A DNA stretch of 64,000 bases, taken from positions 124,001-188,000 of the forward strand of contig JAFSPM010000045.1 in NCBI GenBank assembly GCA_017442855.1. The letters run 5' to 3'. This DNA comes from Bacteroidaceae bacterium (GTDB lineage Bacteria > Bacteroidota > Bacteroidia > Bacteroidales > Bacteroidaceae). Positions 1 to 64,000 of this stretch are shown here, in pieces. How positions within the stretch are numbered: position 1 is the first letter of the stretch; the number at the start of each line of letters is the position of its first letter. The position numbers and the translations under genes were made by a program. The notes below the pieces were generated by a model. It worked only from the letters and a program-made list of their open reading frames with translations, was not told where the DNA came from and did no database searches.

Positions 1-2
1 GC

Positions 3-902
3 TTGTCTGACTATATCGCTTATTGCAGCGTACTCACCTTTGCTGTCCGTGCGGTGGAAGACTTTGAACGAATTACCAAGGATGTAGCTATGTTGGGACC
101 GGAACTCAAGCTCTGTACCCCTATCTTAGAAGCTGAGTCTGAGGCACAGTCTGGCGACACTTTGTTGCGTAGTGTCAGTGGCATGATTGACATTCGTAGT
201 CTCAAGTTCCGCTATGCCGAGAATATGCCTTACATCTTTAATGGTCTTGACTTACACATTAATCCTGGTGACATCGTGGCCATCGTGGGCCCTTCGGGAT
301 GTGGTAAAAGTACCCTCGTGCGTCTACTCCTGGGTTTCGAACGTCCAGAGAGTGGTTCCATCTTCTACGACGAGCACAACCTGGACGAAATCAATAAGCC
401 CAGTTTGCGCCGCTACTGTGTGAGCATCTGCCTGCAAGATGGGCAGCTGGTGGAAGGCACCATCCGCGATAACATCCTCTTCGGTAATGATTGGTATAAT
501 GACGACAAGGTATGGGAGGCTGCCCGTTTAGCTGCCTTAGATAAGGATATCCTAGGGATGCCGTTAGGTTTAGATACTCCTATTAACTCCGATGGACAAG
601 GTGTTTCCGGAGGCCAGCGTCAACGTATATTGATGGCTCGCTCTTTCATACGTAAGCCCAAGATTCTTTTCCTCGATGAGGCTACTTCAGCGCTTGACAA
701 TATCAGCCAGCACATAATCACCGAGAACCTGACTAAGATGGATTGTACCCGCATTACCATTGCCCATCGAATGAGTACCATCCGGCAGTGTAGCCGCATC
801 ATTGTACTCAATAAGGGAAGTGTGGCTGAGGATGGCACCTATGATGAACTGATGGCAAAGGGTGGATTGTTTGCTGATATTATAAAACGACAGATGCTAT
901 GA
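3..902 (+). CDS. NHLM-type peptide export ABC transporter ATPase, C-terminal part (5' end outside window)
   Basis: The open frame runs in from the left window edge, so the protein start is not visible. The visible part holds the end of a transmembrane region (residues 1-30) and a complete ABC nucleotide-binding domain: Walker A GPSGCGKST at about residues 96-104, signature VSGGQRQR near residue 199, Walker B ILFLDEATSALDN and a switch His in TIAHRMST. The wording around these motifs (LLLGFERPESGSIFYD, DNILFG, and the ending GGLFADIIKRQ) is typical of the ATPase/permease of NHLM (nitrile-hydratase-leader microcin) export systems, which move leader-bearing peptides across the inner membrane. 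Its TGA overlaps the next ATG (ATGA), so the two are translationally coupled. The NHLM assignment is from motif similarity; no precursor peptide is visible. Confidence 0.85.
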   Translation: MSDYIAYCSVLTFAVRAVEDFERITKDVAMLGPELKLCTPILEAESEAQSGDTLLRSVSGMIDIRSLKFRYAENMPYIFNGLDLHINPGDIVAIVGPSGCGKSTLVRLLLGFERPESGSIFYDEHNLDEINKPSLRRYCVSICLQDGQLVEGTIRDNILFGNDWYNDDKVWEAARLAALDKDILGMPLGLDTPINSDGQGVSGGQRQRILMARSFIRKPKILFLDEATSALDNISQHIITENLTKMDCTRITIAHRMSTIRQCSRIIVLNKGSVAEDGTYDELMAKGGLFADIIKRQML

Positions 903-1225
903 GAAAGCTAAAGGTAATCATATTATGTGTTTGTGGTTTGCTGCCATCATTCTGTTTTGCCCAGAGTCTTGAGGAGGTCATTAAATTGGCACAGGATAGT
1001 GCAATTACGGCTTTCCAAAGTCGCTATGAGTATGAATCCTATCAGGCACAAAATGCAGCGTTTGAGGCTCTTCGCAGACCCCAGCTCACCTTGCAGTTCA
1101 CTCCCAACTATCAGCGGGTGGTGAGTGATCCTTCGCGTGACGATGCTTACAATCAACACCTTACCGTGCTTGAGAAATATTGGACTACCTATTATCACCT
1201 GCTAACACTCATTCAATATGAATAA
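899..1225 (+). pseudogene. TolC-like outer-membrane channel gene with large in-frame internal deletion
   Basis: The 108-codon frame begins with a signal peptide (hydrophobic ILCVCGLLPSFCFA, cleavage before QSLEEV) and the first helix of an outer-membrane efflux protein (LEEVIKLAQDSAITA). From about residue 92 it jumps to YWTTYYHLLTLIQYE, which resembles the extreme C-terminal segment of such proteins; compare YYWYYYYRLRSLTLWDF at the end of the intact TolC homologue at 20055-21539. About 350-380 residues of barrel and coiled coil are therefore missing, yet the frame is kept. It starts inside the stop of the ABC gene and its end overlaps the start of the adaptor gene. It cannot form a channel; it is probably a remnant, or a tiny secreted protein if still expressed. 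Confidence 0.8.
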
Positions 1226-2090
1226 ATATCTTTCATCTCCAATTCTATTGCTGGCCCTTGTTGCTTGTAACAATAACAAGATCTCTCCAAAAGATTCTGA
1301 CTATAACAATGAACAGTCAATAGTCGAAAGTTTGGATAGTTTATCTAATGATAGTCAACGCATCATGGTCAACGAAAGTCTCCAGCAAACTATCACTTCT
1401 GAAGGCTTCTCCAGCAAAGGCTCCATTCAGGCCGTTACCGAGGTGCCCGTCTATAGTCGCCTTAACGAACAGATTGTATCGCTCAATGTTGAGCTAGGTC
1501 AGCGGATAAAGCAAGGACAGGTGGTGGTAGTCTTGAGCCAGGTAGCATTACTAGACAAGATTAATCGATGCAAAGCCGACCTCGAGCGTGCAGAATTTCA
1601 ATACCAGGCCATCCTGATGGGGCAGGGGTATAAACGTAACGAGTTGGAGAAAGCACCAGAGGACATCAAGCGCCAGGCTCGAATAAACAGTGGCTATAAC
1701 ACTGCTCAAGCATCGTTACAAGAATTGGAGCATGAACTTACCTATTGCACTGTCACTGCTCCTATTACAGGGGCTGTAAGTCGCATAGAAAGCACCTTGT
1801 ACAGTGCTGCCACACCAGGCGAGCCGCTTTTTTATATCGTTGATACGGAACATATGAAAGTAAGTTTTGATGTCTTGGAAAATGAACTTCAGAAGTTCCA
1901 GACAGGCACACGGATTCAGGTGATTTCCATTGCATATCCGTCGGAGGTACACAAGGCTGAAGTTTCTGTGATCAGTCCTGTAGTCGAGAAAAACGGTATG
2001 GTTCGTATCGAGGCAATCCTTACGCCCCATCCACACTTGATGCCAGGCATGACGGCCATTGTCACCTTAGACAAGCCTGTGAAAGATTAA
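1218..2090 (+). CDS. HlyD/RND-type periplasmic adaptor lipoprotein of the NHLM export cluster
   Basis: This 290-residue protein opens with a lipoprotein signal (ILLLALVAC, lipobox Cys17). A lipoyl-like half follows (VPVYSRLNEQIVSLNVELGQ, about residues 76-95), then a helical hairpin at 110-170, the second lipoyl half (CTVTAPITGAVSRI, about 175-190) and a beta-barrel domain. It ends at GMTAIVTLDKPVKD, so the membrane-proximal domain usually found after the barrel is short or absent. Membrane-fusion proteins of this type bridge an inner-membrane ABC transporter to an outer-membrane channel. The ATG lies inside the last codons of the upstream TolC remnant, which indicates one operon. With that TolC gutted, this adaptor would need a channel encoded elsewhere, or the cluster is decaying. 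Confidence 0.85.
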   Translation: MNKYLSSPILLLALVACNNNKISPKDSDYNNEQSIVESLDSLSNDSQRIMVNESLQQTITSEGFSSKGSIQAVTEVPVYSRLNEQIVSLNVELGQRIKQGQVVVVLSQVALLDKINRCKADLERAEFQYQAILMGQGYKRNELEKAPEDIKRQARINSGYNTAQASLQELEHELTYCTVTAPITGAVSRIESTLYSAATPGEPLFYIVDTEHMKVSFDVLENELQKFQTGTRIQVISIAYPSEVHKAEVSVISPVVEKNGMVRIEAILTPHPHLMPGMTAIVTLDKPVKD

Positions 2091-2105
2091 AATGACTGAC
2101 ATATA

Positions 2106-2138
2106 TTTGGTAGTTTAATAAATAAAACACTATCTTTG
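2106..2138 (+). promoter_or_regulatory. Bacteroidota-type promoter of the beta-propeller gene
   Basis: TTTG at 2106-2109 (-33 element) is followed after 21 bp by TATCTTTG at 2131-2138 (-7 element TAnnTTTG). The ATG is 31 bp further on, leaving room for a normal leader. Confidence 0.7.
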
Positions 2139-2169
2139 CCTCATGTAAGGACAATAAATCATTACAACC

Positions 2170-3102
2170 ATGAAACGAATCTTTTATCTATTATCGATGC
2201 TCTGTGTGGCGATAGGCATGCAGGCTCAACAAAGAAACACAGTAACGAGTATCCTTGAGGTGTTGGATGTACAGACGGGCGAACGTACCGTACTGAAAGA
2301 GTTCCCTTATCTGATTGAGGCTCCTAACTGGACTGTAGATGGCAAGTGGATTATCTACAACAGTAGCGGTTTGCTGTATATAATTGCTGCTGACGGAAAG
2401 GGTGAGGTAGGGCTGATTAATACCGAGTATGTAGTGCGTTGTAACAACGATCATGTGCTTTCTGCCGATGGCAAGTCCATTGCAGTGAGTTCCAGTCCTT
2501 CGCCTACAGGTGGTACCTCTTTGATATATACATTGCCTTTGGAAGGAGGTACGCCAAAGCTAATAACCCCTTGGGGACCCAGTTATCTGCATGGGTGGAG
2601 TCCTGATGGAAAGACGCTGGCGTACTGTGCCTTTCGTAGTGTAGCTACAGGTGCCGACATTTATACTATCTCTGTGGATGGTGGTGAGGAGAAACGTCTG
2701 ACAACAGCAGAAGGCTTGGATGATGGTCCAGAGTACAGTCCTGATGGCAAACATATATGGTTCAACAGTGTTCGTACTGGTTTGATGCAGGTGTGGCGTA
2801 TGAATGCCGATGGCTCTGAGCAGACCCAGATGACGTTTGATGAAACACGTAATGCTTGGTTCCCGCATGTGTCTCCCGATGGCAAGCAGGTAATTTATAT
2901 CACCTACCATGTAGGTGACCTAGAGCCTGGACAGCATTTAGCTAACTACAATGTTGAGTTGTGGCTGATGCCTGCTACTGGTGGACAGCCTAAGCGTGTG
3001 GCAGAGTTGTTTGGCGGACAAGGTACTATCAATACCAACTCATGGGCTCCTGATAGTCGTCACGTTGCTTTCATCAGTTATAGACTGAATGAAAAGAAAT
3101 AA
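2170..3102 (+). CDS. Secreted TolB-like beta-propeller (PD40) protein
   Basis: This 310-residue protein has a signal peptide (MKRIFYLLSMLCVAIGMQAQ). Repeated PD40/WD40-like blades follow, each with a motif of the type SPDGKxIxF: NWTVDGKWIIYN, SADGKSIAVSS, SPDGKTLAYCAF, SPDGKHIWFNS, SPDGKQVIYIT and APDSRHVAFIS. This is the fold of the TolB propeller and of the N-terminal propeller of S9 peptidases, but no hydrolase domain is attached. Such stand-alone propellers in Bacteroidota are periplasmic or surface proteins, likely used for binding; no enzymatic residues are evident. It has its own promoter, and a G/C-rich hairpin follows the stop. The substrate or partner cannot be read from the sequence. 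Confidence 0.8.
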   Translation: MKRIFYLLSMLCVAIGMQAQQRNTVTSILEVLDVQTGERTVLKEFPYLIEAPNWTVDGKWIIYNSSGLLYIIAADGKGEVGLINTEYVVRCNNDHVLSADGKSIAVSSSPSPTGGTSLIYTLPLEGGTPKLITPWGPSYLHGWSPDGKTLAYCAFRSVATGADIYTISVDGGEEKRLTTAEGLDDGPEYSPDGKHIWFNSVRTGLMQVWRMNADGSEQTQMTFDETRNAWFPHVSPDGKQVIYITYHVGDLEPGQHLANYNVELWLMPATGGQPKRVAELFGGQGTINTNSWAPDSRHVAFISYRLNEKK

Positions 3103-3103
3103 G

Positions 3104-3127
3104 ATAGGGGGGGAGCCCCCCCTCTAT
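3104..3127. terminator. Bidirectional hairpin between convergent genes
   Basis: ATAG plus a run of G pairs with a run of C plus CTAT around a short AGC loop, just between the stop codons of the propeller gene (plus strand) and the AraC gene (minus strand). Only weak T-tracts flank it. Confidence 0.6.
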
Positions 3128-4009
3128 TTATCCCCCTTTTCTGAATTTCTTGGGTGATACGCCCAGCTGTGTCTTCACAAATTTACCGAAGAATGAGAGG
3201 CTGGGAAATTTCATCTCATCGGAAATTTCCTTGATGGGTTTATTAGTATATTTCAATTGTCGGACAATAGCATGAATAGTAGTTTCATGAATCAAAGCCA
3301 GTGCCGTGCGACCGCTTAATTGTTTCACTACTGAAGATAAATATTTCGGTGATACATAAAGCATGTCAGCATATTCCTGAACGGAGCGTACGCGTCCTTC
3401 ATGTTCGGCTAATAGTTCAAGAAAGTTTCTGAATAGTACATCGCTCTGACTCGACTGTTCATCTTCATCAAACTCAATACTCTCCACCTTGTTGGTGAGT
3501 GCAAGCAACTCGAAAACCACACTATGAACAAGCGACATCATAATGGCCTGGTGGAATGGTGAACGCTCGCTGTGAATCTTCATGTTGGCCAGTTCGTAGT
3601 AGTGAGTAAACAGCTTAACCTCATCTTCATTAACGTCAAGCACTGGATTGTTCAGCAAGAAATAGAAATTCTTCCAGATGTTCTTGGTCATAAACACAGA
3701 ACTGTTCAACGCACGGGTGGCAATTCCAAGGATTTTTACGTCGAAATTATCAGTCAGCTTCATATAGTTGGAATAAACAGTATGTGGCATACCCAGCAAT
3801 AGTTGGTTGCGTTTCAGCTGATGCCTGGTGCCGTTCATAGTCACTTGACCTACACCAGATATGCAGAATATAACGATGATAGCTTCCACCTCTACAGCTC
3901 CCATCTTGATGGTAGGCAGTTTCTCTACATCCTCAATGATGAAGAGGTCGCCATCGATGTAATCAACGTAGTCTTCGTTTTTTAAGTATTCTATGCTAAT
4001 CTTTTTCAT
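3128..4009 (-). CDS. AraC-family transcriptional regulator of the GalNAc operon
   Basis: This 293-residue protein has an N-terminal cupin-like sensing domain (about 1-180; ISGVGQVTMNGTRH is the typical arm and barrel) and a C-terminal double helix-turn-helix of the AraC/XylS type (about 190-290, with YVSPKYLSSVVKQLSG and the ending GVSPKKFRKGG). Its ATG overlaps the TGA of the upstream kinase gene by four bases (ATGA). It therefore lies in the same transcript as the GH109-like enzyme and the sugar-kinase-like gene. The inference is that it senses an intracellular sugar or sugar phosphate and controls this operon; the ligand itself is not visible. Confidence 0.88.
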   Translation of the reverse strand: MKKISIEYLKNEDYVDYIDGDLFIIEDVEKLPTIKMGAVEVEAIIVIFCISGVGQVTMNGTRHQLKRNQLLLGMPHTVYSNYMKLTDNFDVKILGIATRALNSSVFMTKNIWKNFYFLLNNPVLDVNEDEVKLFTHYYELANMKIHSERSPFHQAIMMSLVHSVVFELLALTNKVESIEFDEDEQSSQSDVLFRNFLELLAEHEGRVRSVQEYADMLYVSPKYLSSVVKQLSGRTALALIHETTIHAIVRQLKYTNKPIKEISDEMKFPSLSFFGKFVKTQLGVSPKKFRKGG

Positions 4010-5085
4010 AGTTTTGACTCTTCATAAATAATGTTGCATATTTCCTCCCAGTTGCTTGCCACGTTCTCCAATAACGTATACTGGTTCTTGGCCCTTACTA
4101 GGTTCTGTTGCTGATAATCCACATGGTAATATACGTTGCCGTTCATGAAATCTGTCAGGAAGCGAACGCTCTGCATCAGAGGGAATAGCAGCACAGAATA
4201 GGGTAATAACTCTTTCTCGGCAGGTGTGAGTATTTGCTTCATTTCTTGCAGATAGCCTTGCGTAAATGACTTAAACACTTTCATGTTAAACGCTACATGA
4301 CAGTAAGCCCTATCGTTCTCATTCGTAGTGTTGGCTGCAGTACGAAGAAAATCACCATAGTCAGATGTGATATAGCCTGACATCACCGTGTCAAGGTCGA
4401 TGAGGCACAATACATCGCCTTTATCGTCGAAGAGCATGTTGCTCAGTTTTGTGTCGAAATGGCACACACGTTGTGGCATCTCCTTGAAGCGACTGAAATA
4501 AGGCTTAAAATACTGATAACACATTTGCAGATCTTCGAATAGGTCGCCCATACCCTTTAGGTCATGATTACTAAGAACTGCATCTGTCAGAGCCTTGTTC
4601 ATTTCCTTTATTCTGAAATCAATGTCGTGGAAATGAGGAATGGTAGGTTTCAGTTTGGTGGGGAATTCTGCTAGCATGCGCTCGAAGCGACCTATCGCTG
4701 CACCTCCCTTTACAAAAAGTTCATGACTCATCTTTGGCTGTTCGGCGTGAGGTATGTACACCATCATGCGCCAATAGGTTTCCCCATCTGTATAATATGT
4801 CTTTCCCTCTAACGTGGGAATTAAGGTTAACACCTTACGGTCTATGTCGGTTTCTCCCTGAACTATCAGTTGCTTACGGAGGTAACGTGTCACCTTACTG
4901 ATGTTGTTCTGCAAGCATGCCACATCCTTAAACACGTAGTTGTTAATGCGTTGTAGTACGTATTTAGGTGTCTCTGCCTCTTGGGTCCACACCAAGTAGG
5001 TATCGTTAATCAATCCGCTACGTAGAGGTTTCAACTTTACGATACTATTGACCTTGAATTGCTTGGCTATCTCGATGTTTCTCAT
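4006..5085 (-). CDS. Aminoglycoside-phosphotransferase-fold kinase, probably N-acetylhexosamine 1-kinase-like
   Basis: This 359-residue cytoplasmic protein has an APH/choline-kinase fold. The catalytic loop is HFDTKLSNMLFD (His-x-Asp with Asn five residues after the Asp) and the metal-binding Asp is in CLIDLDTVMSGY. The N-terminal segment (GLINDTYLVW and YVLQRINNYVFK) is like that of NahK, which phosphorylates GalNAc/GlcNAc at C1 in the galacto-N-biose pathway. It lies 15 bp downstream of a GH109-type alpha-N-acetylgalactosaminidase-like gene and overlaps an AraC regulator. That context supports a role in phosphorylating an amino sugar released by the neighbouring enzyme. The exact substrate is inferred; many family members are annotated only as phosphotransferases. 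Confidence 0.82.
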   Translation of the reverse strand: MRNIEIAKQFKVNSIVKLKPLRSGLINDTYLVWTQEAETPKYVLQRINNYVFKDVACLQNNISKVTRYLRKQLIVQGETDIDRKVLTLIPTLEGKTYYTDGETYWRMMVYIPHAEQPKMSHELFVKGGAAIGRFERMLAEFPTKLKPTIPHFHDIDFRIKEMNKALTDAVLSNHDLKGMGDLFEDLQMCYQYFKPYFSRFKEMPQRVCHFDTKLSNMLFDDKGDVLCLIDLDTVMSGYITSDYGDFLRTAANTTNENDRAYCHVAFNMKVFKSFTQGYLQEMKQILTPAEKELLPYSVLLFPLMQSVRFLTDFMNGNVYYHVDYQQQNLVRAKNQYTLLENVASNWEEICNIIYEESKL

Positions 5086-5100
5086 GAAGTGTATGTTACG

Positions 5101-6507
5101 TTATTCAGCAAATGCATATTTGAAACCCTTTACTTTGTCTTGCCCGCCACGGGTGAAGTCTGGTATTTCTACAGGCACATATCCATTGTCCATCGAAATG
5201 GCCGATAGTTCGCCTATGCAGCACCACTCAGCCAAGTCATATACATCCATATCCAAAGGCAGTCCGTTGCGCAGACAATACACTAGACGATAGTCCATAA
5301 TGAAATCCATGCCGCCATGACCACCCACAGCCTTGGCTATCTCTTCTAATTCCTTGGTTAGGATAGGACTTCTATAAGCCTCCATCACCTTGTCCTTTGC
5401 CTCGTTGGTAAGTGTCACTTCATAACGTTCGTCAAACTTCTCAGGCAATAGAGAACGATCCAGTTGCTGAGGAAGAACGCAGAATTGCTGCACAGGATAC
5501 TTGCCAGCATAGCCCTTGGTGCCCACCACCTGATACATTCGACTGTAGGGACGGGGAGTCATCACTCCATGTTCCAAAAGGATGGTAGCACCGTTTTTAG
5601 TCTTTATCATGGTGGTAGTTTCATCACCGTTTTTGAAGTCCGTGACGGTTTCTCCTGTGGTTTTTAAGATATGAGCAGGACCGTTTACAGCTTTGGTGTC
5701 CATTGCTACAAGGGTTTGTAGCTGGTCGCCACGATGTATGTTCAGCACCTGGCATACAGGACCGAAACCATGGGTGGGATAAACATCGCCGCGATGTGTG
5801 CGGTTGAAATCCATGCGCCAGTTGTTCCAATACTCTTCCCAATAAGGATCAAGGTTATGAAGATAGGCACCCTCCACATGAAGCACTTCACCAAACACCC
5901 CTTGTTGTGCCATGTTCAGAGCCGTCAGTTCAAAAAAATCGTAGCAACAGTTTTCTAACTGAATGCAGTGTTTACGGGTGCGTTCTGAGGTGTCAATCAA
6001 TTTCCAGATATCTTCCAATGACGTAGCCGATGGCACTTCAATGGCAGTATGTTTACCGTGTTCCATGGCATAAAGTGCCACAGGCACGTGGTGAATCCAG
6101 TCTGTGGCAATATATACTAAATCTATATCGTCACGTTCACATAGTTGCTTAAATACTTCGGTATCTCCACTATAGGCAGCAGCTTCTGGAAGGCCTGCCT
6201 TACGTAATATCTGCTGGCACTTCTCTACATTCTCGGGTAGTACATCACATAGTGCCACCACCTGTGTGCCTGGTATGTGCGTGAAGCGCTCCACGGCACC
6301 TGGGCCTCTCATGCCCAATCCTACAAACCCCACACGCACAGTCTCAAGCTTAGGAGCTGTAAGTTGCAATACGTCCTTCTGTCCAGCAGGACGTTGAGGT
6401 ACTACGGTCTTGATGGGTTCAAAAACTTGATTCTTCTCTTTAGGAGAAGAAGTACAGCTGGTTACCAGTAATCCAACTACTATAAAACCGAAAAAAGAGC
6501 GAATCAT
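5101..6507 (-). CDS. GH109-like alpha-N-acetylgalactosaminidase lipoprotein (Gfo/Idh/MocA family)
   Basis: This 468-residue protein has a lipoprotein signal (lipobox VTSC, Cys18). A Rossmann NAD-binding domain follows (GFVGLGMRGPG at about residues 59-69, with VALCD after the second strand) and then an oxidoreductase-type C-terminal domain. Segments such as IEVPSATSLEDIW, LENCCYDFFELTALNM and YPTHGFGPVCQVLNIHRGD are typical of GH109. These enzymes cleave alpha-GalNAc from glycans by an NAD-dependent oxidation-elimination mechanism. Export to the periplasm or surface fits degradation of host mucin O-glycans or blood-group A antigen. It is first in a three-gene minus-strand operon with the kinase-like gene and AraC regulator. 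Close relatives with other substrates exist, so the GalNAc specificity is probable rather than proven. Confidence 0.87.
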   Translation of the reverse strand: MIRSFFGFIVVGLLVTSCTSSPKEKNQVFEPIKTVVPQRPAGQKDVLQLTAPKLETVRVGFVGLGMRGPGAVERFTHIPGTQVVALCDVLPENVEKCQQILRKAGLPEAAAYSGDTEVFKQLCERDDIDLVYIATDWIHHVPVALYAMEHGKHTAIEVPSATSLEDIWKLIDTSERTRKHCIQLENCCYDFFELTALNMAQQGVFGEVLHVEGAYLHNLDPYWEEYWNNWRMDFNRTHRGDVYPTHGFGPVCQVLNIHRGDQLQTLVAMDTKAVNGPAHILKTTGETVTDFKNGDETTTMIKTKNGATILLEHGVMTPRPYSRMYQVVGTKGYAGKYPVQQFCVLPQQLDRSLLPEKFDERYEVTLTNEAKDKVMEAYRSPILTKELEEIAKAVGGHGGMDFIMDYRLVYCLRNGLPLDMDVYDLAEWCCIGELSAISMDNGYVPVEIPDFTRGGQDKVKGFKYAFAE

Positions 6508-6540
6508 AGTTGTATAGTCTTAAAATTGGTTATTATAGTT

Positions 6541-6599
6541 CAAAGGTAAAGAAAATATTTAAAAAACAACGTATGTTTCCAAGTAATTCTTTAACTTTG
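6541..6599. promoter_or_regulatory. Divergent Bacteroidota promoters between GH109 and PBP1A genes
   Basis: On the minus strand TACCTTTG (complement of 6541-6548) precedes the GH109 gene. On the plus strand TAACTTTG at 6592-6599 precedes the PBP1A ATG by 17 bp. Both match TAnnTTTG; the -33 elements are weak. Confidence 0.6.
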
Positions 6600-6616
6600 C
6601 GTCAAATTTAACGTAT

Positions 6617-8938
6617 ATGCTTAAAAAAATAATAATAGGATTGTGGGTTTTACTGGCTCTAGGACTGGTAACCATGTTGTTGGTATTTACAGGCATTGCC
6701 AAAGGATGGATAGGATATATGCCACCTGTCGAAGACTTGGAAAACCCCAATTATAAGTTTGCAACCGAAGTTATTTCGGATGATGGTGAGGTGCTTGGTA
6801 CTTATTCCTACAGCAAGGAAAACCGTGTGTATGTAGGATATGATGAGATTGCTCCCGATATGATTCATGCACTAATAGCTACTGAAGATGTGCGTTTCAA
6901 CAACCATTCTGGTATTGATTTCATCGGTTTGGTGCGCGCCATCATCAAACGAGGTGTACTGATGCAACGCAATGCTGGCGGTGGTAGTACCCTAACCCAA
7001 CAACTTTCAAAGCAGCTCTATTCGCCAAGTGCTAGTAACATTATGGAACGTGCTATGCAGAAGCCTATCGAATGGGTGATTGCAGTCAATCTTGAGCGTT
7101 ACTATACCAAAGAAGAGATTATTACCATGTATCTCAATAAGTTCGACTTCCTCAATAATGCTGTGGGCATCAAGACCGCAGCCTATACCTATTTTGGGTG
7201 TACCCCAGCCGAATTAAAAATTGAGGAGGCTGCTACGCTGGTGGGTATGTGCAAGAACCCATCACTCTACAATCCTGTACGTTTCAATGAACGATCCCGC
7301 AGTCGCCGTAATGTCGTACTGGGACAGATGGAGAAGGCTGGCTACTTGACTCATCAGGAAGCTGACTCACTCAAGAATCTTCCATTGACGCTTCACTACA
7401 ACCGCGTGGACCATAAAGAAGGTATTGCTACTTATTTCCGTGAGTATCTACGTGGTGTGATGACTGCAAAAAAACCGGTTAAGTCAAATTACCGTGGCTG
7501 GCAGATGCAGCAGTGGTATGAGGATTCGCTCGACTGGGAGACCAATCCATTGTATGGATGGTGTGAGAAGAACGTGAAGAAAGATGGCGATAAATATAAC
7601 CTTTATACCGATGGTCTAAAGATTTATACAACCATCAACAGTCACATGCAGCGATATGCAGAGAATGCTGTAGAAAGTCATCTCAAAGATTTGCAGCAGC
7701 AGTTCTTCAAGGAAAAAGCAAAGTCGAAGACAGCACCTTTCACTCGTAACCTTACCACCGAGCAAGTGAAGGATATCATGGATCGTGCTGTGCAACAAAG
7801 TGACCGTTATCGCAATATGAAGAGGGATGGAGCTACAGAAGAAGAAATCGACAAGGCATTTAATACACCGATGGAAATGTCTGTGTGGAGCTGGAATGGC
7901 ATGAAAGATACGGTGATGACACCGCTCGATTCCCTGCGCTACTATAAATATTTCTTGCGTTCTGGTTTTATGTCAATGGATCCGCGTACTGGTCATGTGA
8001 AAGCTTACGTGGGTGGACCTAACTATAATTATTTCCAATACGATATGGCGATGCAGGGGCGTCGACAAGTTGGCTCGACAGTCAAACCATACGTTTATAC
8101 GCTGGCCATGGAGAATGGCTTCTCGCCTTGTGACCTTGTGCGCCATGTGTCATATACATTGTTGGATGAGAACAACCGTCCTTGGACACCTCGTAACGCC
8201 AGCAATAAGCTTATTGGTGAGAATGTCACCATCAAGTGGGGCTTGGCCAATTCCGACAACTGGATTACCGCCTACCTCATGGGTAAACTCAGTCCGTATA
8301 GCTTAAAACGACTGATACAGAGTTTTGGCGTGCGCAATCAGGAGATAGACCCTGTGGTTTCCCTCTGTCTCGGCCCTTGTGAGATATCTGTGGGTGAGAT
8401 GGTAAGTGCCTATACTGCCTTCCCTAATCGTGGTATCCGAGTCGCGCCTGTGTTTGTGTCACGTATAGAAGACGCTGATGGTAATATTGTGGCTACGTTC
8501 TCACCGGATATGCAGGAGGTAATCAGTGCATCGAGTGCATACAAGATGTTGGTGATGTTACGTGCCGTAATCAATGAGGGAACGGGTGGTCGTGTGCGCC
8601 GCTTAGGTATCACTGCTGATGTGGGTGGAAAAACGGGTACTACCAACTCTAACTCCGATGGTTGGTTCATGGGCTTCACGCCTTCATTGGTATCAGGATG
8701 CTGGGTAGGAGGTGAGAACCGTGACATCCATTTCGATACAATGGCTTATGGACAGGGTGCTTCGATGGCTTTGCCTATTTGGGCAGCTTATATGAAGCAG
8801 GTGTATGAGGATCCAACCTTGGGCTATGACCAGGCTGAGCGTTTTGTGTTCCCAGAAAACTATGATCCTTGTCGTGATGATGGCATTGACATGACTGATA
8901 ATACCGTAGCGGAGGGTTTGGATGAAATCTTTGAATAA
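6617..8938 (+). CDS. mrcA: Bifunctional penicillin-binding protein 1A (GT51 transglycosylase / transpeptidase)
   Basis: This 773-residue protein has an N-terminal membrane anchor (residues 4-27). The GT51 domain carries the catalytic motif EDVRFNNHSG (Glu90) and GGSTLTQQLSKQL. The C-terminal penicillin-binding domain carries the SxxK motif GSTVKP (Ser487, Lys490), SDN in LANSDNWIT and KTGTT (Lys672). It polymerises and crosslinks peptidoglycan at the outer face of the inner membrane. Length and motif order are normal for class A PBPs of Bacteroidota. It has its own promoter and is followed at 48 bp by the HPPK-KdsB fusion gene. All catalytic residues are present. Confidence 0.96.
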   Translation: MLKKIIIGLWVLLALGLVTMLLVFTGIAKGWIGYMPPVEDLENPNYKFATEVISDDGEVLGTYSYSKENRVYVGYDEIAPDMIHALIATEDVRFNNHSGIDFIGLVRAIIKRGVLMQRNAGGGSTLTQQLSKQLYSPSASNIMERAMQKPIEWVIAVNLERYYTKEEIITMYLNKFDFLNNAVGIKTAAYTYFGCTPAELKIEEAATLVGMCKNPSLYNPVRFNERSRSRRNVVLGQMEKAGYLTHQEADSLKNLPLTLHYNRVDHKEGIATYFREYLRGVMTAKKPVKSNYRGWQMQQWYEDSLDWETNPLYGWCEKNVKKDGDKYNLYTDGLKIYTTINSHMQRYAENAVESHLKDLQQQFFKEKAKSKTAPFTRNLTTEQVKDIMDRAVQQSDRYRNMKRDGATEEEIDKAFNTPMEMSVWSWNGMKDTVMTPLDSLRYYKYFLRSGFMSMDPRTGHVKAYVGGPNYNYFQYDMAMQGRRQVGSTVKPYVYTLAMENGFSPCDLVRHVSYTLLDENNRPWTPRNASNKLIGENVTIKWGLANSDNWITAYLMGKLSPYSLKRLIQSFGVRNQEIDPVVSLCLGPCEISVGEMVSAYTAFPNRGIRVAPVFVSRIEDADGNIVATFSPDMQEVISASSAYKMLVMLRAVINEGTGGRVRRLGITADVGGKTGTTNSNSDGWFMGFTPSLVSGCWVGGENRDIHFDTMAYGQGASMALPIWAAYMKQVYEDPTLGYDQAERFVFPENYDPCRDDGIDMTDNTVAEGLDEIFE

Positions 8939-8986
8939 TCAATTTTCATTAATATTACCTCCTTTATTCTTTATTGAAAATTATTT

Positions 8987-10108
8987 ATGAAATATATTCT
9001 TTGTATAGGTAGTAACACTGATGCTGAGAAGAATTTGGCCCTGGCTGTAAGGGAACTCACTCATCATTTCTCAAACATCCGTTTTAGTAGTGAACAGGTT
9101 TCAGAGCCTATGGGAACGTTGCGTCCCGATTGGTTTTTGAACCGAGCTGCTTGTTTTGAGTCTGATCAATCTTACGAAGAGGTACGGACTATCACCAAGA
9201 ATATTGAACGCATGGCAGGCCGTACACCTGATGAAAAATATCAGGAAATCATCCGCCTTGATGTGGATATTCTGCAAGCTGGAGATCAACGTTTCAAGGA
9301 GTATGACTGGCAACAACCCTATGTACAAAGACTACTTCGTCAGCTGAACATGAGGTTTGTGGGCATTATTCCTGCTCGCTATGCATCTACACGTTTCCCC
9401 GCCAAGCCTTTGGCCCTGCTGGGAGGCAAACCTGTTATACAAAGGGTTTATGAGCAGGTCGTAGGAGTGCTTGATGATGCTTATGTGGCAACAGATGATG
9501 AACGCATAGAAAAGGTAGTCAAGAATTTTGGAGGTAAGGTGGTCATGACATCTACCCATCATAAGAGTGGCACCGACCGTTGTTGGGAAGCCTTTCAGAA
9601 GATTGGCGGGCAATTCGACGTGGTAGTCAATATTCAAGGTGACGAGCCTTTTATCCAACCTTCTCAGTTGGAGGTGGTAAGAGCTTGCTTCTTGGATGAG
9701 CAGACGCAAATTGCCACGTTGGTGAAACCTTTCTCTGCTGATAGTAGCTTGTCAGCATTGGAGAATCCCAACGGGGTAAAGGTAGTGGTCAACAAGAACA
9801 TGAACGCCCTTTATTTCAGCCGTTCTATTATTCCGTACCAACGTAATGTGGATAAAGCTGACTGGCCATCACACCATATATATTATAAGCACATTGGGTT
9901 ATATGCTTATCGTACAGAGGTGTTACAGCAACTTACTGCGTTACCTCAGTCATCCCTCGAATTGGCTGAAAGCCTCGAACAGTTGCGATGGCTGGAGAAT
10001 GGGTACACCATTAAAGTAGGACTGACCGATACCGAGACCATCGGCATTGATACTCCTGCCGACCTTGAACGTGCTGAAGCGTTTATGAGACAACAACAGA
10101 ATAGATGA
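8987..10108 (+). CDS. kdsB: Fusion of an HPPK-like domain with CMP-Kdo synthetase (KdsB)
   Basis: Residues 1-121 resemble 6-hydroxymethyl-dihydropterin pyrophosphokinase (FolK): GSN near the N terminus and the metal-binding pattern RLDVDIL (Asp92 and Asp94). This part is about 35 residues shorter than the usual ~160 and lacks the C-terminal part of the fold. Residues 122-373 are a full-length 3-deoxy-manno-octulosonate cytidylyltransferase (FVGIIPARYASTRFPAKPLALLGGKPVI, then VNIQGDEPFI and ESLEQLRWLENG), which makes CMP-Kdo for LPS. The junction is one uninterrupted frame, and Met122 (ATG at 9350) is where a stand-alone KdsB would start. Both a fusion protein and internal initiation at 9350 are possible. 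The M16-like gene follows after 13 bp. Confidence 0.88.
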   Translation: MKYILCIGSNTDAEKNLALAVRELTHHFSNIRFSSEQVSEPMGTLRPDWFLNRAACFESDQSYEEVRTITKNIERMAGRTPDEKYQEIIRLDVDILQAGDQRFKEYDWQQPYVQRLLRQLNMRFVGIIPARYASTRFPAKPLALLGGKPVIQRVYEQVVGVLDDAYVATDDERIEKVVKNFGGKVVMTSTHHKSGTDRCWEAFQKIGGQFDVVVNIQGDEPFIQPSQLEVVRACFLDEQTQIATLVKPFSADSSLSALENPNGVKVVVNKNMNALYFSRSIIPYQRNVDKADWPSHHIYYKHIGLYAYRTEVLQQLTALPQSSLELAESLEQLRWLENGYTIKVGLTDTETIGIDTPADLERAEAFMRQQQNR

Positions 10109-10121
10109 TTTAGCTTACACA

Positions 10122-11405
10122 ATGATTGATCGTAGCCAACAACCGCAGATCCACAATCTCGATGAGTTCCGCTTGAAAGCACCTCAGCGTTATGTGTTAC
10201 CCAACGGTGTGAAGTTATGGGTACTCGATTCAAGTGATGTGGAGGTTACTCGCATTGACCTTGTGATTAATGCTGGTCGTCATCATCAGTCGCAGCTTTT
10301 GCAGGCACTCTTTACCAACCGTATGTTACGCGAAGGTACTACACAGTTCAACCGTGCTCAAATAGCTGAACAGTTGGATTTCCATGGGGCTTGGATGGAG
10401 CAAAGCATATCGTTCGAGCATTCATACATTACCCTTTATACCCTTAATAAGCACTTGAATACCTCCATCGCTCTTTTGGCACAAATGGTGAAAGAACCAA
10501 TTTTTGATGCACAAGTGCTTGAGGTGTTGAAGCAAAACAACTTACAGCGCTTCCTGACTGCTTTGAAGCAGCCCAATGCACAGGCACGCCGCCTCTTCAA
10601 ACGTGCAATTTATGGACAACACCTCTTGTGCCATATGGCTGACGCATCAGATTATAAGGCTGTCAATACTGAGATGCTGAGGGAGTTTCATCAACAGTGG
10701 TACCACAGTGGTAACCTTAGCATCTACCTTGCCGGTCGTATTACAGACGACTGTATTGAACTTGTCAGTCAGACCTTTGGAGAGCCTTTTGGTGAAGGAC
10801 AAAAGGGTGGGGAGATTTATCAAGGAAACATACCTCAGCAATGCCATCAACAATTGTTTAAGGAGATGCCAGACACTGCTCAAAGTTCGGTGCTTATTGG
10901 TAAGTCCACCATAAACCAACTCCATCCTGATTTTCTGCCGTTACGTGTACTTGTTACCCTCTTGGGAGGTTACTTCGGTAGTCGACTTATGACCACCATA
11001 CGCGAGGAGAAAGGCATGACCTATGGAATTTATTCAGTACTTAACCCCTCTCCCTATGACAATGCCTTCATGATACTCAGCGACTGCGATCATTGCTTTG
11101 TTAAGCCTTTGTTGGCTGAGACCTATCATCAGATAGAACGACTGCAAAACGAACTGGTGGGTGACGATGAATTGACATTGGTACGAAACAGTATGAAAGG
11201 CGATTTGCTGCGTAGTTATGACTCTTGTCTGTCTATCACCGATGCATGGATATTCATGCACACCTTGGGTTTGCCAAACGACTACTTCTACCGTTTTTGG
11301 CAAGCAATTACTACCGTTACACCCGCTGAATTGCAACGTTTGGCTTGTACATATCTTACTAAAGACACTTTAACAGAAATAGTGGCTGGTGAAAAAATGT
11401 CATAA
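10122..11405 (+). CDS. M16-family peptidase homologue lacking the zinc site (non-catalytic)
   Basis: This 427-residue protein has no signal peptide and shows the M16 (insulinase/processing peptidase) fold in two halves, for example YVLPNGVKLWVL near residue 24 and LLGGYFGSRLMTTIREEKGMTYGIYS in the second half. Where active members have HxxEH (as in HFLEHMLF), this protein reads LFTNRMLREGT, so both His and the Glu are lost. In M16 systems such subunits pair with an active partner or act as binding clamps; no active partner is seen in the window. Its position directly after KdsB suggests co-transcription. The function is unknown. Confidence 0.85.
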   Translation: MIDRSQQPQIHNLDEFRLKAPQRYVLPNGVKLWVLDSSDVEVTRIDLVINAGRHHQSQLLQALFTNRMLREGTTQFNRAQIAEQLDFHGAWMEQSISFEHSYITLYTLNKHLNTSIALLAQMVKEPIFDAQVLEVLKQNNLQRFLTALKQPNAQARRLFKRAIYGQHLLCHMADASDYKAVNTEMLREFHQQWYHSGNLSIYLAGRITDDCIELVSQTFGEPFGEGQKGGEIYQGNIPQQCHQQLFKEMPDTAQSSVLIGKSTINQLHPDFLPLRVLVTLLGGYFGSRLMTTIREEKGMTYGIYSVLNPSPYDNAFMILSDCDHCFVKPLLAETYHQIERLQNELVGDDELTLVRNSMKGDLLRSYDSCLSITDAWIFMHTLGLPNDYFYRFWQAITTVTPAELQRLACTYLTKDTLTEIVAGEKMS

Positions 11406-11443
11406 AACTTGGCCTCTTTCTTTTTCTATTAGCGAACTATTCT

Positions 11444-11451
11444 TACCTTTG
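11444..11451 (+). promoter_or_regulatory. -7 box immediately before the MORN gene (possibly leaderless mRNA)
   Basis: TACCTTTG ends only five bases before the ATG at 11456. With normal Bacteroidota spacing the transcript would start at or next to the start codon, and a second in-frame ATG follows directly. No clear -33 element is seen. Confidence 0.45.
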
Positions 11452-11455
11452 CAGT

Positions 11456-12616
11456 ATGATGAAATATACGACAACTATCATATTGGCGATATTATGTCTT
11501 TTGCCAACCACCTTGGTGGCACAAAATACAGGCATTGTAGATAGGATAAAGGGCGTGTTCTCTACGTCCATCAAAATAGGTACTTATACCTTCCGTGACG
11601 GAGCTGTTTATTCTGGTGAACTTAGAGGTGGAAAACCTAATGGAAAAGGTAAGACTACCTTTCCTACAGGCGATACATACGAAGGTGAATATGTCAAAGG
11701 CAAACGACAGGGTTCTGGTACATACATCTTTACCGACGGCGAGAAATATGAGGGGGAGTGGTTGCAGGATCAGCAGCATGGTCATGGTATCTATTACTTC
11801 CAGAATAATAACCGTTATGATGGTATGTGGTATCAGGACTATCAGCAGGGAGACGGCACCATGTACTATTATACAGGTGATGTTTATGTAGGAAAGTGGG
11901 ATCATGACCAGCGTGAGGGATATGGTACTTACACTTGGCGCAATGGTGCCAAGTATGATGGACAGTGGCATGCTGATAAAAAAGAAGGACAAGGAGCTTT
12001 TACCTGGAATGATGGTAGTAGCTATACTGGTGGCTGGAAAGCTGATATGCGCGAGGGTACCGGCACCTTTGTCTATACCAATGGCGACAAGTATGTAGGT
12101 GAATGGCATAATGATATGCAACATGGTCAAGGCATTTATACTTTCCATACGGGTGATCGTTATGAAGGTTCTTATCAAAATGGTGAACGCACAGGCTCTG
12201 GTGTCTATCTATATGCCAACGGCAACAAATATGTAGGTGAATTCCAAAACGGCATGCAGGAAGGACAGGGTACTTTTACTTGGGAGAATGGTGCTGTTTA
12301 CGAAGGTCAGTGGCACGAAAATATGCGTCATGGTAAAGGCACCTACAAATGGAATGTGGGCGATAGCTACGAAGGCGAATGGGCTAACAACGAGTTCAAT
12401 GGTGAGGGTACCCTCATTCAGACCGATGGTACGCGCTACAAGGGACATTTCGTTAATGGTATGGAAGATGGTCATGGTGTGCGTATAGACAAGACAGGTA
12501 CTCGCTATGAAGGTACTTTCAAGCAAGGCAAAAAAGAAGGTGAATTTAAAGAAACCGACTCAGCTGGCAATGAACGTACCGTAAACTACCACAACGATCG
12601 CATTGTGACGAAGTAA
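11456..12616 (+). CDS. Secreted MORN-repeat protein
   Basis: This 386-residue protein has a signal peptide (ILAILCLLPTTLVAQ). From about residue 40 it is an almost continuous array of some 14 MORN repeats of about 23 residues with the core YxGEWxxxxxxGxGxYxxxxGDxY. The array is a long beta-solenoid that typically binds membranes, lipids or partner proteins. The repeats are well conserved, so unequal recombination could change their number. A strong terminator follows at 12645-12676. It has no enzymatic residues. In Bacteroidota such proteins are exported but functionally uncharacterised. Confidence 0.88.
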   Translation: MMKYTTTIILAILCLLPTTLVAQNTGIVDRIKGVFSTSIKIGTYTFRDGAVYSGELRGGKPNGKGKTTFPTGDTYEGEYVKGKRQGSGTYIFTDGEKYEGEWLQDQQHGHGIYYFQNNNRYDGMWYQDYQQGDGTMYYYTGDVYVGKWDHDQREGYGTYTWRNGAKYDGQWHADKKEGQGAFTWNDGSSYTGGWKADMREGTGTFVYTNGDKYVGEWHNDMQHGQGIYTFHTGDRYEGSYQNGERTGSGVYLYANGNKYVGEFQNGMQEGQGTFTWENGAVYEGQWHENMRHGKGTYKWNVGDSYEGEWANNEFNGEGTLIQTDGTRYKGHFVNGMEDGHGVRIDKTGTRYEGTFKQGKKEGEFKETDSAGNERTVNYHNDRIVTK

Positions 12617-12644
12617 TTTTTTTGAAATAAGTGTACGTAATTAT

Positions 12645-12676
12645 AAAGAGGTGTCCGAAAGCGGACACCTCTTTTT
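12645..12676 (+). terminator. Rho-independent terminator after the MORN gene
   Basis: A 13-bp perfect stem (AAAGAGGTGTCCG with its complement) closes a four-base loop and ends in a T run. It separates the MORN gene from the sigma-54 promoter that follows, so a start codon at 12631 for the next gene is implausible. Confidence 0.93.
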
Positions 12677-12710
12677 GTATGCTTATACTCATTATCAGTA
12701 AGTTATCAGT

Positions 12711-12727
12711 TTGGTACGACAATTGCG
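12711..12727 (+). promoter_or_regulatory. Sigma-54 (-24/-12) promoter of the efflux operon
   Basis: The sequence TTGGTACGACAATTGCG fits the RpoN consensus TGGCAC-N5-TTGC: GG at 12713-12714 and GC at 12725-12726 are exactly 10 bp apart, as required. It lies between a terminator and the adaptor ATG at 12757, giving a leader of about 20 bases. The same operon encodes a sigma-54-dependent activator (21579-22913). The direct repeat TTATCAGT at 12692-12699 and 12703-12710 (11-bp spacing) sits just upstream and may be a protein-binding site. Confidence 0.8.
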
Positions 12728-12756
12728 AAATAATTATAGCAAATATTAATTATTGT

Positions 12757-14004
12757 ATGGATAGACAGATTACAAAAGAAGAGAAAGACCTGGCTCGCCG
12801 TATGAAACTAATCAAGGGTGGTCTCATTGGAGGTTGCGTATTGGTGACTGGAATCATATTTATGAGCCTGATGCGTACAAGCGTTAGCAGAGAAGACCTG
12901 ACGGTGAGTGAGGTAAGTAGAGGCACTATTGAGGTAAGTGTTACAGCCACAGGCAAAGTGTCGCCCGCTATTGAGGAAATCATTAATTCTCCCATCACTA
13001 CACGCATTATGGAAATTTATAAAAGAGGTGGCGACAGCGTGGATGTGGGTACACCCATCCTGAAACTGGATTTGTTGAGTGCGGAAACTGATTATGGCAA
13101 GTTGAGCGATGAGCAGCATATGAAAGCCTTGCAATTGGAACAGCTCAGGGTGAACAACGAAACTTTCCTGAGCGACCTTGCTATAAAGGTTCAAGTAGAA
13201 GAAATGAAATTGAGCAGCATGGAGGTAAACCTCAGAAACGAACGCCGCTTGGATAGTTTAGGCAGTGGCACCACTGATCGTGTACGCCAAGCCGAGTTGG
13301 ATTATAATACAGAGCGCTTGGCATTGCAGCAGCTCCGTCAGCAATTGGCTAACGAAAGACGTGTAAAGGAAGCCGACCAGAAAGTGAAAGAACTGGAGCT
13401 GAACATCAGTACCAAGAGCATGAACGAGATGCGTCGCACGCTGGAAGATGCGCAGATACGCTCTCCTCGCAAGGGCATCCTCACCTTTATCAATACGCAG
13501 GTAGGTGCGCAGGTAGGACAAGGCAGTCAGGTAGCCATAGTGAGTGACTTGAGTCATTTCAAGGTGGATGCAGAGATAGCCGATAGCTATGGCGACCGAG
13601 TAGTTCCTGGCGGCAAGGCTATAGTCAAAGTAGGCAGCAAAAGGTTGGAAGGTGTTGTGAGTAGTGTGACCCCATTAAGCCGAAACGGAGTGATTAACTT
13701 CAGTGTTCAACTGAATGAGGATAATAACGAAGCCTTACGTTCAGGTTTGAAGACCGATGTATATGTGATGAATAGTATTAAAGACGATGTGTTGCGCATC
13801 GCATCGGGCAGCTATTACCAAGGACCTAATGACTATGAGTTGTTTGTCTTCAATGGTGATGACGAACTGGTGAAGCGCGATGTCAGACTGGGAGAGAGCA
13901 GCTTTGAATACGTAGAGGTGCTTTCAGGTCTGAAAGAAGGCGACCGAGTAGTTACCAGTAGCATGAGTAGCTATCGGGGCAAAAACTCACTGAAAGTAAA
14001 ATAA
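12757..14004 (+). CDS. MacA-like periplasmic adaptor (HlyD/RND family)
   Basis: The protein is 415 residues when started at 12757; a longer frame from 12631 would cross a terminator and the promoter. It has a membrane anchor at about residues 20-42 (GGLIGGCVLVTGIIFMSLM). A lipoyl/barrel domain and a long coiled coil follow (about 100-240, EEMKLSSMEVNLRNERRL onward), then the second lipoyl half (IRSPRKGILTFINTQVGAQV) and a membrane-proximal domain ending in GLKEGDRVVTSS. Adaptors of this class connect MacB-type ABC exporters to TolC. It is the first gene of the operon that continues through permeases, ATPase, TolC, regulator and kinase. Confidence 0.93.
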   Translation: MDRQITKEEKDLARRMKLIKGGLIGGCVLVTGIIFMSLMRTSVSREDLTVSEVSRGTIEVSVTATGKVSPAIEEIINSPITTRIMEIYKRGGDSVDVGTPILKLDLLSAETDYGKLSDEQHMKALQLEQLRVNNETFLSDLAIKVQVEEMKLSSMEVNLRNERRLDSLGSGTTDRVRQAELDYNTERLALQQLRQQLANERRVKEADQKVKELELNISTKSMNEMRRTLEDAQIRSPRKGILTFINTQVGAQVGQGSQVAIVSDLSHFKVDAEIADSYGDRVVPGGKAIVKVGSKRLEGVVSSVTPLSRNGVINFSVQLNEDNNEALRSGLKTDVYVMNSIKDDVLRIASGSYYQGPNDYELFVFNGDDELVKRDVRLGESSFEYVEVLSGLKEGDRVVTSSMSSYRGKNSLKVK

Positions 14005-14041
14005 ACCATTCCTTAATTGTCAATTATCAATTTGAAAAACT

Positions 14042-15346
14042 ATGATTAAAGACTACATTAAACAAGCTTGGGAGCTGATGAAGCAGAACCCGTTGTTCAG
14101 CTCGCTCTATGTGGTAGGTACCGCTTTAGCTATCTGCTTCACCACAGTGATGGCGGTGGCATACTATGTAAAGCTGGCGCCTCTCTATCCGGAGTATAAC
14201 AGGAGCTATACTTACTACAGCGATAATGTGAGGGTACAGACACCAGACAATATGAACACAGTAAACTCAGGCTTCAGCTATACTTCATTGCGCGACTGGC
14301 TCTATCCATTGAAGAATGTGGAAGCTGTATCGGGCATTATACAGGAAGCAGATGAGCACTGGGTACGCCCTTCTGATGGCAACGATTTAAGCGTTAGTGC
14401 CATCTATACCGACCCAGGGTTCTTCAAAATTTATGAGTTTGAGTTTATTGAAGGCACCCCTTTCAGTCAGGCTGATTTCGATAGCGGCGTGCGTACAGTG
14501 GTCATCAGCGACAAGCTGGCAAGGCAGGCATTCCACCAAGATGAGGGTGTGGTAGGCAAGATGCTGAATTTAGACATGAACGATTATCGTGTATGCGGTG
14601 TGGTAAAAACAGGAAGCAAGTTGGGCAGTAAGAGCTATAGCGATGTCTATGTGCCTTATAAGAACTATCCGAACTATCAGCTTACATTCTATTATGATGT
14701 CGTTGGATCTTTTGAAGCCCGCTTCCTAACGAAAGATGAGGCACAGACAAAGGCTCTGCAGGAAGAACTGGATGCCTTGATTGCCAATGTGAACCAACAG
14801 TACAAGGGTGAAAAGACTGTTACCATGCGTCCGTTGCGTACTCACACCAGTATGGTATTCGATGAGGTATATTATGGCAATCAATACAAGGTAACACCCT
14901 GGTTGTTGTTCAAAAAGTTTCTGCCCATCATCCTAGTGTTGCTATTAATACCTGCCTTCAACCTGAGTGGTATGATTAGCAGCAGGATGGAAGACAGATT
15001 GGCTGAGATGGGTGTGCGCAAATCGTTTGGTGCCAGCAAGAGCGTGTTGCTCTCACAAGTGATGTGGGAGAACCTGATACTGACGTTGGTCGGTGGTCTT
15101 GTCGGTTTGATTATAGCTTGGAGTATGCTGTTCTTGGGTAAGAGTTGGGTGTTTACCCTCTTTGAAGACTATCCCGATGCGCTTTATGACAACAACGTTA
15201 CAGTTACTGGCGAGATGCTGTTTTCTCCCACTGTGTTTATCTCAGCATTGCTGGTGTGCATCATCATCAACTTGCTCTCTGCCCTGATTCCTGCATGGAA
15301 CTCGTTGCGAAAGCCAATAGTAAGCTCGTTAAACGAAAAGAAATAA
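14042..15346 (+). CDS. MacB/FtsX-type ABC permease, copy 1A
   Basis: This 434-residue permease has an N-terminal membrane helix (SSLYVVGTALAICFTTVMAVAYY). A periplasmic MacB-core-like domain spans about residues 45-290, and three C-terminal helices of the FtsX domain follow (FLPIILVLLLIPAFNLSGM, LILTLVGGLVGLIIAW and FISALLVCIIINLLSALIP). It belongs to the MacB/Lol class of exporters that pump substrates out of the periplasm together with an adaptor and TolC. It is a clear paralogue of the permease at 17447-18763, sharing for example KQAW, GTALA, YPEY and NLSGMISSRMEDRL. It is partnered with the gene that follows and with the shared ATPase at 16719. Confidence 0.93.
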   Translation: MIKDYIKQAWELMKQNPLFSSLYVVGTALAICFTTVMAVAYYVKLAPLYPEYNRSYTYYSDNVRVQTPDNMNTVNSGFSYTSLRDWLYPLKNVEAVSGIIQEADEHWVRPSDGNDLSVSAIYTDPGFFKIYEFEFIEGTPFSQADFDSGVRTVVISDKLARQAFHQDEGVVGKMLNLDMNDYRVCGVVKTGSKLGSKSYSDVYVPYKNYPNYQLTFYYDVVGSFEARFLTKDEAQTKALQEELDALIANVNQQYKGEKTVTMRPLRTHTSMVFDEVYYGNQYKVTPWLLFKKFLPIILVLLLIPAFNLSGMISSRMEDRLAEMGVRKSFGASKSVLLSQVMWENLILTLVGGLVGLIIAWSMLFLGKSWVFTLFEDYPDALYDNNVTVTGEMLFSPTVFISALLVCIIINLLSALIPAWNSLRKPIVSSLNEKK

Positions 15347-15369
15347 TCAATTATCAATTTAATAAGACT

Positions 15370-16695
15370 ATGTTCAATTTGATATTCAAGAATATTTGGG
15401 CTCGCCGAAAGCGTAATGCCTGGCTCTTTATCGAACTGGTGGCAGTAGCCATTGTGTCATGGGTTATCTTCGACCCTGTAGTTGTAGGCCTATATGTAAG
15501 AAATTTGCCCACAGGGTATGATACCGACCGTTTGTGCCGTATTTCTTTGGGTAGGTATTACGAAGGTGCCTCAGCGTATAGTGCTGATGCCGATTCCACC
15601 CTCTTTGAGGACATTGACCGCATCATGTATCAGGCTCGTAACTTGCCTGATGTGGAAAGTTCTACTCAGTTATTGGGTTTCGCATATCCTGGTTCATCCG
15701 GCAATTCCAATTCAGCCTATTGTAATCCAAACGACACTATCAAAATGCTACGGGTTTCAAACATGTATTACAAACCTCGCACCGACTTCTTCAAGACTTT
15801 CGGTATCCAACCCGCCAAGGGCTATACGGTGGAACAACTGGAAGAGGCTGCTTTACCGGCAAACAGTATGCTGCTTTCGGAAGATGGAGCGAATGAACTA
15901 TATGGGTCTAATCGCAGTAATATGCGCGCATCCTTACCTCCCCGATATCAGTCAATGGTGCCAGATTGGAAAGACAAAGAGGTTACTGGCGTTTTCAAAC
16001 CTTTCAAGATGAATAATGGCAATCGCGCCATCCCTGTGGCTTTCTACCGATTCAGCCCAGATGATAATAATGGAACTGAAGTACCTGGACAAACATTTAT
16101 CTTGGTGCGTGTCAAAGATGGGGTAAACTTAGATCGCTTTATCGATAGCTTCAATGAGAATGGTATGAAGCAGTTGCACAGCGGTAACCTATATGCCCGT
16201 AGCATCACCAAGTTCAGCACTGTGATGGAAAACAGAGATAGCTATTACCTCAATGCGATGCACATGCGATATGTGTTGGCAGCATTCTTCATGATCAGCC
16301 TCTGCTTGGGTGTGATTGGAACCTTCTGGTTGCAGACCAAAGTGAGGAAGGAAGATGTGGGTGTAATGTTATCTTTTGGTGGTACACCTAAAACAATCAT
16401 GGGTATGCTGATGGGTGAGGGGGCTTTGCTCTGTACCATTGCAGTAGTCATTGGTTGCCTCATCTATATGCAGTATGGCATAAGCGAGGGGTTGGTGAAT
16501 GATTACCTTTGGGGAGGAGCACGAGCAGACTCGCCGATGGTAGCAGATTCCTGGATTGACAGTTTCCCACAGCATTTCCTCATCGTGAGCGGCATTATCT
16601 GGCTCATTATGACTATCGTGGTACTGATTGGTATCTTTATACCAGCACACAAAATCAGTCATGTGCAGCCAACAGAAGCTTTAAGAGACGAATAA
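15370..16695 (+). CDS. MacB/FtsX-type ABC permease, copy 1B
   Basis: Starting at ATG 15370 gives 441 residues (MFNLIFKNIWARRKRNAW). The frame is open further upstream, but that would overlap the previous gene. One N-terminal helix (FIELVAVAIVSWVIF), a large periplasmic domain and three C-terminal FtsX helices from about residue 300 are present (YVLAAFFMISLCLGVIGTFW, LLCTIAVVIGCLIYM and GIIWLIMTIVVLIGIFIPA). It ends in the typical PTEALRDE. It is paralogous to the permease at 18776-20044, whose N terminus LKNLWARRWRNGWLF and ending PSEALRDE are nearly the same. Together with the preceding permease it likely forms a heterodimer. Confidence 0.92.
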   Translation: MFNLIFKNIWARRKRNAWLFIELVAVAIVSWVIFDPVVVGLYVRNLPTGYDTDRLCRISLGRYYEGASAYSADADSTLFEDIDRIMYQARNLPDVESSTQLLGFAYPGSSGNSNSAYCNPNDTIKMLRVSNMYYKPRTDFFKTFGIQPAKGYTVEQLEEAALPANSMLLSEDGANELYGSNRSNMRASLPPRYQSMVPDWKDKEVTGVFKPFKMNNGNRAIPVAFYRFSPDDNNGTEVPGQTFILVRVKDGVNLDRFIDSFNENGMKQLHSGNLYARSITKFSTVMENRDSYYLNAMHMRYVLAAFFMISLCLGVIGTFWLQTKVRKEDVGVMLSFGGTPKTIMGMLMGEGALLCTIAVVIGCLIYMQYGISEGLVNDYLWGGARADSPMVADSWIDSFPQHFLIVSGIIWLIMTIVVLIGIFIPAHKISHVQPTEALRDE

Positions 16696-16718
16696 TAATT
16701 AATTAAAGAAATAGAATT

Positions 16719-17393
16719 ATGGAAACAATTATCAAATTAGAAGGTATCAACAAGATATATCGTACAGACGAAGTAGAAACGCAGGCTTTGGAAAATGTGA
16801 ACCTGCAAGTGAATAAGGGCGAGTTCCTTAGCATCATGGGACCCTCAGGTTGTGGCAAGTCCACCTTATTAAATATTATGGGCTTGCTCGATGCGCCTAC
16901 CTCTGGCAGTGTGCTGATTGACGGCACTGCTACCGAGAAGTTGAGCGATAAGGCGTTGGCGGCTTTTCGTAATGAGAAATTAGGCTTTGTGTTCCAAAGT
17001 TTCCACCTGATTAACTCTCTCAATGTGATTGACAACGTGAAGATTCCTCTGCTCTATCGCAAGATGTCGGGAGCCAAGCGCGAGGAACTGGCGAAGCAGG
17101 TGTTGGAGCGTGTAGGGTTAAGCCATCGTATGCGCCACATGCCAACCCAGTTGAGTGGTGGTCAGTGCCAGCGTGTTGCCATCGCCCGTGCTATTGTCGG
17201 CAATCCTGAGATTATCCTTGCCGACGAGCCAACAGGTAACTTGGATAGTAAGATGGGTGCCGAGATTATGGAATTATTGCATCAGTTAAATAAAGAAGAC
17301 GGGCGTACCATCGTGATGGTAACACACAATGAGGCACAAGCCAAGCTCACCGATCGTACCATCCGCTTCTTCGATGGCAGGCAAGTAGAGTAA
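16719..17393 (+). CDS. MacB/LolD-type ABC ATPase
   Basis: This 224-residue stand-alone ABC nucleotide-binding protein has Walker A GPSGCGKST at about residues 43-51, Q-loop VFQSFHLI, signature LSGGQCQR, Walker B IILADEPTGNLDS and switch His in MVTHNEAQ. The LADEPTGNLDS motif marks the MacB/LolD/FtsE subfamily that works with FtsX-type permeases. It is the only ATPase in the operon and sits between the two permease pairs, so it probably powers both assemblies. The signature has Cys in LSGGQCQR where Arg or Lys is commoner. Confidence 0.96.
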   Translation: METIIKLEGINKIYRTDEVETQALENVNLQVNKGEFLSIMGPSGCGKSTLLNIMGLLDAPTSGSVLIDGTATEKLSDKALAAFRNEKLGFVFQSFHLINSLNVIDNVKIPLLYRKMSGAKREELAKQVLERVGLSHRMRHMPTQLSGGQCQRVAIARAIVGNPEIILADEPTGNLDSKMGAEIMELLHQLNKEDGRTIVMVTHNEAQAKLTDRTIRFFDGRQVE

Positions 17394-17446
17394 CCATTAA
17401 CAATTGACTATTATCCCCAAGTTAAACCATTAAATGCATAAACGAC

Positions 17447-18763
17447 ATGCTAAAACTCTACCTCAAACAAGCCTGGCAGATGATGAAGCAGCAGAAGCTG
17501 TTTAGCACCATCTATATTCTGGGTACAGCCTTAGCGGTGTGCTTCACGTTGGTTATGCTTTTTTCCATCCATGCGAGGATTACGCCCAACTACCCTGAGT
17601 ATAGCAGGTTGAAACTGTACAAGCCAATGGCGAGATTCACTACCGAAAACCGTTCCTTTACGGCAGGCTATTTCTCCCATCGGGCAGTGGAAGAAATGTT
17701 CCGCCCATTGCAACACGTGGAGGCCTTGACCGCTATATCATATGATACTGGTGGTAGGAAAGTACAGCTACCTGGAAGGAAAGGTGATTATGACCTGCGT
17801 ACCCTATTTACGGACACGGGGTTCTTTCAGGTGTTCAACTTTGACTTTCTGGAAGGTTCGCCTTTCACTGATGTTGATTTCCAAAGCGGCTTGCATAAGG
17901 TGGTCATAACTGACCAGCTTGCCAGACGGGTTTTTGGTTCTGACAAGGGGATTGTGGGCAAGGAAATCAGTATTGATTACGTAAGCTATCAGGTGTGCGG
18001 GGTGGTCAAGAGCGCCAGCATCCTGTGTGCGGTGTCATACGCCCAGGCATATATGCCTTATACTACAAAACCTGGATATGAAAGATTCATTGGGGATGAT
18101 TACATGGGTGAGTATGCGGTCTATATGGTAATAAAAAATCAGGAGCAGATGGATGGGCTGATGGCAGAGCTGCATAGCCGCCAGTCGGTGGTGAACCTTG
18201 CCAACGATGGGAAAGTGAAAATCGAGTTTAACGATCCACCTGTTCCTCATTCTTACCAGATGCTGCATCTGATGTATGAGCGTAATGACGGCTTTGAGAC
18301 TTTCAATGGCTGGAAGGTATTCAGGTATTATCTATATGTACTCATGTTGTTGCTAATCGTGCCTGCTATCAATCTTAGTGGCATGATCAGTAGCCGCATG
18401 GAGGACAGGTTGCCTGAAATGGGTGTGTTGAAGACATTCGGTGCCAGCAGGGGTAGGCTGCTCAGTCAGGTATTGACAGAGAATCTGATGCTCACATTGG
18501 TTGGCGGATTGGTGGGTTTGGTACTTTCCTGGATTTTCCTCTTGGCTGACGGAGCGTGGGCATTCTCAATGTTCACCGTGTTCACGGCGGCTTCTCCTAC
18601 AGATGATGTAGGCTATAGTTTATCAGCCGAGCTGATGTTCTCACCCTTGTTGTTCGTAGCGGTGTTGCTGGTGTGCCTTTTGTTGAACGTGTTTTCCGCA
18701 TTGATACCCGCATGGGTCTCTCTGCGCAAGCCCATCGTGTATTCCATTAACCAAAAAGAATGA
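17447..18763 (+). CDS. MacB/FtsX-type ABC permease, copy 2A
   Basis: This 438-residue permease has the same layout as the one at 14042: N-terminal helix (STIYILGTALAVCFTLVMLF), periplasmic domain, and C-terminal FtsX helices (YYLYVLMLLLIVPAINLSGM, LMLTLVGGLVGLVLSWIFLL and FVAVLLVCLLLNVFSALIP). Alignment by eye shows a paralogue along its whole length, with the periplasmic domain most different, which suggests a change of substrate or partner. It lies 53 bp after the ATPase gene and 12 bp before its own B partner. Confidence 0.92.
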   Translation: MLKLYLKQAWQMMKQQKLFSTIYILGTALAVCFTLVMLFSIHARITPNYPEYSRLKLYKPMARFTTENRSFTAGYFSHRAVEEMFRPLQHVEALTAISYDTGGRKVQLPGRKGDYDLRTLFTDTGFFQVFNFDFLEGSPFTDVDFQSGLHKVVITDQLARRVFGSDKGIVGKEISIDYVSYQVCGVVKSASILCAVSYAQAYMPYTTKPGYERFIGDDYMGEYAVYMVIKNQEQMDGLMAELHSRQSVVNLANDGKVKIEFNDPPVPHSYQMLHLMYERNDGFETFNGWKVFRYYLYVLMLLLIVPAINLSGMISSRMEDRLPEMGVLKTFGASRGRLLSQVLTENLMLTLVGGLVGLVLSWIFLLADGAWAFSMFTVFTAASPTDDVGYSLSAELMFSPLLFVAVLLVCLLLNVFSALIPAWVSLRKPIVYSINQKE

Positions 18764-18775
18764 GGAGGAAGAGGT

Positions 18776-20044
18776 ATGTTAAAACTGATATTGAAGAACC
18801 TGTGGGCAAGACGCTGGCGCAACGGATGGCTGTTTGCCGAACTGATAGTGGTGTCTGCGATTACCTGGAGTGTCATTGACCCAGTCGTGGTAGATACTTG
18901 GGTACAGTCTTTGCCTATGGGATATGATTCCGACAGGATGTGTATGGTGTCTGTAGCAAAGTATCCTGCAGAGGCTCCTCTGTACAGGGCTGAGAATGAT
19001 TCCACCGTAAAAGAAGACTTTCTGCGTCTGTCTGATGTAATTCGCCAGATGCCGGATGTGGCATACGCCACCCCTCTGCCAACAGGAATGTATCTGCATT
19101 CACACAATCAAAGAGGTATTACCTTGATGTCTGACACAACTCGTAAGGTAATGGGGTACCTGATGCCTTTCATTCAGGGTACTGACTATTTTGAAACCTT
19201 TGGTATCAGACCTTCGGATGGGCAGTCTCTATCTGAAGCTACGGGTAAGGCTCAGGGTAGTAATCAGCTCATCATTACGGAAGGTGCCAGGAGCCTGCTA
19301 TTCGAGGATGGCAACATCAACCGCCCCCTGACTTGTGTGGCATGGAGGGACACCACTGAGGCTCAAGTGGCAGGTGTGGTGGCTGATATGAAATACTTCA
19401 AATTCTGGAGGCCTACACCGGTGTTTTTCAAACCGATTCCTGCGCCAGAAGAAACGACAACCATCATGCTTCGCCTGAAGGATGGTATCAGTGTGGACGG
19501 ATTTATAGACTGGTTTTATGAAAATCAGCTCGCTTCATTGGGTTCCGGCAATCTGTATGTCAGTGGCATACAGTCATTCGACAAGTATATTGATGACTAT
19601 ACGGAAAGTATGGCGACACAGTATCATTTGAACATCACGCTGGCCATGTTCTTCATGCTGAGCTTGTGTCTGGGGGTGATTGGTGCTTTCTGGCTGCAGA
19701 CCAAGACCCGAAAGGGCGATTTGGGAGTCATGAAGGCGTATGGTGCGAGCAAGGGCAACATTATGTCCATGCTGATAGGCGAAGGCTGGGTGTTGACTAC
19801 GGTTGCATGGATCGTGGGGTGCTTCATCTATTGGAACTATGCACGTATGGAAGAACTATATACAGAAATATTTTGGAGTTCTTTCTATCCTTCTCCCTCT
19901 TGGTTAGACAGCTTCTCCCTGCATTTCACCATCACCTCTTTAGTGTTGTATGTAGTCATGATATTGGTGGTATTGGCTGGCATCTATATCCCAGCCAGAA
20001 ACATAAGTCGGATTCTTCCTTCGGAAGCTTTGCGAGACGAATAA
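18776..20044 (+). CDS. MacB/FtsX-type ABC permease, copy 2B
   Basis: This 422-residue permease is paralogous to that at 15370. It has an N-terminal helix (FAELIVVSAITWSVI), a periplasmic domain with the shared PMGYDSDRMCMVS segment, and C-terminal FtsX helices (LAMFFMLSLCLGVIGAFWLQ, WVLTTVAWIVGCFIYW and LVLYVVMILVVLAGIYIPA). It ends in ILPSEALRDE. A GAGGAGG-like ribosome-binding site lies directly before the ATG, stronger than those of its neighbours. It forms the second permease pair with the gene 12 bp upstream. Confidence 0.92.
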   Translation: MLKLILKNLWARRWRNGWLFAELIVVSAITWSVIDPVVVDTWVQSLPMGYDSDRMCMVSVAKYPAEAPLYRAENDSTVKEDFLRLSDVIRQMPDVAYATPLPTGMYLHSHNQRGITLMSDTTRKVMGYLMPFIQGTDYFETFGIRPSDGQSLSEATGKAQGSNQLIITEGARSLLFEDGNINRPLTCVAWRDTTEAQVAGVVADMKYFKFWRPTPVFFKPIPAPEETTTIMLRLKDGISVDGFIDWFYENQLASLGSGNLYVSGIQSFDKYIDDYTESMATQYHLNITLAMFFMLSLCLGVIGAFWLQTKTRKGDLGVMKAYGASKGNIMSMLIGEGWVLTTVAWIVGCFIYWNYARMEELYTEIFWSSFYPSPSWLDSFSLHFTITSLVLYVVMILVVLAGIYIPARNISRILPSEALRDE

Positions 20045-20054
20045 AAAACTAAAA

Positions 20055-21539
20055 ATGAAAAGAATAGTCCATTCCTTATTAACCTTGGTAATGAGCACCC
20101 TTTCGTTGCAAGCTCAGGTGGAGACCTCGGTGCGGAGTATTTCGCTCGATGAGGCCATCCGCCTGGCAAGGGTGCAGAGTGTGGATGCAGCTGTAGCCCT
20201 CAATGAGCTGAAGACAGCGTATTGGGAATACCGCACTTATAAAGCTGAGTTATTGCCAGAGGTAAATTTCAAAGCTACGTTGCCATCCTATAACAAGAGT
20301 TACACTGCTTATCAGAACGATGCTGGTGAATATAGTTACCTGCGAAGCGACTATATGCGGATGAGTGGTGAACTGAGCATTGACCAGAATATCTGGCTCA
20401 CAGGTGGTACGCTCTCTTTGAACACTTCCTTGGATTACCTAAAACAATTCACAGGCAGCAAAGACCATAGTTTTATGACAGTACCTATCGCCTTGACTTT
20501 GAACCAACCCATCTTTGGGGTAAACCGCATCAAGTGGGACAGGCGCATTGAGCCAGTGCGCTATCGGGAAGCTAAGGCAGCTTTTCTGAGTGCTACAGAA
20601 GATGTGACCATCGCCACCATCAACCATTTCTTCAACTTGTTGCTTGCTAAGGAAAGAGTGTCGATTGCCCGACAAAACCTCGACAATGCCAACAAACTCT
20701 ATGAGGTGGCAAAAGTGAAGCGAGAGATGGGGCAAATTAGTGAGAACGACCTGTTGCAACTTCGCCTAAATGTATTGGATGCCCAATCATCGCTGACAGA
20801 TAATGAGACCACTCTCAAAAGTTGTATGTTCAAGTTGCGCTCTTTCCTGGCGATAGAAGATAACGTCGATTTGGAACCAGTATTGCCAGCTTCAGCCCCT
20901 TCGGTAGAACTGTACTACGATGACGTGTTGGAGAAAGCCCTTCTGAATAACTCGTTTGCCAAGAATATACAGCGTCGTCAGTTAGAGGCTGACTATGAGG
21001 TGGCAAAGGCACGTGGTAACCTGCGTGAGATACAGCTATTTGCCCAGGTGGGTTTGACAGGCACAGACCATACCTTCCGCTCTGCTTACGATGGTTTGAA
21101 GTCGAATCAGATTGTGGAGGTGGGGTTAAAGATACCTATTCTCGACTGGGGCAGACGCAAAGGACAGGTGCGTGTGGCAAAGAGCAACAGAGAAGTGACG
21201 GAAAGCAAGTTGCGTCAAGAAACGCAGGAGTTCAACCAAAATCTCTTCGTGCTGGTACAACAGTACAACAACCAGTTGGCACAATTGGATATAGCCGACG
21301 AGAGTGATCAGATAGCGCAGAAGCGATATGCCACAAACGTGGAAACATTTATGATAGGCAAGATATCAACTCTCGATCTCAACGACGCACAAGTGCGTAA
21401 GGATGAGGCACGAGAAAAGCATGTCAACGAACTGTTCTATTATTGGTATTACTATTACCGCCTGCGTAGCCTCACGCTGTGGGACTTTGAGAAGGGCACG
21501 AATATTGATGCCGACTTTGAAGCAATCATCAAAGGATAA
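20055..21539 (+). CDS. TolC-family outer-membrane efflux protein
   Basis: This 494-residue protein has a signal peptide (HSLLTLVMSTLSLQAQ) and two OEP repeats of the TolC barrel/helical-tunnel fold: the first begins ISLDEAIRLARVQSVDA and the second lies around residues 290-490 (KIPILDWGRRKGQVRVAKSN). The end (YYYRLRSLTLWDFEKG) is typical. It forms the outer-membrane exit duct for the MacA-like adaptor and the two MacB-like pumps of the same operon. It is intact, unlike the TolC remnant at 899-1225. Confidence 0.94.
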   Translation: MKRIVHSLLTLVMSTLSLQAQVETSVRSISLDEAIRLARVQSVDAAVALNELKTAYWEYRTYKAELLPEVNFKATLPSYNKSYTAYQNDAGEYSYLRSDYMRMSGELSIDQNIWLTGGTLSLNTSLDYLKQFTGSKDHSFMTVPIALTLNQPIFGVNRIKWDRRIEPVRYREAKAAFLSATEDVTIATINHFFNLLLAKERVSIARQNLDNANKLYEVAKVKREMGQISENDLLQLRLNVLDAQSSLTDNETTLKSCMFKLRSFLAIEDNVDLEPVLPASAPSVELYYDDVLEKALLNNSFAKNIQRRQLEADYEVAKARGNLREIQLFAQVGLTGTDHTFRSAYDGLKSNQIVEVGLKIPILDWGRRKGQVRVAKSNREVTESKLRQETQEFNQNLFVLVQQYNNQLAQLDIADESDQIAQKRYATNVETFMIGKISTLDLNDAQVRKDEAREKHVNELFYYWYYYYRLRSLTLWDFEKGTNIDADFEAIIKG

Positions 21540-21578
21540 TTTGGCTGTTTCATTTGAATGCGTTAATTTTGCAATACT

Positions 21579-22913
21579 ATGATATTGATTGTTGATGACG
21601 ATAGTGCAATACGTACCTCATTAGGCTTTATGCTGAAACGGGCAGGCTATGAGGTGCAGGCAGTCTCAGGACCCAAAGAGGCGATGACGATTGTCCGTAA
21701 TGAGGAAGTGCGTCTCATTTTAATGGACATGAACTTTTCTCTTTCAACAACAGGGGAGGAAGGCCTAACTTTGCTCAAGCAAGTGAAGTTGTTCCTTCCA
21801 GAGGTTCCTGTGATTCTGATGACAGCATGGGGTAGCATCAGTCTTGCCGTTGAGGGCATGAAGGCTGGTGCTTTCGACTTTGTTACAAAACCTTGGAACA
21901 ACATAACGCTGATGCAACGCATCGAAACGGCATTGCAGCTAACGGAAAAACAAATTATTACCAAAGCAAATGATAAGGCATTTGACCGTAATTTTATTAT
22001 TGGAGAAAGCAAAGCCTTGTCGGATGTGCTTACAATTGTCCAACGAATTGCCAATACCAACGCCTCTGTTCTGATTACTGGTGAAAGTGGCACTGGCAAA
22101 GAACTCATAGCAGAAGCTATCCACAAGAATAGCCAACGAGCCAACAAACCTTTCGTAAAGGTGAACTTGGGTGGTATTTCACAAAGTCTCTTTGAAAGCG
22201 AGATGTTTGGACATAAGAAAGGAGCTTTTACCGATGCCGTAGCTGACAGAAAGGGACGCTTTGAGTTGGCAGATAAAGGTACCATCTTCCTTGATGAGAT
22301 TGGTGAACTCGACCTGAGTTGTCAAGTAAAGTTGTTGCGAGTTTTGCAGGAACAGACCTTTGAGCCCTTGGGAGACAGCAAGCCGAAGAAGGTGGATGTC
22401 AGGGTGGTGAGTGCTACTAATGCTAACTTGCAGCAGATGGTGCAGGATAAGACTTTCCGTGAGGACTTGTTCTATCGCATCAACCTCATCACGATTCATC
22501 TGCCAGCTTTGCGGGAACGCAAGGAGGATATTCCACTCTTGGCAGCTCATTTTGCCCAAAGGCAATGCGAGGCTAATGGCTTACCTATAGTTACTATTTC
22601 AAAGGAGGCCAATGACTATTTGTCATCACTGCCTTACCCTGGTAATATACGTGAGTTGAAGAACTTAGTGGATCGTACTATTTTAGTGAGTACTAATAAT
22701 CCATTGCAGGTGTCTGATTTTCAGCAGCAGTATCAAGGGAATTATTCTTTGCAAAACGCTGATGCCGATGGTCTGACTTTGGATGAGATGGAGTATATTG
22801 CCATAAAGAAAGCATACGAGAAGTATCATGGGAATGTGTCGCAGATGGCGTCAGCCTTAGGATTGAGCCGTCAGGCGCTTTATCGGAGGATGGAAAAATA
22901 TCAATTAGAGTGA
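21579..22913 (+). CDS. Sigma-54-dependent response regulator (NtrC family)
   Basis: This 444-residue protein has three domains: receiver (about 1-125, acidic pocket DDD at residues 6-8, phosphoacceptor Asp50 in LILMDMNFS), AAA+ (about 140-370) and a Fis-type helix-turn-helix at the end (NVSQMASALGLSRQALYRRMEK). The AAA+ domain has Walker A GESGTGKE from residue 168, Walker B IFLDEIGEL and the sigma-54-contacting loop GAFTDA at residues 215-220. GAFTDA is an accepted variant of GAFTGA. Such activators remodel RpoN holoenzyme at -24/-12 promoters. The predicted target is the promoter at 12711-12727 at the head of this operon, giving autoregulation. Confidence 0.95.
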   Translation: MILIVDDDSAIRTSLGFMLKRAGYEVQAVSGPKEAMTIVRNEEVRLILMDMNFSLSTTGEEGLTLLKQVKLFLPEVPVILMTAWGSISLAVEGMKAGAFDFVTKPWNNITLMQRIETALQLTEKQIITKANDKAFDRNFIIGESKALSDVLTIVQRIANTNASVLITGESGTGKELIAEAIHKNSQRANKPFVKVNLGGISQSLFESEMFGHKKGAFTDAVADRKGRFELADKGTIFLDEIGELDLSCQVKLLRVLQEQTFEPLGDSKPKKVDVRVVSATNANLQQMVQDKTFREDLFYRINLITIHLPALRERKEDIPLLAAHFAQRQCEANGLPIVTISKEANDYLSSLPYPGNIRELKNLVDRTILVSTNNPLQVSDFQQQYQGNYSLQNADADGLTLDEMEYIAIKKAYEKYHGNVSQMASALGLSRQALYRRMEKYQLE

Positions 22914-24199
22914 GGCTTAAACATTTATTCTACATATTAGCTGCTCTGCAACTGGCACTGCTTGCTTTGTTGTTTTATTCTGCCTCACAGAGGCAGGATA
23001 CCTTATTCTATATAGGGGAAGGTTTGGTAGTGCTGGTTTTGCTGTTTCTTGTGTATTTTTACTATAAGGTGTTGAAACCTTTGGACTCGATAGGCAATGG
23101 TATGGACTTGCTAAACGAACAGGATTTTAGTAGCAGATTGAAGCCTGTAGGACAGCAGGAGAGCGACCGCATTGTTCAGGTGTTCAACAAGATGATGGAC
23201 CAACTGAAAGACGAGAAGTTGCGAATGCAAGAGCAGAACCGTTTCTTGGACTTGCTAATCAGTGTCTCGCCGATGGGCGTAGTGATGCTAGATTTCGATG
23301 AACGCATCACGATGATGAACGATGCTGCTATCCGCTTTCTGGAAGTAGATAGTGTAGAACGGGCCCTTCATCAGTCCATGAGGCAATTAATCTCTCCTTT
23401 GGCTCAGGAAATCGTCAACATTCCGTTAGATAAGGTTGAAACAATTCGTCTGAGTGATTCCAAGATATACCGTTGCAGTCACCTCAGTTTCATGGACAGA
23501 GGTTTTACTCGTCCATTCATACTGATAGAGAGTCTGACAGAGGAAGTGATGAAGGCAGAGAAGAAAGCGTATGAGAAAGTGATACGCATGATAGCGCATG
23601 AGGTTAACAACACAGTAGCTGGTGTAACATCTACTCTCGATACGGTAAACGATGTGTTGTCAACGATGCCAGAGACTGAGGATTTGCGTGAGGTCATAGC
23701 AGTAGGTAGTGACCGTTGTTTGGGTATGAGCCGTTTCATTACCCGTTTTGCCGATGTGGTGAAGATCCCAGAACCCCAATTGCAGTCGGTTGACCTTAAC
23801 CAGTTGGTTGGCAGTTGTAGATCCTTTATGGAGAGTGTCTGTGTCAATCGGAATATAAACATCAGCATGAACCTTTGTGAAGGTCATGCTATGGTCAATA
23901 TTGATCCTACATTATTTGAACAAGTACTGGTAAACATTGTCAAGAATGCCGCAGAAAGCATTGGCTCTGATGGGGAGATAACTATCACTACACAAACAAA
24001 CTCTATTGAGATAGCTGATAATGGTAAAGGCATTAACCCTGAAGATGAGAAAAAGCTATTCTCTCCATTCTTTTCTACTAAACCTAATGGGCAAGGTATA
24101 GGCCTAATGTTTATTCGTGAAGTGCTCATCAAACATGGTTGTACTTTTTCCCTTCGCACTTATCCTGACGGATACACCCGTTTCAAGATTGTACTTTGA
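22910..24199 (+). CDS. Sensor histidine kinase partner of the sigma-54 regulator
   Basis: This 429-residue protein starts with GTG overlapping the regulator stop (GTGA), so translation is coupled. Two membrane helices span about residues 7-24 and 33-55, with almost no periplasmic loop between them. That suggests sensing within the membrane or cytoplasm. A HAMP-like linker, a PAS domain (LISVSPMGVVMLDFDERITMMN) and the H-box AHEVNNT (His230) follow. The ATPase domain has the N box VLVNIVKNAAES, the G1 box IADNGKGI and the later GQGIGLMFIRE. It phosphorylates the regulator encoded immediately upstream. A 22-bp tandem array begins eight bases after its stop. Confidence 0.94.
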   Translation: MRLKHLFYILAALQLALLALLFYSASQRQDTLFYIGEGLVVLVLLFLVYFYYKVLKPLDSIGNGMDLLNEQDFSSRLKPVGQQESDRIVQVFNKMMDQLKDEKLRMQEQNRFLDLLISVSPMGVVMLDFDERITMMNDAAIRFLEVDSVERALHQSMRQLISPLAQEIVNIPLDKVETIRLSDSKIYRCSHLSFMDRGFTRPFILIESLTEEVMKAEKKAYEKVIRMIAHEVNNTVAGVTSTLDTVNDVLSTMPETEDLREVIAVGSDRCLGMSRFITRFADVVKIPEPQLQSVDLNQLVGSCRSFMESVCVNRNINISMNLCEGHAMVNIDPTLFEQVLVNIVKNAAESIGSDGEITITTQTNSIEIADNGKGINPEDEKKLFSPFFSTKPNGQGIGLMFIREVLIKHGCTFSLRTYPDGYTRFKIVL

Positions 24200-24206
24200 G
24201 AGCCGA

Positions 24207-24427
24207 CTATGGGGGCTGCTAAAGTCTGCTATGGGTGTCCCTAAAGCTTGCTGTCACGTAACGCAAAGCTTACCACCACTGGCTGCAATATCTGCTATCA
24301 CCCGACGCAGTATCTGTTATACCCCCATAGGAGATACTGCGATGACTCATGCGAGGCTTTGCGAAGACCCGTAGCAGATACTGCGACGCCCTTTAGAAAT
24401 GCCTCCGTTCTGAGATGGCAGTTTTTG
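24207..24427. repeat. Degenerate tandem array with 22-bp period (ten units)
   Basis: From 24207 the sequence can be cut into ten consecutive units of 22 bp (unit six is 23 bp). Unit junctions are conserved as TCTG|CTAT, CTTG|CTGT, TCTG|TTAT, ACTG|CGAT, TTTG|CGAA and ACTG|CGAC, while the central 14 bases vary. The first half reads CTAT...TCTG and the second half appears as inverted-orientation relatives: CTATGGGGG (24207) recurs as CCCCCATAG (24321), CGCAAAGC as GCTTTGCG, GCAGTATCTG as CAGATACTGC. It fills the space between the kinase stop and the prs terminator. No credible reading frame is present. Its role is unknown. Confidence 0.65.
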
Positions 24428-24445
24428 ATGCTTCCAAACAAAAAA

Positions 24446-24470
24446 TAGGGGCACCTTAATGGTGCCCCTA
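24446..24470 (-). terminator. Terminator of the prs operon
   Basis: The 10-bp stem TAGGGGCACC with its complement closes a five-base loop, and a T run follows on the minus strand. It lies 25 bases beyond the prs stop codon. Confidence 0.9.
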
Positions 24471-24494
24471 AAATCTTTAATGAATGCTTACAGC

Positions 24495-25436
24495 TTAGAT
24501 GATGTACTGGGAGCTGATGGACTCGTTGCATACCACGCGACGTATGGTTTCTGCAAAGATGTCGGCAATGCTTAGCTGCTTCACCTTGTCGCACTTCTTG
24601 CTGTAAGGGATGCTGTCGGTGAACACCATCTCCTCGAGCTGTGATTCCTGAATGCGGAATGATGCAGGATCTGACATGACGCAGTGACTGGCAATAGCAC
24701 GTACTGAGTGAGCGCCATTCTCCATCATCAGGTTAGCTGCCTTGGTGATAGTGCCGGCTGTGTCAACGATATCGTCAATCAGAATAACGTCCTTGTCCTT
24801 TACATCGCCGATTACCTGCATAGAAGCCACCACGTTGGCTTTCTCACGTGTCTTGTTGCAGAGCACCAAAGGCACGTCAAAATACTTGGCATAGGCTCCC
24901 GCACGCTTTGAACCACCTACATCAGGAGAAGCCATGACAAGGTTATCACCCAAGTTGAGCGATTTGATGTATGGAATAAATACGCTGGATGCATACAGAT
25001 GATCTACAGGAACGTCGAAGAAGCCCTGAATCTGATCAGCATGCAGGTCCATAGTGATGAGGCGGTCGATACCGGCTACTGACAACAAATCAGCCACCAA
25101 CTTGGCACCTATGGATACACGTGGCTTGTCCTTGCGGTCCTGACGTGCCCAACCGAAGTAAGGGATTACAGCACAGATGGACTTGGCAGAAGCACGCTTG
25201 GCTGCATCAATCATAAGCAGCAACTCCATGAGGTTGTCGGAGTTGGGGAAGGTTGACTGTACCAGGAATACGATGGCTCCACGAATGGACTCTTCGTAAG
25301 ATACAGCAAACTCACCGTCGGCAAAATGAGTGATGTTCATGTTGCCTAACGGACAATTCAAGCTGGCGCAGATGCGCTCGGCAAGGTACCTTGAGTTGGT
25401 ACCAGAGAAAACCATAAAGGGTGATGTCTCTTTCAT
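24495..25436 (-). CDS. prs: Ribose-phosphate pyrophosphokinase
   Basis: This 313-residue cytoplasmic enzyme makes PRPP from ribose 5-phosphate and ATP for nucleotide, His and Trp synthesis. Key parts visible are the start VFSGTNSRYLAERI, the flexible-loop segment GWARQDRK, DLHADQIQGFF, and the PRPP-binding loop VILIDDIVDTAGTI. The frame is open to 25478, but the start at 25436 (MKETSPFMVFSGTNS) gives the normal family N terminus and leaves a 13-bp gap to the upstream gene. It is the last gene of a tight minus-strand operon with the ASCH-like, esterase and TlpA genes, an unusual set of partners for prs. Confidence 0.96.
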   Translation of the reverse strand: MKETSPFMVFSGTNSRYLAERICASLNCPLGNMNITHFADGEFAVSYEESIRGAIVFLVQSTFPNSDNLMELLLMIDAAKRASAKSICAVIPYFGWARQDRKDKPRVSIGAKLVADLLSVAGIDRLITMDLHADQIQGFFDVPVDHLYASSVFIPYIKSLNLGDNLVMASPDVGGSKRAGAYAKYFDVPLVLCNKTREKANVVASMQVIGDVKDKDVILIDDIVDTAGTITKAANLMMENGAHSVRAIASHCVMSDPASFRIQESQLEEMVFTDSIPYSKKCDKVKQLSIADIFAETIRRVVCNESISSQYII

Positions 25437-25449
25437 TATCTTGAAATAA

Positions 25450-26220
25450 TTAATTAGTTGAATCAATCTTATTGCCAATGGTGTAGAGTAGGTAGTAGAG
25501 GTATTCCCATCCGCCTAGCTTCTCAATCTTGAGAGGCATACCATCGTCGTCGCGGTCGAGGATAAGGTCGGTCTTCACTACCTCATAACTTTGTTTCTTG
25601 CCTTCCGGGCTCACAGCTACCAACTGCTTCACAGGACGTGGGTTCCATATCTTGCCCGTATAGCCAGTGAAGAAGTCGCGGTTGTCGGAATAAAGGTTCA
25701 TATCCAGTTCCTTGTCGCCGTCAAGGAGACTGTCGTACTTCAGCTGATTGAGTGGCAGGGTGAGCACGCCATCGGCTAATGAAGGCTGTTGTATGTCGAT
25801 AGTTTCAGGTAACTGAGCCTCGTCGATAATTGGTGTGTCAAACACGAACTGCTCTGCAGCATCGCAAGGTATTGGTTGCTTGAGTAAGCGAGGGTTGGCC
25901 AACTTCCAGTTCACGCAGTCGGGCAGGCTCCACACTGACTCTTCTTTGTCGGAAAAGCCTGTTACATCAACATAGCCTACGATAGCTGCCGTAGGCAATT
26001 TGGTGAGGGTGGGGATCTGTCCCATCAGCAGATAGTTGTCGATGCGGTATGACCAGCATTCTGGTAACGCCTGATGATATTCTTCAGGAATTTGCATCTG
26101 GGTGGCAACGATGGCTATCTTGCCTGGGTTTTCTTTTGGCTTCCATGCCATACTCATTACATCTTGCAGCCCTGCACTTATTAGCGAGGCCCAAGGCTGT
26201 GGCATACAAATTGCTTTCAT
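25450..26220 (-). CDS. ASCH/PUA-like domain protein of unknown function
   Basis: This 256-residue cytoplasmic protein begins with ICMPQPWASLISAGLQDV, the QPWAxLI signature of ASCH domains (a PUA-like RNA/nucleotide-binding fold), covering roughly residues 1-110. The rest (about 130-256) has no family that I recognise; it ends in a hydrophobic WEYLYYLLYTIGN helix. It lies one base after the esterase gene and 13 bp before prs, so it is co-transcribed with both. ASCH proteins are proposed to bind RNA or modified nucleosides, and coupling to PRPP synthesis would be compatible with that, but the link is speculative. Confidence 0.72.
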   Translation of the reverse strand: MKAICMPQPWASLISAGLQDVMSMAWKPKENPGKIAIVATQMQIPEEYHQALPECWSYRIDNYLLMGQIPTLTKLPTAAIVGYVDVTGFSDKEESVWSLPDCVNWKLANPRLLKQPIPCDAAEQFVFDTPIIDEAQLPETIDIQQPSLADGVLTLPLNQLKYDSLLDGDKELDMNLYSDNRDFFTGYTGKIWNPRPVKQLVAVSPEGKKQSYEVVKTDLILDRDDDGMPLKIEKLGGWEYLYYLLYTIGNKIDSTN

Positions 26221-26221
26221 A

Positions 26222-27418
26222 TTATTTAAACAACAGAGGTGTAAATTCAGTTAAGTAAATGCGCCAGTTACGCCAGATGTGACCACCATCGGTCTCCATG
26301 TACTGGTACTTGTAGCCCATGCCGTCCAACTTCTCACGATAAGCCTTGTTGGCTGCATAGAGGAAGTCGGTCTTGCCAATACCAATCCAGTAGAGGGCTG
26401 GAGCCTTGGTAAACTGAGTCTTCAGCTTGGCATCTTCATTCATATAAATAGGAGAGATGCTTGGGTCAGTAACGCCCAATGCTGCTGAGAACAAACCAAT
26501 ATAGTTGAAGGTGTCAGGGTTGTTCAGTGAGATAAACTTAGAGTGGAAGCCACCCATTGACAAACCTGCGATGGCACGTCCTTGCTTCTTGGCGATGGTG
26601 CGGTAGTTGGTGTCGATAAATTTCACCACTTCCATGAATGTACTCTCGAAAGATCCTTCCATTGTCTTAGGCAGGTTCATCGAAGGAGGTACGAAACCGG
26701 CAGATGTCTCGCCAGGAGCAGCTTCCTGAGATACGTTGCCGTTGGTCATCACCACAATCATAGGCTCTGCCTTGCCCTGTGCGATGAGGTTGTCGAGGAT
26801 CTGGGCAGTACGGCCTTGAGTGAGCCATGCCTCTTCGTCGCCACCCATACCGTGCAGCAGGTAGAACACTGGATAACGTTTGTTGCTGGTTTCGTAGCCA
26901 GCTGGGGTGTAAACGCTCAGACGACGGGTCAGGCCATCTTGGGTGTACCAGCGCTTAGCTACGGTGCCATGAGGAACAGCATTTACCTTATAGAGGTCAG
27001 AGCGACCACCACCAATCAGCAGGATGCTGCTCAGGGTAGAAACGTCACGATTTACATATACGTTGTTCATGTCAATCACTCGCTGACCGTCGATCAGGAA
27101 GTGATAGGTATAAAACTCAGGTGCTACAGGTTCTGGGGTAGTATATTCCCAAACACCATCTTTCTCGGTGAGGTTAGCTACGCCAGCAACTTCCATTTCC
27201 ATCACGGTGTCGCCAAACTTAACAGTCTGTTTCATGGTAGGCAGGAAGTCACCTGTTACCTGTACTTTAACAGCTTTGGGAGCTGAGATTCTAAATGTTA
27301 CCGTATTGTTCGGATGAATCTCTGGAGACACGATGCCTGCGCCTCCGAATAATGCCTGCTGAGCGAAAGTGAATGCACTAACCAGCAATGCGAATCCTGT
27401 GAATAATGTTTTTTTCAT
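26222..27418 (-). CDS. Secreted esterase with N-terminal CBM48/E-set-like domain (Esterase D / CE1-like)
   Basis: This 398-residue protein has a signal peptide (LFTGFALLVSAFTFAQ). An immunoglobulin-like E-set domain resembling CBM48 follows (about 25-125, VTFRISAPKAVKVQVTGDF), then an alpha/beta-hydrolase domain of the Esterase D type. The hydrolase has YLLHGMGGDEEAW for the oxyanion hole, nucleophile Ser287 in GLSMGG and a likely catalytic His in DGGHIWRNW near the end. This architecture is shared by feruloyl/acetyl-xylan and related carbohydrate esterases of gut Bacteroidota. The substrate is inferred only at the level of a plant or host glycan ester. It is the second gene of the TlpA-esterase-ASCH-prs operon. 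Confidence 0.87.
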   Translation of the reverse strand: MKKTLFTGFALLVSAFTFAQQALFGGAGIVSPEIHPNNTVTFRISAPKAVKVQVTGDFLPTMKQTVKFGDTVMEMEVAGVANLTEKDGVWEYTTPEPVAPEFYTYHFLIDGQRVIDMNNVYVNRDVSTLSSILLIGGGRSDLYKVNAVPHGTVAKRWYTQDGLTRRLSVYTPAGYETSNKRYPVFYLLHGMGGDEEAWLTQGRTAQILDNLIAQGKAEPMIVVMTNGNVSQEAAPGETSAGFVPPSMNLPKTMEGSFESTFMEVVKFIDTNYRTIAKKQGRAIAGLSMGGFHSKFISLNNPDTFNYIGLFSAALGVTDPSISPIYMNEDAKLKTQFTKAPALYWIGIGKTDFLYAANKAYREKLDGMGYKYQYMETDGGHIWRNWRIYLTEFTPLLFK

Positions 27419-27428
27419 ATTAGTATTA

Positions 27429-28532
27429 TTAGTCTAAAAGTTCTGCAATCTTCTCGTACAGCTTCTCACCACGCAGGTTACGGCCAATGATGGTACCATC
27501 CTTATCGATAAGTACGGTGTGGGGGATAGCACTTACACCATAGATGGCGGCTGCTTCACACTGCCAGTACTTGAGGTCGGACATCTGAGGCCAGGTGATG
27601 TTCAGTTCGGAAATTCCTCTCTTCCATGCATCGGCTGTCTGGTCGAGTGATACACCTACGATTTCGAAGCCTTTCTTCTTATACTGGTCGTACACCTTTA
27701 CTACGTTAGGCATCTCCTGACGGCATGGACCACACCAGCTTGCCCAGAAATCTACCAACACCAATTTGCCCTTGCCTGCATAGTCGCTTAACTTAACAGG
27801 CTTGCCTTCTGGGTCGTTCATTTCAAAATCTGTAAACTTTTGACCTACAGTAGTTGCAGAAAGTTTGCTAACCTGTTCCTTGATATGATTGATGGTCTCG
27901 TCGGAGTTGAATCTCTCAGGGATCTGACTTACTATTTCAGCCAACTCAGGGGTCTCCATATAGTAGTAGAAACTCTTCAGCATATAAACACCTACTTCGT
28001 TGGTGGCATTGTCTTTGGTGCCTTTCACGACGACATCGATAAACCTATCTTCAAGCTCTTCGCTCTGCTTTTCAAGGGCAGTACGCACATCGTCACCTAA
28101 GTCATCCTCGCTGCTGAGCTTGTCGTAAATATCACTCATCTCATTTTGCAGGCTGTTGATATTGTCACGTACCTTCTGATAGGCATCGTTGTTAGGAGTG
28201 CCTGTGGCTGATGGGTTCTCGTTGTCCATTTTTACATTGATGGTTCCGTTTTCGAGGAAGAAGTCCAGCGCCTGATCGTTTTCAGAGTTGTTCTGATACA
28301 TGAGGTAAAGAAGTGCTGGTGTACTTTGTTCGCCTTTGAACGTGAACTTTCCATCTTTGATAACGGCACCTTGCAGCTTGGCAGTTTGTCTGCCACTCAT
28401 CTCTACAAGGAAGATAGAGTCGCCATCTGTAGCGTCGGATATCTCGCCATTGATTGTATAGCCGCTGTTACCAGTGCAGGCTGAAAGAGCAGCCAATGTA
28501 CCTACATAAAAGAGTTTTTTCATTTGTATCAT
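27429..28532 (-). CDS. TlpA-like thiol-disulfide oxidoreductase lipoprotein (DUF4369 N-terminal domain)
   Basis: This 367-residue protein has a lipobox (ALSAC, Cys19 counting from the first ATG; a second start lies three codons later). It carries a DUF4369-type N-terminal domain (about 25-110, YTINGEISDATDGDSIFL) and a helical linker. The C-terminal thioredoxin domain has the redox motif WCGPC (Cys267, Cys270) and a cis-Pro in VSAIPHTVLID. Proteins of this build sit at the periplasmic face and act in protein or metabolite thiol redox control. It heads the four-gene minus-strand operon, whose promoter overlaps a conserved palindromic element at 28556-28637. Confidence 0.92.
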   Translation of the reverse strand: MIQMKKLFYVGTLAALSACTGNSGYTINGEISDATDGDSIFLVEMSGRQTAKLQGAVIKDGKFTFKGEQSTPALLYLMYQNNSENDQALDFFLENGTINVKMDNENPSATGTPNNDAYQKVRDNINSLQNEMSDIYDKLSSEDDLGDDVRTALEKQSEELEDRFIDVVVKGTKDNATNEVGVYMLKSFYYYMETPELAEIVSQIPERFNSDETINHIKEQVSKLSATTVGQKFTDFEMNDPEGKPVKLSDYAGKGKLVLVDFWASWCGPCRQEMPNVVKVYDQYKKKGFEIVGVSLDQTADAWKRGISELNITWPQMSDLKYWQCEAAAIYGVSAIPHTVLIDKDGTIIGRNLRGEKLYEKIAELLD

Positions 28533-28555
28533 TGAATTGGTAAATAAATACTCTA

Positions 28556-28637
28556 CAAAGTTAGTGCAAGTTGAGTGAAATACAAAAAGAATTAATTCTT
28601 TTTTATTTCCGAAACGCAGCCTAACTTATTAAAAGTG
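28556..28637 (-). promoter_or_regulatory. Palindromic promoter element upstream of the TlpA operon
   Basis: On the minus strand the order is: AGTTAGGCTGCGT, a spacer, the 20-bp perfect palindrome AAAAAGAATTAATTCTTTTT (28584-28603), then ACTTGCAC and the -7 box TAACTTTG (complement of 28556-28563). The same outer arms with a different central palindrome occur upstream of the PNP gene at 46072-46141. The element ends exactly at the promoter. Confidence 0.6.
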
Positions 28638-28645
28638 TATAAAAA

Positions 28646-28677
28646 AAACCTCCCCGATTTGAACATCGGAGAGGTGT
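28646..28677 (-). terminator. Terminator of the S16 gene
   Basis: ACCTC and CCGAT pair with ATCGG and GAGGT around a short loop, and a run of eight T follows on the minus strand, 32 bases after the rpsP stop. Confidence 0.85.
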
Positions 28678-28708
28678 TTTTCTGTAATCATCTAATTGAA
28701 ACCCGACT

Positions 28709-29281
28709 TTATTCAGCAGCTGGAGTCTCAGCTGGAGCTTCGGTAGTTTCTTCAGCTGGTGCTTCAGCAGCAGCTTCCTCTGCAGCCTTGGCAGCCTCTT
28801 CAGCAGCCTTAGCAGCTTCCTCAGCGGCCTTCTTCTCAGCCAATGCCTTAGCCTTCTCTTCGTTGATTTTCTTCTCAGCAGCCAGACGAGCAGCATCAGC
28901 AGCCTTCTTGTCAGCAGCAGCCTTGTCAGCGATAGCCTTCAAACCGTTCTGCTTGTCTTTCTTCCAAGCCTCGAAACGCTTCTGAGCTTCAGCCTCGTCG
29001 AAAGCGCCTTTCTTAACGCCTGTGAGCAGGTGCTTCATCAGATACACACCTTCGTGTGACATGATGCTGCGTGCGGTGTCGGTTGGCTGTGCACCTACAT
29101 TAACCCAATACAGTGCACGATCAAACTTCAATTCTACTGTGGCAGGATTGGTGTTTGGGTTATAAGTACCAATTCTCTCGATGAACTTACCATCACGTGG
29201 AGCTTGTGCATCGGCAATTACGATGGTGTAGAACGCATAGTTCTTATGACCATGTCTTTGCAGTCTAATTCTTGTTGCCAT
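28709..29281 (-). CDS. rpsP: 30S ribosomal protein bS16 with long Ala/Glu-rich tail
   Basis: Residues 1-85 are a normal bS16 (start [20 protein letters not shown], with [11 protein letters not shown] and [15 protein letters not shown]). From about residue 105 a charged, then Ala/Glu/Pro-rich, coiled-coil-like tail extends to residue 190 (repeats of AAEEAAKA). bS16 of Bacteroidota is usually longer than the ~85 residues of E. coli, so the tail is expected for the phylum, though its repeats may vary in number between strains. The gene is monocistronic, with promoter 29343-29374 and its own terminator. Confidence 0.97.
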
Positions 29282-29342
29282 AAAATCTTAATACTTTATT
29301 AATTAATAATTGAATTGATGCCCTTAACTCGTAAAGGCGGCG

Positions 29343-29374
29343 CAAAGTTACTGCTTTCCCTTTAAACAACCAAA
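29343..29374 (-). promoter_or_regulatory. Promoter of rpsP
   Basis: On the minus strand TTTG (complement of 29371-29374) lies 20 bp before TAACTTTG (complement of 29343-29350), an almost ideal Bacteroidota promoter. The leader to the ATG is about 55 bases. Confidence 0.75.
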
Positions 29375-29475
29375 CTTTTTTAATAAAAAGTAGGTTTTAT
29401 AATGATTAAAACTGGCATACGTTTCTGCAGCGTTAAGAAAATCGGGAAAGTTTTAACATTATAAAGCTGTTTTGT

Positions 29476-30780
29476 TTAAGAATACTTTCTTGGAAAACGG
29501 AAAAGAATCGCTAAAACAGCACAAATTCCCATAAGGAAAGGGTAGTAGAGTAACCCAATAATACTGACAGGCGAGATGCCAGCAAGTCCTGATGCTATCA
29601 GCATTTGTGCCCCGTAGGGGATGATGCCCTGCACCATGCATGAGAAGGTGTCGAGTATGCTGGCCACCTTGCGCTTATCAAGGCCGAATTGCTGTGAAAT
29701 CTGACGAGCGATAGGAGCAGTGGTGATGATGGCAATGGTGTTGTTCGCAGTACACAAATCGGCTAAACCCACCAAGGCTCCGATGCTCATTTCTGCCCCT
29801 CGCTTTCCCTTGATATGCTTTGTCATTTTTTTGATTATGAATGCTATTCCGCCATTGAAACGAATCATCTCCAGCATACCTCCTGCCAACAAGGTAACGA
29901 TGATTAACTCACTCATACCCATGATACCTTCACCCATAGCTCCCAACCAACTGAAGAAAGGCGTACCTGTGAGGGTACCTACGATGCCTGTAGCTGCTAA
30001 ACCAATGAGCAGTACCAACATGACATTCATACCAAATAGTGCCAAGATGAGTACCAATAGATAGGGGATGACTTGCAACCACTCAATGGGACCTATCTCA
30101 GGTGTGACATCAAGTGCCATACCTTGTATGATATAGATGACCAACGACACAATGGCAGCTGGCAGGATAATCTGGATGTTAACACGGAATTTATCCTTCA
30201 TCAGGCAGTCCTGCGTCTGTGTAGCAGCTATGGTGGTGTCGCTGATAAACGAGAGATTGTCGCCGAAGAATGAACCACCCACCACTACGGCAGTAATAAA
30301 AGGCAAATCTATGCCTGTCTTAGCAGCCAACCCACTGGCCACAGGTACCAAAGCAGCTATGGTGCCTACACTGGTACCTACAGAGAGAGAAATAAAGCAT
30401 GAAGCTAAGAAGATGCCTGCTAAAAGAAGATCGCTTGGTAGGATGGTTAGGGTGAGGTTCACTACTGAGTCGATGGCACCCATCTGTTTGGCACCCTGTG
30501 CAAAAGCCCCTGCCAATATGAATATCCACACCATGAGCAGGATGCTTTTGTCGCTGGCTCCTCTGGAAAATACGCTGATGCGCTCATCGATGGACAGTCC
30601 GCGTGTTATCGCTACGGCATAGCACGACGAAAGCAGAAATGCCACTGTAATAGGTATCTTGTAGAAATCATTGAGCAGGATGGAAGCACCTAGGTAGGAG
30701 AATAGAAATACCAACATGGGACTCAAGGCCAACCAACCATGAATCCTGTATCTCTGTTTAATCTCTGCACCTTCGTCCAT
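29476..30780 (-). CDS. nhaC: NhaC-family Na+/H+ antiporter
   Basis: This 434-residue inner-membrane protein has about 11 hydrophobic segments. Characteristic motifs are LSVGTSVGTIAALVPV and VVVGGSFFGDNLSFISDTTIAA, the conserved NhaC core, and ADLCTANNTIAIITTAPIA in the second half. It exchanges sodium for protons and supports pH and salt homeostasis. No signal peptide is present, and the first helix begins at about residue 16. A -7 box (complement of 30813-30820, TATCTTTG) lies before it within the 3' end of trmN6. Confidence 0.92.
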   Translation of the reverse strand: MDEGAEIKQRYRIHGWLALSPMLVFLFSYLGASILLNDFYKIPITVAFLLSSCYAVAITRGLSIDERISVFSRGASDKSILLMVWIFILAGAFAQGAKQMGAIDSVVNLTLTILPSDLLLAGIFLASCFISLSVGTSVGTIAALVPVASGLAAKTGIDLPFITAVVVGGSFFGDNLSFISDTTIAATQTQDCLMKDKFRVNIQIILPAAIVSLVIYIIQGMALDVTPEIGPIEWLQVIPYLLVLILALFGMNVMLVLLIGLAATGIVGTLTGTPFFSWLGAMGEGIMGMSELIIVTLLAGGMLEMIRFNGGIAFIIKKMTKHIKGKRGAEMSIGALVGLADLCTANNTIAIITTAPIARQISQQFGLDKRKVASILDTFSCMVQGIIPYGAQMLIASGLAGISPVSIIGLLYYPFLMGICAVLAILFRFPRKYS

Positions 30781-30830
30781 CTTTCTTGCTTGTTAATAAT
30801 CAAATTTGATGCCAAAGATAGTGAAATCTT

Positions 30831-31559
30831 TTATAACTTGATGTAAAAATCTTCAGTAAGTTTACGGTATTCAGGGGTATATTGACTATTGGCATCCATC
30901 AGATAGAGTGTTTGCTCTGCCTTTTCTCCTGGATAATACAGATCGTTTTCACTTCCTTTCCAATAGGTGATAAACACCCTGCGGCAAGGCTTCCCCGGTT
31001 TGGTATAGATGTGAGTCACTGCTTGTGGAAAGAGGTGATGACGTGAAGCCATATCGTTGACAAAACTTTCTGACTCAGTGGGAATAATCACACAACAGAT
31101 GCCCTTTGGCTGCAATAAGTTACGAGCACGAAGAAACAGTTGGTGATAGTTCAGTGTCTCGTTATGACGAGCCTGCGTGCGATGAGGGTCGGGGTTTCTC
31201 AACGAATCGGTAAAGTAGGGCGGATTGCTTACGATGAGGTCGAACAATATGTCGGATGTGTACTCATTGAAATCACCATGAACCAGTTGGATGCGTTCTG
31301 CCCAAGGAGAAGCAGCAAAGTTCTCTGCTGCCTGGTTTGCCGCATCGTCATCTATCTCTATGGCCGTAATCTGCGCCTCAGGACAACGCTGTGCCAGCAT
31401 CAGTGCAATCAGTCCGCTACCCGTACCCACGTCGAGTATATGTCTGGCTCCTTCTACAGGAGTTAATGCACCAGCCAACACGCCGTCGGTGCCCACCTTC
31501 ATGGCACATCGTTGGTGCCAGATGGTGAATTGCTTGAACTGAAAATAGGCATTTGACAT
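30831..31559 (-). CDS. trmN6: tRNA1(Val) adenine-N6 methyltransferase-like protein
   Basis: Starting at 31559 gives 242 residues (MSNAYFQFKQFTIWHQRCAM), the normal TrmN6/YfiC N terminus. The frame is open to 31724, but that stretch is basic low-complexity and lacks a promoter, and the -7 box TAAATTTG (complement of 31586-31593) lies within it. The SAM-binding motif is ILDVGTGSGLIALMLAQ and the catalytic N6-methylase motif is NPPYF. It modifies A37 of tRNA-Val in the cytoplasm. Divergent from lon. Confidence 0.9.
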   Translation of the reverse strand: MSNAYFQFKQFTIWHQRCAMKVGTDGVLAGALTPVEGARHILDVGTGSGLIALMLAQRCPEAQITAIEIDDDAANQAAENFAASPWAERIQLVHGDFNEYTSDILFDLIVSNPPYFTDSLRNPDPHRTQARHNETLNYHQLFLRARNLLQPKGICCVIIPTESESFVNDMASRHHLFPQAVTHIYTKPGKPCRRVFITYWKGSENDLYYPGEKAEQTLYLMDANSQYTPEYRKLTEDFYIKL

Positions 31560-31742
31560 TTTTACTGATTCTCTAAGAATTGATGCAAATTTATGGATTA
31601 TTCGGCTATTTCTTGTTCTTTTGGCATGCTTTTTGTTTTTTTTAAGATGACAGAGCGTGGGAAAATGAATAATTAGCCGTAACTTTACACGCTTTTTTAG
31701 GCAAAGCCACATGTGTGGTATCATTTTTTAGGTGAAAAGACG

Positions 31743-34220
31743 ATGAAGAATTACAGATTTGACGAAGAAGAAGACAGACAAGAGAAAGTTATTTCAGTGT
31801 TCACTGATCTTGAAGGAGGATCGGAGGAGAGATTTGTGAATTTGGAAGTGAACGACGAAATGCCCTTGTTGCCCGTGAGGAACATGGTGCTGTTTCCTGG
31901 TGTAGTGCTGCCTGTGACGATAGGAAGAAAATCCTCTTTGCGTTTGGTGAAGGATGCCGAGCGCAAGGGGTTACAAATAGGCGTGTTCTGCCAAAAACAA
32001 TCAGATACAGAGAATCCAATTATGGAAGACCTCCATAAAATGGGTGTGGTGGCCAAGGTATTGCGTATGCTTGAGATGCCTGACAACACTACTACCGTCA
32101 TCCTACAAGGGTTCAGACGTGTGGAGTTGTTGGAGATTACCCAGTACGATCCTTATTTGAGGGGAAAGGTGAGGGCGATGAACGAAATCATGTTCCCCAA
32201 GAACGACAAGGAAACTCGTCCGCTTATGGAGGCTATCAAAGATATGGCCGTCAAATATATCAGACTATCTGATATTGTTCCACCAGATTCAGCTTTTGCT
32301 ATCAGAAATATTAATAGTTCGCTTTTCTTGGTAGATTTCCTGTGTGCTCATCTGCCTATTCAGAACGAAGAGAAGATGGAACTGTTGATGATGGATTCTT
32401 TGAAAGACCGTGCCTATCGTTTATTGGGATTGATGAGTCGTGAGGTACAGTTGGCCGAGATCAAGGCTTCCATTCAGATGAGGGCCCGTGAAGACATTGA
32501 CCAGCAACAGCGTGAGTACTTCCTGCAACAGCAGATCAAGACCATTCAGGATGAGCTGGGAGGTAATGGCTCTAGGCGTGAGATTGAGGAGATGCGCAAG
32601 AAAGCTAATACCATCAAGTGGAACGAAGAGGTGAAGAATACTTTCCTCAAGGAGGTGGACAAGTTGGAGCAGATGCACCAGCAGTCGCCCGAATACAGCA
32701 TGCAGGTGGATTACCTCAAGACCATGATGGGTTTGCCTTGGGGCATCTATACTACCGACAATCTGAATATACAGAATGCGGAGAAGGTGCTCAACAAAGA
32801 CCATTACGGACTGGAGAAGGTGAAGGAACGCATCCTGGAACACTTGGCTGTGCTGAAGCTGAAGGGTGATATGAAATCACCCATCATCTGCTTATACGGT
32901 CCTCCAGGAGTGGGTAAAACCTCTCTGGGCAAGTCGATTGCTACGGCATTAAAGCGCAAATATATCCGTATGTCATTAGGTGGTGTGCATGATGAAGCTG
33001 AAATTCGTGGACACCGCAAGACCTATATTGGTGCTATGCCCGGTAGAATTATCAAGGGCATGATGAGAGCGGGTTCGTCTAACCCTGTTATTGTGTTGGA
33101 TGAAGTAGATAAGTTGGGTTCCGACGTTCATGGCGACCCATCATCAGCTTTGTTGGAGGTGCTCGATCCTGAGCAGAACGTTACTTTCCACGATAATTAC
33201 TTAGATGTGGATTATGACCTCTCAAAGGTGATGTTCATAGCTACCGCCAACAACCTGCAAACCATACCACAACCGTTGCTCGACCGTATGGAGCTGATAG
33301 AGTTGAGTGGCTATCTGACAGAAGAGAAGATAGAAATCGCCCGCAAGCACTTGGTACCTAAGCAATTGGATGCCAATGGCATGAAGAAGGGCGAGGTGAA
33401 ATTCCCTAAGGCTACTATAGAAGCTATCATAGAGAACTACACCCGTGAGAGTGGTGTGCGTGAGTTGGAGAAGAAGATTGGCAAGGTGTTGCGTAAGATG
33501 GCACTGCAATATGCAAAAGATGGCTACTTGGAAAAGACAGAGGTGAAGCCCGCTGATTTGCGCGGCTATCTCGGCGTACAGGAATACAGTCGCGACAAGT
33601 ACCAGGGCAACGATTATGCCGGTGTGGTAACGGGTTTGGCATGGACAGCTGTAGGTGGAGAAATCCTCTTCATCGAAACCAGTCTGAATCACGGCAAGGG
33701 CAAACTTACCCTGACAGGAAGTCTGGGCGATGTGATGAAAGAGTCGGCTATGTTGGCTGTGGAATATATCAAGGCACATCCACAACTGCTGGATATTGAC
33801 GTGAGGGTGTTCGACCAGTGGGATATCCATATCCACGTACCAGAGGGAGCTGTTCCTAAGGACGGTCCGTCGGCAGGTATCACGATGGCTACCTCATTGG
33901 CATCGGCATTGACACAACGCAAGGTAAAGGCCAACGTAGCGATGACTGGTGAGATTACCCTGCGTGGAAAGGTGTTGCCTGTGGGTGGTATCAAGGAAAA
34001 GATATTGGCTGCTAAACGTGCTGGTATCAAGGAAATTATCCTGAGTGAAGCCAATCGTAAGAACATCGAGGATATTCAGCCTATCTATATTGAAGGACTG
34101 ACTTTCCATTTCGTGAAAGATGTGAAAGAAGTGTTCGACTTGGCGTTGTTGAAGGAGAAAGTGGCCGATGCGGTTGACCTGACTGTAAAAGAAGAAAAGA
34201 CAGAGAAAGAAGAGGAATGA
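31743..34220 (+). CDS. lon: ATP-dependent Lon protease
   Basis: This 825-residue protein starts at ATG 31743 (a longer frame from 31713 adds ten codons without support). Order of parts: N-terminal substrate-binding LON domain (about 35-235, [18 protein letters not shown]), coiled coil, AAA+ domain with Walker [10 protein letters not shown] near residues 386-394 and Walker [10 protein letters not shown], and a C-terminal protease with the Ser710/Lys753 dyad in DGPSAG and GGIKEK. It degrades misfolded and regulatory proteins in the cytoplasm. The TGA overlaps the tgt ATG (ATGA), and lptG follows, so the three form one operon. Full length for Bacteroidota. Confidence 0.97.
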
Positions 34221-35347
34221 CATTCGAGCTGCAATATACTGATAGTAAGACGAACGCACGTGCTGGTTTGATAACCACTGCCCACGGACAGATAGAAACA
34301 CCTATCTTCATGCCTGTTGGAACAGTGGGCTCTGTAAAGGGTGTGCAGGTGTCTGACTTGAAGGATGACGTGAAGGCACAGATTATATTGGGTAATACCT
34401 ATCATCTGTACTTGCGTCCTGGCTTAGAGGTCTTGGAACGGGTAGGGGGCTTGCATAAGTTCAACGCTTTCGATCGTCCGATGCTGACCGACAGCGGTGG
34501 TTTCCAGGTGTTTTCACTTGCTGATATTCGCAAGATGAAAGAAGAAGGTGTGGAGTTCCGTTCGCATATCGATGGCAGTAAGCTGTTTTTCAGTCCAGAG
34601 AATGTGATGGATATCGAACGTAGCATTGGTGCTGATATCATCATGGCGTTCGATGAATGTACCCCTGGTACAGCCGATTATGCCTACGCCAAGCCCTCTA
34701 TGGAACGTACCCATCGTTGGCTGGACCGTTGCATCCAACGCTTTCAGGAAACCGAACCGAAATATGGCTATCACCAGTCGTTGTTCCCTATTGTGCAGGG
34801 ATGTGTCTATCGAGATTTGCGTATGCAATCGGCTGAATATATTGCTTCCAAAGAGGCAGAGGGCAATGCTATTGGCGGTTTGGCTGTGGGCGAGCCTACT
34901 GAGGTGATGTATGAGATGATAGAATTGGTGAATGGCATCCTGCCCAAAAACAAGCCTCGCTATCTGATGGGTGTTGGTACCCCAGCTAATATTTTGGAAT
35001 CCATAGAACGAGGAGTGGATATGTTCGACTGTGTGATGCCTACCCGCAACGGACGAAATGGTATGTTGTTCACCAAGCAGGGCATCATCAACATGAAGAA
35101 TAAGAAGTGGGAGTTCGATTTCTCACCCATCGAGGAAGATGGTGCTTCTAAGGTGGACACGATGTATAGCAAAGCCTATCTGCGTCATCTGTTCCACGCT
35201 CAGGAGTTACTTGCCATGCAGATTGCATCGTTGCACAATTTGGCTTTCTATCTGTGGTTAGTGGGTGAGGCAAGGAAACATATCATTGCTGGAGATTTTG
35301 CTGGTTGGAAACCTAAGATGGTGGAACAAGTATCTCAAAGATTATAA
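34217..35347 (+). CDS. tgt: Queuine tRNA-ribosyltransferase lacking the usual CxCxxC zinc ligands
   Basis: This 376-residue enzyme swaps guanine 34 for preQ1 in the GUN-anticodon tRNAs (Asp, Asn, His, Tyr). Active-site segments are present: MLTDSGGFQVFSL, AFDECTPG, GGLAVGEP and the nucleophile Asp in MFDCVMPTRNGRNGM. In the zinc-binding region, where most bacterial enzymes have CxCxxC before YSRAYLHHL, this protein reads EEDGASKVDTMYSKAYLRHLFHA, in which no Cys occurs. The downstream His is kept. The fold must be stabilised in another way. It is coupled to lon upstream (ATGA) and to lptG downstream (TAATG). Confidence 0.95.
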   Translation: MTFELQYTDSKTNARAGLITTAHGQIETPIFMPVGTVGSVKGVQVSDLKDDVKAQIILGNTYHLYLRPGLEVLERVGGLHKFNAFDRPMLTDSGGFQVFSLADIRKMKEEGVEFRSHIDGSKLFFSPENVMDIERSIGADIIMAFDECTPGTADYAYAKPSMERTHRWLDRCIQRFQETEPKYGYHQSLFPIVQGCVYRDLRMQSAEYIASKEAEGNAIGGLAVGEPTEVMYEMIELVNGILPKNKPRYLMGVGTPANILESIERGVDMFDCVMPTRNGRNGMLFTKQGIINMKNKKWEFDFSPIEEDGASKVDTMYSKAYLRHLFHAQELLAMQIASLHNLAFYLWLVGEARKHIIAGDFAGWKPKMVEQVSQRL

Positions 35348-36531
35348 TGAAAAAGTCTTGGAACATAGTAGGATGGATAAAAAAGTTAGAGCTTTGGTTA
35401 AAGAGCCAACTCGGTGTTCAGAGCTTTCGTGAACTGATGCCTCATAAGTACCTGAAGCGATTGGACTACTATATTATAGCCAAGTTTCTGGGTACCTATA
35501 TTTTTGCCATTGTCCTGATTATTTCCATTGCCGTTGTGTTCGATTTCAACGAAAAGATGGACCACTTCATGGAGCGTGAGGCTCCGTGGAATGCCATTAT
35601 CTTCGACTACTACAAGAACTTCATCCCTTACTTTGCCAACCTGTTCAGTCCGTTGTTTGTCTTCATAGCCGTCATCTTCTTCACCGCCAAGATGGCAGAG
35701 AATTCCGAAATCATTGCTATGTTCTCAACGGGCATGAGTTTCAAGCGCATGCTTCGACCCTATATGGTGTCGGCAGCCATTATCTCTATCGTAACATTTC
35801 TATTGGGCGCTTATGTTATACCCAAAGGCAGTGTGGTACGCATCAATTTTGAGGATAAATATTATAAGGAACGTAAGACGAACACGGTCAGGAATATCCA
35901 GATGCAGGTGGATACGAATGTGGTGGCCTATATCGAACGTTATGAAGACCAGCGCAAGACGGGCTATCGATTTTCGCTCGATAAGTTTGATGGCAAACAG
36001 TTGGTGTCGCACATGACGGCACGCACTATCGTTTATGATACGGCACATGCTAACCATTGGTCGGCACGCGATTATATGATTCGAGAGTTAGGAGGTGATC
36101 GTGAGATGATCAAGCGAGGCAACCGAATAGATACCTTGATACGGTTGACGCCTGATGACCTGATTCTGATGAAGAACCAGCAGGAAATGATGACCAACCC
36201 TGAGCTGAGTGCCTATATTGAACGACAGCGAGCCAGGGGATTGTCGAATACCAAAGAGTTTGAGATTGAATACCACAAGCGTATTGCTATGTCGTTTGCT
36301 TCATTTATCTTGACCCTGATAGGCGCCTCGTTGGCATCGCGCAAGATGAAGGGAGGCATGGGCTTCAACTTAGGCATCGGATTGGGATTGAGCTTCAGCT
36401 ATATCCTCTTCCAGACGATTTCTTCCACCTTCTCTGTCAACGGTGGTATGCCTCCTGTCGTAGCTGTTTGGATTCCCAATATCCTTTATGCTTTCATTGC
36501 ATTCTACCTTTATCGTAGAGCACCGAAATAA
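35347..36531 (+). CDS. lptG: LptF/LptG-family LPS export permease
   Basis: This 394-residue inner-membrane protein of the YjgP/YjgQ family has helices at about 45-65 (FLGTYIFAIVLIISIAVVFDF), 90-115 and 130-155, a periplasmic jellyroll domain (about 165-300) and three C-terminal helices (MSFASFILTLIGASLA and onward). It extracts LPS from the inner membrane together with the LptB ATPase. The ATG shares one base with the tgt stop (TAATG). A bidirectional terminator follows immediately. Whether it corresponds to LptF or LptG is not clear from the sequence. Confidence 0.88.
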   Translation: MKKSWNIVGWIKKLELWLKSQLGVQSFRELMPHKYLKRLDYYIIAKFLGTYIFAIVLIISIAVVFDFNEKMDHFMEREAPWNAIIFDYYKNFIPYFANLFSPLFVFIAVIFFTAKMAENSEIIAMFSTGMSFKRMLRPYMVSAAIISIVTFLLGAYVIPKGSVVRINFEDKYYKERKTNTVRNIQMQVDTNVVAYIERYEDQRKTGYRFSLDKFDGKQLVSHMTARTIVYDTAHANHWSARDYMIRELGGDREMIKRGNRIDTLIRLTPDDLILMKNQQEMMTNPELSAYIERQRARGLSNTKEFEIEYHKRIAMSFASFILTLIGASLASRKMKGGMGFNLGIGLGLSFSYILFQTISSTFSVNGGMPPVVAVWIPNILYAFIAFYLYRRAPK

Positions 36532-36532
36532 A

Positions 36533-36558
36533 AAAAGGCTGCAGAAATGCAGCCTTTT
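36533..36558. terminator. Bidirectional terminator between lptG and yebC
   Basis: An 11-bp perfect stem AAAAGGCTGCA/TGCAGCCTTTT with a GAAA loop has A/T tracts on both sides, between two convergent genes. Confidence 0.93.
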
Positions 36559-36577
36559 ATGATGTTGGTGAACCGTT

Positions 36578-37306
36578 TTATTCTTCCGGCTTCATGTTCG
36601 TGAAGACATTCTGCACATCATCGAACTCCTCCAAACGCTCTACCATCTTGTCGATGGTCTCACGTTGCTCAGGCGTTACGTCCTTCAGGTCATTTGGAAT
36701 GTAGGTAAAGTCACCACCCACATCCTCAAAGCCTTGCTCCTCCAAGTGCTTCTGGATAGCAGAGTAGCTCTTAGGATCGCCATAGATAGTAATGGTACCT
36801 TCCTCGTCGTCAATGTCAAATTCCTCATCTACATCATAGTCAATCATATCGAGGATGAATTCATCCATATCGAGACCGTCTTTCTTCTTGAAGGTAAACA
36901 CTGCCTTGTGGTCGAACAAGAATGCCAGCGAGCCCATGGTGCCCAGTGTGCCGCTGAACTTGTTGAATACTGAGCGGACATCAGCTACCGTACGGGTAGG
37001 GTTGTCGGTCAGTGTATCCACGAAGATAGCTACACCATGAGGACCATAGCCTTCATAAGTCATGCTCTTGTAATCGCTCTGGTCTTTGCCCATCGCATTC
37101 TTGATGGCGCGATCAATGTTATCCTTAGGCATGTTCTCACGCTTACAGTTAGCGATGAGAGAACGCAACGTAGGATTGTTCTCTGGTTCTGGACCACCAG
37201 CCTTTACGGCAATGGCGATTTGCTTGCCCAGACGGGTAAAGGTCTTTGCCATGTGACCCCATCTCTTCAACTTTGCAGCTTTTCTATATTCAAACGCTCT
37301 TCCCAT
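36578..37306 (-). CDS. yebC: YebC/PmpR-family protein
   Basis: This 242-residue cytoplasmic protein is typical from the start (MGRAFEYRKAAKLKRWGHMAKTF instead of the AGHSKW of many homologues). It continues with CKRENMPKDNIDRAIKNA, YEGYGPHGVAIFVDTLTDNPTRT and FNKFSGTLGTMGS. Members were described as DNA-binding regulators, and more recent work links the family to translation at problematic codons or stalled ribosomes. Its length is normal. It is convergent with lptG; pheT lies 77 bp beyond its start in the same direction. Confidence 0.94.
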   Translation of the reverse strand: MGRAFEYRKAAKLKRWGHMAKTFTRLGKQIAIAVKAGGPEPENNPTLRSLIANCKRENMPKDNIDRAIKNAMGKDQSDYKSMTYEGYGPHGVAIFVDTLTDNPTRTVADVRSVFNKFSGTLGTMGSLAFLFDHKAVFTFKKKDGLDMDEFILDMIDYDVDEEFDIDDEEGTITIYGDPKSYSAIQKHLEEQGFEDVGGDFTYIPNDLKDVTPEQRETIDKMVERLEEFDDVQNVFTNMKPEE

Positions 37307-37383
37307 TGGTATTTGTTTTATTGAACATTGAGCATTGATAAGTCAAGTTCGTGCCAATGTTCTTATGTTAATATTAATTTTCT

Positions 37384-39846
37384 TTATCTCAGTCTTGCAC
37401 CAGCTTTCTCTTCCAGACTCTTGATGATTTTCTGCATCACCTTTTCAATCACCTTGTCGTTCAGAGTTTGGTTTTCGTCCTGCAGAGTGATGCTGATAGC
37501 ATACGACTTCTTGCCAGGTTCCAGGTGCTTACCCTCATAAACATCAAACAGGTTGACAGCTTTCACCAGTTTGCGGTCAGCATCGAAAGCTAGCTTCTCA
37601 ATCTGCGCAAACTGCACGCTCTTGTCCACCAGCAATGCTAAGTCTCTGCGAACTGCAGGGAATTTAGGCAGTTCCTTGAAGCTAACCTTCAGTGAACGGA
37701 TGCTACGTATTACCTCCACCCAGTTGATGTCTGCAAAATACACAGCATTGTCAATGTCAAACTGCTTCAGTATCTTGCGAGTTACAGAACCGATCATTGC
37801 TAGACGCTTGCCTCCCTGTGTCTTTATCACGATAGCAGAAGCATAAATGTCAGTACTCAGGTTCTCGATGGTGAGGTCACGCATACGTAAGCCCATTCTA
37901 CCTAAGATGTTTTCTACATAAGCCTTCAGCATATAAGCATTGTTCTCTTCGTCGGCATGAATCCAAGAGCCCTGTTTGTCCTTACCAGTCAGCCACAAGC
38001 CCAGATGATAGCTCTCAGAGTAAGGTGCCAAAGCCTTCTCCTCGTTTCGCTTCTCTTCACGATAGTAGTAGCAGTTGCCAAACTCAAACAACTTCAGGTC
38101 AGGGTTCTTATGATTTGCATTGCGAGCGATGGTCTCCAGGCCACCAAACAGCAATGTTTCCCTCATCACGTTCAAGTCGCTGCTCAGCGGATTCATCAAT
38201 TTTACCAGATTCTGTGAAGGGTATGAAGCGAGCCCGTCATAATAAGCAGCTTTGGTCAGTGAGTTGTTCATGATTTCATTAAAACCAGCGCCCACCAACT
38301 GCTCTGCAACCAGATTTTGCAGTTTGTTCGACTTATCCGTCTCTGTCTCGCCCACGAGGCTTGATTTCAGAGTAGTAGGAATCTCCACATTATTGTAACC
38401 ATAGATGCGCAGAATATCCTCTATCACATCGCAATCGCGCTGAACATCCACACGATACTGAGGTACATCAAGGGTGATACCCTCGTTGGTCTCGTTCACA
38501 ATCTCCATCTCCAAGCTCTTCACGATGCTTTTCACTGTCTCAGCAGGAATATCCTTGCCAATCAGTTCGTTCACACGCTGATAAGAAAGCTCCACACGGA
38601 ACGGTGGGAAATCCTTGCAAGAAACATCCTTGATCTCAGATGAAATCTCTCCACCAGCCAGTTCTTTCACCATCATAGCAGCCAACTTCAGGATATAGAT
38701 AGTATTGTTTGGATCAATGCCACGTTCGTAGCGGAAAGAAGCATCGGTGTTCAAACCATGACGACGAGCCGTCTTGCGAATCCAAGTAGGATGGAAGTAA
38801 GCGCTCTCCAAGAACACATTCTTGGTCTCCTCAGTAGTACCTGACTCCAAACCTCCGAATACACCACCGATACACATCGGCTCTTCAGTGTTGCAAATCA
38901 TCAAGTCTCGAGCACTCAACTTACGCTCCACGCCATCCAACGTAACGAAAGGAGTACCTTCAGCCATACATTTCACAATTACCTGATTGCCTTTTATCTT
39001 GTCGGCATCGAAGCAATGCATCGGATGTCCGTAAGCAAACAAGATGTAATTGGTGATGTCCACGATATTGTTGATAGGACGCAGGCCAATCATACGCAGG
39101 TTGTTCTGCAACCATTCTGGGCTCTCCTTCACAGTAACGCCCTTGACGGTGATGCCAGCATAACGAGGACAAGCTTCACTGTTCACGATGGTCACATTGA
39201 TATCTAAGTCATGGTTGTCCACCTTGAAAGCATCCACACTCGGTTTGTGCAAAGCGGTTGGAATATCACGCTGCACCAAATAAGCATAGAGATCGCGCGC
39301 CACACCATAGTGCGAGCAAGCATCGGCACGGTTAGGAGTGATGTCCACCTCTAACACATAATCGCTCTTGATGTTATAATAATCCTTAGCAGGTGTGCCT
39401 ACCACAGCATCGTCAGGTAATACGATGATACCAGAGTGGTCAGAGCCGATACCAATCTCGTCTTCCGCACAAATCATGCCACAAGATTCGATACCTCTGA
39501 GTTTAGATTTCTTGATGGTAAAGCATTCGTCACCGTCATACAACTTGGTTCCTATGGTAGCCACCACCACTTTCTGTCCTGCAGCCACATTAGGAGCTCC
39601 GCAGACAATCTGCACAGGCTCGCCGGTACCTAAGTTCACGTTGGTCACATGCATATGGTCAGAGTTGGGATGAGGCTCACAAGTCAGCACCTCGCCGATA
39701 ACAAGCCCTTCCAGACCGCCTTTAATGGCCTGTATTTCCTCTACGCCACCCACTTCCAAACCTATAGAAGTCAGTGCCTCAGCCAGTTCCAGTGGCTTTA
39801 AATCAAAATCCACAAACTCTTTTAGCCAATTATAAGAGATATTCAT
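37384..39846 (-). CDS. pheT: Phenylalanyl-tRNA synthetase beta subunit
   Basis: This 820-residue protein has the full beta-chain layout: N-terminal MNISYNWLKEFVDFDL, tRNA-binding EMAP-like domain (about 40-155), B3/B4 editing domain (about 210-380), B5 domain, synthetase-like core, and a C-terminal FDX-ACB anticodon-binding domain (FPAVRRDLALLVDKS onward). It pairs with PheS to charge tRNA-Phe. The alpha subunit gene is not in the window. A -7 box TAACTTTG (complement of 39882-39889) lies 36 bp before the start. Confidence 0.97.
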   Translation of the reverse strand: MNISYNWLKEFVDFDLKPLELAEALTSIGLEVGGVEEIQAIKGGLEGLVIGEVLTCEPHPNSDHMHVTNVNLGTGEPVQIVCGAPNVAAGQKVVVATIGTKLYDGDECFTIKKSKLRGIESCGMICAEDEIGIGSDHSGIIVLPDDAVVGTPAKDYYNIKSDYVLEVDITPNRADACSHYGVARDLYAYLVQRDIPTALHKPSVDAFKVDNHDLDINVTIVNSEACPRYAGITVKGVTVKESPEWLQNNLRMIGLRPINNIVDITNYILFAYGHPMHCFDADKIKGNQVIVKCMAEGTPFVTLDGVERKLSARDLMICNTEEPMCIGGVFGGLESGTTEETKNVFLESAYFHPTWIRKTARRHGLNTDASFRYERGIDPNNTIYILKLAAMMVKELAGGEISSEIKDVSCKDFPPFRVELSYQRVNELIGKDIPAETVKSIVKSLEMEIVNETNEGITLDVPQYRVDVQRDCDVIEDILRIYGYNNVEIPTTLKSSLVGETETDKSNKLQNLVAEQLVGAGFNEIMNNSLTKAAYYDGLASYPSQNLVKLMNPLSSDLNVMRETLLFGGLETIARNANHKNPDLKLFEFGNCYYYREEKRNEEKALAPYSESYHLGLWLTGKDKQGSWIHADEENNAYMLKAYVENILGRMGLRMRDLTIENLSTDIYASAIVIKTQGGKRLAMIGSVTRKILKQFDIDNAVYFADINWVEVIRSIRSLKVSFKELPKFPAVRRDLALLVDKSVQFAQIEKLAFDADRKLVKAVNLFDVYEGKHLEPGKKSYAISITLQDENQTLNDKVIEKVMQKIIKSLEEKAGARLR

Positions 39847-39881
39847 ATCATTGAAATTTTTAGTTTCCTCATAAAATCATG

Positions 39882-39889
39882 CAAAGTTA
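39882..39889 (-). promoter_or_regulatory. -7 box of pheT
   Basis: TAACTTTG on the minus strand, 36-43 bp upstream of the pheT ATG; no clear TTTG -33 element. Confidence 0.5.
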
Positions 39890-39972
39890 GCATATTTTTT
39901 CTGAAAGAGACACATAAATCGCAATAAATTGATTACTTTAGCAGAGCAAAATATTTAAATACAGGTTCAGAG

Positions 39973-40731
39973 ATGAGTGTCAGAAAGAAATTTCATACAG
40001 GTTTTGTTTTGAGTGGAGGCTTTATCAAAGGCTTTGCCCATCTGGGTGCCATACAAGCATTGATAGAGCATGATATCCGTCCTGACATTATCAGCAGTAC
40101 CAGTGCTGGGTCATTGGTAGGTGCCCTCTATGCTGACGGCAATGAGCCCTATCAGGTGTTGGAGTTTTTTGATGGATTGAAGTTTTACGATTTTACCAAA
40201 CCTGTTTTACCAACTACTGGATTCTTTGAACTTGATGAATTACAAGAGTTCCTGAAATCTCACCTTAAACGCGGACGCATTGAATTATTACCTGTGCCAA
40301 TGGTCATTACCGCCACCGACCTCGATCATGGCAAGTCGGTATTCTTTCGTAAAGGTGATATAGCCCAGTGTGTGGCAGCGTCTTGTTGCATGCCAGTCCT
40401 CTTTTCGCCCATCACTATTAAGGGAACCCATTATGTCGATGGTGGTGTGTTGATGAACTTACCAGTATCTCCTATCCGTGAAGAATGTCAACAAATTTAT
40501 GCCATCAACGTAAGTCCGCTTCTAACCCCAGATTACAAGTTGAATATTATAAATATTGCCGAACGTAGCTATCAGTTTATCTTCCGTTCTAATACAGTAG
40601 CAGAACGAGAGATGGCTGATGTGTTGATAGAACCTGTCAACTTGTCTGGCTATAGCAACATGGATCTTGATAAGTCTAAAGAGATCTTTATGGCGGGCTA
40701 CGAAAAAGCGAAAGAAGTTTTAGATAATTAG
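39973..40731 (+). CDS. Patatin-like phospholipase (RssA type)
   Basis: This 252-residue cytoplasmic protein has an oxyanion loop GGFIKGFAHLG (residues 15-25) and a nucleophile Ser44 in STSAGS, where most relatives have GTSAGA, so the first Gly of GxSxG is Ser. The catalytic Asp is in YVDGGVLMNLP. The Ser-Asp dyad is therefore intact. Enzymes of this group hydrolyse phospholipids or lysophospholipids; the physiological substrate is unknown. The GH13 gene starts 5 bp downstream, indicating co-transcription. Confidence 0.88.
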   Translation: MSVRKKFHTGFVLSGGFIKGFAHLGAIQALIEHDIRPDIISSTSAGSLVGALYADGNEPYQVLEFFDGLKFYDFTKPVLPTTGFFELDELQEFLKSHLKRGRIELLPVPMVITATDLDHGKSVFFRKGDIAQCVAASCCMPVLFSPITIKGTHYVDGGVLMNLPVSPIREECQQIYAINVSPLLTPDYKLNIINIAERSYQFIFRSNTVAEREMADVLIEPVNLSGYSNMDLDKSKEIFMAGYEKAKEVLDN

Positions 40732-40736
40732 AAGTT

Positions 40737-42422
40737 ATGAAAAAGATTATATACCAAGTATTGCCCCGCTTATTTGGCAATGGAAACGAGAAATGTATAA
40801 AGAATGGTACCCTCCGCCAAAACGGATGTGGTAAGATGGCTAACTTTACACCACTTGCATTGCAGAAAATCAAAGAATTAGGTGCTACTGATATATGGTA
40901 CACAGGCCTTATCGAGCACGCCACTCAAACTGATTATTCACGCTATGGCATTCAGCCCGACCACCCAGCTGTAGTGAAGGGAAAGGCTGGTTCTCCTTAT
41001 GCCATCAAGGACTACTATGACATAGATCCCGACTTGGCGATGGATGTTCCAGGACGCATGCAAGAGTTTGAATCGTTGGTGGAACGTACCCATCAGGCTG
41101 GATTGAGGTTCATCATGGACTTTGTGCCCAATCATGTAGCTCGTCAGTACCATAGCGACCAACTTCCTTCAGGTGTGAAGCAGTTGGGTGAGAACGACAA
41201 TACTGACTTTGCTTTCACTCCTACCAACAATTTCTATTACATTCCCCACACCGAGCTGCATGGACGGTTCGATATGCTGGGCGATGCATCGCTGCCTTAT
41301 CATGAATACCCTGCCAAAGCTACCGGCAACGACAAGTTTGATGCCTATCCAGACAAGAACGATTGGTATGAAACGGTAAAGTTGAACTATGGTATCGACT
41401 ATCAGGGCGGTTGGCAACGGTATTTCAACCCAGTACCCGATACGTGGCATAAGATGCTGCATATCTTGTTGTTCTGGGCCGACAAGCAGATTGATGCTTT
41501 CCGCTGCGATATGGCCGAGATGGTACCAGTGGAGTTCTGGGAGTGGGCCATTCCACAGGTGAAGGCGCAACATCCGACTGTTGAGTTCATTGCCGAAGTG
41601 TATAATCCAGGACAGTATCGTGATTATATCCGTCGTGGACATTTCGACTATCTATATGATAAGGTGGGGCTGTACGACACCCTCTTTGCTGTGATACAAG
41701 GTCGCCAGTCGGCTGCTGCCATCAGCGCTTGTTGGCAACAGGTGGGCGATATCCAAGAACACATGCTCACCTTCCTCGAAAATCATGATGAGTTGCGCAT
41801 TGCCTCTCGTTTCTTTGCCGATGATCCCCGTAAGGCCATCCCCGCTTTGGTGGTTTCCGCTTGCATGAATACCAATCCGATGATGATCTATGCCGGACAG
41901 GAGTTAGGCGAAGCAGGTATGGATGAAGAAGGTTTCAGTGGTCAAGACGGACGCACCACCATTTTCGACTACTGGAGTCCTTATACCCTGCGACGCTGGT
42001 ATAATGGGGGAGACTTCGATGGAAAGAAACTGACTCGTGATGAGAAGGCTTTGCTCAAGACCTACACCCGAGTGCTGAACCTTTGCAATAGCGAGTTGGC
42101 TCTTCGTGAAGGACAGTTCTTCGACCTTACCTATGCCAATGTCGGAGGATGGCGCTATAACGAGCGTCGTCAGTTCTCGTTTGTACGCAAAGCAGATAAA
42201 GAACTCATATTCGTTGTGGTGAACTTCGACGCAGAACCTGTTGATATTGCCGTGAACCTGCCTACCCATCTCTTCGACTGCTTCAACATTCCAGAGATTG
42301 ATGGTATCAAAGCCCACGAACTGCTCACGAATAAGTACGAGGTCATCAATTTCTCACCTCGTCATGCCACCGACTTAGTGGTTCCTGGCTACTCCGCCAA
42401 ACTGCTGAAGATGAGAATGTAA
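40737..42422 (+). CDS. Cytoplasmic GH13 alpha-amylase-family glycosidase
   Basis: This 561-residue protein has no signal peptide and starts directly in the TIM barrel (IIYQVLPRLFGN). The four GH13 regions are visible: DFVPNHV, FRCDMAEM with nucleophile Asp258, EFIAEVYN with acid/base Glu287, and FLENHDE with the third acid Asp351. A beta-sandwich C domain follows from about residue 470. It acts on alpha-glucans or maltodextrins in the cytosol. Its subfamily cannot be fixed by eye. The gene is tightly linked to the patatin gene and is followed by a truncated gene start at 42426. Confidence 0.9.
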   Translation: MKKIIYQVLPRLFGNGNEKCIKNGTLRQNGCGKMANFTPLALQKIKELGATDIWYTGLIEHATQTDYSRYGIQPDHPAVVKGKAGSPYAIKDYYDIDPDLAMDVPGRMQEFESLVERTHQAGLRFIMDFVPNHVARQYHSDQLPSGVKQLGENDNTDFAFTPTNNFYYIPHTELHGRFDMLGDASLPYHEYPAKATGNDKFDAYPDKNDWYETVKLNYGIDYQGGWQRYFNPVPDTWHKMLHILLFWADKQIDAFRCDMAEMVPVEFWEWAIPQVKAQHPTVEFIAEVYNPGQYRDYIRRGHFDYLYDKVGLYDTLFAVIQGRQSAAAISACWQQVGDIQEHMLTFLENHDELRIASRFFADDPRKAIPALVVSACMNTNPMMIYAGQELGEAGMDEEGFSGQDGRTTIFDYWSPYTLRRWYNGGDFDGKKLTRDEKALLKTYTRVLNLCNSELALREGQFFDLTYANVGGWRYNERRQFSFVRKADKELIFVVVNFDAEPVDIAVNLPTHLFDCFNIPEIDGIKAHELLTNKYEVINFSPRHATDLVVPGYSAKLLKMRM

Positions 42423-42425
42423 CCT

Positions 42426-42512
42426 ATGAAAAGAATTGTCCTTTTCCTGTTGCTTGCCCTTTCCGTTCTGTTGCCTGCTTCGGCACAGCTTGACAACAGG
42501 TCAATCTTGTGA
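42426..42512 (+). pseudogene. Signal-peptide-only gene start, truncated at a tRNA-Arg repeat
   Basis: Four bases after the GH13 stop, ATG opens a 28-codon frame: MKRIVLFLLLALSVLLPASA, a perfect signal peptide, then QLDNRSIL and a stop. The stop codon lies inside TTGTGATTCCGCCG (42507-42520), which is identical to the 3' end region of the tRNA-Arg gene at 42620-42633. The rest of a secreted-protein gene has apparently been replaced at this repeat. Confidence 0.65.
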
Positions 42513-42526
42513 TTCCGCCGGATTGA
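42507..42526 (-). repeat. Partial duplicate of the tRNA-Arg 3' end (att-like scar)
   Basis: Fourteen bases TTGTGATTCCGCCG are identical to 42620-42633, and GATTGAA continues the match to GATTCGAA with small gaps. The copy lies 113 bp beyond the tRNA 3' end in the same orientation, as expected for attachment-site duplications left by tRNA-targeting integrases. No integrase remains. Confidence 0.55.
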
Positions 42527-42569
42527 ATTCTTCCATCGCTGGTCCTTCCACGGACCATCGAACAAAAAA

Positions 42570-42613
42570 AGAAAAAACGAAGATTAGTAAGCAAGCTTCC
42601 TTTCTTCGTTTTT
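42570..42613 (-). terminator. Hairpin downstream of tRNA-Arg
   Basis: GAAAAAACGAAGA pairs with TCTTCGTTTTTC around a loop of about 17 bases, in A/T-rich surroundings, 10 bp beyond the tRNA 3' end. It could end the tRNA transcript. Confidence 0.6.
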
Positions 42614-42622
42614 CCTCTTTTG

Positions 42623-42696
42623 TGATTCCGCCGCGATTCGAACGCGGGACCCACAGCTTAGAAGGCTGTTGCTCTATCCAGCTGAGCTACGGAACC
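42623..42696 (-). tRNA. tRNA-Arg (anticodon TCT)
   Basis: The minus-strand sequence folds as a 74-nt cloverleaf: acceptor GGTTCCG pairing with CGGAATC and discriminator A; D arm GCTCAGCTGGATAGAGC; anticodon arm with loop CTTCTAA (anticodon TCT); T arm with GTTCGAATC. CCA is not encoded. Confidence 0.96.
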
Positions 42697-42729
42697 TCCA
42701 CAAATCCTCTTGTTGAGAAATTTCGGCTG

Positions 42730-42760
42730 CAAAGGTAATGTTTTTTATCCTAATCGCAAA
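42730..42760 (-). promoter_or_regulatory. Promoter of tRNA-Arg
   Basis: On the minus strand TTTG (complement of 42757-42760), 19 bp, then TACCTTTG (complement of 42730-42737). This is an ideal Bacteroidota promoter about 34 bp before the tRNA. Confidence 0.8.
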
Positions 42761-42848
42761 GTTTACGACAAGTTTTTTTCTGTTGTGAGGTCAACGTAAT
42801 AAAATAATGATTACCTTTACACCAAATAAACTATAATATAAAGGTACT

Positions 42849-43565
42849 ATGAAAAACAAAATCTGTTCAACCATCGTGTGTGCGCTGATGGGCATCATGA
42901 TGACGGTAGTTTATCTGCCAAATGCTTCCGCACAAAACAACTTTGATATCAATGACTTGAAGACCTGGGCAAACTATGAGCGCTATGCCGAGGCTAACCA
43001 GTCGGTTAGCAACCCTGTGGCTGTGTTCATGGGCAACTCCATCACCGACAACTGGGCTCGTATGCATGAGGCTTTCTTTACTGAAAACAACTTCGTGGGT
43101 CGAGGCATCAGCGGACAAGTTACTGCTCAGATGCTGGCTCGTTTCCGTGCCGATGTTCTGAACCTGCATCCAAAAGTGGTGGTCATCATGGCTGGTACCA
43201 ACGATGTGGCTCGCAATCAGAAATACATGCCTGTAGAGCATGTGGCCGGCAATATCATCTCTATGGTAGAACTGGCTATCGCTCACGGCATTAAGCCTAT
43301 CATCCTGAGCATCTTGCCAGCTAACAAATACGTTTGGAGACCAGAGATTACCGATTCTACCCAGCAGATTCTGCAGATCAATGCCATGCTGGAGAGCTAT
43401 GCCAAGCTGAATGGCGTGAGTTATATCGACCTGTTCAACCTGATGAAGGACGAGAACCAAGGCTTGCCCAAGAAATTCTCTCCTGATGGCGTGCATCCCA
43501 ACCTTGAGGGCTATGGCATTATTGAGCCTATCGTAAAGGCAGAAATCCTAAGACTCGCAAAGTAA
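42849..43565 (+). CDS. Secreted SGNH/GDSL hydrolase
   Basis: This 238-residue protein has a signal peptide (about residues 1-28, ending NASA). SGNH blocks are clear: block I FMGNSITDNW with nucleophile Ser64, block II GRGISGQ, block III GTNDV (the Asn), and block V DGVHPN carrying the catalytic Asp and His. Such enzymes remove acyl groups from glycans or act as sialate/acetyl-xylan esterases in Bacteroidota. The VOC gene follows four bases later. A substrate cannot be named. Confidence 0.92.
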   Translation: MKNKICSTIVCALMGIMMTVVYLPNASAQNNFDINDLKTWANYERYAEANQSVSNPVAVFMGNSITDNWARMHEAFFTENNFVGRGISGQVTAQMLARFRADVLNLHPKVVVIMAGTNDVARNQKYMPVEHVAGNIISMVELAIAHGIKPIILSILPANKYVWRPEITDSTQQILQINAMLESYAKLNGVSYIDLFNLMKDENQGLPKKFSPDGVHPNLEGYGIIEPIVKAEILRLAK

Positions 43566-43569
43566 CCGT

Positions 43570-43956
43570 ATGAAGCTGAACAAAGTACATCATGTGGCGG
43601 TGCTCTGCTCCGATTACCAACGCAGTTTGGCATTCTACACCCAAGTGTTGGGATTAGAGGTGTTGGGCGAGCATTACAGGGCTGAGCGCGATTCTTACAA
43701 GACCGACCTTGCCCTGCATGGGGAGTTTATCATCGAGCTGTTCTCGTTCCCCAATCCTCCTAAGCGGCTCAGTCACCCAGAGGCAGCAGGTTTGCGCCAC
43801 TTAGCTTTCGAGGTGGATGACATTGAAGCCAACCTCGCTGAGTTAGACCGACTGCATGTAGAGCATGAGGCGCCGCGCGTCGATCCTTTCTCTGGCAAAC
43901 GTTTCGTGTTCTTTGCCGACCCTGATGGCTTGCCAATAGAGTTTTACGAACGATAA
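43570..43956 (+). CDS. VOC-family (glyoxalase-like) metalloprotein, YaeR type
   Basis: This 128-residue protein is a single vicinal-oxygen-chelate fold with two beta-alpha-beta3 modules. Likely metal ligands are His8 or His9 in VHHVAVLCSDY, Glu in FIIELFSF, His in LRHLAFEVDD and Glu in GLPIEFYER. The sequence resembles the YaeR/GloA2 subgroup, whose substrate is not settled. It is cytoplasmic and co-transcribed with the SGNH hydrolase. A 17-bp-stem terminator follows at once. Confidence 0.88.
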   Translation: MKLNKVHHVAVLCSDYQRSLAFYTQVLGLEVLGEHYRAERDSYKTDLALHGEFIIELFSFPNPPKRLSHPEAAGLRHLAFEVDDIEANLAELDRLHVEHEAPRVDPFSGKRFVFFADPDGLPIEFYER

Positions 43957-43957
43957 A

Positions 43958-44001
43958 AAAATAAAACCCTGAACTTCTTTCGATGTTCAGGGTTTTATTT
44001 T
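43958..44001. terminator. Strong terminator after the VOC gene, before tRNA-Phe
   Basis: AAAATAAAACCCTGAAC pairs perfectly with GTTCAGGGTTTTATTTT around a 10-base loop. It can serve the VOC gene on the plus strand and tRNA-Phe on the minus strand. Confidence 0.92.
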
Positions 44002-44025
44002 GCAAACTAATACTCTTTTGGTTGG

Positions 44026-44098
44026 TGGTGTCACCAGGAATCGAACCGGGGACACAAGGATTTTCAGTCCTTTGCTCTACCAACTGAGCTATGACACC
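44026..44098 (-). tRNA. tRNA-Phe (anticodon GAA)
   Basis: A 73-nt cloverleaf on the minus strand: acceptor GGTGTCA with TGACACC and discriminator A; D arm GCTCAGTTGGTAGAGC; anticodon loop CTGAAAA (anticodon GAA); T arm GGTTCGATTCC. CCA is not encoded. Confidence 0.97.
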
Positions 44099-44134
44099 AT
44101 CCTGTTTTTTGTCATCCTTTTCAGATAACGGGTG

Positions 44135-44166
44135 CAAAGGTATGTCTTTTTTCTGAATCTGCCAAA
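44135..44166 (-). promoter_or_regulatory. Promoter of tRNA-Phe
   Basis: TTTG (complement of 44163-44166), 20 bp, TACCTTTG (complement of 44135-44142) on the minus strand. The two tRNA genes in the window have nearly the same promoter layout. Confidence 0.78.
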
Positions 44167-44182
44167 TAATCTTGCGAAAATT

Positions 44183-45229
44183 TTACGATTTCTGTTCTTT
44201 CAGCGGATTCCATCCCTGTGCCTTCAACTCAAATTCCTGTCCGTCGCGCGTTATTAACGCACATCCCAACTCAGGTTTGGTGATATGACCAATCAACCGT
44301 ATGTCGCTGATATCTTGTATCTTCTCGTGACAAGCCAAAGGCACGGTAAACAGCAGTTCGTAGTCTTCGCCACCATTCAGCGCACAAGTTGTCAGGTTCA
44401 TGTTAAACTCCTCCGCCATTGATGCCGTCTGGTAGTCAATGGGCAGATGTTCCTCATAAATCCTGCAACCTTTGTTGCTCTGCTTGCAGATGTGCAACAG
44501 CTCCGACGACAAACCGTCAGAGATATCCATCATCGCTGTAGGTTGGATGCTCGCTTCCGCCAGTTTCTCGATAATGTCCTTGCGCGCCTCAGGCTTCAGT
44601 TGACGCTCCAAGATATACTCCTTGCCCGCAAAGTCGGGCTGAATGTCCTTGTCGGCACCCTTCATCACCGCCTTCTCACGTTCCAGCAGTTGCAAGCCCA
44701 TATAAGCAGCCCCCAAGTTGCCACTCACGCAAATCAGGTCGGTTTCCTGCGCCCCGTTGCGATACACAATCTTATCTTTCTCCGCCTCACCAATGCACGT
44801 GATGCTGATGGTCAAACCCGTGAGTGACGAGGTGGTGTCGCCCCCCACGATATCCACGCCATAATCCTCGCAAGCCAGACGAATGCCCGCATACAGCATC
44901 TCCATGTCCTCCACCGAGAAACGCTTCGAGATGCCCAGCGACACCGTTATCTGTTTCGGCGTACCGTTCATGGCATATATGTCGCTGAAGTTTACCACAG
45001 CCGCCTTGTAGCCCAGGTGTTTCAATGGCGTATATACCAAGTCGAAGTGCATCCCCTCCAGCAGCAAGTCGGTCGTCACCAGCACCTGTTTGTCGGCAGG
45101 ATAGGAGAGCACCGCTGCATCATCGCCTACGCCTTTTACTGTACTCTTATGCAAAGGCTCAATGCCTTTGGTCAGGTGGTCTATCAGTCCAAATTCGCCC
45201 AGTGTTGCTATCTCTGTTCTCATAATCAA
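44183..45229 (-). CDS. thiL: Thiamine-monophosphate kinase
   Basis: This 348-residue cytoplasmic enzyme phosphorylates thiamine monophosphate to the diphosphate. Family motifs are GEFGLIDHLT near the start, GVGDDAAVL (metal/ATP Asp), TTDLLLEGMHFDL, VNFSDIYAMNGTPKQ, DIVGGDTTSS and MDISDGLSSEL. A second ATG two codons downstream (MRTEIATLGEF) may be the true start. The gene lies three bases after the PNP gene, so both are likely on one transcript. Confidence 0.96.
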   Translation of the reverse strand: MIMRTEIATLGEFGLIDHLTKGIEPLHKSTVKGVGDDAAVLSYPADKQVLVTTDLLLEGMHFDLVYTPLKHLGYKAAVVNFSDIYAMNGTPKQITVSLGISKRFSVEDMEMLYAGIRLACEDYGVDIVGGDTTSSLTGLTISITCIGEAEKDKIVYRNGAQETDLICVSGNLGAAYMGLQLLEREKAVMKGADKDIQPDFAGKEYILERQLKPEARKDIIEKLAEASIQPTAMMDISDGLSSELLHICKQSNKGCRIYEEHLPIDYQTASMAEEFNMNLTTCALNGGEDYELLFTVPLACHEKIQDISDIRLIGHITKPELGCALITRDGQEFELKAQGWNPLKEQKS

Positions 45230-45232
45230 ATT

Positions 45233-46042
45233 TTATGAGCGGTTAATCATTTCTCGCATCAAGGCACACATCTGAGGCTCTACCAAAGAAGCAGCCTTCT
45301 GCACCTCCTCGTGACTAGCCTCTACAGCATAATCACCCACACCCATATCAGTAATGGCAGAGATACCGAATATCTTCAGACCGCAATGCACACCCACAAT
45401 CACCTCAGGTACTGTGGACATGCCCACAGCATCGGCACCCCATATCCTATACATATTATATTCTGATGGAGTCTCAAAGGTAGGCCCCTGTGTAGCCAGA
45501 TACACGCCATGCTGCACCCTGATGCCCAACTCGTCAGCTATGGTATCAGCCTTGTGAATCAGCTCTTTGTCATACACATTGGTCATACCAGGGAATCGAG
45601 GGCCATAAGGCACGTTAGGACCCCAAAGCGGGTTGCCGCACATAAAGTTGATATGGTCAGTAATGATCATCAGGTCACCCACCTTGAAGTGAGGGTTGCA
45701 ACCACCGCTGGCATTCGATACGAACAGTGTCTTCACACCCAGTTCGCGGAAAACCCTGATGGGAAATGTCACCTGTTGCAGCGAGTAGCCTTCGTAGAAA
45801 TGGAATCGTCCCTGCATGGCGATGACCTCTTTGTTACCCAACTTACCAATAATCATTTTCCCCTTGTGTCCCTCTACAGTCGATACAGGGAAATTAGGGA
45901 TATCATGATACATAATCTCTTTCTTGTCTGTAATCTCTTGAGCGAGACCACCTAAGCCAGTACCTAATATAATGGCAGTTTCCGGACATTTTTGAATCTT
46001 TCCTCTCAGAAACTCAGCTGTTTGTTGAATCTTCCTTAACAT
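45233..46042 (-). CDS. punA: Purine nucleoside phosphorylase
   Basis: This 269-residue enzyme belongs to the trimeric PNP family (PNP/MTAP family 2). It has the phosphate-binding segment ILGTGLGGLAQEI, HFYEGYS, FVSNASGGCNP, GVYLATQGPTFETPSEY and AVGMSTVPEVI. It cleaves purine nucleosides to base and ribose 1-phosphate. It is transcribed with thiL from a promoter (TATCTTTG, complement of 46072-46079) that sits at the edge of a palindromic element. Confidence 0.96.
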   Translation of the reverse strand: MLRKIQQTAEFLRGKIQKCPETAIILGTGLGGLAQEITDKKEIMYHDIPNFPVSTVEGHKGKMIIGKLGNKEVIAMQGRFHFYEGYSLQQVTFPIRVFRELGVKTLFVSNASGGCNPHFKVGDLMIITDHINFMCGNPLWGPNVPYGPRFPGMTNVYDKELIHKADTIADELGIRVQHGVYLATQGPTFETPSEYNMYRIWGADAVGMSTVPEVIVGVHCGLKIFGISAITDMGVGDYAVEASHEEVQKAASLVEPQMCALMREMINRS

Positions 46043-46071
46043 ATCACTTATAGTTTATTTTGTTTATTATG

Positions 46072-46213
46072 CAAAGATAGTGCAAGTCGAAGACAGAACA
46101 AAATATGCATGCATATTTTTTTGAGACGCAGCCTAACTAATCAAAAGATACTGCAAGCCTAAGACAAAAACTAATATTTGTTTAATTATGATATTTGACA
46201 GACTTCTAACTAT
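46072..46213 (-). promoter_or_regulatory. Tandem pair of palindromic promoter elements upstream of punA
   Basis: The copy next to the gene (46072-46141) reads on the minus strand AGTTAGGCTGCGTC, a 20-bp perfect palindrome AAAATATGCATGCATATTTT (46100-46119), then ACTTGCAC and the -7 box TATCTTTG. A second, more degenerate copy (46142-46213) follows upstream with AGTTAGAAGTCTGTC, an AAAC..AATATT..GTTT core and GCTTGCAGTATCTTTTG. The arms match the element upstream of the TlpA operon (28556-28637), but each core palindrome has its own sequence. Confidence 0.6.
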
Positions 46214-46223
46214 GCCTTCGTTT

Positions 46224-46314
46224 ATAGCAAAACAACTTGTTTTGGTGTGGTTAAGTACTATTTAACCATCGTTGGGAAGCATTTCTTCAATACCAAAACA
46301 ACTTGTTTTGCTAT
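46224..46314. repeat. 23-bp inverted repeat flanking 45 bp after lpxK
   Basis: ATAGCAAAACAACTTGTTTT plus GGT at 46224-46246 recurs inverted at 46292-46314 with one difference at its centre. Each copy contains the near-perfect palindrome AAAACAA-C-TTGTTTT. A further small hairpin, TGGTTAA/TTAACCA, lies between them (46248-46268). The right copy overlaps the lpxK stop codon (46311-46313). Confidence 0.65.
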
Positions 46315-47378
46315 TGTTTGAGATAGTTGATAACGCTTTGATCAAACGCTGCTTGTTGTTCGTGAATGAATTCTACCAGGATGGGTAAAGCATAGAGATG
46401 TTGCTGGAAAGCGGGGGCGAGCTGGGACGCGAGGCCTTGCAAACGGGCAGCATCTTTTTGTGTGGTGATGATGAGTTTCTTACCTGGTAGTTGGGCAAAC
46501 TTGGTTTGCAGGTGCTGCAGGTCGGTAGCCGTGAAATCATGATGGTCGGCATAGGACAGGTGTACCACGTGGGGCGTGAGGCTATGCAGATAATCTATCA
46601 TGGGCTCGGGATGGGCTATGCCTGTGATGGCCAACAGTTCGTAGGTGTCGTCAATGCAGGGCCATGGGGCCGCGTCAAACACGGGCTGGGGTTCGGCATA
46701 GGTGATGGTGGAGAAAAAGAGTTGCTGGTGGGGCAGGAGTCGAAGCTCTTCTCTGATAGCATCGGCCTCGGCCTTATATAGGTCGGCAGGACATTTGGTC
46801 ACTACCACGATATGTGCTCGCTGGGCACCTGTTTTACTCTCACGGAGCCTACCTGCAGGCAACAGCATATCTCTGGTATAAAGACGGTGGTAGTCGGTGA
46901 GGAGGATGTTGAGTCCTGCGCTGACGGCTCTGTGCTGGAAGGCATCGTCGAGGAGGATGGCATCTACCTTGGTTGGCTCCTGCAGGAGCTGCTCGATGCC
47001 GTGACAACGGTCTTCATCAACGGCTACGATAATGTCTGGGTGGTTATGGAACAGTTGCCAAGGCTCGTCGCCAATATCGCTGACGGTACTCTCGTCTGTG
47101 GCCCTGAGATAGCCTTTAGTGTGGCGCTTGTAACCACGACTGAGGGTAGCTACCTGCAGGCCTTCTGTCTGCAAGAGGTTAATTAGGTATTCGGTGTGAG
47201 GGGTCTTGCCTGTGCCGCCCACAGCGAGGTTGCCCACGCAAATCACGGGCAGGGGATAGCTCTTGGAGGTAAGCCATCGCTTGTTATATAGCGTGTTGCG
47301 AAGTTTAGTGCCTATGCCGTACACCAACGACATAGGCACCAGACTGTTATAGATCTCTATATGGTTTCTTGTTACCAA
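46311..47378 (-). CDS. lpxK: Tetraacyldisaccharide 4'-kinase
   Basis: This 355-residue protein has an N-terminal membrane-associated segment and Walker A in VGNLAVGGTGKTPHTEYLI. Family motifs follow (LSRGYKRHTKGYL, DIGDEPWQLF, ILLDDAFQHRAV, LLPAGRLRE). It phosphorylates the lipid A precursor at the 4' position at the inner membrane, a late lipid A step. The start lies three bases after the sppA stop, so the two are co-transcribed. Its stop overlaps an inverted repeat. Confidence 0.95.
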   Translation of the reverse strand: MVTRNHIEIYNSLVPMSLVYGIGTKLRNTLYNKRWLTSKSYPLPVICVGNLAVGGTGKTPHTEYLINLLQTEGLQVATLSRGYKRHTKGYLRATDESTVSDIGDEPWQLFHNHPDIIVAVDEDRCHGIEQLLQEPTKVDAILLDDAFQHRAVSAGLNILLTDYHRLYTRDMLLPAGRLRESKTGAQRAHIVVVTKCPADLYKAEADAIREELRLLPHQQLFFSTITYAEPQPVFDAAPWPCIDDTYELLAITGIAHPEPMIDYLHSLTPHVVHLSYADHHDFTATDLQHLQTKFAQLPGKKLIITTQKDAARLQGLASQLAPAFQQHLYALPILVEFIHEQQAAFDQSVINYLKQ

Positions 47379-47381
47379 AGC

Positions 47382-49172
47382 TTACTTGATGATGATGTTA
47401 TAAGGCATTCTTGCCTGCAAACGATCCAGCTGGTCTATCTGACTGATGGTGTAAACATCGTTGACAATCTTGGCTGCATCGCCCTTGAAGAAGCGCAACT
47501 GGATGCTATTGTCGCTTATCGCATCCTTGAACATACTCATAATACCACCTTCTTGTACAGGATAGTTCTTGAGGGTGTATTTCTCGATACCCGCCTTATT
47601 AACGGCAATGTCAATGGCATCGTCTAAGCCGCCCAGTACATCTACCAAGCCACGCTCGAGTGCCATAGTGCCTGTCCACACACGACCTTGTCCGATGGCA
47701 TCAATTTGCTCTTGTGTCATGCCTCTACCTTCGGCACAACGGGTGGTGAAGAGGTCGTAGCCTTGCTCTACCATCTTCTGCATCAGCGCTTTCTCGCTGT
47801 CGGTCATAGGACGGTAGGTGTTACCCATATCAGCCAAGGCGTTGGTCTTCTCCACGTCGATGTTAACACCAATCTTCTTGGCAACAGCCTGAAGGTTGGG
47901 CACCATACCGAAGATGCCGATAGAGCCTGTGAGGGTAGTGGGCTCGGCCACAATAGTGTCGGCGTTGCAGCTGATGTAGTAGCCTCCAGATGCCGCATAG
48001 TCGCTCATGGAAACGATGACTGGTTTCTTCTCCTTGAGTTGACTGATGGCATACCATATCTGCTCAGAGCCGTAGGCACTGCCACCAGGAGAGTTGACAC
48101 GGAAAACCACTGCTTTTACATCGTCGTCGTCCTTCAGCTTGCGAAGGTCCTTGATGACTTTCTCAGAGTTGATGCCTTCGTCGCCACCCATTGGCATATA
48201 AGAGGTGCCATCAATCTCTCCTACAGCATAATAGACTGCTACGATGTTGCCACTCTTGTCTCTTGGGGTATTGCGCTTCACACCACGCATGTCGGAAACG
48301 CTATAGGCACTGATTTTCTTGTCTTCGTCAAGGCCCATATAGCGGTTCAGATATGCACGCATGTCGTTTTTGTAAATCAATGAATCTACCAAACCAGCGG
48401 CTATAAGTTCGTCGCCTGTCTTGAACATGGCGCCTTCATCGGCTATCTTGTCGAGGGTTTTCTTGGTGAGGTGGCGTGATGCTGCTACCTCATCGGAGAA
48501 CTTCTGCCAAATGGAACCTAAGTAGGCCGCTACCTGCTCACGATTGGCGGCACTCATTTCAGAGAGCATATAAGGCTCAACAGCGCTCTTGAAGGTTCCT
48601 ACCTTAAAGATCTGCATCTCAATGCCGAGCTTGTCCATCAGGTCCTTATAGAACATGTTCATACCAGCCAATCCGTGCCAGTCGAGGCTGCCCTTGGGGT
48701 TCACCAATACCTTGTCGGCCGTGCTGGCGAGGTAGTATAGCAGTTGTTCGTAGTTGTCGGCATAGGAAATGATGAACTTGCCAGACTCCTTGAAATCAAC
48801 GAGGGCATTGCGGATGGCTTCAACGGTGGCGGGTTGTGCTTCTAAGCTGCCTGCCAACAGGTAGATGCCTTTGATATCTTCGTTTTCCTTAGCTTTCTGA
48901 ATGGCAGAGAGGATATCGTCCAAACCCATAGAATCTTCGCTTCCCAAAGGGTTGATGCTCTTCAGAAAGTCAAATGGGGTACTCTCATCGCCACGCTCGG
49001 AAATGGTGCCGTTGAGCTCAAGTTTTAATACTGAATTGTCTTCGATGGTGACATCTTTATCGGAAGATGAGGCGAGTCCGAAGAGGGTGAGCACGCCTAA
49101 GAACATGATGACCACTCCGGCAACGATAATGCCTACAACAGTGGCCAAAACATACTTAAAGAATTCTTTCAT
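47382..49172 (-). CDS. sppA: Signal peptide peptidase SppA, long form
   Basis: This 596-residue protein has an N-terminal membrane anchor (about 5-33) and the two tandem S49 domains of the 67K form. The general-base Lys is in the first domain (IFKVGTFKSAVEPY) and the nucleophile Ser is in the second (SDYAASGGYYISCNAD), as in E. coli SppA. It clips remnant signal peptides in the inner membrane. A -7 box TACCTTTG (complement of 49209-49216) lies about 37 bp before the start. Confidence 0.95.
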   Translation of the reverse strand: MKEFFKYVLATVVGIIVAGVVIMFLGVLTLFGLASSSDKDVTIEDNSVLKLELNGTISERGDESTPFDFLKSINPLGSEDSMGLDDILSAIQKAKENEDIKGIYLLAGSLEAQPATVEAIRNALVDFKESGKFIISYADNYEQLLYYLASTADKVLVNPKGSLDWHGLAGMNMFYKDLMDKLGIEMQIFKVGTFKSAVEPYMLSEMSAANREQVAAYLGSIWQKFSDEVAASRHLTKKTLDKIADEGAMFKTGDELIAAGLVDSLIYKNDMRAYLNRYMGLDEDKKISAYSVSDMRGVKRNTPRDKSGNIVAVYYAVGEIDGTSYMPMGGDEGINSEKVIKDLRKLKDDDDVKAVVFRVNSPGGSAYGSEQIWYAISQLKEKKPVIVSMSDYAASGGYYISCNADTIVAEPTTLTGSIGIFGMVPNLQAVAKKIGVNIDVEKTNALADMGNTYRPMTDSEKALMQKMVEQGYDLFTTRCAEGRGMTQEQIDAIGQGRVWTGTMALERGLVDVLGGLDDAIDIAVNKAGIEKYTLKNYPVQEGGIMSMFKDAISDNSIQLRFFKGDAAKIVNDVYTISQIDQLDRLQARMPYNIIIK

Positions 49173-49208
49173 TGCTTTATTTCCAATTAAAAGTTTAGTT
49201 TATTGGGA

Positions 49209-49216
49209 CAAAGGTA
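49209..49216 (-). promoter_or_regulatory. -7 box of the sppA-lpxK transcript
   Basis: TACCTTTG on the minus strand about 37 bp upstream of the sppA ATG. The rest of the gap 49217-49326 holds only A-rich sequence and nothing else recognisable. Confidence 0.5.
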
Positions 49217-49326
49217 GTAATTGTTGGCGAAAACTGAGAAAAAAAAGAAAAAAAACAACTATAGATACTAAAAGGGCTAATCTTCCAAGGCTAAAATCTC
49301 TTCGCCTTTTCTAAGAAAAGGGTGTT

Positions 49327-49530
49327 ACCCCTCTGCCTCTACGAGGCCCCTCCCCTTTACATGTGGAGGAGTTGTAAAGCTATAATTTGCGGAGGAGTTA
49401 TAAAGCTATATTTGTGGAGGAGTTATAAAGCTATATTTGTGGAGGAGTTGTAAAGCTATATTTGTGGAGGAGTTGTTACCACAAAAGCTGCTCCCCTGTT
49501 TAGGGGAGCTGTCCGAAGGACTGAGGGGTC
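49327..49530. repeat. Inverted-repeat element A with internal 25-bp tandem repeats
   Basis: The left end ACCCCTCTGCC...CCTCCCCTTTACATG and the right end GCTCCCCTGTTTAGGGGAGC...GGACTGAGGGGTC are imperfect inverted repeats of about 45 bp. Between them lie four tandem units (49363-49463, 26/25/25/25 bp) of the type GTGGAGGAGTT(G/A)TAAAGCTA-TATTT and a partial fifth. The right end touches the stop codon of the PatB gene. A second element of the same family lies at 51104-51262. No transposase is present, which fits a non-autonomous (MITE-like) or REP-like element. Confidence 0.75.
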
Positions 49531-50694
49531 TTAAAGCAAAACTTGCAGCCCTTTTACAATACGCTTCAATCCTTCTTCAAGCCGCTGGCGGGGACAAGCG
49601 AGGTTGATGCGGATGAAACGGTCGTCGCCATACATGCGGCCTTCGTTGACCTGCACTTGGAAGTGGGTCTTCAGGTGCTCGGCAATCTGCTCAGAGGAAT
49701 GTGGCAAGGCACTACAATCTACCCATGCGAGGTAGGTGCCTTCAAGTTTTGTGATGGGGAATTGGGGAATTTCAAGTTCAAAGCATTCCTTTAGGTAAGT
49801 ATAGTTAGCATACAGATATTCATTGAGTTGACATAACCATTCTTTACCTTCATTAGTGTAAGCAGCTTGCAGGGCTACTACGCCAAATGGGTTAACATCG
49901 CACACCTCGTTGATGTTGATGGCACGGTCTATCTTTTGGCGATAGTCGGCATTATCGCTGATGATATTGGCTATCTGCAGACCAGCAATATTGAACGCTT
50001 TTGAAGGGGCGTTGCAGGTGATGGAATGGTGCTGCAATGTCTCGCTGATGGAGGCAAAGGGTATAAACCTATGACCTGGGTACACGAACTCACAATGTAT
50101 CTCGTCGCTTACCACCAGTACGTTGTGGCGGATACAGATGTCCCCCAGTTGCTTTAGCTCTTCTATCGTCCATACCCTGCCGGCAGGATTGTGGGGGTTG
50201 CAGAGCAGCAGTAGCTTGGCCTTGGGGTCAGCGGCTTTGCACTCAAGGTCTTCGAAGTCCATCTGGTAGGTATGGTTGTTGTAAACGAGCTTGTTTTCTA
50301 CGATTTCGCATCCGTTGTTGCGGATGGAGGAGAAGAAACAGTTATAGACGGGTGTCTGCACGATGACCTGGTCGCCTGGTTGGGTGAAGGCTTTGATGAC
50401 AACGGAGAGAGCTGGGACAACGCCTGAGGTGTAGAGGATCCACTCTTTCTGCAGGTTGCTCCATCTGTGGCGTTTCTGGAACCAGTTTACGACGGCATCG
50501 TAATAGCTGTCGGGTACTCTGGTGTAGCCGAATATGCCGTGCTCTACTCGCTTTCTCAGGGCTTCTATCACAAAGGGTGCTGTTTGGAAATCCATGTCGG
50601 CTATCCACATCGGAATGACGCCAGTTGCTACATCGTCCCACTTGTAGCAACCTGAGCCTCTTCGCTCAACTATTTGGTCAAAATCGTACTTCAT
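49531..50694 (-). CDS. PatB/MalY-type PLP-dependent C-S beta-lyase
   Basis: This 387-residue cytoplasmic aminotransferase-fold enzyme starts YDFDQIVERRGSGCYKWDD. Family features are MWIADMDFQTAPFVIEAL, YTSGVVPALSVVIKAFTQPGD, LLCNPHNPAGRVW, VVSDEIHCEFVYPG and the PLP Lys in NAPSKAFNIAGLQ. The enzyme cleaves cystathionine or cysteine conjugates to release thiols, ammonia and pyruvate. Its start is overlapped by 17 bp by the shifted frame of the DUF559 gene upstream. Confidence 0.93.
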   Translation of the reverse strand: MKYDFDQIVERRGSGCYKWDDVATGVIPMWIADMDFQTAPFVIEALRKRVEHGIFGYTRVPDSYYDAVVNWFQKRHRWSNLQKEWILYTSGVVPALSVVIKAFTQPGDQVIVQTPVYNCFFSSIRNNGCEIVENKLVYNNHTYQMDFEDLECKAADPKAKLLLLCNPHNPAGRVWTIEELKQLGDICIRHNVLVVSDEIHCEFVYPGHRFIPFASISETLQHHSITCNAPSKAFNIAGLQIANIISDNADYRQKIDRAININEVCDVNPFGVVALQAAYTNEGKEWLCQLNEYLYANYTYLKECFELEIPQFPITKLEGTYLAWVDCSALPHSSEQIAEHLKTHFQVQVNEGRMYGDDRFIRINLACPRQRLEEGLKRIVKGLQVLL

Positions 50695-51071
50695 AATGTT
50701 CTTCGTTTTTTACACGTATTATGTTGTATATTATTATGTTGTGACTATCAAAGACTATGTGGTTTTCATATCTCAAAGTCTTTGATACCAAGTTCTTCAT
50801 ATAATTTTGAATCCCTGTCTTTATCCATTTCATGCTTTTGGCTATGGTAATGATAGTCCCCATCTAATTCAATACATAGTTTTAGTTCGGGGCAGTAGAA
50901 ATCAAGTATATAATTGCCTACGCTAAATTGTCTTCTAAATTTTAAGTTTTCTACCTGCCTGTTTTTTAACAATGTCCAAAGCTTGGCTTCTGCAGGTGTT
51001 CCGTTTGACCTAAGGTCTTTTCTCTGATCCTTAAATATTCTGGCGTTTTTCTCGTCATTTCTTACTTTCAT
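50678..51071 (-). pseudogene. DUF559 (Vsr-like endonuclease fold) gene with a +1 frameshift
   Basis: From 51071 the frame encodes a DUF559 protein (RSNGTPAEAKLWTLLKNRQ, KFRRQFSVGNYILDFYCPELKLCIELDGDYH) for about 90 residues. It then ends after EELGIKDFEI at residue 101. In the next frame the family C terminus continues: TLRYENHIVFDSHNIIIYNI, stopping at 50678. Deleting one G at about 50780 would restore ELGIK-TLRYEN. The core Asp/Glu residues of the nuclease-like fold are before the shift. The full product would be about 130 residues. It is either a recent pseudogene, a programmed shift, or a sequencing error. Confidence 0.75.
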
Positions 51072-51103
51072 GTTATAAATGATTGTTGGTTTATAATCTT
51101 TTT

Positions 51104-51262
51104 ACCCCTCCGTCCCTCCGGGACACCTCCCCTTTACATGGGGAGGAGCTGTTATTACCTTTGCATGAGGAGGAGCTGTTATTACCTTTGCATGAGGAGC
51201 TATTTTGTAACCCCTAAAGCTGCTCCCCTGTTTAGGGGAGCTGTCCAAAGGACTGAGGGGTC
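51104..51262. repeat. Inverted-repeat element B with internal 27-bp tandem repeats
   Basis: The left end ACCCCTCCGTCCCTCCGGG...CCTCCCCTTTACATG and the right end GCTGCTCCCCTGTTTAGGGG...GGACTGAGGGGTC match element A (49327-49530) closely. The interior differs: two 27-bp units (51138-51164, 51165-51191) of the type ATG(A/G)GGAGGAGCTGTTATTA-CCTTTGC and a partial third. Elements A and B bracket the PatB and DUF559 genes. Confidence 0.75.
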
Positions 51263-51298
51263 TTTACTTTATCTTATATTCATAATTCAGCGTAGTTA

Positions 51299-52144
51299 TT
51301 AACCTCTGGTGAGAATCTGACAATCAGCAGGAGCTTTGATGTTCTCATCAAGGATGATTTCACCATAGCTGTCGGCAACAATGCGACCACTGGCAGGGTT
51401 CTTTACGCTCTTGATAAAGCCCTTGATATCAGCCTGCAGGGTGGAGTACTCAAAAGCACGATCGCATTCGGCATCGAAGGTACAGTTTTCCAGCACCAGG
51501 TCGTGGGCATAGCAGAGCGGTTGCTCACCAGCAATGTGGCAATTCACCAATCGCAGGTTCTTGGAATGCCAACCCAAGTATTCGCCATCGAGATAGGAGT
51601 CATAAACGGTAACATTCTCCACCTCCCAGAAAGAATCCTTAGTGACGATATGGGCGTTGTGAATCTCGATGTTCTTACAGTACTGGAAGACATACAGGCT
51701 GTCACTATCTAAGCCATTCACCTTGATGTTGTTACAATGCATGAAAGGGTAGGTGCCATTGTGCAGGGTAACATTGTTCAGCACCAGTCCGTCGATGCCC
51801 CAGAAGGTCTCGTCGGCATCGTTGATAGTGACATTGGTGAGTTCGAGGTTCTTCATCTCACGGAAGAACTTCGGTCCGTTTATAACACAGTCGGTCATCT
51901 TCATGTCATTTGAATACCAGATGGCTGAGCGAGCACCTGGGGCAAAGTAGCAGTTGGTGATTTCGGAACCCTTGACGTGCCACAGAGGATATTTACCCTC
52001 GAAATAGCAGTTTTTGCAAATGATGTTGCTACACTCCTTGATGCCAGATTCACCAAATGTAATCTTTACATGATCGAGTAGGGTGTCATGCGTTTCAAAC
52101 AGGGGGCGTTCGCCTCCAAAAATTTGGTTTCTAATTTCCTTCAT
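51299..52144 (-). CDS. DUF3737 right-handed beta-helix protein
   Basis: This 281-residue protein is DUF3737-like: IFGGERPLFETHDTLLDHVKI at the start, then short repeated rungs (YFEGKYPLWHVKGSEITNCYF, VNGPKFF-like and FFREMKNLELTNVTI) typical of a parallel beta-helix. No signal peptide is seen, so it is probably cytoplasmic. Members are often found near amino-acid-lyase or transport genes, but no biochemical function is established. It lies 18 bp upstream of no gene in its direction other than the repeat element; the MATE gene ends 19 bp from its start. Confidence 0.85.
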   Translation of the reverse strand: MKEIRNQIFGGERPLFETHDTLLDHVKITFGESGIKECSNIICKNCYFEGKYPLWHVKGSEITNCYFAPGARSAIWYSNDMKMTDCVINGPKFFREMKNLELTNVTINDADETFWGIDGLVLNNVTLHNGTYPFMHCNNIKVNGLDSDSLYVFQYCKNIEIHNAHIVTKDSFWEVENVTVYDSYLDGEYLGWHSKNLRLVNCHIAGEQPLCYAHDLVLENCTFDAECDRAFEYSTLQADIKGFIKSVKNPASGRIVADSYGEIILDENIKAPADCQILTRG

Positions 52145-52162
52145 AATATTATGGTATAATTT

Positions 52163-53593
52163 TCATTTTTCAATTTTATTCATCCAGTTTCCCCAACGCA
52201 ATCGGCAGAGGAAGATAACGCCACGGAAGCAGAGTTCTGCACACATGGCAATCCAAACACCTTGCAAGCCTAAGGTGATAGCAAGGACTGCTGATAATGG
52301 GATACGTACTGCCCACATGCTGAGTAGGTTCATGCCACTTGGTATCAGGGTATCGGAAGCTCCCACAAATACACCGTAACATACGATGGAAGCTGCAAAC
52401 ATGGGCTCTGCAAAGGCTTCTATACGGAGAATTGTCGTACCAAGTTGACGAACCTCTTCCACAGGTGTCATGATGCTGAGGAACATAGGCGCTCCAATGT
52501 ACATCACAATACCCATGATGGCCATTACCACCATACCCAATGCCACCGTCATATAGGCAAACTTCTTCGACAATAATTTACGTCCTGCTCCTACGCTTTG
52601 TCCTACCAAGGTGGTGGCGGCATCTGAAATACCATACCCTGGCATGTAGCACAGACTTTCAATGACAATGCCAAACGAATGGGCTGCAATGGCAATGGTG
52701 CCTATAGGAGCAACAATGACAGTAGTGGCAATATATGCACTGCTCATCAGGAATCGCTGTACGCTCATCGGCCCTCCTATGTAAATGGCTTTCCTTATGT
52801 AATTCCATGAAGGCTTAAAAGACCCCTTGTCTATTGTAAGTCTCAAATCCCTTGATTTGAAGCAAAGGAAATACATCAGCAAGGCTGCTGCAACCACCTC
52901 GGCACACACTGTACCAATAGCGGCACCAATCACTGACAAACCAGCCCCAGGGATGAACCATTCTATTCCTCCATACTCTACTGTTCGTGAAGGGAATATG
53001 AGGAAAAAGTTGAATATCACATCAAGGGTCATCATAAGAACATTCATGGCACTTGGTATTACCATATTGCCACTGCTTCGTAACATGCCTGAGCCCAACA
53101 TGCTTGTTTGGAAAACAGGAATGCCCAATGAAAAGATAGCAAAATAGATGGATGCTGTGGCATTGATATCGTCGTTGCCACCCAACCAGATGGGTAACCA
53201 CGGACTAATGATGATGCCTATCAGTCCCATCACACATCCGAAACCGATAACTGCCGCCAAAGCTTGACGTAACACCGACCGCGCTTCCTTGTCATCGTTA
53301 GCCCCCAATCGGTGAGCTACCTGCACATAATAACCAGCAGCAGCACATGAGCACAGACTACCCATTAACCAAGTAGTGGATTCTACCAGTCCGATGGAAG
53401 CAGAAGCGTTGGCACCCTGACTACCCACCATGGAGGCATCGATATACTGCATCATGGTAGTGGTTACTTGTGCTAAAATGGCAGGGGTAGAGAGCTGCAA
53501 CACCAGTCGGAGCTGTTGTGCAGTAGTCATTGGTCTGCCCTGTCGGATTAGCAGCAACAAATCGTCTTTTGTTTCTCTTATCTTAGCTGCCAT
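52163..53593 (-). CDS. MATE-family efflux transporter
   Basis: Starting at ATG 53593 (MAAKIRETKDDLLLLIRQGR) gives 476 residues; an upstream TTG start would add three codons. About 12 membrane helices are visible, with MATE motifs such as LRLVLQLSTPAILAQ, YIDASMVGSQGANASASIGL and GISDAATTLVGQSVGAG. It is a sodium- or proton-coupled multidrug exporter of the inner membrane. The -7 box TACTTTTG (complement of 53600-53607) ends only a few bases before the ATG, suggesting a leaderless or very short leader transcript. Confidence 0.92.
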   Translation of the reverse strand: MAAKIRETKDDLLLLIRQGRPMTTAQQLRLVLQLSTPAILAQVTTTMMQYIDASMVGSQGANASASIGLVESTTWLMGSLCSCAAAGYYVQVAHRLGANDDKEARSVLRQALAAVIGFGCVMGLIGIIISPWLPIWLGGNDDINATASIYFAIFSLGIPVFQTSMLGSGMLRSSGNMVIPSAMNVLMMTLDVIFNFFLIFPSRTVEYGGIEWFIPGAGLSVIGAAIGTVCAEVVAAALLMYFLCFKSRDLRLTIDKGSFKPSWNYIRKAIYIGGPMSVQRFLMSSAYIATTVIVAPIGTIAIAAHSFGIVIESLCYMPGYGISDAATTLVGQSVGAGRKLLSKKFAYMTVALGMVVMAIMGIVMYIGAPMFLSIMTPVEEVRQLGTTILRIEAFAEPMFAASIVCYGVFVGASDTLIPSGMNLLSMWAVRIPLSAVLAITLGLQGVWIAMCAELCFRGVIFLCRLRWGNWMNKIEK

Positions 53594-53666
53594 GTTTGGC
53601 AAAAGTACTGAATAATTCGTTTTGTTATAGTTATACGGCTCGTCATGACGAAAAACAAGGGTGTAA

Positions 53667-53680
53667 AGGCGAATTCGCCT
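53667..53680. repeat. Perfect 14-bp palindrome at the methyltransferase stop
   Basis: AGGCGAATTCGCCT overlaps the stop codon of the TrmH-family gene. Another palindrome, CGTCATGACG, lies at 53641-53650. Neither has a loop or T run, so they look like protein-binding sites or chance rather than a terminator. Confidence 0.4.
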
Positions 53681-54470
53681 AATGTTGTCTTTGTCTTACA
53701 GCTTCAAAAAGTAGTATGGCAGCACTGACGCTCACATTGAGCGAGTCTAACTGTCCCAGCATAGGGATACGGATGTGAGCATCGGCCGCTTGTCGCCAAC
53801 AGTCAGTCAGCCCAGTGGACTCAGTGCCCATGATGATGGCCGTTCCACAGGTCATATCGGTATCATAATACAAGCGGGAATCTTGCAGCTGAGCAGTCAG
53901 TATTTTGATATTGTTCTTCTTTAAAAAACTAATGCAATCGTCTGAAGAACAGGCTATACAAGGTACACTGAATACAGCACCTATAGAGCTTCGTATCAGA
54001 TTGGGATTATAGAGGTCAGTCAGTGGGTCGCACACGATGACAGCATCGGCACCAGCGGCATCGGCACTACGTAAGATAGCCCCTAAGTTGCCAGGTTTCT
54101 CAACACTCTCCAGTACCATCAACAAGGGATTGGGCTTCAGCTGCAAGTCTTTCAGCTGGAGTTGTCGCGATTGCACGATGGCTATCACTCCTTCGGTGCT
54201 GCCCCTATAGGCCATCTTTTCATACACCTCAGGCGATACTTCATAGGTTGTTATGGAGGCAGAAAGCTGCAACAGGGTAGTAGCTGTTGTCAACTCGGGA
54301 CAGAAATAGATGCTGTTGACCTTGTAGTCGGCATCCAGACAATGCTGCAATTCCCTGATGCCTTCGACCACGAAGACACCTTGTTTGCGACGCTCAGCCG
54401 ACTTCTGCTGGAGTGCCACCACCTGTTTTACTTTTGCGTTTTGCAAACTTACTATCTTGTTTTCCGCCAT
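53679..54470 (-). CDS. TrmH/SpoU-family RNA 2'-O-methyltransferase
   Basis: This 263-residue protein has an N-terminal RNA-binding L30e-like domain (KQGVFVVEGIRELQHCL) and a SPOUT domain with the three family motifs: EKPGNLGAILRSADAAGADAV, IIMGTESTGLTD and IRIPMLGQLDSLNVSVSAAIL. It methylates ribose in rRNA or tRNA. The target cannot be fixed by eye. It is divergent from the S9 peptidase gene, sharing a 67-bp promoter region. Confidence 0.92.
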   Translation of the reverse strand: MAENKIVSLQNAKVKQVVALQQKSAERRKQGVFVVEGIRELQHCLDADYKVNSIYFCPELTTATTLLQLSASITTYEVSPEVYEKMAYRGSTEGVIAIVQSRQLQLKDLQLKPNPLLMVLESVEKPGNLGAILRSADAAGADAVIVCDPLTDLYNPNLIRSSIGAVFSVPCIACSSDDCISFLKKNNIKILTAQLQDSRLYYDTDMTCGTAIIMGTESTGLTDCWRQAADAHIRIPMLGQLDSLNVSVSAAILLFEAVRQRQH

Positions 54471-54486
54471 ATTTTTGATTTTGTTG

Positions 54487-54515
54487 CAAAGATAGTGTTT
54501 TTTTTGTTACCTTTG
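54487..54515. promoter_or_regulatory. Back-to-back promoters of the methyltransferase and S9 peptidase genes
   Basis: TATCTTTG on the minus strand (complement of 54487-54494) and TACCTTTG on the plus strand (54508-54515) are only 13 bp apart. The two promoters overlap, and polymerases could compete. Confidence 0.6.
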
Positions 54516-54537
54516 CCGATATTTAAAACTAATTGAA

Positions 54538-57009
54538 ATGATGAAGAAGATTCTTTTTTTGATGACATTGACGGCTTGTGCATCATTCGTCCAAGCAGAA
54601 GACATTAAAGTGAATACATTGAAATATGCTGGTCCATACCCCATGCAACAGCCTTTTATGGTGGATGAAACGGATGTCAATGCCAAGAAATATTCAGCTG
54701 AAACACTGATAGATACCCCATTGCCACTGACCGATGTGTTTGTGTCAGAACATGCCGACATCAAAGGCAATGATGGCATCAGTCTGCCGAAGTCGGATGC
54801 AGACCATGCCCTGCATCTGATGGGTTTCACCCTGCAGAACAACCGTTATGGGAAGGCCAAGCTGACAGTTGAGGGATTAACGAAATATCATTTTTATCTG
54901 GATGGAACGAAGGTTGGTACCGATAGTCTGGTTCTGGAACCTGGCACGCATCAAGTGGTGATTAAGGCGTTGACTGCCAAAAATAATGCTGAGAAAGCAA
55001 AGATCAATCTTAGTACCAACGATACTGGTTTGCTGAAACTGACTGGTTCAAAAGCGGGCAGAAACATTCTGCTGACTGATATACTGCATGGGAAGCGATT
55101 CAGTGGTATTTCGCTCTCAGTTGACGGGAAGTATCTGATTACTAATTATAGCGACACGAAACCAGGTGGGAAGTCCGACTATTCTGCTGCTATCACCGAA
55201 CTGGCTACGGGCAGAGTGGTGGCACAAGGTTCTGAAAACTGGCAGTGGATGCCCAAATCAGTGAAATATTATTATTTCAGAGAACGGCTGCACGGAAGGG
55301 AACTGGTGGTGGTTGATCCGCAGACAGGTGCGGAGGAGGTGTTGGCCGATCAGTTGCCCGATGGACGTGCCATCATGGCTCCATCAGAGGATTATCTGTT
55401 GTATATGATGCGTCAGGAAGGCCCTAAAGAACGCAAGGATGTGTTTGAGGTGCTGGAGCCGGACGATAGACAACCAGGGTGGAGAGACAGAACCTATCTG
55501 GCTAAATATGATTTGAAGACTCATGTGTTGCAGCAGCTTACATATGGCTATAGAAATATGTATCTGAACGATATCTCACAAGACGGCAAGTATATATTGT
55601 TCAGTGTGAGTACCAACCGACTGACAGAACGACCTACCAGTCTGCAGACTGTTTATCGCATGGATGTCAATACATTGGAAGCAGAAAAGTTGGTGGATGG
55701 AGACGGCTTCTTGGCTGGGGCTACCTTCTCTCCTGATGCCAAGCAGGTGTTGTTCCAAGGATCACCAGAGGCTTTCGACGGTGTGGGGAAGAACGTGAAA
55801 GCCGACCAGGTGCCCAGCATGTATGACTATCAGTTGTATGTGATGGATATAAAGAATAAAGAGTTGAAGCCGCTCACGAAGTATTTCAATCCGAATGTAA
55901 CGGATATGGAGTGGAGCACTGCCGATGGAAATATCTACTTCATGGCGGAAAACAAAGACAGTGTGTGTCTGTATCGCATGGAGCCAGCCTCTTGGGAGAT
56001 ACATCAGATGAGGGTGCCTGAGGAGTTGGTGAAGAGTTTCTCGTTGGCCAATAAGGCAACGACTATGGTGTATTGCGGACAGGGAACCAAGAATTCCGAC
56101 CGTATCTATTCCGTTGACCTGAAGAACAACAGTCATAAGTTGGTAGAAGACCTGAGTCATGAACTGTTGGATGGGATCAAGCTGGGCGACTGCAAAAGCT
56201 GGAACTTTATCAATAGTAGGGGTGATACTATTTTTGGCCGTTATTATCTGCCTGCAGATTTCGACCCCAACAAGCAATATCCGATGGTGGTGGACTACTA
56301 TGGTGGATGCAGTCCGACCAGTCGTACATTTGAGAGTCGTTATCCCCAGCATGTATATGCCTCAATGGGCTATGTAGTATATGTGGTGAATCCCAGTGGC
56401 GCTACAGGCTTCGGACAGGAGTTTGCTGCCCGTCATGTCAACACTGCCGGCAAGGGGGTAGCTGAAGATATTATAGAAGGTGTGAAGCAGTTTACGGCAG
56501 AGCATTCATTCATCAATCCCAAGAAGATAGGCTGCATAGGTGCTTCCTATGGTGGTTTCATGACGCAGTACTTGCAGACGCAGACCGATATCTTTGCAGC
56601 GGCTATTTCTCATGCGGGTATCAGTGACCACACCAGTTATTGGGGTGAAGGCTATTGGGGCTATAACTATAGTGAGGTAAGTATGGCCAACAGCTATCCG
56701 TGGACACGCAAAGACCTGTATGTGGATCAGAGTCCGCTGTTCAATGCCGATAAGATCCATACTCCGTTGTTGTTCCTGCATGGCAATGCCGACACCAATG
56801 TTCCTATGGGTGAGAGCATCCAGATGTTCACGGCTTTGAAGTTGCTGGGCAGACCAACGGCTTTTGTGGTGGTGGATGGACAGAATCATCATATCCTTGA
56901 CTACGAGAAACGCATTCGTTGGCAAAACACCATCTTTGCCTGGTTCCAGAAATGGTTGCAAGATGATGATAGTTGGTGGGAAGCAATGTATCCCACCAAG
57001 AAGTTATGA
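54538..57009 (+). CDS. S9-family (DPP4/prolyl oligopeptidase-type) serine peptidase
   Basis: This 823-residue exported protein has a signal peptide (ILFLMTLTACASFVQA). An N-terminal segment and a beta-propeller domain follow (about 170-560, with blades such as SQDGKYILFSVSTN and SPDAKQVLFQGSP). The C-terminal alpha/beta-hydrolase has nucleophile Ser670 in GASYGG, Asp752 in HGNADTNVP and His784 in QNHHI. Propeller-gated peptidases of this family release di- or tripeptides after Pro/Ala in the periplasm, as in Porphyromonas. The exact specificity is unknown. It stands alone with its own promoter. Confidence 0.93.
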   Translation: MMKKILFLMTLTACASFVQAEDIKVNTLKYAGPYPMQQPFMVDETDVNAKKYSAETLIDTPLPLTDVFVSEHADIKGNDGISLPKSDADHALHLMGFTLQNNRYGKAKLTVEGLTKYHFYLDGTKVGTDSLVLEPGTHQVVIKALTAKNNAEKAKINLSTNDTGLLKLTGSKAGRNILLTDILHGKRFSGISLSVDGKYLITNYSDTKPGGKSDYSAAITELATGRVVAQGSENWQWMPKSVKYYYFRERLHGRELVVVDPQTGAEEVLADQLPDGRAIMAPSEDYLLYMMRQEGPKERKDVFEVLEPDDRQPGWRDRTYLAKYDLKTHVLQQLTYGYRNMYLNDISQDGKYILFSVSTNRLTERPTSLQTVYRMDVNTLEAEKLVDGDGFLAGATFSPDAKQVLFQGSPEAFDGVGKNVKADQVPSMYDYQLYVMDIKNKELKPLTKYFNPNVTDMEWSTADGNIYFMAENKDSVCLYRMEPASWEIHQMRVPEELVKSFSLANKATTMVYCGQGTKNSDRIYSVDLKNNSHKLVEDLSHELLDGIKLGDCKSWNFINSRGDTIFGRYYLPADFDPNKQYPMVVDYYGGCSPTSRTFESRYPQHVYASMGYVVYVVNPSGATGFGQEFAARHVNTAGKGVAEDIIEGVKQFTAEHSFINPKKIGCIGASYGGFMTQYLQTQTDIFAAAISHAGISDHTSYWGEGYWGYNYSEVSMANSYPWTRKDLYVDQSPLFNADKIHTPLLFLHGNADTNVPMGESIQMFTALKLLGRPTAFVVVDGQNHHILDYEKRIRWQNTIFAWFQKWLQDDDSWWEAMYPTKKL

Positions 57010-57028
57010 ACAAATAACGTTAAATGCT

Positions 57029-57619
57029 TTATTTGTCAAAAAGGCCATCACGTCTCAGTTCTGCAAGTGCTCTGGATAGAGAAGGACGAGTAACGCCTAA
57101 TCGTTTGGCAAGCTCGGCTTGGTTGGTGATTTCTGGATTCTTTTCAAGATATTTCAATAAACGCTGTTTTAAGCTGTGTAAGTTGAGTTCATAAAGACGC
57201 TTGAAAACGAACAAACCTCTATCAGCCATACTCTTTATATATGATTGCATGAAAGCAGGACGTTCGTGCATTAAAGCTACTATACGCTCTTTTTCAATAA
57301 AATACATTTCACAGGAAGTTTTGGCTATAAGATTCACATTGAATTTGTTTTCTGTAGCGAAAAGATAGGTGTAACCCAAGACGTCAGGACTTTCGATATT
57401 GCTCAGGATTAGTTCTTTGCCATACTCGTTAATCATGATGGAACAAACTGATCCTTTCGTCATAATGGCAATCTTATCGCATACCTCACCTTGGTGTGCA
57501 ACAAAGTCTCCTTCCTTGTACTTTCTCTTGGCACCAGGAACAGCAAAGAGAAGATTGGCCATATCGTCCTCGGTTAATCCTTTAAAGAAATCGATGTTTA
57601 AAAGGTCGCTTAAGTCCAT
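57029..57619 (-). CDS. Crp/Fnr-family transcriptional regulator
   Basis: This 196-residue protein has a cyclic-nucleotide-binding-type beta-roll (about 10-115: RKYKEGDFVAHQGEVCDKIAIMTKG) and a C-terminal winged HTH (about 135-196: ITNQAELAKRLGVTRPSLSRAL). No Cys cluster for an iron-sulfur centre is present, so it is not an O2-sensing FNR proper. The effector is unknown. It lies between the S9 gene and a candidate small RNA, upstream of a TonB receptor that it may control. Confidence 0.92.
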   Translation of the reverse strand: MDLSDLLNIDFFKGLTEDDMANLLFAVPGAKRKYKEGDFVAHQGEVCDKIAIMTKGSVCSIMINEYGKELILSNIESPDVLGYTYLFATENKFNVNLIAKTSCEMYFIEKERIVALMHERPAFMQSYIKSMADRGLFVFKRLYELNLHSLKQRLLKYLEKNPEITNQAELAKRLGVTRPSLSRALAELRRDGLFDK

Positions 57620-57679
57620 AATTAATTTTTATTAACAGGCTTCGTAACAAATGGTACATTTATTAAATAAACTATGCTG

Positions 57680-57873
57680 TATCTTTGCATCTGTTCAAAG
57701 GACAAAGAAAATATTTATTTTTTTAAAAACGAAATTTTAGACTAGAAATATAAGAAATAAACCAAAAACCAGACTAAACCTAATCAACTATGATTTATTT
57801 TCTAATTTTGACTTCGTGAATGGTTGATTGGCACGGGATTGTGGAAGCGTCCATTTATCCCGTGCCGCTTTTT
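57680..57873 (+). ncRNA. Candidate small RNA (promoter to terminator, no good ORF)
   Basis: A -7 box TATCTTTG at 57680-57687 is followed about 140 bases later by a strong intrinsic terminator: GGCACGGGAT (57830-57839) pairs with ATCCCGTGCC (57857-57866), with an inner TGGA/TCCA helix, then a T run at 57868-57873. Between them is A/T-rich sequence with only a nine-codon frame. The region lies between the Crp-like gene and the TonB receptor. A transcript of about 180 nt is predicted; it is not similar to an RNA family that I recognise. The -33 element is weak. Confidence 0.45.
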
Positions 57874-57894
57874 AATACTTTCTATCAGAAAAAT

Positions 57895-57926
57895 AAAACA
57901 TCGCCTGCATCACGCAGACGATGTTT
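57895..57926 (-). terminator. Terminator of the TonB receptor gene
   Basis: AAACATCG and CTGC pair with GCAG and CGATGTTT around a short loop, and a T-rich stretch follows on the minus strand, about 35 bp after the stop. Confidence 0.85.
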
Positions 57927-57958
57927 CCAAATCACAATAAAACTATCGTACGTATAAA

Positions 57959-59839
57959 TTAGAATGTTAAATGAATACCTCCCATAAAGGTGGCTTTTGG
58001 CATTGGAAACCCTGCATTGATTTCATACTTCTGTGCCAGCAGGTTCTCACCCTTGACGAACAAAGTGGCGAAATCAGCCAACTTATAGTTGACATCAGCA
58101 TTCCAGATGATAAAGTTCTCTTTCTGTGGATTATCGCCCACAGCTGTATAGAGACCATTGATATATTGTATGCCCATATTGAAGCTCCAACGGTCGTGGT
58201 TATAGTTCACTCCAGTAAATAATTTGTTCTCAGGAGCCGCCAAAACAGGATTCTTCATGTGCAGGAAGCTATAGTTGGCATTCACGCTCCAAGCCTGATT
58301 GATACGATAGGCGATGTTTCCTTCTATACCCCAATTTTCAATTTCTCCTGTATTTAAGTTACGAGGTTTGCCATCCACACGCACAGTCTGAATCATGTTG
58401 TCACCTTTTAAGTAAAAGAGGTTAATGCCATAGTTCAAAGCACCATCCAGTACGCGTTGGGTAAACGATAATTCATAGTTCATCAGTCTTTCAGGCTTCA
58501 GCTCGTCATTCTGAGGAGGAAACATATACATTTCGCGGATGCTTGGATTGCGGAATCCTTTGCTTATCATTGCCTTGATTTGGGTATCCTGCGGCAGACG
58601 GAAAGACAAACCACCTTGTGGAATCAGTTCGGTGCCTGCTTGTGAGTGATGGTCAATACGTAAACCGACATCAAGGGTAAGCCATGAGGTGATGTCCTGA
58701 CGGAAATCTACATAACCAGCAACCTCGTTCAATGACTTGTCGGCGTATGTGTTGGTCACTTCACCAGTAGTACGTGACTCATTCCACGCATGCCCTTTGA
58801 TATGCTGAAAATCAATGCCACCAGTAAGGCGGTTACCCTCGAATAGTTGTACGCTTTGGTACCAAGAGAACCCCATCATAGAGTCGTCGGAGAGATAGAA
58901 TGCTTTCTGAGGGCCACTTTCCGGACCAGGAGTGTAACCATCGTTGATTTTATGATGTCCCCAATTGATGAAGAAACTTAAGGTACCTGATGTCTTGTCA
59001 TAATTGTTTTCTATAGTGGCAGAAACTGCTCCACGTGTAATCCATTGATCTCCTTCAAGGATGGGTGCCTGAATGGTGCCTGGGTTGGTGGCATTGAAGT
59101 GGGTGAGGTTCAAGTCGGCGTAAGCTTTCCAGTTGTCGGTAAAGTCATAGCCCACTTTGCCGTACCCTCCATACTGCTCGAACTCCATGTTCTTGCGATG
59201 GCCGTCAGTGCGATTATAAGAGAGTGACAAAACACTGTTGAACTTGCCTGCCTTCACACGATTGGTAGCCTCTGTCTGCAACGTGTTATAAGAGCCGTAG
59301 GCTACACTGACATCGGTCTTTACACCATCTTCCAACATCTTACGAGTCACAATATTGATAACGCCTCCCATGGCATTTGAACCATATAGCACAGATGCGG
59401 GACCTCGCAATATTTCCACTTTCTCTGACATCAAGCTCTGATATACATCGGCAATGGGATGTCCGAAAATGCCCATATACTGTGGATGTCCGTCAATCAG
59501 CACCATCAGCTGACCACTACCACCACTGATACCACGCAGGGAGATGCCACCAGCGGCTCCACCAGATACGCCATAACCCATAACACCACGTGAAGTGACG
59601 AAGAGGCTGGGCACTTGTTCGGTAAGGGTAGGGAGTACTGATGAGCGATGACTTTCTGTAAGCTTCAAACGGTTTACTGTGGTGATAGTCATAGGTAAAT
59701 GACGAATATCGGTGCTATTCCTTGTACCTGTAACTACTACTTCATCAGTTTCTACATCTTTAGAAATGTCGTTGTTTTGTGCATAAGCCGACAGGACCGA
59801 ACCTGTCAGTAAGGCACTCAAAAATAAAATTCTCTTCAT
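57959..59839 (-). CDS. TonB-dependent outer-membrane receptor
   Basis: This 626-residue protein has a signal peptide (ILFLSALLTGSVLSAYAQ) and a TonB-box-like stretch (DEVVVTGTRN). The plug domain spans about 45-165 (VEILRGPASVLYGSNAMGGVINIVTR), and a 22-strand-type barrel ends in FMGGIHLTF. It lacks the SusC-type N-terminal carboxypeptidase-regulatory-like extension, so it is a classical siderophore/heme/cobalamin-type receptor. The Gly-rich plug segment VSGGAAGGISLRGISGGSG is notable. The ligand is unknown. No cobalamin riboswitch was recognised upstream. A DUF1893 gene lies 74 bp upstream in the same direction. Confidence 0.93.
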   Translation of the reverse strand: MKRILFLSALLTGSVLSAYAQNNDISKDVETDEVVVTGTRNSTDIRHLPMTITTVNRLKLTESHRSSVLPTLTEQVPSLFVTSRGVMGYGVSGGAAGGISLRGISGGSGQLMVLIDGHPQYMGIFGHPIADVYQSLMSEKVEILRGPASVLYGSNAMGGVINIVTRKMLEDGVKTDVSVAYGSYNTLQTEATNRVKAGKFNSVLSLSYNRTDGHRKNMEFEQYGGYGKVGYDFTDNWKAYADLNLTHFNATNPGTIQAPILEGDQWITRGAVSATIENNYDKTSGTLSFFINWGHHKINDGYTPGPESGPQKAFYLSDDSMMGFSWYQSVQLFEGNRLTGGIDFQHIKGHAWNESRTTGEVTNTYADKSLNEVAGYVDFRQDITSWLTLDVGLRIDHHSQAGTELIPQGGLSFRLPQDTQIKAMISKGFRNPSIREMYMFPPQNDELKPERLMNYELSFTQRVLDGALNYGINLFYLKGDNMIQTVRVDGKPRNLNTGEIENWGIEGNIAYRINQAWSVNANYSFLHMKNPVLAAPENKLFTGVNYNHDRWSFNMGIQYINGLYTAVGDNPQKENFIIWNADVNYKLADFATLFVKGENLLAQKYEINAGFPMPKATFMGGIHLTF

Positions 59840-59913
59840 ATCTATATAATAAAAAATGCTTCAAAGACATAGCTCGTTGCAACCCGTTTCAAAACGGTGG
59901 TCGAGAGGGAATC

Positions 59914-60354
59914 CTATGACTTTGCTTGGAAGAACTGCTTTTTGTTCTCCACAAAACGTTGTACTACGGGCAGTATCTCATCTACCGTCTGCTCGTTGTA
60001 GCACAAGGCTTCAACCGGACACCAATCTGTCAGTTTTGTATTCTTGATGTAGGTCACCAACTGGTCGAAGTCTGTTCTTACTCCCGCATCACGTAATAGT
60101 GTCAATGCTGACAGACTGATAAGGTCGGCATAGACGTTCTTCACGCCACCCTTTACCATCATGGCTGCTGCAGCTTTTCCCACTACACGGTCGGCCACCT
60201 CGGCACCCTCCAGAAATGATGGTTCTTGCGTCAGCAATCTGTAAAGGTCATCTACACCTCGATGGGTATATGTCCTTATCTCCTTGTTGCTTACCACACA
60301 AGAACAACCTTCTTCATGGAGTTTTTCAATTAATTCGTTCATCGACTTTTCCAT
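59914..60354 (-). CDS. DUF1893 (deaminase-like fold) protein
   Basis: This 146-residue cytoplasmic protein matches DUF1893: CVVSNKEIRTYTHRGVDDLYRLL, GAEVADRVVGKAAAAMMVKGGVKNVYADLISLSAL, and TDWCPVEALC near the end. The family is related to the cytidine-deaminase-like fold, with CP-E and K-A-A-type positions; its substrate is unknown. A later in-frame ATG (60342) is also possible. It may be co-transcribed with the TonB receptor, since only a small CCGTTT/AAACGG hairpin without a T run lies between them. Confidence 0.85.
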   Translation of the reverse strand: MEKSMNELIEKLHEEGCSCVVSNKEIRTYTHRGVDDLYRLLTQEPSFLEGAEVADRVVGKAAAAMMVKGGVKNVYADLISLSALTLLRDAGVRTDFDQLVTYIKNTKLTDWCPVEALCYNEQTVDEILPVVQRFVENKKQFFQAKS

Positions 60355-60431
60355 AGATTCCCTGTCGTTTGCAAAGTTCGTTATTTATATAGATATGATA
60401 ATTATTACATTCAAACCATAGTTTGTTGATA

Positions 60432-61265
60432 TCAAACAATTCTAACCTCCTTCGGTCCTTTACCTGTTTTCCTCTTCAAAAAGGCGGTAAACGAGGCCTG
60501 TTCCTCAAACCCCAATGCGTATGCCACCTCAGCCACATTCAGTTGGGTGTCGCGCAGTAGTCGCAGGGCCTCTTTCACGATGCGACTGGCAATAATGTCG
60601 GTGGTCGTTTTACCTGTTACTTGTTTTACCACGCGGTTCAGATGGTTCACATGAATGGAAAGTCGTTGGGCATAGTCAGTAGCCGAACGCATCTCCAGCT
60701 TCTCTTGCGGATAGTTGATGGGGAATTGCCGGTCGAGCAACAACAGGAAAAGCTCCACTGTTCGTTGGGCAGCATTATGCTGTACCTTATAAGGCCTTTC
60801 TTCTTTGCCCCTCATGGCCTCATATATAATAAGGTGTAGGAGGCTATGCATAAGTTCATCCTTCATTCCGTTGTCTGTCAGGCTCACTTCTATCATTCGC
60901 TGAAAGAGATGTTGCACGGTTTGTAATGACTCTTGATTCAGGGTGATAGCCTGTTGTTGGGTAAAGTCGAGCAGGGGGGTGCTTAACAGAAAGCCCCATT
61001 CATCCTGACGGATGAACTCGTTGCTGAACATACAAGAAAACCCTTTTTCAGTTATCTCATCGTTCATAGGTTCCCATGCGGAGGGCAGGGCGGGGTTGGC
61101 AAACACTATCGTACCAGGTACTATCTCTATCCATCTGTCGGCGTATGACAGCTTGCCACGTTCAAGAAACAATGACACAATGAAATAGTCGGCATAGCTG
61201 AACACCACTTTGCTCAGCCTTTTGCGATGTTGCCACACCTTGAAATATGTCTTTACTTCTGCCAT
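60432..61265 (-). CDS. AraC-family transcriptional regulator
   Basis: This 277-residue protein has an N-terminal cupin-like domain (about 20-110, IVPGTIVFANPALPSAWEPMN) and a C-terminal AraC HTH pair (about 175-277: YAQRLSIHVNHLNRVVKQVTGK, then LNVAEVAYALGFEEQASFTAFLKRKTGKGPKEVRI). It resembles regulators that act on nearby oxidoreductase or transport genes. It is divergent from queF and lies upstream of DUF1893 in the same direction (77 bp). Its target is unknown. Confidence 0.92.
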   Translation of the reverse strand: MAEVKTYFKVWQHRKRLSKVVFSYADYFIVSLFLERGKLSYADRWIEIVPGTIVFANPALPSAWEPMNDEITEKGFSCMFSNEFIRQDEWGFLLSTPLLDFTQQQAITLNQESLQTVQHLFQRMIEVSLTDNGMKDELMHSLLHLIIYEAMRGKEERPYKVQHNAAQRTVELFLLLLDRQFPINYPQEKLEMRSATDYAQRLSIHVNHLNRVVKQVTGKTTTDIIASRIVKEALRLLRDTQLNVAEVAYALGFEEQASFTAFLKRKTGKGPKEVRIV

Positions 61266-61314
61266 GTAGCGATAAAAATATGTAAACCTGTGTGCGAAGA
61301 TAGCATAAAATCGT

Positions 61315-61322
61315 TATCTTTG
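61315..61322 (+). promoter_or_regulatory. -7 box of queF
   Basis: TATCTTTG ends 17 bp before the queF ATG. No preQ1 riboswitch is recognisable in the short leader. Confidence 0.55.
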
Positions 61323-61339
61323 CAAAAAAATAACGCAAT

Positions 61340-61795
61340 ATGGAAGAGAAGAGAGCAAATTTGAAAGCTTTGGGAAAACAGACAGTCTATCGTCAAGACT
61401 ATGCACCTGAGATGTTGGAAGCTTTTGACAACAAGCATCCTGAAAATGATTATTGGGTGCGCTTTAATTGCCCGGAGTTCACCAGTTTATGCCCCATTAC
61501 AGGACAGCCAGATTTTGCCGAGATTCGTATAGGTTATATACCAGACATCAAAATGGTAGAGAGCAAGAGTCTTAAGCTTTATCTGTTTAGTTTCCGTAAT
61601 CATGGCGCTTTTCATGAAGATTGCGTGAACATAATCATGAAAGACTTGATACAACTGATGAACCCCAAGTATATTGAGGTAACAGGTTTCTTTACTCCTC
61701 GTGGTGGTATATCCATTCACCCATACGCCAATTACGGCCGTCCTGGCACCAAATACGAAAAATTGGCAGAAGAACGGTTGTTCAAGCATGAATAA
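61340..61795 (+). CDS. queF: preQ0 reductase (7-cyano-7-deazaguanine reductase), short type
   Basis: This 151-residue enzyme reduces preQ0 to preQ1 with NADPH, the step before Tgt in queuosine synthesis. The catalytic Cys51 and Asp58 are in [14 protein letters not shown], and the QueF motif is [20 protein letters not shown]. The substrate-binding end is [13 protein letters not shown]. The length fits the single-domain B. subtilis type. Tgt is in the same window (34217-35347) but not adjacent. Downstream is a gene-poor region. Confidence 0.96.
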
Positions 61796-61800
61796 ATAAT

Positions 61801-61896
61801 ATGGGGATGCTTACTTATAAGGGAGAACTTGAAGAAAAAGATTTCACGTCCAGTATAACAGCAGGAGACCCATTTCTGAGCCTCCTGTTAATGTGA
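61801..61896 (+). other. Possible 31-codon small ORF and structured 3' region after queF
   Basis: Five bases after the queF stop, ATGGGGATGCTTAC opens a 31-codon frame ending in TGA at 61896 with no recognised family. The region beyond can form a hairpin (AGGAG/CTCCT at about 61863-61886) and an H-type pseudoknot: GTGACATT (61893-61900) with AATGTCAC (61937-61944) and GAAGG (61906-61910) with CCTTC (61945-61949). It may only be a 3' untranslated structure. Confidence 0.25.
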
Positions 61897-61957
61897 CATT
61901 GTTTGGAAGGGGTATATAAAAACAATTATTGTGTAAAATGTCACCCTTCTTTAGTTG

Positions 61958-62167
61958 TTAAAATTTATAACCTTCAAGAATTTTGGAATATGGGTGCCAA
62001 TACTGAGATGACTTGTATTTCTCCAAAGATTCTTTAGGAACATAAACAGTAAGCCTATCTTTACTTGGAGTCCCTTCATCATAATCAAACCAAAAACTTC
62101 TGTTATCTAATTTTGGAGGGTTGGATGCCTTGCAAAATATTTTGGTTAAGTTTTTGCACCTATTGAA
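61958..62167 (-). pseudogene. C-terminal remnant of a BspA-like leucine-rich-repeat surface protein
   Basis: Reading the minus strand from 62167 gives about 69 codons: CKNLTKIFCKASNPPKLD, then LTVYVPKESLEKYKSSQYW and HPYSKILEGYKF before a TAA at 61958. The pattern (CK-ASNPP, TVYVPKxSxxxYKxxxxW, IxGY/F end) is the usual last unit of BspA-type LRR proteins of Prevotella. There is no start codon, and a stop (TAG, complement of 62168-62170) closes the frame upstream, so only the 3' end of the gene survives. Confidence 0.72.
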
Positions 62168-62407
62168 CTACGCTTTGATTTTATGCATAGTGCTAACACC
62201 TTTGTTATTGTTTCCCTTTTGCAAAAACACTCGCTTTGAAAGCAATTCACAAAGTGAATGAGGAGATGGAGTGTCTAAGTGGTGTCATTACTCCAAAGTT
62301 TGGCATAGCCTCATTCCTCTTGCCAATCATCGGCATAGGTTGTTCCTTTATAGATGATGATTCGCTCTCTACTTTGGCATTGTCGGCTTCGATAGTTAGT
62401 CTTGGTT
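62168..62407. other. Gene-poor stretch, no supported gene
   Basis: Short frames occur on both strands (62247-62459 minus, 62236-62439 plus), but neither has a convincing start, promoter or family. The plus-strand frame contains a hydrophobic segment (FGIASFLLPIIGIGCSF). This may be decayed sequence linked to the BspA remnant. Confidence 0.4.
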
Positions 62408-62503
62408 GTTCCCCCGTAGGGAACAGCTCGTTCCCCTGAAGGGAACAGGTAGTTCCCACGTTGGGAACTGACAGTTCCCCTTATTGGAACGAAGGGGGAA
62501 CTG
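62408..62503. repeat. 22-bp-period array of GTTCCC...GGGAAC hairpins
   Basis: Four consecutive 22-bp units start at 62408, 62430, 62452 and 62474. Each has GTTCC(C) followed after 4-6 bases by (G/T)GGAAC, for example GTTCCCCCGTAGGGAAC and GTTCCCACGTTGGGAAC, and a partial fifth ends in GGGAACTG. Each unit is a self-complementary hairpin with a variable loop. The period equals that of the array at 24207-24427, although the sequences differ. Confidence 0.75.
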
Positions 62504-62547
62504 TAGTTTAACGATTTTAGTTGATGTAGTTTAACGATTTTAGTTGA
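62502..62547. repeat. 23-bp tandem duplication
   Basis: TGTAGTTTAACGATTTTAGT plus TGA occurs twice head to tail (62502-62524 and 62525-62547) right after the GTTCCC array. Confidence 0.8.
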
Positions 62548-62626
62548 CTACTTAAAGCCTCATTTTGTGATTCAGATCGCTGCTGTGACATGGCACAGAG
62601 TTGTTTCTCCTCTAGCATAGACAAAA

Positions 62627-62662
62627 AAAGGTCTGCATCTGATATGGTTGATGCAGACCTTT
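62627..62662 (-). terminator. Terminator of aspS
   Basis: A 13-bp perfect stem AAAGGTCTGCATC with its complement has a 10-base loop, and a T run follows on the minus strand, 19 bp after the aspS stop. Confidence 0.92.
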
Positions 62663-62680
62663 CAATAAAGCCTATAAGGT

Positions 62681-64000
62681 TTATTCCTTCAGGTCAACCT
62701 TCAACGCCAGTTCGTCGAGCTGTTTCTGCTCAATAGCTGATGGCGCTTCCAGCATTACATCGCGCCCGTTGTTGTTCTTTGGGAAGGCGATGCAGTCTCG
62801 GATGCTATCGAGTCCAGCAAAGATACTTACCCAACGGTCTAAACCATAGGCCAGTCCTCCGTGAGGAGGAGCACCATACTTGAAGGCATTCATGAGGAAC
62901 CCAAACTGCTCTTGTGCCTTTTCTGGGGTAAAACCGAGAATCTCGAACATCTTGGCTTGTAGCTTTGGGTCGTGGATACGGATAGAACCACCGCCCACTT
63001 CGATGCCGTTGCACACCATATCGTATGCATCAGCACGAACATCCTCTGGCTTGGTATCAAGTAGAGGAATATCCTCGTCTTTTGGATGGGTAAACGGATG
63101 ATGCATGGCCATCAGACGATTTTCCTCGTCGCTCCATTCGAACATGGGGAAGTCGACTACCCACAGCAACGCAAACTTGTTCTTGTCGCGCAGACCTAAG
63201 TCGTCAGCTACCTTCAGACGAAGTTCACACAACTGCTTGCGGGTCTTCATGATATCTTCACCACTTAGAATCAGTATTAAGTCACCAGGCTTAGCTCCGA
63301 AAGCTTCCTTCACCTGTTGCAATACTTCCTGTGTGTAGAATTTGTCAACACTTGATTTCACGTTACCATCAGCTTCTACACGAGCGTATACCATACCCTT
63401 TGCACCAATCTGCGGACGTTTCACATATTCTGTCAATGCATCGAGTTGTTTGCGTGTAAATGAAGCAGCACCTTCGGCACAGATACCACCAACGTAAGCT
63501 GCATTGTCGAATATGCTGAAACCGTGGCCCTTCATGATATCCATCAGCTCTACGAATCGCATGCCGAAACGTAAATCGGGCTTGTCGCTACCATAATATT
63601 TCATGGCATCAGCCCAAGGCATGCGCAAGAAAGGAGCTTCACCCAAATCTACACCACGAAGGGTTTTGAACAGGTGCTTGGCCATACCTTCAAACAATTC
63701 TATTACATCATCTTGGGTTACGAATGACATTTCACAGTCGATTTGGGTAAACTCAGGCTGACGATCGGCACGTAAGTCTTCATCTCTAAAACACTTGGCA
63801 ATTTGGAAATAGCGGTCGAAACCGGCTACCATGAGCAATTGCTTCAGGGTTTGCGGACTCTGAGGCAATGCATAGAACTGACCAGGGTTCATGCGTGAAG
63901 GCACCACGAAGTCGCGAGCACCCTCTGGAGTAGAACCAATCAATACAGGTGTTTCTACTTCAATGAAACCATGATTGTCGAGGTAGTTGCGTACCTCGAT
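62681..64000 (-). CDS. aspS: Aspartyl-tRNA synthetase, C-terminal part (5' end outside window)
   Basis: The frame is open to the right edge, reading [20 protein letters not shown] at its beginning, so about 440 codons of an enzyme of roughly 585 are visible. Class II motif 2 is seen in [29 protein letters not shown], the bacterial insertion (GAD) domain lies around residues 150-290 of the visible part, and motif 3 is in [16 protein letters not shown]. It charges tRNA-Asp. The N-terminal anticodon-binding domain lies beyond the window. A terminator follows. Confidence 0.97.

Follow-up and report, generated by a model that had tools for sequence, protein, structure and literature searches.

We identified a complete, sigma-54-driven operon for a tripartite ABC exporter at positions 12652-24199 of the window, the 64,000-nucleotide stretch of DNA that was analyzed. 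Its genes are arranged in the order adaptor, permease pair 1, ATPase, permease pair 2, TolC, NtrC-type regulator, and histidine kinase. The operon probably encodes an exporter resembling MacAB-TolC and VarACDEF in which two heterodimeric permease pairs work on one ATPase, and which expels envelope-active compounds under the control of sigma-54, the NtrC-type regulator, and the kinase. The features are as follows.

12645..12676, + strand: terminator-like hairpin with a T run, enclosing the palindrome (13 bp stem, loop 12658-12661)
12652..12667, no strand: TGTCCGAAAGCGGACA, candidate enhancer (UAS) for the NtrC-type regulator, the sole perfect TGTCCGN4CGGACA in the genome
12711..12726, + strand: sigma-54 -24/-12 promoter TTGGTACGACAATTGC, conserved in relatives ahead of adaptor, TolC, or ATPase genes
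12757..14004 (ATG at 12757), + strand: periplasmic adaptor, HlyD/RND_mfp family (PF13437, PF16576; TIGR01730 96.2 bits, cut-off 94.9)
14042..15346, + strand: permease 1a, MacB_PCD + FtsX (Pfam)
15370..16695, + strand: permease 1b, MacB_PCD + FtsX (Pfam)
16719..17393, + strand: the sole ABC ATPase of the operon, LolD/MacB type (GPSGCGKST, LSGGQ)
17447..18763, + strand: permease 2a, MacB_PCD + FtsX (Pfam), 43% identity with 1a
18776..20044, + strand: permease 2b, MacB_PCD + FtsX (Pfam), 39% identity with 1b
20055..21539, + strand: TolC-type outer-membrane channel (TolC/OEP; PF02321)
21540..21571, + strand: housekeeping-type Bacteroidota promoter TTTG-N20-TAATTTTG ahead of the regulator (TAnnTTTG conserved before orthologs)
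21579..22913, + strand: NtrC-type response regulator (REC PF00072, AAA+ PF00158 with GAFTDA, Fis HTH PF02954)
22910..24199, + strand: histidine kinase with two adjacent hydrophobic segments, PAS, and HATPase (Pfam, hydropathy)

All of the parts named in an earlier note on this DNA (adaptor, two permease pairs, ATPase, TolC, regulator, and kinase) were found in place, and the gene content supports its claim of two paralogous permease pairs with one ATPase, one adaptor, and one channel gene. The palindrome at 12652-12667 and the housekeeping-type promoter at 21540-21571 were absent from that note. The host is a Bacteroides-group bacterium from the rumen with a genome of 2.76 Mb, within which the second-best match to the operon ATPase is only 56% identical.

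In the mechanism that we propose, pairs 1a-1b and 2a-2b would draw on one ATPase, one adaptor, and one TolC channel, and envelope-active compounds would be expelled from the inner membrane or periplasm. The loop-less kinase may detect the compound, the resulting membrane damage, or the transporter at work, and would phosphorylate the NtrC-type regulator, which would be kept at a basal level via its own housekeeping promoter. The regulator would bind the palindrome at 12652-12667, ~79 bp upstream of the predicted transcription start, and, once bound, drive RpoN-RNA polymerase at the -24/-12 promoter. Export of envelope-active compounds with sensing at the membrane is thus the likely function, in which we infer both the signal and the substrate class. 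The sensing mechanism and the choice of substrate are both open to gene-deletion tests.

Comparison with known systems

By Pfam matches above cut-off, the operon encodes the adaptor, MacB_PCD plus FtsX permeases, ABC ATPase, and TolC-type channel of a MacAB-TolC-like tripartite exporter. It shares with MacAB-TolC the adaptor, TolC, the MacB periplasmic core, and the FtsX domains, and MacB was the top-scoring solved relative of both permease types when sequence profiles were compared with solved structures. It does not encode MacB proper: MacB is described as a homodimer with its own ATPase domain (PMC5595328), whereas in the window the ATPase gene is separate (16719-17393) and the permeases lack an ABC domain and are paired a with b. 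The architecture (two different permeases, separate ATPase, adaptor, and channel) is that of a VarACDEF-type split exporter. In VarACDEF of Vibrio cholerae, reported to act as a macrolide pump when assayed in E. coli, two MacB-like permeases and the ATPase are likewise encoded separately, alongside an adaptor and an outer-membrane channel (PMC5595328). It is described there with a single permease pair, a LysR-type regulator, and a linked beta-lactamase (PMC5595328), whereas the operon in the window has two pairs, sigma-54, an NtrC-type regulator, and a loop-less kinase.

Against the ADOP model (TIGR03434) the four permeases score 159.2, 50.3, 136.1, and 74.2 bits, where the cut-off is 622.3. 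The a permeases match the first half of this model and the b permeases its second half, but in the window the halves are separate genes and an ATPase lies in the operon. With DarD of the darobactin exporter DarBCD the ATPase gives 250.5 bits, below the curated cut-off, and with LolD 251.1 bits (cut-off 307.75), which sets the operon apart from LolCDE. Bce-type modules have a 10-TM BceB permease and an OmpR-type regulator, whereas the permeases here are 422-441 aa long with one MacB_PCD and one FtsX domain each, and the regulator is of the NtrC type. In Firmicutes, loop-less kinases receive signals from BceAB-type transporters; BceRS-BceAB and LiaFSR use other regulator types and are not known to involve TolC. 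What these systems have in common with the window is a loop-less kinase and a MacB/FtsX-type transporter or toastrack proteins (for Lia and toastrack, PMC11237479); the operon differs in its NtrC-type regulator and sigma-54 and in the absence of a toastrack gene.

A survey of predicted sigma-54 regulons reports that COG0577 permeases are over-represented among the targets predicted for Bacteroidia and, in its consulted sections, gives no operator, cognate regulator, or multi-pair architecture (PMC12316311). No published account of this operon was found among open-licence PubMed Central papers.

Regulator and kinase

The regulator combines the receiver, AAA+ domain with GAFTGA-type loop, and Fis HTH of an NtrC-type sigma-54 activator. 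Among 34 regulators the loop reads GAFTDA in 31, with GAFTGA, GAFTNA, and GSFTDA in one each; the HTH region is conserved less than the remaining domains. Orthologs occur in 30 of 37 searched genomes of the window's own group.

Intramembrane-sensing histidine kinases are defined by two TM segments and a very short extracytoplasmic linker. Hydropathy places the hydrophobic segments of the kinase at 3-27 and 30-58 with almost nothing in between, and the same near-loop-less layout recurs in its orthologs (34 listed, a few of them duplicates), bearing out the description of a kinase with almost no periplasmic loop. Given its PAS domain, the kinase could also sense inside the cell.

The system had been described as autoregulated, which appears at most partly true, since a separate housekeeping-type promoter stands before the regulator and kinase genes. 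The two genes lie last in the operon and may be reached by read-through transcription, but TAnnTTTG lies within 200 bp upstream of 30 of 31 regulator orthologs (control 8.5%), accompanied by an upstream TTTG in 8 of the 31 regions (control 1%). With TAnnTTTG directly before its gene, the regulator could be expressed at a basal level independently of its own activity.

Permease pairs and a probably shared ATPase

One, two, three, four, and five permease pairs were counted in 10, 7, 8, 4, and 4 of 33 whole loci, respectively, these being the loci at hand and no random sample. A single ATPase gene is present in 21 of the 23 loci with two to five pairs, and a second one in the other two (G014 and L194); the 10 one-pair loci need no ATPase sharing. 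ATPase pieces flank a pair on both sides in L025, a fragmentary locus. The operon table was built from profile searches, which replaced BLAST because BLAST alone missed diverged permeases. It leaves out loci cut by contig or stretch ends (such as L024, L025, L133, L135, L139, L182, L187, L189, and L196), loci with only TolC, regulator, and kinase, and G031, in which the permease genes are broken. G014 (five pairs, two ATPases) was entered by hand, the count for G020 includes one shortened pair, and G030 has an additional unpaired, shortened a gene.

Two genomes, G019 and G289, each carry an orphan permease pair that has a perfect palindrome and, within the stretch read, lacks an ATPase gene; the single close ATPase of each genome lies on a different contig from the orphan pair. 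No regulator was found in G019, the genome of which is only 74% complete. The comparison of loci supports one ATPase serving several permease pairs, which may share it physically. More tentatively, and with limited confidence, we suggest that Bacteroidaceae keep one conserved set of ATPase, adaptor, and TolC into which one to five obligate pairs, some of them orphans located elsewhere in the genome, are plugged as interchangeable substrate modules. A single sigma-54 enhancer would control all of them, and the loop-less kinase would read the working state of the engaged pair. Additional pairs on one engine could widen the substrate range. Group II ECF importers and MsiK-type shared ATPases have one energizing unit for several substrate-specific membrane parts, and to our knowledge the closest analogue of a shared engine is found among importers (group II ECF); the system in the window is, in contrast, a MacB/FtsX-class exporter.

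Between pairs 1 and 2 (43% identity for a, 39% for b), the coupling region at residues 310-350 is best conserved, at 78% in a and 65% in b. Stretches of the periplasmic domain, between residues 100 and 285, are 20-50% identical in the a permeases and 16-49% in the b permeases, with segment borders that we set without a topology program. The earlier note placed the greatest divergence in the periplasmic domain; identity is indeed low there, but unevenly so, and residues 285-310 of the b permeases are likewise low (24%). Compared with locus L021, permeases 2a and 2b are 50% and 57% identical, versus 90% and 93% for 1a and 1b. The periplasmic divergence and fast evolution of pair 2 are a hint that the two pairs may export two substrates.

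The operon is unlikely to serve, in place of drug or peptide export, solely for exporting a product of the cell (a lipid, lipoprotein, or secreted peptide) with pairs suited to different native cargoes. The ATPase is LolD-like, and in relatives a gene for a small exported DUF3836 protein lies beside the same palindrome, but the ATPase falls under the LolD cut-off, the single DUF3836 gene of the host has no palindrome or -24/-12 element upstream, and the variable pair number and rapid divergence of pair 2 fit changing foreign substrates better. We give still less credence to a division of labor in which one pair transports and the other, in the manner of BceAB, acts as sensor or regulator of the kinase. 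The conserved loop-less kinase, the far faster evolution of pair 2, and the difference of the kinase from that of L021 (76% identity, more different than adaptor, ATPase, and TolC) would suit this arrangement. However, the same kinase type occurs in the one-pair loci (10 of 33; on the opposite strand in L026), the coupling region is retained in pair 2, and it is unlikely that every additional pair in the five-pair loci is a sensor.

It is very improbable that permeases of both pairs mix freely into several combinatorial transporters. All four fall into the same two subfamilies, with conserved positions in common (taken from the alignment consensus), but co-evolution within adjacent pairs is strong: a and b distances correlate at 0.864 over 60 permease pairs, and none of 2000 within-genome partner shuffles reached this value (best 0.554; 17 multi-pair genomes inform the test). 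This set excludes duplicate genomes (G006, G027, and G013), G008, the second G014 composite, and permeases shorter than 400 aa or without an adjacent partner. At the level of sequence, the two permeases of one pair thus co-evolve.

Sigma-54 promoter and candidate enhancer

The -24/-12 promoter ahead of the adaptor is near consensus, as the earlier note had it, with GG and GC precisely 10 bases apart at 12711-12726, and transcription is predicted to start near 12738. TTGGYAC-N5-TTGC has a single perfect match in the window, at this promoter. Genome-wide, the -24/-12 pattern gave 10 matches versus 4 with a reversed control, so that the pattern by itself is weak evidence; it is strong evidence because it is conserved in relatives. 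Sigma-54 control is further supported by the rpoN gene of the host, the absence of which had been named as fatal to the idea, and by a conserved upstream palindrome, mostly in fixed register. A TAnnTTTG promoter had been named as equally damaging; none occurs within 200 bp upstream of the adaptor in the window, and the objection applies to the regulator gene.

The palindrome TGTCCG-N4-CGGACA is probably the enhancer bound by the NtrC-type regulator of the operon. With up to two mismatches allowed, it is found upstream of 41 of the 43 -24/-12 sites that precede orthologous genes, whereas shuffled sequences gave 0.16 of 43, and 27 of the 41 copies are perfect; the two failing sites have three and five mismatches. 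Nine of the sites were added after inspecting sequences and one more (L026) by hand; the remaining sites were chosen by -24/-12 score or by eye. In 29 of the 41 passing sites, the distance from the palindrome centre to the downstream TGG is 50-53 bp. Two passing sites are out of register, G031 TolC (152 bp) and G024 adaptor (71 bp), and a spacing of 64 in G033 and G016m reflects the script's choice of the second TTTGGCA (53 by eye). Several relatives have an extra copy ~20 bp further up, which is degenerate in the window (five mismatches).

Among genomes that have a regulator ortholog (65% identity or more), 25 of 30 contain a perfect palindrome, as do 5 of the 31 genomes that lack such an ortholog; within the window's own group the association is only 25 of 30 versus 3 of 7 (p = 0.045). 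These figures come from related genomes and hence are not independent. Perfect palindromes total 67 places in 30 genomes, versus 11 places in 8 genomes for a reversed control; some of the 67 fall inside coding sequence, and chance occurrence exists. Five regulator-bearing genomes have no perfect copy, and four of these (G003, G012, G017, and G026) have versions with one to three mismatches. The palindrome and promoter offer a candidate operator and sigma-54 regulon for an exporter with a regulator in 30 of 37 own-group genomes.

The RNA of 12640-12685 folds at -22.0 kcal/mol, and in 27 adaptor promoters positions -2 to -5 of the outer stem change yet stay paired (the stem comparison took in 40 of the 43 sites). 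The hairpin at 12645-12676 was not among the predictions of a terminator scan because its T run lies partly within the stem. A plain terminator was our first reading, dropped once comparison revealed the conserved palindrome core. The hairpin could instead be just the terminator of the MORN-repeat gene upstream, with no operator role for the palindrome, but this is scarcely credible: the 13 bp stem, T run, and varying but still paired outer stem would suit a terminator, but the core and mostly its register with -24/-12 are kept, the core also precedes TolC genes and ATPase genes (a 5-T run is missing from 12 of these 13 sites), and the palindrome is unique in the host genome.

Other features and neighboring genes

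Rfam at the gathering threshold returned nothing in the window except two tRNAs. Nothing pointed to an anti-phage role; PADLOC matched the ATPase and the regulator AAA domain, both generic. Toastrack (DUF2807) genes, like those for DUF3836 proteins, adjoin the same palindrome in relatives. The single DUF2807 gene of the host, like its single DUF3836 gene, has neither palindrome nor -24/-12 element upstream, so the clue to a wider regulon comes from relatives only. There, exporters, toastrack proteins, and DUF3836 proteins appear to be tied to one membrane-sensing two-component system.

Organization of the operon and its permease pairs

The genome containing the window (2.76 Mb, 80% complete; the window is G000:C37:124001-188000) encodes the export operon and its predicted control elements as follows:

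12652-12667, palindrome TGTCCG-N4-CGGACA, candidate enhancer
12711-12726, -24/-12 sigma-54 promoter
12757-24199, plus strand, run of nine genes: adaptor, permeases 1a and 1b, ATPase, permeases 2a and 2b, TolC, NtrC-type regulator, histidine kinase

Pfam assignments for the nine products gave an adaptor, two pairs of MacB_PCD+FtsX permeases, one ABC ATPase, TolC/OEP, a REC-AAA-Fis regulator, and a kinase with PAS and HATPase domains. Every part belongs to a known kind, and the closest characterized system that we found is VarACDEF (PMC5595328). Immediately upstream is a gene with 11 MORN repeats (11456-12616), the 3' end of which lies just ahead of a hairpin that includes the palindrome; among the compared loci, this gene was found in L020 and L022 only (the L022 contig was also read as G027).

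The permeases form two subfamilies, {1a, 2a} and {1b, 2b}, with a-to-b similarity confined to short stretches. In trees of 60 pairs, a and b distances were correlated (0.864), and 2000 within-genome partner shuffles reached at most 0.554, so the pairs are probably obligate heterodimers. Across 33 whole loci the number of pairs ranges from one to five (10, 7, 8, 4, and 4 loci, respectively); ATPase genes number one in 31 loci and two in the other 2; a single ATPase is present in 21 of the 23 multi-pair loci. Two other genomes, G019 (74% complete) and G289, encode a permease pair behind a perfect palindrome, surrounded by unrelated genes and with no ATPase gene in the stretch read. In each, the sole close ATPase is on another contig (79% and 83% identity to that of the window, respectively).

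Compared with the related locus L021, the window shows high identity in the adaptor (94%), ATPase (98%), TolC (93%), 1a (90%), and 1b (93%), low identity in 2a (50%) and 2b (57%), and intermediate values in the regulator (83%) and kinase (76%). Pairs 1 and 2 of the window group together with weak support in the a tree (0.48) and good support in the b tree (0.98), and pair 2 is sister to pair 2 of L021 with full support in both; these groupings suggest an old local duplication retained in two lineages. The earlier note placed most of the divergence between the pairs in the periplasmic domain. On average this holds, as identity is 78% (a) and 65% (b) at residues 310-350 versus 20-50% (a) and 16-49% (b) in stretches between 100 and 285, but the divergence is not uniform.

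Some loci have additional peculiarities. Several permease genes in L074 (composite G031) are split into separate frames, reflecting assembly errors or decaying pairs. In several loci, including L062 (composite G021, 15622-18297) and L194, the last permease pair is separated from TolC by a gene for a protein of 870-890 aa with weak kinase similarity.

Sigma-54 promoter and conserved palindrome

The -24/-12 element that the earlier note described at 12711-12726 is present, and the genome encodes RpoN (one gene). Three strong sigma-54 activator domains were identified, on contigs C37 (that of the window), C17, and C12, plus three weak matches. A published survey already lists permeases of COG0577 among the sigma-54 targets that it predicts for Bacteroidia (PMC12316311). 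Because the -24/-12 pattern has 10 matches genome-wide versus 4 in a control, a single match would carry little evidential weight; conservation among relatives is the informative feature. Scanning the region between 250 bp upstream and 80 bp downstream of annotated ORF starts, we found scores of ≥13.4 for 14/29 TolC, 7/21 adaptor, 2/23 ATPase, and 3/32 kinase genes, and for none of 33 regulator, 40 permease a, and 42 permease b genes (random stretches of equal length, 5.7%). Further adaptor sites, missed because ORF starts were called too early or scores were lower, were apparent when promoters were read side by side.

The same reading of orthologous promoters revealed the palindrome, which is perfect in 27 of 43 sites and has at most two mismatches in 41 (shuffling the same stretches gives 0.16). 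Its center lies 50-53 bp upstream of the TGG in 29 of these 41, 38-39 bp in 6, and 62-64 bp in 4, two of which are script artefacts; the remaining 2 are out of register. The copy at 12652-12667 is the only perfect one in the genome, and one-mismatch versions occur at four places, versus nine for a reversed control. Perfect palindromes occur in 30 of 61 related genomes (reversed control, 8); the share is 25 of 30 where a regulator ortholog is present and 5 of 31 where none is. Within the window's own group the contrast is just 25/30 versus 3/7 (p=0.045), so much of the overall contrast reflects phylogeny. Of 301 family genomes, 56 contain a composite of palindrome, gap, and TTGGYA (7 contain the reversed control), so many family members lack the palindrome in that form.

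We infer that the palindrome is bound by the operon's own regulator. LYRR is kept in the recognition-helix stretch of all 34 regulators compared. However, mean identity to the window's regulator is lower across the entire HTH region (62%, with 74% in this stretch) than in the receiver (80%) or the AAA domain (84%).

In the window the palindrome forms the top of a 13-bp hairpin followed by Ts. At outer stem positions -2 to -5 of 27 adaptor promoters, pairing is commoner than in shuffles (0, 1, 0, and 9 of 1000 reach the observed level, uncorrected for kinship between promoters), with exchanges among G-C, A-T, and C-G around a constant core. No such excess was seen at 13 TolC and ATPase sites, and the hairpin is not among the terminators listed by a generic scan. 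We read the hairpin as the upstream gene's terminator with a putative operator built into it.

Probable expression of the regulator and kinase, and possible sensing by the kinase

The housekeeping promoter element of Bacteroidota is TAnnTTTG. It occurs within 200 bp before 30 of 31 regulator orthologs (8.5% of random stretches), with an upstream TTTG at a fitting distance in 8 of 31 (random, 1%). Frequencies before other genes are 7/29 (adaptor), 3/27 (TolC), 2/32 (ATPase), 1/30 (kinase), 8/68 (permease a), and 7/66 (permease b). The window has TTTG-N20-TAATTTTG, ending 7 bases ahead of the regulator ATG. From this promoter, the regulator and kinase are probably made constantly, and the exporter is probably what sigma-54 switches. 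No description of an expandable pair set, the operator, or this promoter split was found in the open-licence literature searched.

In the kinase and its orthologs, a very short linker joins two hydrophobic segments. Such a layout is compatible with a signal perceived within the membrane or received from a partner, for example the permeases, but the kinase also has a PAS domain and may instead sense inside the cell.

Regulon clues and other loci

In relatives, the palindrome occurs near small exported DUF3836-type proteins (L178, L180, L183, L186, L130, and L144, the last with a weak -24/-12) and DUF2807 toastrack proteins (L127, L128, and L138). Pfam confirmed the domain in every protein run (three of six DUF3836-type, one of three DUF2807, and one in-operon toastrack protein). 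The DUF3836-type proteins are candidate regulon members in these relatives. Toastrack domains have been linked to envelope stress (PMC11237479); this tie and the toastrack genes near the palindrome favor a role in countering envelope-active agents but do not prove it. The window's genome has one DUF3836 gene (G000:C15:106320-106676) and one DUF2807 gene. Over the 420 bp upstream of these two genes, the closest versions of the palindrome have 5 and 4 mismatches, respectively, and no intergenic -24/-12 is prominent, so the regulon in this organism seems limited to the operon. The main reading does not depend on this clue, which is weakened for the window's organism.

A second exporter locus on C12 (L078, G000:C12:60001-80000) encodes TolC, an adaptor, two fused-pair permeases, one ATPase, and a third fused permease. 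These genes diverge from those of another sigma-54 activator and a kinase. The fused permeases (about 790-797 aa) are ADOP-like, with scores under the cut-off. By eye, the N-terminal hydrophobic segments of the C12 kinase appear close together.

Elsewhere in the window, short tandem arrays occur at 51131-51199 and 62408-62547 (units of 27, 22, and 23 bp). Another, between two minus-strand genes at 49362-49476, has 4.6 copies of a 25-bp unit (94% match), with TATATTTG in three units.
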